From: an uncultured Methylophilaceae bacterium
Lineage (GTDB): Bacteria; Pseudomonadota; Gammaproteobacteria; Burkholderiales; Methylophilaceae
Reading direction: 5' to 3'
Assembly: GCA_903909015.1 (NCBI GenBank)
Contig: CAIVUE010000090.1
Coordinates: forward strand, 1 to 35,007
Length of the DNA stretch: 35,007 nt
A model generated the notes under the pieces. It had not been told where the DNA came from, made no database searches, and saw nothing but the letters and a program-made list of their open reading frames with translations. Shown in pieces: positions 1 through 35,007 of this stretch. A program made the translations under genes and the position numbers. Every line of letters starts with the position of its first letter. The first letter of the stretch is position 1.

Positions 1-1378
1 CATCTAAAAAATCTTGGAATGGCTCCATATCCCCCTGAGCCGCATTTGCCAAAACTTGCTCAACAATATGGTTTCGCGGAATTAACAGTGGATTATTGCT
101 GTCCATTAAGGTCGCCACTTCGATTGGCGTTTGTGGCTGTCTTAATAACCTATCGTGCCAATTGATTTGCCAATTCTTAAAACCCTCATCAGCAACAAGT
201 TCAGCCTTTAATTGGCTTGGATTAGCAAGATTACGAAATGTATTCGTATAGTCAGCTTGATGTTTGTACATAAACATCAATAAATCTTCCACCATCGTAA
301 GATCAATTGACTCATCATTAAAAAGACCTATTTTCTTTCGCATAGCGCTCAGCCAATAAGCCCTATATTTAACTTGATAAGCATTTAAGCATTCAGTTGC
401 AATGCGAATCGCATTTTCCTGATTTTGAGAAATCAAAGGCAAAAGACTCTCAGCAAATCTCGTCAAGTTCCACTCACCCATCATGGGTTGATTGCCAAAG
501 GCATATCGACTATTTTGATCAATCGAACTAAATACAGTTTTCGGCGAATAAGCATTCACAAAAGCACAGGGGCCATAATCAATTGTTTCGCCCGCGATGC
601 TCATATTGTCTGTGTTCATCACTCCATGAACAAAACCACACTGCATCCACTTAGCAATCAATCTAGCTTGAGAGTCAATCACCCCCTCAAGCAAACCAAT
701 GTATTGGTTGGGCTCAGTTTGTAAGTATGGATAATGACGATTAATGGTGTGGTCAGCCAATACTTTTAGCGCATCTATATTGTTAATAGCTGCGGCATAT
801 TGAAAGGTCCCCACACGAATGTGGCTTCCGGCAACCCTTGTTAGCACTGCGCCACTTAGAAGTTCAGCCCTATAAACAATCTCACCCGTGAGCATCACGG
901 CGAGACTTCGGGTGGTTGGTACACCCAATGCATGCATTGCCTCACTTATCAAATACTCGCGTAGCATAGGCCCCAACCCAGCCAAACCATCACCAGAACG
1001 TGAATAAGGCGTCGGGCCAGATCCCTTTAATTGAATATCAAAACGCTGGCCATTCGGCGCAATATGTTCGCCTAACAATATCGCACGCCCATCCCCCAAA
1101 TTTGCAAAGCCGCCAAATTGATGACCTGCATAGGCTTGGGCAATAGGATTTGCAGCCTCGGGAATTAATTGCCCAGAAAAACAAGCCCAATCCGCCGCTT
1201 TTAGCTCATCAGGATTTAATCCAAGTACATTTGCCAAATGCTTATTAAAAATAACCAAACTGGGGCTTTTAAATTGTTTGGGATTTACGCTAGCAAACAA
1301 AGCCTCTGGAAGTTTCGAATAAGAATTATCGAAATAAAAGCCAAATTTATCTGGGGCATGCTTATTGTGAATATTCAT
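1..1378 (-). CDS. selO: SelO/YdiU family protein adenylyltransferase (C-terminus beyond left edge)
   Basis: Own translation of the minus strand from ATG at 1378: MNIHNKHAPDKFGFYFDNSYSKLPEALFASVNPKQFKSPSLVIFNKHLA... with the SelO-typical stretches AYAGHQFGGFANLGDGRAILLGE, QLKGSGPTPYSRSGDGLAGLGPMLREYLISEAMHALGVPTTRSLAV and GFVHGVMNTDNMSIAGETIDYGPCAF. Absent from the ORF track because no stop occurs inside the window. Confidence 0.95.
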   Translation of the reverse strand, partial: MNIHNKHAPDKFGFYFDNSYSKLPEALFASVNPKQFKSPSLVIFNKHLANVLGLNPDELKAADWACFSGQLIPEAANPIAQAYAGHQFGGFANLGDGRAILLGEHIAPNGQRFDIQLKGSGPTPYSRSGDGLAGLGPMLREYLISEAMHALGVPTTRSLAVMLTGEIVYRAELLSGAVLTRVAGSHIRVGTFQYAAAINNIDALKVLADHTINRHYPYLQTEPNQYIGLLEGVIDSQARLIAKWMQCGFVHGVMNTDNMSIAGETIDYGPCAFVNAYSPKTVFSSIDQNSRYAFGNQPMMGEWNLTRFAESLLPLISQNQENAIRIATECLNAYQVKYRAYWLSAMRKKIGLFNDESIDLTMVEDLLMFMYKHQADYTNTFRNLANPSQLKAELVADEGFKNWQINWHDRLLRQPQTPIEVATLMDSNNPLLIPRNHIVEQVLANAAQGDMEPFQDFLD

Positions 1379-1501
1379 ATGCTTATAGTTTACTATTTTA
1401 GTCTAGTACTGTTAACCGCTGCTTGAAATTAGCAAAAAGAAAATCCAGCAAAAATTATGAATAGTAAAAAGTGTCGCGTAAAATAAGCACAAAAATAGAC
1501 G

Positions 1502-1535
1502 TAAAAAAAGCCTACCAATTGGTAAGCTCTTAATT
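1502..1535 (-). terminator. Intrinsic terminator downstream of tRNA-Leu
   Basis: Minus strand AGCTTACCAATTGGTAGGCTTTTTTTAC: inverted repeat followed by a T run, just 3' of the tRNA. Confidence 0.75.
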
Positions 1536-1539
1536 TACT

Positions 1540-1626
1540 TGGTGCCGGGGGGGGGAATCGAACCCCCATGAAGTTGCCCTCGCTGGATTTTGAGTCCAGT
1601 GCGTCTACCAATTCCGCCACCCCGGC
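1540..1626 (-). tRNA. tRNA-Leu (anticodon CAA)
   Basis: Minus strand GCCGGGGTGGCGGAATTGGTAGACGCACTGGACTCAAAATCCAGCGAGGGCAACTTCATGGGGGTTCGATTCCCCCCCCCGGCACCA. 7-bp acceptor stem GCCGGGG/CCCCGGC, anticodon loop CTCAAAA, long variable arm, GGTTCGATTCC T-arm, encoded CCA. Confidence 0.96.
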
Positions 1627-1662
1627 AGTAAAGGAACGAGATTATAACAAACACTGGCGCTT

Positions 1663-2706
1663 ATGCGAACTACTGAATTCGATTTTTATTTACCATCAGA
1701 ATTAATTGCCCAATTTCCAACCAAAGAGCGTTCAGCAAGTAGATTGTTAAGGCTTAATGGAAACAATGGGTTGATTAGCAATGAACAATTCATCGATATC
1801 TGCCAATTTATTGACGCTGGCGATTTGATGATTTTTAACAACACTAAGGTAATTAAGGCGCGCCTCACTGGACAGAAGCAATCCGGCGGAGCGATTGAGG
1901 CGCTAATTGAGCGCATCATTGATGAGCATCACGTTTTAGCTCACGTTCGCGCTTCCAGATCACCAAAGCCCGGCTCACGTTTAATATTTGCTAATGCTTT
2001 TGAGGCGGAAGTTGAAGCCCGTGAAGATGACCTATTTTTACTTCGTATTGATTCAACTAAGCCCATTTTAGAATTGCTTGATGAATGCGGCACTCTGCCT
2101 TTGCCCCCTTATATTACACATGCGGCAGATGAATTTGATGATGAGCGCTACCAAACTGTATTTGCTAAAGATCCAGGCGCAGTTGCCGCACCAACCGCCG
2201 GCTTGCACTTTGATGATAGCGTGATTAACAAATTAAAAGCAAAGGGCGTGAAAATCGCTTACGTTACGCTTCACGTTGGCGCCGGTACTTTCCAACCAGT
2301 GCGGGTGGATAACATTAACGAACATAAAATGCATTCAGAGATTTATTCGGTGCCCACTGAAACGCTCGCTTTAATTGAAGCCACCCAATGCTCAGGTAAA
2401 AAAGTAACTGCTATTGGCACTACCGCACTTCGCGCACTTGAAAGCGCAGCCCGTTCAGGTAAGCTACTCGCTGGCAACGGCGAAACAGATATTTTCATTA
2501 CGCCAGGCTACAAATTTAAAGTGGTGGATAGATTGCTCACCAATTTTCATCTACCAAAAAGCACACTGCTCATGTTAGTGTCAGCCTTCGCAGGTTTAGA
2601 AAATATAAAAAAAGCCTATCAACATGCAATTGACCAGAAATACCGTTTCTTTAGCTATGGCGATGCCATGCTGATAGAACGCAGCAATAAAGCTGGGAAC
2701 TCTTAA
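1663..2706 (+). CDS. queA: S-adenosylmethionine:tRNA ribosyltransferase-isomerase
   Basis: [29 protein letters not shown]...; [63 protein letters not shown]. All characteristic of QueA. Confidence 0.97.
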
Positions 2707-2761
2707 CAAGATACAATCCCTACCTTATAAGCATGTTTTAACCCAATTAAGAAAGCGTTTG

Positions 2762-3649
2762 ATGAAACCCCTAAAATCACTCTCCAACCTAAGCATAGCT
2801 TTATTACTATTTGTTGCTTATCAAGCACAATCGGCTATTTTGTCTGAGGCGCAAACCGCCACCAAAATCACATTGGCTAAGAAACCCACTTCAAAACCAA
2901 TGTCAATTGCTTATGTGCCTTTTTACCAACGATATTACGTTGCCGATGGTGGCCTAGCACCAACGCCAGGGGAAAATGAAGCACCAGTTTCGAAGTCTCA
3001 AATCCATGTTTACAGCGCCGAAGGCCAATACCTGCAATCTGCAAAACCTGGCTACGACAATCGATCGATTTATTTTAATCAAGCCAGCAAACAACTAGAA
3101 ACTGTGACTTACAACATCTCAAGCAATGCTGGCTTCTCTCCTAATACTGGTATTTTTTCATTAGACCTTGACGACAAAGGCAACCTGACCGAAACGTCTA
3201 AAGATATATCAGGCTTTAATGCAGCCTTTGGTGATGCTTCTACTATTCCAACCTATGACCCTGAAACCAACCACTACTTTGCCAAACAAGGTCGCAGCAA
3301 TTTGGTTTGGATAATTGATTTAAATAAAGATGAAAAAATCGAAGAGATCAAACTAGACCTCAAAACAGCAGGCGTTCAGTTTGATGACATTACTGACTAC
3401 TACTCTGCATTCACTGGGATCAGGGGTGAGGAGCTTGCAGTTTTGGATGTAGACCATAAGGCAATATTAATATTCGATTTAAAAGGGAAATATATTGGCA
3501 AAAGTGCATTACCTGGCACATTAAAACTTCGTGCACAAAATCACATTGCCGGGGTCGGATATACCAATGGGTTATTTTTCGTCTACCATGAACCAGAAGG
3601 CGAGTTTGGTACTTTTTATGGGTTCAAGATTTCAGACTTAGCTAAGTAA
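2762..3649 (+). CDS. Hypothetical secreted protein, possibly beta-propeller-like
   Basis: ORF with an N-terminal signal peptide (MKPLKSLSNLSIALLLFVAYQAQSA) and repeating strand-like segments (FSLDLDDKGNL, VWIIDLNKDEKI, LAVLDVDHKAILIFDLKGKYIGK). ATG at 2762 preferred over TTG at 2759. Followed by a strong terminator. Confidence 0.75.
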   Translation: MKPLKSLSNLSIALLLFVAYQAQSAILSEAQTATKITLAKKPTSKPMSIAYVPFYQRYYVADGGLAPTPGENEAPVSKSQIHVYSAEGQYLQSAKPGYDNRSIYFNQASKQLETVTYNISSNAGFSPNTGIFSLDLDDKGNLTETSKDISGFNAAFGDASTIPTYDPETNHYFAKQGRSNLVWIIDLNKDEKIEEIKLDLKTAGVQFDDITDYYSAFTGIRGEELAVLDVDHKAILIFDLKGKYIGKSALPGTLKLRAQNHIAGVGYTNGLFFVYHEPEGEFGTFYGFKISDLAK

Positions 3650-3670
3650 CTTAATGAAATTGTAAGAATA

Positions 3671-3696
3671 AAAAAACCGCCCAAGGGCGGTTTTTT
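3671..3696. terminator. Bidirectional intrinsic terminator between convergent genes
   Basis: AAAAAACCGCCCAAGGGCGGTTTTTT: perfect GC stem flanked by A and T tracts. Confidence 0.92.
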
Positions 3697-3722
3697 CTTA
3701 AGTAAATATTACTTAATTATTA

Positions 3723-4232
3723 TTATTTGCCGAGTGCACCAGCTAGCTTGCCTGATACCAAACCAAATACAGCACCAATAGCTGCTGACACAGCCACTAG
3801 TAGTACTGGGTTAGTTAAATCAGTCGCAGTTACACTCCCTGCATTAGCAGTTTGTAATGCATAAGCAGCCGTTGCCGCATAGCCGTATACATTCGCTGGA
3901 ACACAAGAAAGAAGACCGATATTTGCAACGATGACTAGGAAAAAGACAGTGACCGCGATATACACTGCAGGACCAACTGGAGCAGCCAAACCTAATGGGT
4001 TTAAACCTACCAAGTACAAGGCAACACCAGCTAAAACAGCTCCGTAAACCATACCTGCGATAGTTTTTTGTAGTGCAGCATTGTCACCGCCTGTGTGAAA
4101 AAAACTACCCCAAGCGATAAAACCAGCCCAAACCAAAACGGAACCAGCTAATGGACCTAATGCTAAGAAAGCCCACAATCCACCAAGCAAAGCGATACTT
4201 ACAGATAGTGCAGTTACTTTAGACATACTCAT
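3723..4232 (-). CDS. DUF1097 family small integral membrane protein
   Basis: 169 aa with multiple hydrophobic helices; WAFLALGPLAGSVLVWAGFIAWGSFFHTGGDNAALQKTIAGMVYGAVLA matches the DUF1097 pattern. GAGGAGAT ribosome-binding site just upstream of the start. Confidence 0.8.
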   Translation of the reverse strand: MSMSKVTALSVSIALLGGLWAFLALGPLAGSVLVWAGFIAWGSFFHTGGDNAALQKTIAGMVYGAVLAGVALYLVGLNPLGLAAPVGPAVYIAVTVFFLVIVANIGLLSCVPANVYGYAATAAYALQTANAGSVTATDLTNPVLLVAVSAAIGAVFGLVSGKLAGALGK

Positions 4233-4537
4233 CTCCTCTAGTTGTACTTCTATTTTTACTTCTCGTTATAAATAGAACAGCTATAGCGACAGGTGCAAAA
4301 GCGTTTATTTCGTTGAAGTGCCGTTGCACCATCAAAACCGCTGAATAGGATACTAGTACGAAAAATATATAAATGTAAACAATTTGTAGTAAAAAAGTGT
4401 AAAGAAATTTCTATATAGAAAAATATTACCTCATGAAAATCCGATAATTAGCGCATTTTTCGGAGGTTTTACACAAGCATATCAACCAGTTATCGAGAGT
4501 TATGTCTTACCGATAATCAGACAATTAAAACTTCAGA

Positions 4538-6250
4538 TCAAACTAATTCATTTTTAAGAAATTCCACTATGCCATCCAAATGAATTGATTGTGCCTCTCT
4601 CGATTTACGAGCTTGATATTCGACCATGCCATCTTTTAAGCCCCTGTCGCCAATCACAATGCGATGTGGAATTCCGATTAACTCCATCTCGGCAAACATA
4701 ACACCAGGACGCTCACCGCGGTCATCGAGCAGCACATCCACTCCAGCTTGAAGTAAATGATTGTAAAGCGTTGTTGCCGCCTCTTTTACCGCTTCGCTTT
4801 TATCCATACCAATAGGAGTAATTGCGACTTGAAAAGGGGCTAAGCTAGTAGGGAAAACAATCCCACGTTCATCGTTTCCTTGCTCAATTGCCGCACCCAC
4901 AATACGCGATACACCGATACCATAGCAGCCCATTTCCATAACTTGGGTTTGACCTTGCTCATCAAGATATGTCGCATTCATAGCCTGGGCGTACTTTGTA
5001 CGTAATTGAAAAATATGACCAACTTCAATACCACGACATAAAGCCAAAACGCCCTTCCCATCTGGGCTTACATCGCCATCAATCACATTGCGAATATCTT
5101 CCACCAAACTAGGCTCTGGTAGATCTCGACCAAAATTCACACCAGATAAATGTAGTTTTGGTTGATTTGCCCCACAAATAAAATCACTCATTGCCGCGAC
5201 TGTGCGGTCAGCAATTACCGTTACATTCTCGCCCACTTTTACTGGGCCGATAAAGCCTGGTGGGCAATCGTTCAAGTTTGCACGAACTTCTTCAGCCGTT
5301 GCAAAACGGAAGTCCGCCAGGCCATTCAACTTGCCAACTTTAATTTCATTTAAGCTATGGTCACCACGTAGCAAAAGTAAGTAGAACTTATCATTTGCCA
5401 TTAATGCAATAGATTTCACGGTGCGTTGCAAGCTCACAGCTAACAACTCAGCGACCGCTTCGCAAGTTGTCTGTTTTGGAGTTTCAACCAGCTTCATTTC
5501 TTCACTCGCCGCCGCACGTGGCTTGATTGGAGCCAAGGCTTCAGCCAATTCCACGTTAGCTGCGTAATCTGAATTTGGACAATAGGCTAAGCCATCTTCC
5601 CCAGAATCAGCTAGCACATGGAACTCATGAGAGCCATCACCGCCAATTGCACCAGTATCAGCACGCACCGCTCGGAATTCCAAACCTAAACGGGTAAACA
5701 CATTTGAATAAGCTTGATACATACGCTCGTAAGTATGTTCAAGTGAAGCTAAATTCACATGAAAAGAATAAGCATCTTTCATCATAAATTCGCGTGCGCG
5801 CATCACGCCAAAACGCGGACGAATCTCGTCACGGAATTTGGTTTGCACTTGGTAAAAATTAATTGGTAATTGCTTGTAGCTTTTAATCTCACGGCGGGCA
5901 ATGTCGGTAATTACCTCTTCATGCGTTGGACCAAAGCAAAATTCACGCTCATGTCTATCAGTAATCTTAAGCATTTGCGGGCCAAAAACCCCCCAGCGAC
6001 CAGTTTCCTCCCACAACTCTTTTGGTTGCACAGCCGGCATCAAAAGCTCTAGCGCTCCCGCTTTGTTCATCTCGTCACGCACCACAGCTTCCACCTTACG
6101 TAATACACGTAAACCAAGTGGCATCCAAGTGTAAAGACCAGAACCTAAACGTTTTATAAACCCAGCACGCAACATTAAGCGATGGCTAGCTAGCTCCGCT
6201 TCTTGCGGTGCTTCTTTTTGGGTAGCAATAAAAAACTGTGAGGCGCGCAT
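4538..6250 (-). CDS. proS: Prolyl-tRNA synthetase (bacterial type with editing insertion)
   Basis: [131 protein letters not shown]. Confidence 0.98.
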
Positions 6251-6318
6251 AACGACTTCTCTTCAATTAGCAAGTAACAAGGGGTGGAATTTTATAGCTA
6301 AAACAACTTAACGTCAGC

Positions 6319-6996
6319 CTATTTGAGGTTTTCCATAGTGCTTCTCGCCAAACACAAATCTGCCCAAGCTTTTGCTTTGTCTTGAGTGTGTTCTAGCAAG
6401 TGAGATGGTGCATAGCTTACAACAACTGCAGTGCCTTGGAATTCGTGCACTTTGCCGCGCAAGGCATCAAGCGGCTCATTTGAGCCAAGCAAGCGCTGGC
6501 TAACTTGCTCGCCAAGAACCACAATGAGTTTTGGCTGAATAAGAGCCATTTGACGATTAAAATACGGTAGTGCCAAGTGCGTCAGATAAACATTTTTGCT
6601 TCGTTGTAGTTGAATGGCAAGCAACATCTTATCAAGCAAAGCTCCCGCATCACCCATAAAAAGCTGACCTATTTCTTCATCATCAATAGATGATGCATCG
6701 CCTACAAATACCCAATCAGCGTTGATGTCACCAGAACCATGAACGAATTGCTCTAACGCCACCCAATCCATATTGGCAACATCAGGCAAGGCCGATTCTT
6801 GGGGTGCCAATACTGTTTCAACCGCAAACATCAGTTCTTTGGGTGTCGATTCTGCTGTACTGTGTACCTTTGTACTGTGTGCCTTCTCTTGCTTAGCTTC
6901 CAGAGGCGCCTTCAAACTAACCTCTAAAGCCGAGTTTGCTCGCCAAACGGGCAATAGTTCTAATTCACGCAATAGATCTTCCCGCGTAAAGATCAT
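6319..6996 (-). CDS. Uracil-DNA glycosylase family 4-like protein, motif-degenerate
   Basis: Family-4 UDG scaffold (WVFVGD...GQLFMGDAGALLDKMLLAIQLQRSKNVYLTHLALPYFNR...IQPKLIVVLGEQVSQRLLG...RGKVHEFQGTAVVVSYAPSHLL...KAKAWADL). Overlaps rimI by 4 bp. Fe-S cysteines and canonical motifs are missing. Confidence 0.75.
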   Translation of the reverse strand: MIFTREDLLRELELLPVWRANSALEVSLKAPLEAKQEKAHSTKVHSTAESTPKELMFAVETVLAPQESALPDVANMDWVALEQFVHGSGDINADWVFVGDASSIDDEEIGQLFMGDAGALLDKMLLAIQLQRSKNVYLTHLALPYFNRQMALIQPKLIVVLGEQVSQRLLGSNEPLDALRGKVHEFQGTAVVVSYAPSHLLEHTQDKAKAWADLCLARSTMENLK

Positions 6997-7457
6997 AGCG
7001 CCACTCCCATTAACACAGCATTTTCGCGGCCATTATTTGCTGGATAGTATCCAGGACGCACACCCATTTCGTTAAAGCCGATGCTTTCATAAAGTGTGAT
7101 TGCTGAAACATTAGAAGGACGCACTTCTAAAAACATGTTCAGCCCTCCTTTTTCACGGCTAATTTGCATCATATGCTCAAGCAAATGACGACCTAGACCT
7201 TGCCCTTTCTGACTAGGAGTGACGCTGATGTTCAGAAGATGCGCTTCATCAAGCACAATCATCAGAACGGCATAGCCGATGATGCGGGAGGTCATCTCTA
7301 AGACCAAGCAAATGTAGCCAGAGTTAATAGAGTCTTTAAAATTTCCAGCCGTCCAAGGAAATGGGAAATTAACACTTTCGATTTGCATCACAGCATCTAA
7401 ATCCGATGCTTGCATCTCACGAAAGTTGACGTTAGCAGGTTTGAGTTTTGCATTCAT
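6993..7457 (-). CDS. rimI: Ribosomal protein S18-alanine N-acetyltransferase
   Basis: GNAT fold: FPFPWTAGNFKDSINSGYICLVLE...LLNISVTPSQKGQGLGRHLLEHMM...LEVRPSNVSAITLYESIGFNEMGVRPGYYPANNGRENAVLM. Confidence 0.93.
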   Translation of the reverse strand: MNAKLKPANVNFREMQASDLDAVMQIESVNFPFPWTAGNFKDSINSGYICLVLEMTSRIIGYAVLMIVLDEAHLLNISVTPSQKGQGLGRHLLEHMMQISREKGGLNMFLEVRPSNVSAITLYESIGFNEMGVRPGYYPANNGRENAVLMGVAL

Positions 7458-7458
7458 G

Positions 7459-8148
7459 TTATCGATTCACCCGTTCGCTCATTTTCAGCGCCACTTTATT
7501 GCGGATATAAATCGGCGCGGCTTCATGCGCGGGCCTTGCCAAGCCCATTTCAAAAATTGGCAATGCAAGCTCTGCAATAGATTTGGCTGTTGGATGTGAG
7601 CTATGGTCGGGCTTTGGAATTTCACTTAATTGTTTGCCATACACGGCTTGCAAAACACCGGGATAGACTAACCACCCAGTACCGACACCTATCCAATCAT
7701 GACCTTCAACCTCAGGGGCCTCTTCAGGTTTGAATAAAGCTGGCGTGCAAACTTCCAGCCATTCGCCATCTTTTTTTTCATATGCTGCGTGGTAGATTTC
7801 CCCCATACGCGCATCAAGACAGGCAATCACTTTCTCTGCCCCACTTTGCTGTGCCAATGCCTGCAAAGTGCTTACTGCAATGACTGGCAAGCCAGTTCCA
7901 AAAGCCAACCCTTGCGCCACACCGCAGGCAATACGCAAGCCAGTAAAGGAGCCAGGGCCTGCGCCAAAAGCGATACCGTCAAGTGCGTTTAATTCCACTT
8001 GCGCTTCATCGAGTAGTTCGCGCAGCGTGGGCAAAATCTGCTGCGAATGCGTTTGCCCTGCATTAATATCACGTGAGAACACACGGCCATCTAGCCACAA
8101 GGCAAGAGACAAGTATTCAGTAGATGTGTCAATGGCGAGAATTTGCAT
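7459..8148 (-). CDS. tsaB: tRNA threonylcarbamoyladenosine biosynthesis protein TsaB
   Basis: MQILAIDTSTEYLSLALWLDGRV...HSQQILPTLRELLDEAQ...LDGIAFGAGPGSFTGLRIACGVAQGLAFGTGLPVIAVSTLQALA...CLDARMGEIYHAAYE. Confidence 0.96.
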   Translation of the reverse strand: MQILAIDTSTEYLSLALWLDGRVFSRDINAGQTHSQQILPTLRELLDEAQVELNALDGIAFGAGPGSFTGLRIACGVAQGLAFGTGLPVIAVSTLQALAQQSGAEKVIACLDARMGEIYHAAYEKKDGEWLEVCTPALFKPEEAPEVEGHDWIGVGTGWLVYPGVLQAVYGKQLSEIPKPDHSSHPTAKSIAELALPIFEMGLARPAHEAAPIYIRNKVALKMSERVNR

Positions 8149-8162
8149 AAAAAAGTGACTTA

Positions 8163-8588
8163 TTAATCAGCCTCTATTTTGCCATAACCTTGCCTTGTAC
8201 GATTGGCTTTGATTTCACTGCGCTGGCTTTTACTCGCCAGCCGTCTTTTTTGCGAACCTAAAGTTGGTCTTGTTGGTCTTCTTGCTTCGTGCACTTTTGC
8301 CACGCTATTGACCAGCCTGTAAAGTCGCTCAATCGCGTCTTGCTTATTCATCTCTTGACTGCGATGTTTCTGAGCTTTAATGATGACAACGCCTTCTGAT
8401 GTGATCCGTGAATCGCGAAGCGCCATGAGCCTCATTTTGTGGGGCAATAATAGCGATGAAGTAAGGATATCAAAGCGTAAATGAATGGCGCTTGAAACCT
8501 TGTTTATATTTTGCCCACCCGCTCCCTGCGCACGCATTGCAGTGAGCACGTATTCACTTTCTGGAATAATAATTGGGCTAGGTTTCAT
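8163..8588 (-). CDS. arfB: Alternative ribosome-rescue factor / peptidyl-tRNA hydrolase ArfB (YaeJ)
   Basis: RAQGAGGQNINKVSSAIHLRFDI (GGQ domain) with a basic C-terminal tail RRPTRPTLGSQKRRLASKSQRSEIKANR. Confidence 0.94.
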   Translation of the reverse strand: MKPSPIIIPESEYVLTAMRAQGAGGQNINKVSSAIHLRFDILTSSLLLPHKMRLMALRDSRITSEGVVIIKAQKHRSQEMNKQDAIERLYRLVNSVAKVHEARRPTRPTLGSQKRRLASKSQRSEIKANRTRQGYGKIEAD

Positions 8589-8665
8589 AAAATTATTCTA
8601 ACAAGAAAACTGTTCAAACATCTTCTGACTGATAAACTAAACGCATCTCTAGTGAATGGCAAAAA

Positions 8666-8884
8666 ATGGTGCTAAGCCCGAAAAAATTAGTGCACTCAAA
8701 ATGGACAGCTATTAATCCGCAAAACCGTGAAAAGTATTTTATGGTGGTGCGCTTGGTGCAAGATGAAATTGATCCGAAAATCGTAACAGAAGTCACTCTA
8801 GAGGCTGTGTTCAGCAAACGGCATCTAACCTTGCATTGGCGTGATTTGTCTAACAAAACAATTTGGAAAACAGGCTGGCATTAA
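8666..8884 (+). CDS. Small Trp-rich conserved protein (TIGR02450-like)
   Basis: 72 aa: MVLSPKKLVHSKWTAINPQNREKYFMVVRLVQDE...VTLEAVFSKRHLTLHWRDLSNKTIWKTGWH. Matches the NPKKLLxSKWTA...NREKHFxV...W-L.d...W..GW pattern of this family. Confidence 0.8.
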   Translation: MVLSPKKLVHSKWTAINPQNREKYFMVVRLVQDEIDPKIVTEVTLEAVFSKRHLTLHWRDLSNKTIWKTGWH

Positions 8885-8885
8885 G

Positions 8886-9098
8886 ATGCTCCCAGATGAC
8901 CTAAATAAACTTGTCCACATGAGAATGCCTTTCGGTAAACACAAAGACCTTATCATTGCGGACTTGCCGGGCAACTATCTGAATTGGTTTGCGCGCGAAG
9001 GCTTCCCGCCGGGAGAGATTGGTCGTTTATTGCAACTGATGCAGGAGATAGACCATAACGGCTTATCGGACTTACTTAAGCCTCTACGTCAGAAGTAA
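8886..9098 (+). CDS. DUF3820 family protein
   Basis: MLPDDLNKLVHMRMPFGKHKDLIIADLPGNYLNWFAREGFPPGEIGRLLQLMQEIDHNGL...; MPFGKHKG-x-LPxxYLxWFxxxGFPxGxxGxLL is typical. Start at 8886, one base after the preceding stop. Confidence 0.83.
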   Translation: MLPDDLNKLVHMRMPFGKHKDLIIADLPGNYLNWFAREGFPPGEIGRLLQLMQEIDHNGLSDLLKPLRQK

Positions 9099-11031
9099 TT
9101 CGTTCAAAAAAAGCCTGCACATCAGCCAAGAAACGTGTGCGCTTGAAAGGCGGTAAACTCTGCCAAATGCGGCGCCCATATGGCTTAGAAACCAAACGCG
9201 GGTCACAAATCATCAGCACTCCACTGTCTGCTTCATCTCTAATTAATCGCCCTGCACCCTGCTTAAGGGTAATCACAGCATACGGCAATTGATATTCCAT
9301 AAAAGCATTCTTACCGTCTTCATTCATTTTATCAATACGTGCTGCAAGCACGGGGTCGTCAGGCGGGGCAAAAGGTAATTTATCGATAATTACGCAAGAA
9401 AGCGCTTCCCCACGAACGTCAACGCCCTCCCAAAAACTTTGGCTTCCCACCAGTACAGCATTGCCACGTTTACGAAATCGCTCCAGCAGCTCGCTTCGAG
9501 AACTTTCACCCTGCATCATCAACGGATATTCGATACCATTTTGTTCAAACGCCTCTTTCAACAAAGCGTGGATTTCACGCATAGCTCTTAAAGAAGTACA
9601 CAGAACAAAAGCGCGACCCCCGCTGGCTTGAATCACTGGCATAGCCACTGCCGCCACTGCGGCAGAGTAACCTACGCTGTTTGGCTCAGGCATGTTTTCA
9701 GGCACATAAAACAAGGCTTGCTTGCCATAATCAAACGGGCTTTCCCAATAGCCTGTATTAGCATTACTTAAGCCCATTTGACTAATGTAATGACTGAAAT
9801 CACTCTTCACGGCGAGCGTCGCTGACGTAAAAATCCAAGCCCGCGGTGATGCATTCAAATGCTTACCAAAACCTTCAGCCACGGATAAAGGCGTCGCATG
9901 CAACTGAACACTTTGCGTAAAGACCTCAACCCAGCGGACTAAGTTAGCATTTTCAGCCGCAAGCCAGCGTTGTAATTGCACCATTAAAGCAGCGCCACGT
10001 TGCCAACAATTTTCGAGCGCAGGGTCACGTGCAGCCTGCGTCTCAAGTACATTCGTCAAGGCTTGAAGCTTGGCTTGCATCTCAGCATATGCAGAGTCAA
10101 AATTCTTCAAAGCTAATGCTTTTTGCACTGGCATGCGAGTACCTTCATAAGCAAATACCAACCTAAAATCACGCACAGATTTTTCTAAAGCGTTCGCCGC
10201 TTCTTGTAATGCCGGGCAATCTTTTGCAGTGGAAATATATTCAGCCTCGGCATCTCGTGCCAGCTCTAAAAGCTGACTAGTCGTAACATCTTCACCAAAG
10301 AATAGTCCTGCAATTTCAGGCAGTTGATGGGCTTCGTCAAAAATGACCGTATTAGCTGAAGGTAACAACTCAGATACTCCTTCATCACGCAACATAACAT
10401 CCGCGAAAAAGAGATGATGATTCACCACAACGACATCTGCGGCTAAAGCCCGCTTACGAGCATCCATTACAAAGCAATCTTTGTAGAAATTACATTCCTG
10501 CCCCATGCAATTATCACGCGTAGATGTCACACTAGGCCAAATGGTTGCATTTTCTGGCACCTCAATTAACTCCGCCTTATCTCCCGTTTTGCTATTTTCA
10601 ACAAAATTACGAATCACGTGGACATAAGTGGCATCCTCACGTGAAGCAAACCGCCCTTCGTTGGCAGATCGTTCTAAATGAAAGTGGCAAACATAATTAG
10701 CACGGCCTTTAAGCATTTCAACTGTAACAGGGACTTTTAGTGCATCCCGTACGGCCGGCAAATCACGGTGAAATAATTGATCTTGAAGGGTTTTTGTGCC
10801 GGTGGAAAGAATTACTTTTCCGCCAGAAAGTAGAGCGGGGACTAAATAGGCGAACGTTTTACCCGTGCCAGTACCAGCTTCAGCCACCAATTGTTTATTT
10901 TGCTTAATGGCGATTTCAATCTCCAAAGCCATTTCTAGCTGCTGTTGTCGCGTGCGATATCCTGGAATGCTCTCAGCAAGCGGTCCTTTTTCGGAGAAGA
11001 TAAAATTTAATTTTGAACCTGACGCGGGCAA
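9076..11031 (-). CDS. ATP-dependent DNA helicase, DinG/YoaA (XPD-like, Fe-S) family
   Basis: RTRQQQLEMALEIEIAIKQNKQLVAEAGTGTGKTFAYLVPAL (Walker A), NYVCHFHLE...DNCMGQECNFYKDCF (four-Cys Fe-S cluster), VIFDEAHQL (DEAH), VLVGSQSFWEGVDVRGEALSCVIIDKLPFA, QGAGRLIRDEADSGV (motif VI). Confidence 0.94.
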   Translation of the reverse strand: MPASGSKLNFIFSEKGPLAESIPGYRTRQQQLEMALEIEIAIKQNKQLVAEAGTGTGKTFAYLVPALLSGGKVILSTGTKTLQDQLFHRDLPAVRDALKVPVTVEMLKGRANYVCHFHLERSANEGRFASREDATYVHVIRNFVENSKTGDKAELIEVPENATIWPSVTSTRDNCMGQECNFYKDCFVMDARKRALAADVVVVNHHLFFADVMLRDEGVSELLPSANTVIFDEAHQLPEIAGLFFGEDVTTSQLLELARDAEAEYISTAKDCPALQEAANALEKSVRDFRLVFAYEGTRMPVQKALALKNFDSAYAEMQAKLQALTNVLETQAARDPALENCWQRGAALMVQLQRWLAAENANLVRWVEVFTQSVQLHATPLSVAEGFGKHLNASPRAWIFTSATLAVKSDFSHYISQMGLSNANTGYWESPFDYGKQALFYVPENMPEPNSVGYSAAVAAVAMPVIQASGGRAFVLCTSLRAMREIHALLKEAFEQNGIEYPLMMQGESSRSELLERFRKRGNAVLVGSQSFWEGVDVRGEALSCVIIDKLPFAPPDDPVLAARIDKMNEDGKNAFMEYQLPYAVITLKQGAGRLIRDEADSGVLMICDPRLVSKPYGRRIWQSLPPFKRTRFLADVQAFFERITSDVEA

Positions 11032-11186
11032 AGCTAACTTTCAATAAAATATGCTTAAGAAGTCTCATCGCAAAAGCGAGTCGCAATTGTAATGCTTTTA
11101 TATTCTCATCTGCGTTGGTCGCGACTTATTTTTCATTTTTTAAAGCGTACAATTCAAATTATCCTGAAACCAACAATAGGAATCAC

Positions 11187-12257
11187 ATGCAATACCGCAA
11201 TATCCTAAATACCGACTTAAAAGTTTCGTCCATCTGCTTAGGCACCATGACTTATGGAGATCAAAACTCCCAAGCAGATGCTTTTGATCAACTTGATTAT
11301 GCAACATCACAGGGCATTAATTTTATCGACACTGCTGAAATGTACCCAGTCCCCCCGAAGGCAGACACGTACACAAAGACTGAAACTATTATTGGCAATT
11401 GGCTCAAAAAACAGTCCCGGGATAAGATTATTTTAGGTGGCAAAGTCGCTGGCCCAAGACGAGGAATGGATTGGATACGTGGCGGACCTCCGTGCCTGGA
11501 TACCCCAAACATCCGCGAGGCAATTGAGGGTTCGCTAAAGCGCATGCAAACTGATTACATCGATATTTACCAATTGCATTGGCCTGAACGCAACGTGCCA
11601 ATGTTTGGGCAATATCAATTCGACCCTGCAAATGAATATGTGTCTGGGAAATTGGGTGAAGGAGATCGCAAGGAATGGGTTTCGATTAGAAATCAATTAG
11701 AAACCTTAGCTGAATTAGTGAAAGAAGGAAAAGTTCGATACATCGGATTATCTAATGAACAGCCATGGGGTTTGATGGAGTTCTTACGTATCGCCAAAGA
11801 ATATGATTTGCCAAGGGTAGCAACGGTACAAAACTGCTACAACTTAATTAATCGTGGCATGGAATTCGGCATGTCAGAAGTATTATTCCGTGAGAATGTT
11901 GGCTTACTAGCCTACTCTCCCTTGGCATTTGGGCATTTAACTGGCAAATATATTGACGACCCTGAAGCTAAAGGTCGCGTCACGATGTTCTTAGGCTATG
12001 CGCAACGTTACAAAAAACCGAATGTGGCTCCAGCAAGCAAAGCCTATGCTGAATTAGCGCGTTCGCATGGTTTAACGCCTACGCAACTGGCTTTATCTTT
12101 TGTTTATCACCGCTGGTTTGTAACCAGTACAATTATTGGTGCAACAAACATGAACCAACTTAAAGAAAACATAGCAGCTTGGCATACGAAATTATCACCT
12201 GATGTGATGTTAGAAATCGAAGATCTGCATTTAAGGATGATGAATCCAGCACCTTAA
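11187..12257 (+). CDS. Aldo/keto reductase, Tas-like
   Basis: MQYRNILNTDLKVSSICLGTMTYGDQNSQADAFDQLDYATSQGINFIDTAEMYPVPPKADTYTKTETIIGNWLKK...; WPERNVPMFG; CYNLINRGMEFGMSEVLFRENVGLLAYSPLAFGHLTGKY. The start inside the listed ORF is chosen by homology. Confidence 0.94.
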   Translation: MQYRNILNTDLKVSSICLGTMTYGDQNSQADAFDQLDYATSQGINFIDTAEMYPVPPKADTYTKTETIIGNWLKKQSRDKIILGGKVAGPRRGMDWIRGGPPCLDTPNIREAIEGSLKRMQTDYIDIYQLHWPERNVPMFGQYQFDPANEYVSGKLGEGDRKEWVSIRNQLETLAELVKEGKVRYIGLSNEQPWGLMEFLRIAKEYDLPRVATVQNCYNLINRGMEFGMSEVLFRENVGLLAYSPLAFGHLTGKYIDDPEAKGRVTMFLGYAQRYKKPNVAPASKAYAELARSHGLTPTQLALSFVYHRWFVTSTIIGATNMNQLKENIAAWHTKLSPDVMLEIEDLHLRMMNPAP

Positions 12258-12263
12258 TTTAGT

Positions 12264-14189
12264 CTACTTGCTGCGCGGAAAAAATTGTAAGGGCTGCGGC
12301 GGAGGCATTTGTAGAACAGGCTTACGAATCTTACCCATCACATGCATTTCACAAGGCTTGCAATCAAACTTCAATGTAAATCGGTCGCTGCCATTAATTA
12401 AGGTCATCGGTTCAGCGGTCACAGTTCCTTGCACACCAATTACGCCTTTCGCTTCTTTAGGGCACATGCCATGACTAAAGCGCAAACAGTGCTTAGTAAT
12501 CATGAGCGGAACTTCATCTAACTCTTGATTAGCTTCATACGCAGCGGCAATCATCTTAACGCCATGCTTCTCATAAAAAGCATGCGCTTTTTTGTTGTAC
12601 ACATTGGCGAGATAGCTCAAAGTATCTTCAAAATAAACTGCAGGCGGATTGACTGGCTGACGTTTCTCAGGTCGTTGATAACTAGCAATACGAACTTGCA
12701 CTAACTGTTCAACTGCGTCCCGTCTTAATCCATTAATGGTTGACGCTGGCACAAACCAAGCTTCCGATAAATCTAATGAAATCGCATTTACCAAGAAATA
12801 TGTGCTGCCTAATTTAGCCAAATTTTCACGTAAGCTAGCTTCCGCTTTTTCTGCTTGTTGTGCAGGCTGCTTTTCTAATTTACAAAACGCTGTTGCGCTC
12901 CTTCCCTCACTGTCCGTCACGGTTAAGGCAAAGCCATCAAGCGTTTCATGCAAATGCATATCTACAGGAATTTTTCGAATTGCTGAATCTTTCTCTAGTA
13001 ATCGCATAAATGCGTGGTCACGATTGCGATACACCGTCATGCCGCGGCGCATATCTTCAGGCATTTCATTGGGGGTCAAACGCCGACCCTCCACAGTGTT
13101 AATCCGCATGCCGACGAGCTCTTTATGAACATCAAAGAAGCACAAGCCATCCCCATTATGAAGTTCAATTTGGCTATCTATTTCGAATGAATCTTTAGCC
13201 ACTTTAGTGACTTTGCCAACTTCTTCACCAGAAAATTTAGGGGTGTCAAAAGCGCCAATGTCAGCTTGGCGACCATTCACAAAGTAATCTGTCGCGCTAC
13301 GGTTAAATGTTTTTTCAGGCTGTGGAGTGAAGCTAAAAGTGGTAATGCCTGAGGATGTTTTTGCATATTCTGGCATATCGAGCAAAATATCATCCAAAAG
13401 CTGACGATAATGCGCAGTAGCATTCTTAACATAAGGTAAATCTTTATAGCGCCCTTCAATTTTGAAAGAACTAATCCCTGCACTAATCAATGCCCTCAAA
13501 TTAGCACTTTGGTCATTATCTTTCATCGACAAATAATGCTTGTCGTTTCCTATCACACGGCCCTGGGCATCCTCTAAGCGATATGGCAAACGACACTCTT
13601 GAGAGCATTCACCCCGATTGGCACTCCGACCTGTGTGAGCGTGACTAATAAAACATTGACCACTAAATGCGACGCATAAGGCACCGTGTACAAAAAATTC
13701 TAAATTGCAGGTAGTTGCATCAGCGATTTCCTGGATGGTTTTTAAATCCAATTCCCGCGCCAAGACGATTTGTGAAAAGCCCACTTGATCTAAAAACCTG
13801 GCTTTTTCAACAGTACGAATATCAGTTTGCGTGCTAGCGTGCAATTGAATAGGGGGTAAATCCATTTCCATCAACCCCATATCTTGAACAATCAGCGCAT
13901 CCACCCCTGAATCGTATAGTTGATAGACAATTTCTCTGGCGCCTTCTAATTCATTGTCATGAAAAATAGTGTTAAGGGTAACAAAGACCTCCGCATTAAA
14001 TCGATGCGCATATCTAACAAGTCTTGCAATATCTTCAATCGAATTGGGAGCCTTAGCTCTAGCACCATAGGCTGGGCCACCAATATAAACTGCATCTGCG
14101 CCATGATTAACAGCTTCAATACCAAAGTCTGCATTTTTAGCTGGGGAAAGCAGCTCAAGGTGACGGCGTGAAATTTTCATGGAATACAT
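12264..14189 (-). CDS. rlhA: U32 family protein, 23S rRNA C2501 hydroxylase RlhA (YdcP)-like
   Basis: RHLELLSPAKNADFGIEAVNHGADAVYIGGPAYGARAKAPNSIEDIARLVRYAHRFNAEVFVTLNTI; FFVHGALCVAFSGQCFISHAHTGRSANRGECSQECRLPY; KFDCKPCEMHVMGKI. Length and sequence resemble YdcP more than the shorter YegQ/TrhP. Confidence 0.88.
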   Translation of the reverse strand: MYSMKISRRHLELLSPAKNADFGIEAVNHGADAVYIGGPAYGARAKAPNSIEDIARLVRYAHRFNAEVFVTLNTIFHDNELEGAREIVYQLYDSGVDALIVQDMGLMEMDLPPIQLHASTQTDIRTVEKARFLDQVGFSQIVLARELDLKTIQEIADATTCNLEFFVHGALCVAFSGQCFISHAHTGRSANRGECSQECRLPYRLEDAQGRVIGNDKHYLSMKDNDQSANLRALISAGISSFKIEGRYKDLPYVKNATAHYRQLLDDILLDMPEYAKTSSGITTFSFTPQPEKTFNRSATDYFVNGRQADIGAFDTPKFSGEEVGKVTKVAKDSFEIDSQIELHNGDGLCFFDVHKELVGMRINTVEGRRLTPNEMPEDMRRGMTVYRNRDHAFMRLLEKDSAIRKIPVDMHLHETLDGFALTVTDSEGRSATAFCKLEKQPAQQAEKAEASLRENLAKLGSTYFLVNAISLDLSEAWFVPASTINGLRRDAVEQLVQVRIASYQRPEKRQPVNPPAVYFEDTLSYLANVYNKKAHAFYEKHGVKMIAAAYEANQELDEVPLMITKHCLRFSHGMCPKEAKGVIGVQGTVTAEPMTLINGSDRFTLKFDCKPCEMHVMGKIRKPVLQMPPPQPLQFFPRSK

Positions 14190-14324
14190 ACAAAAAATAA
14201 TGCATGAACTATAGCATTTATCGACAATTGCTTCACCCTTGCCAGGGGCTAATTACGCCAAAAGGCAGCATCGATAGCGATAGTTTTTATAGGAAAAACC
14301 CACACTTCACCATATAATATCCTG

Positions 14325-14915
14325 ATGATAAATTTGAGAAAAATTTTATTAGCGGCCATATTTGGCCTAATGCTAAGCATGACGAATATCGTGTTGGCGT
14401 TTGATTTTCCTTTCTTGTCGCAAAGCAGCGATGACTCTTCAGTCTCTTCAGTCTCTTCAAAGACAGCATCAGATAGTGACTCCAATAGTTCGTGGACAAG
14501 TACAGCTCAAGAAATTATTCTGCATGCGCTAAGCCAGACTGGGGTGAAATATAAATATGGCGGCATCAATCCTGACTCAGGTTTCGATTGCAGTGGATTT
14601 GTTCGTTATGTTTTCCAGGAAGCAGCAAATTTAACCTTGCCGCACGGAGCTAGTGCAATGAGTCAAGTTGGAAAAAAGGTCAATGAAAAAGAATTGCAAC
14701 CTGGTGATTTAGTATTTTTTAACACAATGAAATCAGTATATTCCCACGTTGGGATTTATGTAGGTAATAATCGCTTCATACATGCCCCGAGCGCTGGGAG
14801 CAGTATTAGCGTATCAGATATGAACGACAGTTATTGGTCAAAACGGTTTACTGGTGCACGGCGTGTTGATGAAAAAGAGCTTGCAATTACAGACCTCAGT
14901 CAACCAGCAAAATAG
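14325..14915 (+). CDS. NlpC/P60 (C40) family cell-wall peptidase
   Basis: YKYGGINPDSGFDCSGFVRYVFQEA...LPHGASAMSQVGKKVNEKELQPGDLVFFNTMKSVYSHVGIYVGNNRFIHAPSAG (Cys and His catalytic motifs), with signal peptide. Confidence 0.93.
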   Translation: MINLRKILLAAIFGLMLSMTNIVLAFDFPFLSQSSDDSSVSSVSSKTASDSDSNSSWTSTAQEIILHALSQTGVKYKYGGINPDSGFDCSGFVRYVFQEAANLTLPHGASAMSQVGKKVNEKELQPGDLVFFNTMKSVYSHVGIYVGNNRFIHAPSAGSSISVSDMNDSYWSKRFTGARRVDEKELAITDLSQPAK

Positions 14916-14920
14916 TAATA

Positions 14921-15202
14921 TTATTTATCGCTATGACCGAGCGCTCTCTCAGGATCTATGAGGTCACGTAATAATTGTTTTAACTCTTTAGATTCCGGAA
15001 AGCGTCCTGCTTCTTTACGAGAAAAAATGATTGCGCCATTCAATCGAACTTCAAAAATACCTCCACTACCAGGAACTAGGGCAAGACTTGTGATGTCTGT
15101 GTTAAAGGTGGTTAAAAGTTCTTGTGCCATCCAAGAAGCGCGAAGCAACCAATTACATTGCACACAGTATTCGATTTCAAGCTTGTTAACTTTAGATATC
15201 AT
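14921..15202 (-). CDS. SelT/SelW/SelH (Rdx) family protein, Cys version
   Basis: LEIEYCVQCNWLLRASWMAQELLTTF...LVPGSGGIFEVRLNGAIIFSRKEAGRFPESKELKQLLRDLIDPERALGHSD; CxxC in place of CxxU, and the GxFEV-V-G..i-srk..GrFP signature. Confidence 0.9.
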   Translation of the reverse strand: MISKVNKLEIEYCVQCNWLLRASWMAQELLTTFNTDITSLALVPGSGGIFEVRLNGAIIFSRKEAGRFPESKELKQLLRDLIDPERALGHSDK

Positions 15203-15348
15203 GAGGCCTTTATTTGCGCAAAAATGCTTGATGTCATGTTATTTCAATTGGTTTAAGTAACGCAACACGATATTATCTCAACCATCATTTTTAATTCCAG
15301 ATTAAGGGAATTAGCAATTTAAAAAGTCAATGAAGGAATTCTTATTTC

Positions 15349-16746
15349 ATGCGTACAAAATTTGAAAAAATAAGTTTAGTGATCATAGGTACGGTACTTG
15401 GCGTCACGCTAAGCCTTAATTACCCTGCAGTTGCTGAAAAAGAGACGAAACCACAACTGCCGTTGGATGAATTACGCACCTTCGCTGAAGTTTACGGCAA
15501 AATCAAAAGTGATTATGTTGAAACCGTAGAAGACAAAAAACTTATTAATGAGGCCATCAACGGCATGCTAACAGGGTTAGATCCTCACTCTTCATTTTTG
15601 GATGTCGAGGGATTTAAAGACCTGCAAGCTGGCACACAAGGGGAATTTGGCGGATTAGGGATTGAAGTAGGCATGGAAGATGGCTTGGTAAAAGTCATCT
15701 CACCAATCGAAGACTCGCCCGCATTCAAAGGCGGAGTTAAATCAGGCGACTTAATCATGCAATTAGATGAGAAGCTAGTTAAAGGGATGTCTCTTAATGA
15801 TGCCGTCAAGATTATGCGGGGGAAGCCAAATACGTCCATCAAGCTCACGATTTTACGCAAAGGTGAGAACAAACCGATTTACATCACTTTAATTCGGGCC
15901 ATCATAAAAACGCAAAGCGTAAAATACAAGTTGCCTGAACCGGGCTATGCTTATCTTCGAGTTACACAGTTCCAAGAGCATTCAGCCGAAGACTTAGCAA
16001 AAGCAATTAAGGCCTTAAGAGAGCAAAACAAAGGTCCACTTAAAGGCTTAGTATTAGATTTACGTAATAATCCAGGCGGCTTAATTACTGCAGCAGTGGG
16101 TATCAGTGCTGCCTTCGTTCCTAAAGATGCGCTCGTAGTTTATACAGAAGGTCGTACAGAAGATGCAAAAATGCGACTAACTGCTAACCCAGAGAATTAT
16201 GCCCGAGGTGGCCAATCTGGAGATTTCTTAGCTGATTTACCAGCTGACATCAAAACTGTGCCGATGGTAGTGTTAATTAACGGCGGCTCCGCATCAGCTT
16301 CAGAAATTGTGTCTGGTGCACTTCAAGACCATAAACGAGCTGTAATTATGGGTACGCAAAGCTTCGGTAAAGGATCTGTGCAAACCATCTTGCCAATGAA
16401 TAACGGAACTGCTATTAAACTGACCACAGCACGATACTTCACGCCGAACGGACGTTCTATTCAAGCAAAAGGTATCGTTCCTGATATCGTGGTGGAAGAT
16501 GCAACAGTAAATACAGCCGAGCAAGGCATGAACTTACGTGAGGCTGATTTAAGCAATCACTTGTCGAATCCTAAAGAGGCAGAAACTTCAGTGAAAGAGG
16601 CCCCAAAACCACCAACTGTAAAAAAAGATGACCGGCAAGCAACTGACAAAACACCAATGGAAGCCGGGACTAAAACTGATTACCAATTTATGCAGGCAGT
16701 TAACTTGCTAAAAGGTATCGATATTTTAGCGCCAAGTAAGAAATAA
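15349..16746 (+). CDS. S41 family carboxyl-terminal processing peptidase (PDZ domain)
   Basis: LINEAINGMLTGLDPHSSFLD; PDZ GGLGIEVGMEDGLVKVISPIEDSPAFKGGVKSGDLIMQLDEKLVKGMSLNDAVKIMRGKPNT; catalytic GGSASASEIVSGALQDHKRAVIMGTQSFGKGSVQTI. Confidence 0.97.
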   Translation: MRTKFEKISLVIIGTVLGVTLSLNYPAVAEKETKPQLPLDELRTFAEVYGKIKSDYVETVEDKKLINEAINGMLTGLDPHSSFLDVEGFKDLQAGTQGEFGGLGIEVGMEDGLVKVISPIEDSPAFKGGVKSGDLIMQLDEKLVKGMSLNDAVKIMRGKPNTSIKLTILRKGENKPIYITLIRAIIKTQSVKYKLPEPGYAYLRVTQFQEHSAEDLAKAIKALREQNKGPLKGLVLDLRNNPGGLITAAVGISAAFVPKDALVVYTEGRTEDAKMRLTANPENYARGGQSGDFLADLPADIKTVPMVVLINGGSASASEIVSGALQDHKRAVIMGTQSFGKGSVQTILPMNNGTAIKLTTARYFTPNGRSIQAKGIVPDIVVEDATVNTAEQGMNLREADLSNHLSNPKEAETSVKEAPKPPTVKKDDRQATDKTPMEAGTKTDYQFMQAVNLLKGIDILAPSKK

Positions 16747-16752
16747 CGCGTT

Positions 16753-16787
16753 TGAGGGCAAGTCATACTTGCCCTCATTGTTCGTTT
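16753..16787 (+). terminator. Hairpin, probable intrinsic terminator after the S41 peptidase gene
   Basis: TGAGGGCAAGT-CAT-ACTTGCCCTCA perfect 11-bp stem followed by TTGTTCGTTT; the T tract is imperfect. Confidence 0.65.
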
Positions 16788-16814
16788 AATCAAGACCTAT
16801 AATGGTGTGAAAAT

Positions 16815-17438
16815 ATGCTAGATCGACTCATTATTGAATTCGACAAAGGCTTAAAAACCTTAGCTGCAAAAGCTCATAGCGTTCGCCCCTATCCAGACCA
16901 AAATATAGCTCAAACTATTGAATTAAGCTCTGCAGAGAAACGCCATGCCGCAGCGTTAATGCGCATTAACCACTGCGGTGAGGTTTGCGCTCAAGCCCTT
17001 TATAACGGTCAAGCGCTTACTGCTAAGAACCCTCAAACTGTGCAGGCCTTAGAGCAAGCATCAAAAGAAGAAACTGAACATTTAGCTTGGTGCGAAAAGC
17101 GCATCTATGAACTTGGTGGGCGCACAAGCTCACTCAACCCCATTTGGTATGCAGGTTCATTCACATTAGGTGCGATCGCTGGAGCCCTTGGTGATAGATG
17201 GAATTTAGGTTTTTTGGCTGAAACGGAACGTCAAGTTGGTGCTCATCTCAATCGTCATTTAGATGAATTGCCCGCCTCTGACGCTAAAAGTCGTGCAATC
17301 TTAAAACAAATGAGAACAGACGAAGCAGAGCATGCTGCCACTGCCGTTGACTTAGGTGGGGCAGAATTACCGACCATTGTTAAAGCAGCTATGCAAGGCA
17401 TGTCCAAAATCATGACATCGACTACCTACCATTTATAG
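16815..17438 (+). CDS. coq7: 2-polyprenyl-3-methyl-6-methoxy-1,4-benzoquinone monooxygenase (Coq7)
   Basis: [29 protein letters not shown]...[19 protein letters not shown]...[65 protein letters not shown]...RTDEAEHA. Confidence 0.96.
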
Positions 17439-17472
17439 AACGACTGAAAAAAGAAAGCATAAGCAAAGACAA

Positions 17473-17796
17473 TTGAAGAAATTTAGCGAAATTTTAGCCA
17501 ATTTAGAAAACAGCGAACACATTCAGAAAATTGAATTAGCTAAAGCTGATGGGTCTATTGCAGATGTAATTGAGAACAAGCCGGGCAGTCAAGGCTCCGT
17601 AAAGGTATATCATCATTTATTTAAAAAATGGGGCTGCATTAATAAAGATGCAGCAAAAGATGGCTTAAAGATTTATGCCGAACACACACAAGATGCAGAA
17701 GAAAATCCAAGCAAGCATCCAAACATTGACAGATTATTTGAAGTGATTGAAACAGGCGAAGTATTAACTGTTTCAATCATTGAGTCATCTAACTAA
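17473..17796 (+). CDS. DUF2322-like small protein (TTG start)
   Basis: MKKFSEILANLENSEHIQKIELAKADGSIADVIENKPGSQGSVKVYHHLFKKWGCINKDAAKDGLKIYAEHTQDAEENPSKHPNIDRLFEVIETGEVLTVSII; the KPGxxGSvkvY and NPgKHPNIDRLfevI pattern recalls DUF2322. Confidence 0.72.
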   Translation: MKKFSEILANLENSEHIQKIELAKADGSIADVIENKPGSQGSVKVYHHLFKKWGCINKDAAKDGLKIYAEHTQDAEENPSKHPNIDRLFEVIETGEVLTVSIIESSN

Positions 17797-17799
17797 AAG

Positions 17800-18219
17800 T
17801 TACTCCGTCTCTTTAATCTCAAAGCTATGGCTCATCTCCGCAGCTTTTCCCAACATAATCGAAGCTGAACAATATTTTTCTGCAGACAAATTCACAGCAC
17901 GCTCAACTTGAGTTGGATTTAGGTTCTTCCCAGTCACAACAAAATGCGCGTGAATTTTAGTAAACACTTTTGGGATTTCATCAGCACGCTCAGCAGTGAT
18001 TTCAGCAACGCAATTAGTGATAGGCTGACGTGATTTTTTAAGAATAGTCACAACATCAATTGATGAACATCCACCCATTCCGACCAGTAACATTTCCATT
18101 GGACGCATGCCAAGATTTCGTCCGCCGATCTCGGATGAGCCATCCATAATTACAGCATGACTGCTTTCTGTCTCGCCCATAAAACAGACGTCTTCAACCC
18201 ACTTTACTCGTACTTTCAT
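17800..18219 (-). CDS. OsmC family protein
   Basis: MKVRVKWVEDVCFMGETESSHAVIMDGSSEIGGRNLGMRPMEMLLVGMGGCSSIDVVTILKKSRQPITNCVAEITAERADEIPKVFTKIHAHFVVTGKNL...AVNLSAEKYCSASIMLGKAAEMSHSFEI. Confidence 0.92.
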   Translation of the reverse strand: MKVRVKWVEDVCFMGETESSHAVIMDGSSEIGGRNLGMRPMEMLLVGMGGCSSIDVVTILKKSRQPITNCVAEITAERADEIPKVFTKIHAHFVVTGKNLNPTQVERAVNLSAEKYCSASIMLGKAAEMSHSFEIKETE

Positions 18220-18246
18220 TGCGCTGCCTTTGCCAAAAAGAATAAC

Positions 18247-18717
18247 CTACTTAATACCGAGCAATTCAACATCAAAAATTAAAGTTGCATTAGGTGGTAT
18301 CACACCACCAGCACCAGCAGCGCCATAACCCATATTAGGCGGAATAATTAAGGTACGTTTACCACCCACTTTCATTCCTGCAAAACCCTCATCCCAACCT
18401 TGAATAACTTGGCCGCCGCCTAAGAAAAATACAAAAGGGTCGTGACGGTCTAAAGAACTATCAAACTTAGTTCCTTTACCATCTGGCTTGCTAGGATCAT
18501 ACAACCAACCTGTGTAATGAACGGTCACATTAAAGCCAGCTTCGGCTTCGCGACCCTCCCCTAAGACGGTATCTTTCTTAACGAGTTCTGTGATATTTTG
18601 TGTCATTACAGTTTCCTTAGTCGATGTTTTTGAATCAGCTTTGCAGCCTGTTATAGCGAGCATCGCAATCATTAAAGTGCTTGCCAGCAAGATACTCTTT
18701 TTCATACACTGCCCCAA
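18247..18717 (-). CDS. FKBP-type peptidyl-prolyl cis-trans isomerase, lipoprotein
   Basis: Lipobox-like LAITGCKAD; GREAEAGFNVTVHYTGWLYDPSKPDGKGTKFDSSLDRHDPFVFFLGGGQVIQGWDEGFAGMKVGGKRTLIIPPNMGYGAAGAGGVIPPNATLIFDVELLGI. The true start is probably the internal Met at about 18705. Confidence 0.95.
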   Translation of the reverse strand: MGQCMKKSILLASTLMIAMLAITGCKADSKTSTKETVMTQNITELVKKDTVLGEGREAEAGFNVTVHYTGWLYDPSKPDGKGTKFDSSLDRHDPFVFFLGGGQVIQGWDEGFAGMKVGGKRTLIIPPNMGYGAAGAGGVIPPNATLIFDVELLGIK

Positions 18718-18772
18718 ATTAAAAACCTTAAATATAATACCCGACTTGCTTGCTAACGCTCAACAACCAGGT

Positions 18773-20191
18773 TTACTCTTGTAGATATACCCAGTTTAAC
18801 AACGCATCCTGGGCTTGCTTAGTAGCTTCTGCATTTAAGCCATTAGCAATAAATACTACAGACCAATAGCGCCCTTTAGCATCTAACAAATAGCCAGCAA
18901 TACTTCTTACATTTTCAAGCGACCCAGTTTTTAAATGCGCTCGTCCATACAAAGCGCCATCTTTACGTTTGCTTAGTGATCCATCTATTCCATAAATAGG
19001 CAATGAAGCTATCAATTCAGCCATCACTGGACTATGGTAAGCATCTCTAAGCAAGGCGGCCAAATGTGAAGCACTAATACGTTCAATTCGTGAAAGCCCT
19101 GCTCCATTTTCTAAGACCAACTCAGCAAAATTATACCCTTTGCCTTGTAACCAAGCTTTGATTTGCTGCTCACTTTTACCTATAGAAGCTTCTTGAGATG
19201 GATCATTTACTTGACTCAGAGTCAAGTACAAAGCTCGTGCCATCACATTATTACTAGTTTTATTCATTTCACGAAGCATATCCCCCAAATTTGGCGAAAC
19301 ATGCTCTGTGAGAAGGACTGAGTTCATTGGAACATTTGAAATCGATACTTGAGTTTTATCCTCCTGCGTCCATCGTCCACCCGCTTGCTCCCAAGCACTA
19401 TAGAAAAGATCGCCAACATATTCAGCCCCCTGCCAATTCACATCCAAATACTTATCACCACAACTTACAGGATATTCACCGCTGATATTTAAGACCCTAC
19501 CATCACGCTTAATTTTTAGGCCGTTCTTCCAATCTCCACATTCGTTGGCAACCGGCTTAATATCAACATGCTTAATCAACGTTTTCCAATTTGGATAAAC
19601 AACAATATTTACTTTTCCAATGCTTGGAATTAACTGTAATCGAATAGCTTGCTGATTAACCATCAATGCTTCTGCTGGTGCGTTATAAGCACGACTTGGC
19701 TTAGCATCAAATGCTCCGGCGTCAAAATTTAGATGTGCATAAGCACTATTATCTAAAAAGATCCCACAGCAAATTTCATCTAAAAAAAACCTCTGTTTTA
19801 GCTCGCTTGCCACTTCCGCTAAATGTGCTGTATTAAGCATAGGATCACCTGAGCCCTTGATCCAAATTCCACTTTGTAATTTGCCTTGCTCAGGATTTTT
19901 TAAAGCGTAAAACTGCGTTTTCCACCGATAAGCAGGCCCTAGAAGATCAAGAGCTGCATAACTTGTCACCAGCTTCATGACCGATGCAGGATTGCGAGAC
20001 TGATCAGCTTGATAAGTTAACAAGGGTTGCGAAGAATCTACTTGCTGAACATAAACACTAACGTTTTCCAAAGGCACATTTTCTGATTGAAGTGCTTGCA
20101 TAACTGACAAGGGTAGACCTGTTATTTGGTCAGTTTTGGCGAATGAAACCCCACAAAGAGTCACCAAAAAGATGGTCAAAATTATGCGCAT
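18773..20191 (-). CDS. dacB: D-alanyl-D-alanine carboxypeptidase/endopeptidase (PBP4)
   Basis: Penicillin-binding motifs: PASVMKLVTSYAALDLLGPAYRWKT (SxxK), KTSNNVMARAL (SxN), LKTGSLENVRSIAGYL (KTG); signal peptide at N-terminus. Confidence 0.95.
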   Translation of the reverse strand: MRIILTIFLVTLCGVSFAKTDQITGLPLSVMQALQSENVPLENVSVYVQQVDSSQPLLTYQADQSRNPASVMKLVTSYAALDLLGPAYRWKTQFYALKNPEQGKLQSGIWIKGSGDPMLNTAHLAEVASELKQRFFLDEICCGIFLDNSAYAHLNFDAGAFDAKPSRAYNAPAEALMVNQQAIRLQLIPSIGKVNIVVYPNWKTLIKHVDIKPVANECGDWKNGLKIKRDGRVLNISGEYPVSCGDKYLDVNWQGAEYVGDLFYSAWEQAGGRWTQEDKTQVSISNVPMNSVLLTEHVSPNLGDMLREMNKTSNNVMARALYLTLSQVNDPSQEASIGKSEQQIKAWLQGKGYNFAELVLENGAGLSRIERISASHLAALLRDAYHSPVMAELIASLPIYGIDGSLSKRKDGALYGRAHLKTGSLENVRSIAGYLLDAKGRYWSVVFIANGLNAEATKQAQDALLNWVYLQE

Positions 20192-21492
20192 GCCGTTACC
20201 AGTTTCTTAGTCGTATTGAGCATAAAATCGATTTCATCATGACTAATAATATAAGGCGGCATCCAATAGACGGTATTCCCAATCGGGCGAAGCAACAATC
20301 CGCCGGCCAACCCTTGTTGATAAAAACTTTGTTGGAATTGCTTATTGCTTGTTTTTACATCAAACGCCCATACCATACCGGTGTTACGAAGATTCTCAAT
20401 TGGCAAGTTATGCCAATTGGTGAGCTGTTGATTAATATATGCTGTCTTAGATCGGTTTTTATGTAAAACGTCGTCTTGCTCAAAAATTGCCAAAGTCGCT
20501 AGCGCAGCGCTACAAGCAAGGGCATTGCCCGTATAACTATGAGAATGCAAGAAGCCGCGAGTAACGTTATCATCGTAAAAAGCTTGATAAATTTCATCTG
20601 TAGTTAGCGTGACCGATAGCGGCAAATAGCCTCCTGTAATGCCCTTTGAAAGACAAATAAAATCAGGTTTAATATTCGCCTGCTCACAGGCAAACATGGT
20701 TCCGGTTCGCCCAAAACCGACAGCAATCTCATCCGCAATCAGATGCACTTTATATTTTGAACAAATTTCTCGCGCTCGTTTAAGATAAATTGGATGATAC
20801 ATGGCCATTCCAGCCGCACATTGAATCAAAGGCTCGATGATAAAAGCGGCAATTTTAGAATGGTGTTGTTCTAGATACACTTCTAAAACATCAGCGCAAC
20901 GAAGTGCATGAGCCTCTCCTCCCGCCTCCTCATTAGTCATAGATAAGCGAGAGTCTGGTGATGGCATTTGAGCACTTTGACGTAACAATGGAGCATAAGT
21001 GTCTTTAAAAATTGCAACGTCCGTCACCGATAATGCACCAATAGTTTCTCCGTGATAGCTGTTTTCAAGACTTAGAAATTGATTCTTTTTTAACTGACCA
21101 ACATTCCGCCAATAGTGAAAGGACATTTTTAATGCTATTTCAGTTGCAGAGGCACCATCTGACGCATAAAAACAATGTCCCAAATCCGTTAATTCGCCTA
21201 ACTTTTCTGAAAGCTGGACTACGGGCTCATGGGTAAAACCAGCAAGCATGACATGCTCGAGTTTATCAAGTTGTTCATTAATAGCAGTTTTAATTCTTTG
21301 CTCATTATGACCAAACAAATTTACCCACCATGAACTTACGCCATCCAAATAACGCTTCCCCTCGAAATCTTGAAGCCAGACACCTGCACCACTAGCAATG
21401 GGCAAGAGGGGCAAAGTTTCGTGAATTTTCATCTGGGTGCATGGATGCCATACAGCCTTCAGGCTTCGATTGAGTAACTCTTTATTCTTCAA
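20182..21492 (-). CDS. bioA: Adenosylmethionine-8-amino-7-oxononanoate aminotransferase
   Basis: VWHPCTQMKIHETLPLLPIASGAGVWLQDFEGKRYLDGVSSWWVNLFGHNEQRI...FYASDGASATEIALKMSFHYW...ENSYHGETIGALSVTD...LIADEIAVGFGRTGTMFACEQANIKPDFICLSKGITGGYLPLSVTL. Overlaps the dacB start by 10 bp. Confidence 0.97.
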   Translation of the reverse strand: MKNKELLNRSLKAVWHPCTQMKIHETLPLLPIASGAGVWLQDFEGKRYLDGVSSWWVNLFGHNEQRIKTAINEQLDKLEHVMLAGFTHEPVVQLSEKLGELTDLGHCFYASDGASATEIALKMSFHYWRNVGQLKKNQFLSLENSYHGETIGALSVTDVAIFKDTYAPLLRQSAQMPSPDSRLSMTNEEAGGEAHALRCADVLEVYLEQHHSKIAAFIIEPLIQCAAGMAMYHPIYLKRAREICSKYKVHLIADEIAVGFGRTGTMFACEQANIKPDFICLSKGITGGYLPLSVTLTTDEIYQAFYDDNVTRGFLHSHSYTGNALACSAALATLAIFEQDDVLHKNRSKTAYINQQLTNWHNLPIENLRNTGMVWAFDVKTSNKQFQQSFYQQGLAGGLLLRPIGNTVYWMPPYIISHDEIDFMLNTTKKLVTACA

Positions 21493-21662
21493 AAAAATCT
21501 ACCTTATGAATTAGTTCTCTAACTTATGTTGTGCGTTGCTTCAATTAAAACCTACTACCAATTCTTATCGTTATAAGCTCACACTTATGCATACTTATTA
21601 TCGCTGATTGCGTTGAATTTAATCAGGATTTTTTAAATATATAAGAAAAATTAGAAGTCCCT

Positions 21663-21690
21663 CTTGAAATTCATAGGCGTCGCCCCAAAG
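21663..21690 (+). promoter_or_regulatory. Sigma32 (RpoH)-like heat-shock promoter upstream of groES
   Basis: CTTGAAA (21663-21669), 13 nt spacer, CCCCAAAG (21683-21690); matches the CTTGAAA-N11-16-CCCCAT-like consensus. Confidence 0.75.
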
Positions 21691-21692
21691 TA

Positions 21693-21719
21693 TTAGCAGT
21701 CGATGGGCAGGAGTGCTAA
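21693..21719 (+). promoter_or_regulatory. CIRCE operator (HrcA-binding site)
   Basis: TTAGCAGTC-GATGGGCAG-GAGTGCTAA versus consensus TTAGCACTC-N9-GAGTGCTAA: one mismatch in the left arm, exact N9 spacing. Confidence 0.9.
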
Positions 21720-21777
21720 AATGCACCCCTAAGATTTTTGTTATTCGTTGTTTATTCATTTATTAAGGAGTTCGTTT

Positions 21778-22068
21778 ATGAAAATTCGTCCTTTACACGA
21801 TCGCGTAATTGTTAAGCGTCTAGAAGAAGTTCGTACCACAGCATCTGGAATTGTGATCCCAGATACAGCAACAGAAAAACCGGACCAAGGTGAAGTAATT
21901 GCCATTGGCCCAGGCAAGAAGGATGACAATGGAAAAGTAATTACACTTGACGTTAAAGTTGGCGACAAAGTGCTATTTGGCAAATACGCAGGCCAAACTG
22001 TAAAAATTGATGGTAACGAATTTTTGGTCATGACTGAGTCAGACCTTATGGGTGTTATCGAAGCCTAA
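21778..22068 (+). CDS. groES: Co-chaperonin GroES
   Basis: [101 protein letters not shown] ribosome-binding site upstream of ATG at 21778. Confidence 0.98.
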
Positions 22069-22113
22069 ACGCTTCGCACTTTATAAAGAATTTTCAGTAA
22101 TTAAAGTAAGTAA

Positions 22114-23772
<1,659 letters not shown>

Positions 23773-23800
23773 TCATGGCTAATCAATAGCACACCGTTAA

Positions 23801-23837
23801 AAACAAAAAAGCCCCGAATGGGGCTTTTTTGTTTTTT
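23801..23837. terminator. Intrinsic terminator after groEL (bidirectional shape)
   Basis: AAACAAAAAAGCCCC-GAAT-GGGGCTTTTTTGTTTTTT. Confidence 0.92.
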
Positions 23838-23839
23838 GT

Positions 23840-23872
23840 AAAAAACCCTCGGCTAATAAGATTGGCCGAGGG
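23840..23872 (-). terminator. Rho-independent terminator on minus strand (3' end of candidate sRNA)
   Basis: CCCTCGGC (23846-23853) / GCCGAGGG (23865-23872) 8-bp stem; on the minus strand immediately followed by TTTTTT (23845-23840). There is no T tract on the plus side. Confidence 0.78.
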
Positions 23873-23957
23873 AAAGCCTAAGTTAGGCTCCACACCAAGG
23901 GAGGAAGGTGTGGGATAGTGACTTGATACTTATCAGATCATCAACATCACCATCGTA
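23840..23957 (-). ncRNA. Candidate small RNA with anti-Shine-Dalgarno loop (prediction; 5' end approximate)
   Basis: Minus strand ...TATCCCACACC-TTCCTCCCTT-GGTGTGGAGCCTAACTTAGGCTTTCCCTCGGCCAATCTTATTAGCCGAGGGTTTTTT. 7-bp hairpin CCACACC/GGTGTGG with loop UUCCUCCCUU, small hairpin GCCTA/TAGGC, then terminator CCCTCGGC/GCCGAGGG followed by T6. No ORF in the track covers it. Confidence 0.55.
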
Positions 23958-23961
23958 AAGA

Positions 23962-23991
23962 TTACGACTAAAAATACTTTAGATAAGTTCC
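23962..23991 (-). promoter_or_regulatory. Candidate ECF/sigmaE-like promoter for the candidate sRNA
   Basis: Minus strand GGAACTT (23991-23985), N16, GTCGTAA (23968-23962); resembles the sigmaE consensus GGAACTT-N15-17-GTC-rich -10. Confidence 0.35.
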
Positions 23992-24092
23992 AGACTTATC
24001 ACTAAAAAATAGATCCCTTTTCTGAGCGATCATCAGTGTTTAATCTTACTTAAATATTTCTCGAAGAGACAGGGAACTGCGATAATCTCACC

Positions 24093-26300
24093 ATGACAAT
24101 ATCAAATGAATCTCAAGACATACTCCTCAGAGGACTTAACAATAAGCAATTAGAAGCAGTTACTTTGCCTCATCAGTCCGCATTAATTTTAGCTGGCGCA
24201 GGAAGCGGTAAAACACGTGTGCTTACAACAAGAATTGCTTGGCTGATTCAAACAGGACAGGTTTCACCTACTGGACTATTAGCCGTAACATTTACTAACA
24301 AAGCAGCTAAAGAGATGCTAACGCGGCTTACCGCGATGTTACCGATTAATACCCGCGGGATGTGGGTAGGCACTTTTCATGGTCTTTGTAATCGTTTATT
24401 AAGAGCACATCATCGCGAAGCTTTGTTGCCTGTCACTTTCCAGATTTTAGATACTGCAGACCAACTATCAGCGATTAAACGCCTGATGAAACTGATGAAT
24501 GTTGATGATGAAAAATTTCCACCAAAACAAGTGATGGGGTACATCAATAGCTGCAAAGAGGAAGGTTTGCGCGCTCATACCGTAGATGCTTATGACCCAC
24601 ATTCACAGCGAATGCGTGAGATTTTTGAAGAATATGACAAACAATGCCAACGTGAAGGCGTGGTAGATTTTGCAGAATTGTTATTGCGTTGCTACGAGCT
24701 TTTAATCCGAGACAGCAACATTCGTCAACATTACCAAGACCGATTTAAATATATCCTAGTCGATGAGTTCCAAGACACCAATAAATTGCAATACTTGTGG
24801 CTAAAACTATTTGCAGGGATCAATCAGGAAAAGCCTAATAACTGCATTTTTGCAGTGGGTGATGACGACCAATCCATCTATGCTTTCCGCGGCGCTCGCG
24901 TGGGTAATATGCGTGACTTTGAAATGGATTTCAAAGTACAAAACATCGTCAAACTTGAAGAAAACTACCGCTCACACAGCAACATTTTGGATGCAGCAAA
25001 TGCGATTATCAGCAATAACAAGAACCGCCTAGGTAAAAATTTATGGACGGTTGCGGGCATGGGAGAGCCTGTAAGGGTTTATCAAGCATATAACGACATA
25101 GACGAAGCTAGCTTTATTGTTGAAGAAGTAAAAATGCTTCATAACGACGGTTGGGCACTAAATGATATCGCCCTTCTCTACCGCTCTAATGCACAATCAC
25201 GCGTAATTGAGCATGCTTTATTTTCAAACAATATTCCTTATCGTGTTTATGGTGGGCTACGCTTTTTTGAACGCGCAGAAATCAAACATGCGATGGCCTA
25301 TTTGCGCCTGATTAACAATCCCGAAGATGATATCGCTTTATTACGAGTTATTAATTTCCCTACCCGCGGCATCGGTGCAAGAAGTTTAGAACAACTACAA
25401 GAATCAGCCAGAATGCAAGACTGCAGCCTATGGCAGGCCGCTATCAACAAAGTTGGGAATGGTCGCCCAGGAAAAGGCTTAGAAGGCTTCGTGGCATTAA
25501 TCAAGCAAATGCAAGACGATGCTAAAGGCTTAACCCTAACTGAGATGACTGAAATTGCAACGACCATGTCTGGTCTCAAGAATTTTTATCAGTTAGAAAA
25601 AGAAGGCGAAGACCGCATTTCCAACTTAGATGAACTTATTAACGCTGCCGTCAGTTTTATGAATAATAATGAGGACGCCCTTCAAGATAATAGTAACGGA
25701 CTCACGGAATTTTTAACTCATGCCAGCCTTGAAGCAGGCGAACATCAAGCAGATGTAGGTGCAGATGCCCTTCAACTCATGACAGTGCACGCTGCCAAGG
25801 GCCTGGAATTCAAAGCAGTATTTATCAGCGGCCTAGAAGAGGGTTTGTGTCCCCACGAAAATAGCTTGTATGAAAACAATGGCTTAGAAGAAGAGCGTCG
25901 CTTGATGTACGTTGCAGTAACACGTGCTAGGCAACGTCTATACCTAAGTCACGCCCAAAGCCGTATGTTACATGGACAAATTCGCTATGGTATTCCATCA
26001 CGTTTCTTGGATGAAATTCCTGACGAGTTACTAAAACGCATAAACAGCCGCCAAGCACAAAAACCAAGCATGTCGAACAGCAATGAAATCAACCGCCAAA
26101 ACTTGCAACCCTCAATTAGCAGCGAACAAAGATCTGCCATGCCTTGGAAAATTGGCCAAGCTGTATCACACGCCAAATTTGGGCAAGGAATAGTAGTGAG
26201 TTACGAAGGAAATACAAGCGATATGAGAATCCAAATCAACTTTGGACGTGAAGGTCTGAAATGGCTCGCTATGGAATATGCAAAACTAGAAAAGATCTAA
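24093..26300 (+). CDS. uvrD: UvrD/Rep family DNA helicase II
   Basis: LLRGLNNKQLEAVTLPHQSALILAGAGSGKTRVLTTRIAWLI...LAVTFTNKAAKEMLTRL...GTFHGLCNRLLR...ILVDEFQDTNKLQY...FAVGDDDQSIYAFRGA...LEENYRSHSNIL...LMTVHAAKGLEFKAVFISGLEEGLCPHE...EEERRLMYVAVTRARQRLYLSHA. Confidence 0.97.
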   Translation: MTISNESQDILLRGLNNKQLEAVTLPHQSALILAGAGSGKTRVLTTRIAWLIQTGQVSPTGLLAVTFTNKAAKEMLTRLTAMLPINTRGMWVGTFHGLCNRLLRAHHREALLPVTFQILDTADQLSAIKRLMKLMNVDDEKFPPKQVMGYINSCKEEGLRAHTVDAYDPHSQRMREIFEEYDKQCQREGVVDFAELLLRCYELLIRDSNIRQHYQDRFKYILVDEFQDTNKLQYLWLKLFAGINQEKPNNCIFAVGDDDQSIYAFRGARVGNMRDFEMDFKVQNIVKLEENYRSHSNILDAANAIISNNKNRLGKNLWTVAGMGEPVRVYQAYNDIDEASFIVEEVKMLHNDGWALNDIALLYRSNAQSRVIEHALFSNNIPYRVYGGLRFFERAEIKHAMAYLRLINNPEDDIALLRVINFPTRGIGARSLEQLQESARMQDCSLWQAAINKVGNGRPGKGLEGFVALIKQMQDDAKGLTLTEMTEIATTMSGLKNFYQLEKEGEDRISNLDELINAAVSFMNNNEDALQDNSNGLTEFLTHASLEAGEHQADVGADALQLMTVHAAKGLEFKAVFISGLEEGLCPHENSLYENNGLEEERRLMYVAVTRARQRLYLSHAQSRMLHGQIRYGIPSRFLDEIPDELLKRINSRQAQKPSMSNSNEINRQNLQPSISSEQRSAMPWKIGQAVSHAKFGQGIVVSYEGNTSDMRIQINFGREGLKWLAMEYAKLEKI

Positions 26301-26337
26301 TCTTGCACGAGTTTTGCATACTTTAGACTTGATAAAT

Positions 26338-27165
26338 CTAACTGATGAAGTCTTCGCCTTTTTTATAATACATAGACAAGAAACTGAAGTATTGTATTGA
26401 GAATAAAAAGGCTGTTGCCATCAAGGAAACAAACATAATAAGCATCATGCCTAAAAATGCAGCGAGTCCTTTTGCAAAAACAGCAACAATCCCAATCACC
26501 AAGCCAAGCAACAACATAATGGCGACAACAGCCAACGTTAGCGTTAGCCAAGCCGTAATTAATGCAGTAATGTTATGTAAAGCTGCCCAAACGCTATGCC
26601 CAATGGACTTAAATACTGAGTATTGATGATACGATATCAGTAACGGTGAGTACCAAGTTGCTAATAATAGAGGTACTTGCAATACCAATAACTTTAACAT
26701 TAGCCACCAAAAGCCAATAGGCATCACTTCTTTATCCATCTTCTGAATATCTAGCGCTTGAATATCCCCTTCAGTTAAGCCAATCATAATTAATCGATAA
26801 ACAAAAAAAGCAACTCCCAGGAACACTAATTGTTTTACATGCGGTTTCACCTTATGGAAAACTTCTCTTACAGGAGTCATCCTTTGAGCATCCGTTTCCC
26901 GACAAACTCCAATCACTAATGAGGTGAATATTGGCCAGCTGAATGTTAGAGCTAAACCCAGAGCTCCGACAAAAAACAAAACAAAAATTGATCCGTGTGC
27001 TTGGTTAATACTCTCGATAATTCCAAGTAATAAAATAGGCAAGAATTGGAAAAATACAAGATACAAAGATGACAAACCCATCCACTTTGCTGGATGTTGC
27101 TTGAATAGTTCCAAGCTATCCCTTACCCAGCTTATCCCTAACTTAACTTTTAATTTAAACGTCAT
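26338..27165 (-). CDS. BPSS1780-family multipass membrane protein
   Basis: Several hydrophobic helices; N-terminus GISWVRDSLELFKQHPAKWMGLSSLYLVFFQFLPIL and SWPIFTSLVIGVCRETD resemble this betaproteobacterial family. Confidence 0.75.
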   Translation of the reverse strand: MTFKLKVKLGISWVRDSLELFKQHPAKWMGLSSLYLVFFQFLPILLLGIIESINQAHGSIFVLFFVGALGLALTFSWPIFTSLVIGVCRETDAQRMTPVREVFHKVKPHVKQLVFLGVAFFVYRLIMIGLTEGDIQALDIQKMDKEVMPIGFWWLMLKLLVLQVPLLLATWYSPLLISYHQYSVFKSIGHSVWAALHNITALITAWLTLTLAVVAIMLLLGLVIGIVAVFAKGLAAFLGMMLIMFVSLMATAFLFSIQYFSFLSMYYKKGEDFIS

Positions 27166-27186
27166 ATTTTTCCAGTTTCAAATGCA

Positions 27187-28137
27187 TTAAATCCACATCT
27201 CAACAATTTCTGGTTGATGTGCTATACCCCATTGTAATATTTTCTGAAAATGTTGTGGATCTTTAGCGTGAGTGAGTTCTCCAGATTGAGGATAAAACTT
27301 ATCCTTTAAACGAGACAACCAAAAACGCAATGCAGCTATCAATAACATATCCGGCCAAACCAATTGCTCTGCTTGAACAAAAGGTCTCACTTCATGGTAG
27401 GACCTTAATAATACTTTTACACGAACACTATCCAAGGATCCATCTTCGTTCACACACCAGTCATTCACTGCAATTGCAACGTCATACAAAAAAGCCCCAC
27501 GACATGCATAATAAAAATCGATAACTCCGCCTATCTTTTCACCATCAAATAGGACGTTATCGCGAAATAGATCCGCATGAATTACACCTTGCGGTAAAGC
27601 AAAAGTATCCAATGCAGCCTGACGCAACATAGTTTCTCTAAGCATTTCCCGATCATTTTCATCAAGAAAATATAAAACCTTCTTGGCAGTTGCTTCTCTC
27701 CATACCAGATCACGAGAATCCTGATTTCTAAGAGTGAAAGTTGAGCCCGCAATATGCATGTTCGCCAAAACTTGCCCAAGTTCCTTACACTGATTGACTG
27801 AGGGGGCAGTGATGTCTCGACCGTTCAAACAACTAACAATAGCGGCAGGCTTCCCATTTAACTCATCTAACTGCAAACCATCTAAACGTTTTACTGGATG
27901 AGGACAAGGGACTCCACGTTCAGACAAGTGCGTCATTAAGCTTAAAAAATAAGGTAATTCATCAGCGCTATGTTCTTCAAATAATGTGAGCACATACTTA
28001 CCTGTCGTCGTCGTAACGAAATAGTTAGTATTTGAAATTCCTGAAGCGATACCTTTTAGCTCAACCAAATCACCTATCGAGTATGAAGATAGCCAGGGTT
28101 TCAATTCATCAACTGATACATTTGTAAATACTGACAT
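27187..28137 (-). CDS. thrB: Homoserine kinase (aminoglycoside phosphotransferase-fold type)
   Basis: MSVFTNVSVDELKPWLSSYSIGDLVELKGIASGISNTNYFVTTTTGKYVLTLFE...LPYFLSLMTHLSERGVPCPHPVKRLDG...LPQGVIHADLFRDNVLFDGEKIGGVIDFYYACRGAFLYDVAIAVNDWC. Confidence 0.96.
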   Translation of the reverse strand: MSVFTNVSVDELKPWLSSYSIGDLVELKGIASGISNTNYFVTTTTGKYVLTLFEEHSADELPYFLSLMTHLSERGVPCPHPVKRLDGLQLDELNGKPAAIVSCLNGRDITAPSVNQCKELGQVLANMHIAGSTFTLRNQDSRDLVWREATAKKVLYFLDENDREMLRETMLRQAALDTFALPQGVIHADLFRDNVLFDGEKIGGVIDFYYACRGAFLYDVAIAVNDWCVNEDGSLDSVRVKVLLRSYHEVRPFVQAEQLVWPDMLLIAALRFWLSRLKDKFYPQSGELTHAKDPQHFQKILQWGIAHQPEIVEMWI

Positions 28138-28199
28138 AACAACTTTAAGTTAAGTTTGTGGCAAATGATTTTGGCAATTACGCCATATATTCTTATTAT

Positions 28200-28562
28200 C
28201 TAAAAACGAAAAATGACCCACTTAGGAATCACCAATGGTGCAGCAGGACCATCATACCTGGACCAGCCCCCATCCTGATCTTGTTTCATTAAATAATAAG
28301 GTGCACCGTGGGAAGGGGTGATTTTTTGCATATAAAGCTCGCCGTGCACGCGATATTCTTCTACCGTAGTTTCACCTTTTTTGACAATAGTGATTTCTGG
28401 TTCATCTGCTGGATTCGCCTCAATAACACCAGCAGGCGGCGGCAATGCTTCTGGTAAAGGCTCCAAATCAGCAGGTATTGGTTTTTTATCAACTGCTTCA
28501 GCAGTAAGGCTAGAGAATGGTAGTGCCAACACTACAAGTAAAATTAGATAATGAAGACGCAT
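28200..28562 (-). CDS. DUF2782 family secreted protein
   Basis: MRLHYLILLVVLALPFSSLTA signal peptide, then EPEITIVKKGETTVEEYRVHGELYMQKITPSHGAPYYLMKQDQDGGWSRYDGPAAPLVIPKWVIFRF. Start at the internal Met chosen over 28604. Confidence 0.83.
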   Translation of the reverse strand: MRLHYLILLVVLALPFSSLTAEAVDKKPIPADLEPLPEALPPPAGVIEANPADEPEITIVKKGETTVEEYRVHGELYMQKITPSHGAPYYLMKQDQDGGWSRYDGPAAPLVIPKWVIFRF

Positions 28563-28644
28563 ATGATTCCCGCACTTAATAAGCAAAAATTTAGACAATT
28601 TCATTTTAGCAAAAACCTATGCTTGTCGGTAAAGCGTTTTCAAA

Positions 28645-29373
28645 CTACAAATAAAGCTGAGTCTTACGCTCGGCAGCAGAAAGCTCAAAACCACGAGTTT
28701 CATAATGCTTAAAGATCGCAGCAACTACTTCATGTGGGTCATCAATCAATTGTATAAGATCCATATCATCAATTTCAATCATACCTTCTGTGATTAGAGT
28801 CTGCCGAAACCAATCAATCAAGCCACTCCAGAACTTACTACCAACCAGGACAATCGGAATTCGACGAGACTTTCCTGTCTGCACCAATGTCATCGCTTCC
28901 AACAGTTCATCAAGCGTACCAAATCCGCCAGGCATCACCACATAAGCCGACGCATATTTAACAAACATGACTTTGCGCATGAAAAAGTGTTTGAAATCCA
29001 AACTAATTTCTTGATAAGGATTAGTTGTTTGCTCATGCGGCAATTTTATATTCAGGCCCACACTTGGTGATAATCCAGGAAAAGCACCTTTATTCGCGGC
29101 CTCCATAATACCTGGGCCTCCTCCTGAAATAACACTAAATCCTGCGTCTGAAATCAAACGAGCAATTTCTTCTGCAAGCTTATAATAAGGATGCTCTGGC
29201 TTAGTTCTTGCACTTCCAAAAATAGAAACTGCAGGAGTGATCTCCTTAAGGCTTTCCGTAGCATCAACGAATTCTGCCATAATCTCGAATACGTGCCATG
29301 ATTCGTGCGCCGTTTGATTGCTTCCCTGGAAATCAGGATCAGCGATTTTTGGTACTTTTTTTGTAACAGACAT
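28645..29373 (-). CDS. LOG family protein (TIGR00730-type Rossmann fold)
   Basis: VSIFGSARTKPEHPYYKLAEEIARLISDAGFSVISGGGPGIMEAANKGAFPG...VMPGGFGTLDELLEAMTLVQTGK (PGGxGTxxE motif). Confidence 0.94.
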   Translation of the reverse strand: MSVTKKVPKIADPDFQGSNQTAHESWHVFEIMAEFVDATESLKEITPAVSIFGSARTKPEHPYYKLAEEIARLISDAGFSVISGGGPGIMEAANKGAFPGLSPSVGLNIKLPHEQTTNPYQEISLDFKHFFMRKVMFVKYASAYVVMPGGFGTLDELLEAMTLVQTGKSRRIPIVLVGSKFWSGLIDWFRQTLITEGMIEIDDMDLIQLIDDPHEVVAAIFKHYETRGFELSAAERKTQLYL

Positions 29374-29388
29374 AATGTAGACCTAAAT

Positions 29389-32166
29389 ATGAAAACATTG
29401 TTGTTAGTAGACGGTTCATCCTACCTCTATCGAGCATTTCACGCCATGCCAGATTTGCGTAATCGCCAAAACGAACCGACCGGCGCAATTCAAGGCGTAC
29501 TCAACATGCTAAGGAGACTGCACAAAGAGTATCCAGCGGATTATAGCGCGTGTATTTTTGATGCAAAAGGCAAAACCTTCCGCGACGACATTTACCCGGA
29601 ATACAAAGCAAATCGGGCTTCTATGCCAGATGATTTGCGCGCCCAAGTTGCGCCTCTTCACGAAGCAATTAAAGCTATGGGCTGGCCGCTAATTATGGAA
29701 GAAGGTGTTGAAGCGGATGATGTCATTGGCGCACTTGCCAAACAAGCTGAACGAGAAGGCGTACGCGTCATCATTTCTACTGGTGATAAAGACATTGCCC
29801 AATTAGTGAATACTCATGTCACCATTGTGAACACAATGAGTAATGAAGTGCTCGACATAGCAGGGGTCACCAAAAAATTCGGACTGCCGCCCGAGCGCAT
29901 TGTAGATTACCTGATTTTGATTGGTGACACTTCTGACAATGTGCCTGGCGTAGAAAAGGTTGGGCCCAAAACTGCCGTCAAATGGCTTACGCAATACGGT
30001 ACGCTAGAAAATATTATTGCCAACGCAAATAACATTACTGGCGTCGTTGGTGAGAACTTACGAAATGCACTTCCTTGGCTACCAACAGCGCGTGAGCTAA
30101 TTACCATAAGATGTGATGTTGGTATTCAAGAATCCTTAAATGATCTTGCACCGCGACCAATGGATAAAAACAAACTCGCGGAATTGTTTGAACATTTCGA
30201 CTTCAAATCTTGGCGCCGTGAGCTAGATACCATGGGTGGGGAAGCCATTAGCGCAACACCACTCATCATGCCGACAAGCAGCGATGATTTGTTCGCCCCG
30301 ACTAGCGAATCGATCACTGCAGCACCAAAAGAAACGACTGTTGACTGCACCCCAGTCACATCGCGCAACTATGCCACGATATTAAGCGATGAAGATTTAG
30401 ACCTTTGGCTGAATAAAATCAGTCATTCAGCATTAGTTTGTTTTGATACAGAAACCACCTCACTAGATCCGATGACCGCAAAAATCGTTGGCATGTCGTT
30501 CAGCGTTGAGTCTGGCTCAGGGGTTTATTTACCATTAACTCACGATTATTTTGACGCGCCAGAACAGCTTAATTTTGCAACAACATTAGCTAAAGTGAAG
30601 CCTATTTTAGAAAACCCATCCATCAAAAAAGTTGGGCAAAACCTCAAGTACGACCAACATGTTTTAGCTAATCACGGCATTCATTTAAAGGGGGTCTCAC
30701 ACGACACCTTATTGCAGTCTTACGTGTTTGAATCACATAAAACTCACAATATGGATGACCTCGCCATGCGCCATCTAGGTATCAAAACAATCAGTTTTGA
30801 TGAGGTTGCTGGCAAGGGTGCGAAGCAAGTTGGATTTAATCAAGTCACAGTAGAAGTCGCAGCAGAGTATGCGGCTGAAGATGCCGATATTACAATGCAA
30901 TTGCACCAAGCAATGTATCCAGTCATTCGAGCAGATAACAAGCTGGAATTTATTTATAGCCAAATCGAACTGCCATCTCGAGAGGTGCTCTTTACAATCG
31001 AACGTAATGGTGTACTCATCGACCAAGGCATGCTGAGTAGGCAAAGCAATGAAATCGGCATGAAGCTAATGGACTTGGAAAAGCAAGCTTTTAACCTTGC
31101 GGGCCAGCCGTTTAATTTAGGCTCACCTAAGCAATTACAAGAAATTTTATTCGGCAAACTTGGTATTAAACCAACCAAAAAAACACCTTCAGGCGCACCT
31201 TCAACCGATGAAGATGTATTGCAAGAATTAGCGCTCGACTACCCTCTACCAAAGGTACTGCTAGAATATCGTGGGTTGGCAAAATTAAAATCGACTTACA
31301 CAGATAAATTGCCAAAAATGATTAACTCGCAAACAGGTCGTGTTCACACAAGCTATAACCAAGCAGTAGCAATTACTGGCCGTCTTGCAAGCTCAGACCC
31401 TAACTTACAAAACATTCCCGTGCGAACCGCTGAAGGTCGTCGTATCCGCGAAGCATTTATTGCCCCAGCTGGTAGCGTGATTGTTTCGGCTGACTATTCA
31501 CAAATCGAGCTCCGCATCATGGCCCATCTTTCACAAGATGAAGGCATGCTCAGCGCGTTTGCTAATAATGAAGATATTCACCGTGCAACTGCGGCGGAGA
31601 TTTTTGGGTGCGAGCGCGAAGCAGTCAACAATGAACAACGTCGCTATGCCAAAGTGATTAACTTTGGACTGATCTATGGCATGAGCGCCTTCGGTCTCGC
31701 ACAAAATCTCAACATAGAACGTAGTGCAGCTCAAAGCTATATAGAGCGCTATTTTTCACGATATCCAGGGGTCAGGGCCTACATGCAAGACACTCGCGAA
31801 GTTGCCAAACAAAAAGGGTATGTAGAGACCTACTTTGGGAGACGCTTATGGGTACCAGAAATCAATAGTAGCAACGGCATGCGGCGCGCTGGGGCTGAAC
31901 GTGCGGCGATTAATGCGCCAATGCAAGGTACGGCGGCGGACTTGATAAAACTGGCCATGATTGCCACTCAAAATTGGATAGATGCTCAACAACTTCAAAC
32001 AAAACTCATCATGCAAGTACACGATGAACTGGTGCTTGAAGTACCCGAAGATGAATTGAATCTAGTGAAAACAATGTTGCCGCAACTCATGCAAAATGTC
32101 GCCAAAATTGACGTGCCTTTGCTTGCTGAAGTTGGCGTAGGTAGCAATTGGGAAGCGGCACATTAG
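29389..32166 (+). CDS. polA: DNA polymerase I
   Basis: MKTLLLVDGSSYLYRAFHAMPDLRNRQNEPTGAIQGVLNMLRRL (5' nuclease); CFDTETTSLDPM (3'-5' exo); SADYSQIELRIMAHLS, RRYAKVINFGLIYGMSAFGLA, MQVHDELVLEVPE (polymerase). Start at 29389, not 29305. Confidence 0.98.
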   Translation: MKTLLLVDGSSYLYRAFHAMPDLRNRQNEPTGAIQGVLNMLRRLHKEYPADYSACIFDAKGKTFRDDIYPEYKANRASMPDDLRAQVAPLHEAIKAMGWPLIMEEGVEADDVIGALAKQAEREGVRVIISTGDKDIAQLVNTHVTIVNTMSNEVLDIAGVTKKFGLPPERIVDYLILIGDTSDNVPGVEKVGPKTAVKWLTQYGTLENIIANANNITGVVGENLRNALPWLPTARELITIRCDVGIQESLNDLAPRPMDKNKLAELFEHFDFKSWRRELDTMGGEAISATPLIMPTSSDDLFAPTSESITAAPKETTVDCTPVTSRNYATILSDEDLDLWLNKISHSALVCFDTETTSLDPMTAKIVGMSFSVESGSGVYLPLTHDYFDAPEQLNFATTLAKVKPILENPSIKKVGQNLKYDQHVLANHGIHLKGVSHDTLLQSYVFESHKTHNMDDLAMRHLGIKTISFDEVAGKGAKQVGFNQVTVEVAAEYAAEDADITMQLHQAMYPVIRADNKLEFIYSQIELPSREVLFTIERNGVLIDQGMLSRQSNEIGMKLMDLEKQAFNLAGQPFNLGSPKQLQEILFGKLGIKPTKKTPSGAPSTDEDVLQELALDYPLPKVLLEYRGLAKLKSTYTDKLPKMINSQTGRVHTSYNQAVAITGRLASSDPNLQNIPVRTAEGRRIREAFIAPAGSVIVSADYSQIELRIMAHLSQDEGMLSAFANNEDIHRATAAEIFGCEREAVNNEQRRYAKVINFGLIYGMSAFGLAQNLNIERSAAQSYIERYFSRYPGVRAYMQDTREVAKQKGYVETYFGRRLWVPEINSSNGMRRAGAERAAINAPMQGTAADLIKLAMIATQNWIDAQQLQTKLIMQVHDELVLEVPEDELNLVKTMLPQLMQNVAKIDVPLLAEVGVGSNWEAAH

Positions 32167-32168
32167 TT

Positions 32169-32927
32169 ATGAGCAAAGATATTCCAAACATTGGCATTTA
32201 CGTGATTGGCGATGAAATTCTTTCGGGAAAACGTCAAGACGCTCATCTAAGTAAAGCCATCGAAATCCTGAAAAAACGAGGGTTGCAATTAGGCTGGGCG
32301 GAATATCTTGGCGACGATCCTGCGCGCTTGGTAGGCTCTTTTAAACGCAGCCTAGCGACAAACGATATTGTGTTTTCATTCGGCGGCATAGGCGCCACTC
32401 CCGACGACTTTACGCGGCAATCTGCGGCGGCGGCGCTTAATGTGACGATTGAACGCCATGTTGCTGCAGTGGCTGAAATCGAAGCGCAGTTTGGAGAAGC
32501 GGCTTATCCAAAGAGGGTATTGATGGCGGACTTTCCTAAGGGTTCTGATCTAATCCCCAATCCAGTAAATCGCGTTGCAGGTTTTAGTATCAAACAACAT
32601 TACTTCATGCCAGGGTTTCCACAAATGGCTCACCCGATGATGGAGTGGGTCCTTGATACGCATTACCAACATCTTTTTAACCAAACTATCATTAGCGAAT
32701 CTTCTATTTTGGTAATGGATGCAGGCGAAAGCAGCTTGCTAGATTTGATGAATGAAGTAACTGATAAATACCCCACCCTCAAATTATTTAGCCTGCCTCA
32801 TTTAGATGCGCGGAGAACTATCGAACTAGGAATGAAGGGTGATTTAAAGTTAGTCGCTCAAGCATTATTAGAGATAAAGACGAGAATTAATAAGCTGGGT
32901 TACTCATGGACAGAACTTCCTAAGTAA
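32169..32927 (+). CDS. Molybdopterin-binding / CinA N-terminal domain protein (no CinA C-terminal domain)
   Basis: IPNIGIYVIGDEILSGKRQDAHLSKAIEILKKRGLQLGWAEYLGDDPARLVGSFKRSLATNDIVFSFGGIGATPDDFTRQSAAAAL; the MoaB/Mog-like GGIGATPDD motif. Confidence 0.9.
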   Translation: MSKDIPNIGIYVIGDEILSGKRQDAHLSKAIEILKKRGLQLGWAEYLGDDPARLVGSFKRSLATNDIVFSFGGIGATPDDFTRQSAAAALNVTIERHVAAVAEIEAQFGEAAYPKRVLMADFPKGSDLIPNPVNRVAGFSIKQHYFMPGFPQMAHPMMEWVLDTHYQHLFNQTIISESSILVMDAGESSLLDLMNEVTDKYPTLKLFSLPHLDARRTIELGMKGDLKLVAQALLEIKTRINKLGYSWTELPK

Positions 32928-33062
32928 AGCTCACAAGATGGCCCAAAGAAAGTCCCACATAAAAAAACCTCTAAGCTGTTCAAAAAATAAGCAAATTTTG
33001 GTTTTAAGACAGACAGTTTGCATATAAAATAGGCAACTTTCCCAGAAGGTTTAAAATCACTC

Positions 33063-34094
33063 GTGCAAATCGGCCAATACAAACTGCGTAATAACCTAGT
33101 TGTTGCACCCATGGCGGGGGTAACAGACAGGCCTTTTCGCATGCTATGTAAAAAGTTAGGTGCAGGCTATGCAGTTTCTGAGATGGTGACATCAAATTCA
33201 CTACTGTATGGCAGCGCAAAAACATTGAGACGCGCCAATCACGAAGGTGAAGTTGAACCTATTTCTGTTCAGATTGCAGGCGCCGACCCAAAAATGTTGG
33301 CCGATGCCGCAAGATACAATGTAGACCACGGCGCACAAATCATCGATATCAATATGGGTTGCCCGGCCAAAAAAATCTGTAATGTAATGGCAGGTTCAGC
33401 ACTATTAAAAGATGAACCCCTTGTTTCTCAAATTCTTAAAGCTGTGGTTGCTGCAGTGAATGTACCTGTCACCCTTAAAATTCGTACAGGCTGGGACAAA
33501 CAAAATCGCAATGCAGTTGCAGTAGCCAAAATGGCTGAAGATATTGGAGTTCAAGCGCTGGCAATGCATGGTCGCACGAGAGCATGTGCATACATGGGCG
33601 AGGCTGAGTACGATACCATCGCTGAAGTAAAACAAGCGATTAACATTCCATTAATTGCCAATGGCGATATTACAACACCTGAAAAAGCCAAATACGTGCT
33701 CGAATACACGGGCGCTGACGGTGTAATGATTGGTCGTGCAGCACAAGGTCGACCTTGGATATTCCGTGAAATAGAACATTACTTAGCCACTGGCGAGCAC
33801 ATGCCTCCTCCAGAGGTGTCAGAAATTCGCAGCGTGATGCTAGGTCATATTCACGATTTATATGAATTTTATGGTGATTTAAGTGGCATGCGCGTTGCTC
33901 GTAAGCATATTTCTTGGTACACCAAAGGTTTGAAAGACTCTGCTAATTTCCGTCATGCGATGAATCAATTACAAACCATTGATGACCAATTGGCAGCAAT
34001 CAACGATTTCTTCAACGGTTTAGAGCAACAAAACTCGCGCATTCAATACGTCATTGATGAATTAGAGACTAATGGTGAGGTGCTAGCAGCATGA
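33063..34094 (+). CDS. dusB: tRNA-dihydrouridine synthase B (GTG start)
   Basis: MQIGQYKLRNNLVVAPMAGVTDRPFRMLCKKLGAGYAVSEMVTSN...IDINMGCPAKKICNVMAGSALLKDEPLV...MHGRTRACAYMGEAEYDTIAEVKQAINIPLIANGDI...GADGVMIGRAAQGRPWIF. Confidence 0.96.
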   Translation: MQIGQYKLRNNLVVAPMAGVTDRPFRMLCKKLGAGYAVSEMVTSNSLLYGSAKTLRRANHEGEVEPISVQIAGADPKMLADAARYNVDHGAQIIDINMGCPAKKICNVMAGSALLKDEPLVSQILKAVVAAVNVPVTLKIRTGWDKQNRNAVAVAKMAEDIGVQALAMHGRTRACAYMGEAEYDTIAEVKQAINIPLIANGDITTPEKAKYVLEYTGADGVMIGRAAQGRPWIFREIEHYLATGEHMPPPEVSEIRSVMLGHIHDLYEFYGDLSGMRVARKHISWYTKGLKDSANFRHAMNQLQTIDDQLAAINDFFNGLEQQNSRIQYVIDELETNGEVLAA

Positions 34095-34327
34095 GTTCAA
34101 AATGCGAACTTGCAAATAGCGTAGAGCATGCGCTAAATGAATATTTCAAAGATTTAGATGGCCAACCGCCTCATGCAGTTTATGACATGGTTCTTTCTTG
34201 TATTGAGAGGCCGATGATAGAGCATATTATGAAGCGTGCTGGTGGCAATCAAAGCAAAGCCGCTGAAATATTGGGGCTTAATCGCAATACTCTCAGAAAG
34301 AAATTACAGCAATACAATATAGAATAA
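34091..34327 (+). CDS. fis: DNA-binding protein Fis
   Basis: LYDMVL/VYDMVLSCIERPMIEHIMKRAGGNQSKAAEILGLNRNTLRKKLQQYNIE: Fis C-terminal helix-turn-helix; overlaps the dusB stop by 4 bp in the conserved dusB-fis order. Confidence 0.96.
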   Translation: MSSKCELANSVEHALNEYFKDLDGQPPHAVYDMVLSCIERPMIEHIMKRAGGNQSKAAEILGLNRNTLRKKLQQYNIE

Positions 34328-34387
34328 GTGCAGAAAACATACTCAACCCTTATTCAATTCCAATAACTTTTATCGAAACATTTCATC

Positions 34388-35007
34388 ATGGCAGTCATTA
34401 AAAGAGCACTTATCAGCGTTTCAGACAAACAAGGCATTCTTGATTTTGCAAAGAACTTGCAAAGTTTCGGCGTAGAAATTTTATCTACGGGCGGCACAGC
34501 AAAACTTTTCCGTGAAAACAATATTCCCGTGATTGAAGTGAGTGATTACACAGGCTTTCCAGAAATGCTAGATGGCCGTGTTAAAACACTTCATCCAAAA
34601 GTACATGGAGGAATTTTAGGCCGTCGTGATTTGCCTGAGCATGTTGCTGCGATGCAAGAAGCAAACATTCCCAATATCGATATGGTGGTAGTAAACCTTT
34701 ACCCATTCCGCGAAACCATTGCTAAACCAAATTGCAGCTTAGAAGACGCTATTGAAAATATTGATATCGGCGGTCCAACGATGGTAAGAGCTGCTGCAAA
34801 AAATTATCACCACGTAGCGATTGTAACTGACCCTACTGACTACAATATGATTGCACGTGAAATGGTATCAACCAAGGGCGCAGTAGGCGCTGAAACACGC
34901 ATTATGTTGGCGAAAAAAGCTTTTTCACATACAGCTGAATATGATGGTGCAATCAGCAATTACCTCACGAGCCTCTCTATGATTGGCGAAAAGCAAGCCT
35001 TCCCAGA
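34388..35007 (+). CDS. purH: Bifunctional AICAR formyltransferase/IMP cyclohydrolase (3' end beyond right edge)
   Basis: Own translation: [81 protein letters not shown]...[14 protein letters not shown]...[27 protein letters not shown]. Runs off the window, so absent from the ORF track. Confidence 0.97.

Follow-up and report, generated by a model that had tools for sequence, protein, structure and literature searches.

What does the minus strand encode in the gap that separates groEL from uvrD in this Methylophilaceae genome, and what would the product act upon? In the window (the whole stretch of 35,007 nucleotides that was analysed), the initial annotation had pointed to a candidate small RNA (sRNA) with an anti-Shine-Dalgarno (anti-SD) hairpin loop. 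The interval almost certainly encodes a real sRNA gene, judging by comparison with related genomes. The reading favoured here, at a probability of about 70%, is that the product is a sigma-E-driven translational repressor that feeds back on rpoE.

Structure of the RNA Gene

Three stem-loops can be read directly from the minus strand: CCACACC-TTCCTCCCTT-GGTGTGG (23913-23890), GCCTA-act-TAGGC (23888-23876), and CCCTCGGC-N11-GCCGAGGG (23872-23846), the last followed by TTTTTT at 23845-23840. All of these lie, to the base, where they had been placed before. It was also correctly seen that only the minus orientation has the shape of a terminator, since the T tract is absent past these stems on the plus strand. 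With four hairpins, the fold of the segment 23956-23840 (-) reaches -49.4 kcal/mol, compared with -26.6 +/- 2.95 kcal/mol for its dinucleotide shuffles (z -7.7; 0 of 200 equally stable). The three hairpins named earlier are among the four, while the one at the 5' end (about 23954-23914) had been overlooked. The features of the locus are as follows.

22129..23772, plus strand: groEL, the convergent neighbour, outside the sRNA (list of open reading frames; most Methylophilaceae loci are alike)
23840..23956, minus strand: predicted sRNA transcript of about 117 nt with four hairpins, an apparent divergent orthologue of RF02837 anti-hemB (fold z score, Rfam match, orthologues in the genus)
23914..23954, minus strand: 5' hairpin, genus-specific (folds of the window and of L040, L042 and L043; upstream sequences)
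23890..23913, minus strand: anti-SD hairpin with the loop UUCCUCCCUU (covarying stem, invariant CCTCCCT)
23875..23889, minus strand: small hairpin AGCCUA-acu-UAGGCU (direct reading and fold; homologues carry an altered sequence)
23840..23872, minus strand: intrinsic terminator, stem 23872-23846 and T6 (direct reading, alignment, fold)
23985..23991, minus strand: putative -35 element GGAACTT of sigma-E (RpoE/ECF) type (at a constant distance in nearly all homologues)
23962..23968, minus strand: putative -10 element GTCGTAA of sigma-E type (motif comparison)
24093..26300, plus strand: uvrD, the divergent neighbour, which shares the intergenic region (list of open reading frames)

The core of the anti-SD loop, CCUCCCU, occupies 23904-23898 (-) and is exposed in the second hairpin. 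A second CU-rich loop, UCCCCUU, sits in the terminator of most aligned relatives, where it is not a formal RF02837 criterion; direct reading and alignment show that it has been lost from the window, whose terminator loop is CAAUCUUAUUA / CAATCTTATTA. In the upstream sequences of other Methylophilaceae, a shorter hairpin of the AGACG/CGTCT type replaces the genus-specific 5' hairpin.

The 5' end of the transcript (23953-23933, minus strand) reads ATG GTG ATG TTG ATG ATC TGA, and ATGGTGATGTTG with a nearby in-frame TGA is also found in L040-L043. A near-leaderless open reading frame of 6-7 codons is possible at this end; the same bases build the 5' hairpin.

Conservation and Family Assignment

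In an alignment of 52 related sequences, 97% of the cells form pairs, and double-sided changes (CG to AU, UA and so on) occur in 12 of the 13 pairs. The pairs scored were those of the first and last stem; the middle hairpin, which is of variable length, was left out. The covariation score is 0.255, as against 0.091 for shuffles and 0.02-0.05 with slid partners, so that, as measured here, the structure is conserved far beyond chance. All six scored pairs in the stem of the anti-SD hairpin covary, and the CCTCCCT columns are invariant in all 52 sequences. The initial annotation had called for compensatory changes in relatives, and both main stems display them around a loop that never varies.

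At Rfam's own cut-offs, a tRNA is the sole match in the window. When an E-value threshold is applied, the best match is RF02837 (anti-hemB), which aligns over the full model (1-81 of 81) with 38.2 bits and an E-value of 1.3e-7, below the gathering score of 49.5 bits that defines membership. Six genomes of the same genus reach 52-59 bits, and four of these six, with the locus fetched, have the gene at the same uvrD-groEL site. Because copies from the same genus pass the cut-off and share this site, the window copy is, through these intermediates, best classed as a divergent orthologue of RF02837 that the formal score alone would leave out. The elements of the window copy follow one another as in RF02837 (anti-SD hairpin, then small hairpin, then terminator), and the UCCUCCCU loop is present as well. 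Two associated traits are absent, namely the UCCCCUU terminator loop and adjacency to hemB, the latter being only implied by the family name.

Of 120 Methylophilaceae genomes, 74 have an RF02837 match above the cut-off; for the order as a whole the figure is 165 of 250. A plain DNA search of Methylophilaceae recovered genus-level relatives only, at 70-90% identity, and the covariance model was therefore needed for wider homologues. Outside Burkholderiales, the count at E <=0.001 is 92 of 184, a figure that overstates the family. In Pseudomonas and Stutzerimonas (L113-L115), for example, false matches with E-values of 1e-5 to 1e-8 fall on a conserved hairpin that resembles a terminator. Since such matches in Pseudomonas lie away from polA, sub-threshold matches need synteny, and outside Burkholderiales only those with a CCUCCC loop and synteny were relied on.

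Weak matches in two streamlined genera were rejected, being unrelated hairpins away from uvrD. In one streamlined genus of the family (L306-L308, L310), a conserved but unrelated hairpin-terminator that is not near uvrD matches RF02837 weakly (E ~0.001-0.08) and is perhaps a leader element. Some Gammaproteobacteria have 2-4 tandem matches, several of them at engB/polA (L104, L083, L105, L091; G513, G493, G491, G451), an arrangement reminiscent of redundant sRNA copies.

The neighbours of the gene, identified by tblastn and Pfam, differ between groups. In Methylophilaceae, uvrD adjoins the sRNA in all 36 loci inspected, the window included, and groEL is on the other side in most. In other Burkholderiales, hemB flanks the sRNA to one side; across from it there is a convergent engB and then a cytochrome c gene. 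Most other Gammaproteobacteria have polA on one side, and again engB and then the cytochrome c gene on the other. The polA-engB location is thus that of the RF02837-type sRNAs of other Gammaproteobacteria, not of the window copy. Homology, covariation, the invariant loop and conserved position together lend strong support to the earlier proposal of a free-standing regulatory RNA (here ~117 nt) with an exposed anti-SD loop. At the level of sequence, the RNA, its structure, its invariant loop, its terminator, a promoter motif and synteny are shown to be conserved.

A Probable Sigma-E-Type Promoter

The region upstream of the sRNA contains GGAACTT and GTC separated by a 16-nt spacer (23991-23985 and 23968-23966), a 10/10 match to GGAACTT-N15/16-GTC, the known sigma-E consensus. 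From the usual sigma-E spacing, the transcription start is predicted at about 23956. The upstream regions of homologues have GGAACTT or TGAACTT, then 15-16 nt, then a GTC-type element, mostly 45-56 nt upstream of the sRNA core. A motif scoring at least 9/10 is present in 21 of 30 Methylophilaceae, 12 of 29 other Burkholderiales and 20 of 29 other Gammaproteobacteria, compared with 0.8-1.3% of dinucleotide-shuffled upstream regions. A scan of 23700-24200 found no sigma-70-like promoter.

A member of the sigma-E regulon should have a promoter of this type upstream and RpoE encoded in the same genome. Both are found here, RpoE scoring above the curated cut-off. A motif of this type also stands upstream of rpoE in this genome and, in two sets of Methylophilaceae leaders, in 9 of 10 and in 19 of 20. 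Since nearly all Methylophilaceae have rpoE, its co-occurrence with the sRNA carries no information. Assignment of the promoter to the sigma-E type is likely on motif and position, and transcription of the sRNA is probably RpoE-dependent. With a promoter of RpoE type, the RNA should be made under cell-envelope stress.

rpoE as a Candidate Target

The exposed loop would pair with G-rich ribosome-binding sites, and that of rpoE is a candidate. GGGAG or GGGGA is present at the rpoE ribosome-binding site in 21 of 31 Methylophilaceae genomes; in two background samples, of 304 and 279 genes, the share is 2.3% and 5.7%. Among the other Burkholderiales, 8 of 29 rpoE sites contain UCAGGGA, which is exactly complementary to the loop sequence UCCCUGA, versus 1.4% of the background. 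The P values assume that related genomes are independent. Ahead of rpoE in this genome stands AGGGAGG, which is perfectly complementary to the first loop over its 7 nt.

Pairing of the rpoE site with the first loop in the window species is predicted at -12.9 kcal/mol, a value equalled by 3.5% of only 57 background genes. In G020, the rpoE site pairs instead with the terminator loop, at -13.5 kcal/mol; 0.3% of genes equal this for that loop and 1.5% for either loop. The window species has no UCCCCUU terminator loop, and its rpoE site matches the first loop instead. In G001, pairing with rpoE is no outlier among genes. An anti-SD loop fits any G-rich ribosome-binding site, so the complementarity to rpoE is partly generic.

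Genera in which the sRNA was not detected provide a comparison. In two such genera, GGG is kept in 1 of 12 rpoE sites, versus 28 of 31 in the other genomes sampled from the family (Fisher 7e-7, with related genomes treated as independent); these two genera are somewhat richer in A+T. The rpoE sites of other Gammaproteobacteria have no clear pattern. When six genomes of the genus were searched for exact matches to GGGAGGA-N3-11-ATG, few genes came up, and no second target recurred. Porin genes were located as well. With these data, the case for rpoE as a direct target of the sRNA is evenly balanced, and negative feedback on rpoE is a moderately supported prediction.

In many Methylophilaceae, RpoE seems to be lengthened at its N terminus by a conserved stretch of several dozen residues (L160-L169, L216-L235). 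This stretch is in frame before the usual start, with the G-rich ribosome-binding site ahead of it.

Proposed Mechanism and Alternative Explanations

According to the model proposed here, the minus strand would carry a gene for a trans-acting sRNA transcribed from an RpoE-type promoter. The RNA would fold into four tight hairpins that leave CCUCCCU as the main exposed stretch. This loop would pair with G-rich ribosome-binding sites such as GGGAGG and UCAGGGA and exclude ribosomes from selected mRNAs, probably with the participation of Hfq, as judged from the homologue ncS04 of Burkholderia cenocepacia. A negative feedback would result: RpoE would drive synthesis of the sRNA, which in turn would dampen rpoE translation. 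Sigma-E control, rpoE pairing and repression are what we infer from the motifs and complementarities described above; that the RNA is a translational repressor acting through the CCUCCCU loop is probable. What goes beyond the initial annotation is the promoter of sigma-E type, the link with the polA-engB locus and rpoE as a candidate target.

Other explanations of the locus can be weighed against this model. The nearby end of groEL needs a terminator, and GC-rich hairpins with T tracts give weak RF02837 matches too, as in Pseudomonas; it might thus be suspected that the hairpins arose by chance or form an ordinary array of terminators without function as RNA. However, the terminator of groEL is a separate hairpin at 23810-23830, while the covariation and invariant loop extend across many families and the fold z score is far from that of shuffles. 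On these comparative data, the chance reading may be regarded as already refuted. It is very improbable that the RNA acts in cis as an antisense transcript, which the name anti-hemB would imply, or is a uvrD leader. The gene adjoins hemB in most Burkholderiales and uvrD here, but the RNA is intergenic, divergent from either gene and equipped with its own terminator, and it stays while the neighbour varies by group (hemB, polA, uvrD).

The toxic betaproteobacterial family RF02278 consists of double-hairpin RNAs and was described in B. cenocepacia (PMC5688073); membership would make the RNA a growth inhibitor. The two families have in common CU-rich unpaired stretches complementary to ribosome-binding sites, and the window RNA is like RF02278 in its CU-rich anti-SD loop and terminator hairpin. 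Homology is unsupported, since RF02278 scores 15.1 bits (E 1.5) against a cut-off of 50, whereas the same bases give 38.2 bits with RF02837, and B. cenocepacia has separate genes for both families. The chance that the window RNA belongs to RF02278 is therefore very slim, and the question of family, which the initial annotation had left undecided, is answered in favour of orthology to RF02837. An RF02837-type anti-SD sRNA might also be constitutive, damping translation in general through many weak targets, its promoter motif incidental and rpoE not special. This would suit a generic anti-SD loop, the inconspicuous rpoE of G001, and the behaviour of ncS04 in B. cenocepacia, which did not change significantly in seven conditions, none of them a direct envelope stress (PMC5688073). 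It is less easily reconciled with a GGAACTT-N15/16-GTC motif at constant distance in three broad groups, far above shuffles, with the lack of a sigma-70-like site in 23700-24200, or with rpoE sites strongly unlike those of background genes. A constitutive damper is thus unlikely, although it is the strongest of the alternatives to the sigma-E-driven repressor.

Comparison with Known Systems

The closest described relative is ncS04/anti-hemB of B. cenocepacia J2315, a 105-nt RNA found by dRNA-seq, with its 3' end mapped by RACE. It is located between BCAL0264 and BCAL0265 and was co-purified with Hfq (PMC5688073, PMC4603805). Like RF02837 (Burkholderia RNA 7; ncS04), the window copy has an anti-SD hairpin, a small GCC hairpin and a terminator in this order over the full model, and it is a free-standing intergenic gene with a CCUCCCU loop. 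Unlike RF02837, it scores under the cut-off, has a CCACACC stem and a genus-specific 5' hairpin, lacks the UCCCCUU terminator loop and lies at groEL-uvrD, not hemB-engB.

RF02837 was formerly a Burkholderia RNA of unknown function. It now ranks among the most widely conserved sRNAs of Burkholderiales, and it acquires a regulator (RpoE) and a target (rpoE), both predicted, as well as a plausible shared-locus link to ErsA and sX13. In the open literature (subscription papers being outside the scope), no paper was found that ties anti-hemB to RpoE, ErsA or sX13. The sigma-E promoter motif, the group-specific loci and the rpoE-site complementarity are new. If the feedback is true, translational feedback would join anti-sigma-factor control in the betaproteobacterial envelope-stress response.

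A functional parallel would be found in the enterobacterial sRNAs MicA and RybB, which depend on sigma-E and act as repressors of mRNAs. A Salmonella study deals with sigma-E-dependent sRNAs and the decay of omp mRNAs (PMC1804206). The likeness drawn here is one of function, and the predicted feedback is on rpoE itself.

ErsA of Pseudomonas aeruginosa sits in the polA-engB interval (PMC8575079), the same position that the RF02837-type sRNAs of other Gammaproteobacteria hold. In four of five Pseudomonas-group genomes, a sample that does not include P. aeruginosa, this interval has a GAACTTT-N-GTC-like motif, then C-rich stretches or loops, and a terminator. In the remaining one, a Pseudomonas MAG (L128, G548), the ErsA-like promoter and hairpins are missing 3' of polA, and engB was not found in the fetched stretch, unlike in the four related genomes. 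RF02837 does not detect the polA-engB RNA in the Pseudomonas-group genomes examined, and the loops of that RNA are rich in CCCC, unlike the CCUCCCU of RF02837. Shared descent is therefore suggested by place, promoter and C-rich loops.

The sX13 RNA of Xanthomonas is encoded downstream of polA, has C-rich loops and represses mRNAs that carry G-rich motifs close to their start codons (PMC3771888). The gammaproteobacterial homologues at polA-engB have three C-rich loops; sX13 is reported to be restricted to Xanthomonadaceae and Hfq-independent, and the likeness drawn here is one of description. We would give even odds to one origin of anti-hemB with ErsA and sX13. More tentatively, all three may be a single ancient sRNA gene, shared by Beta- and Gammaproteobacteria and driven by RpoE, that arose at polA-engB and uses its C-rich loops to repress G-rich ribosome-binding sites. 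In Burkholderiales, Methylophilaceae among them, this gene might exert direct negative feedback on rpoE, with loop and ribosome-binding site changing together.
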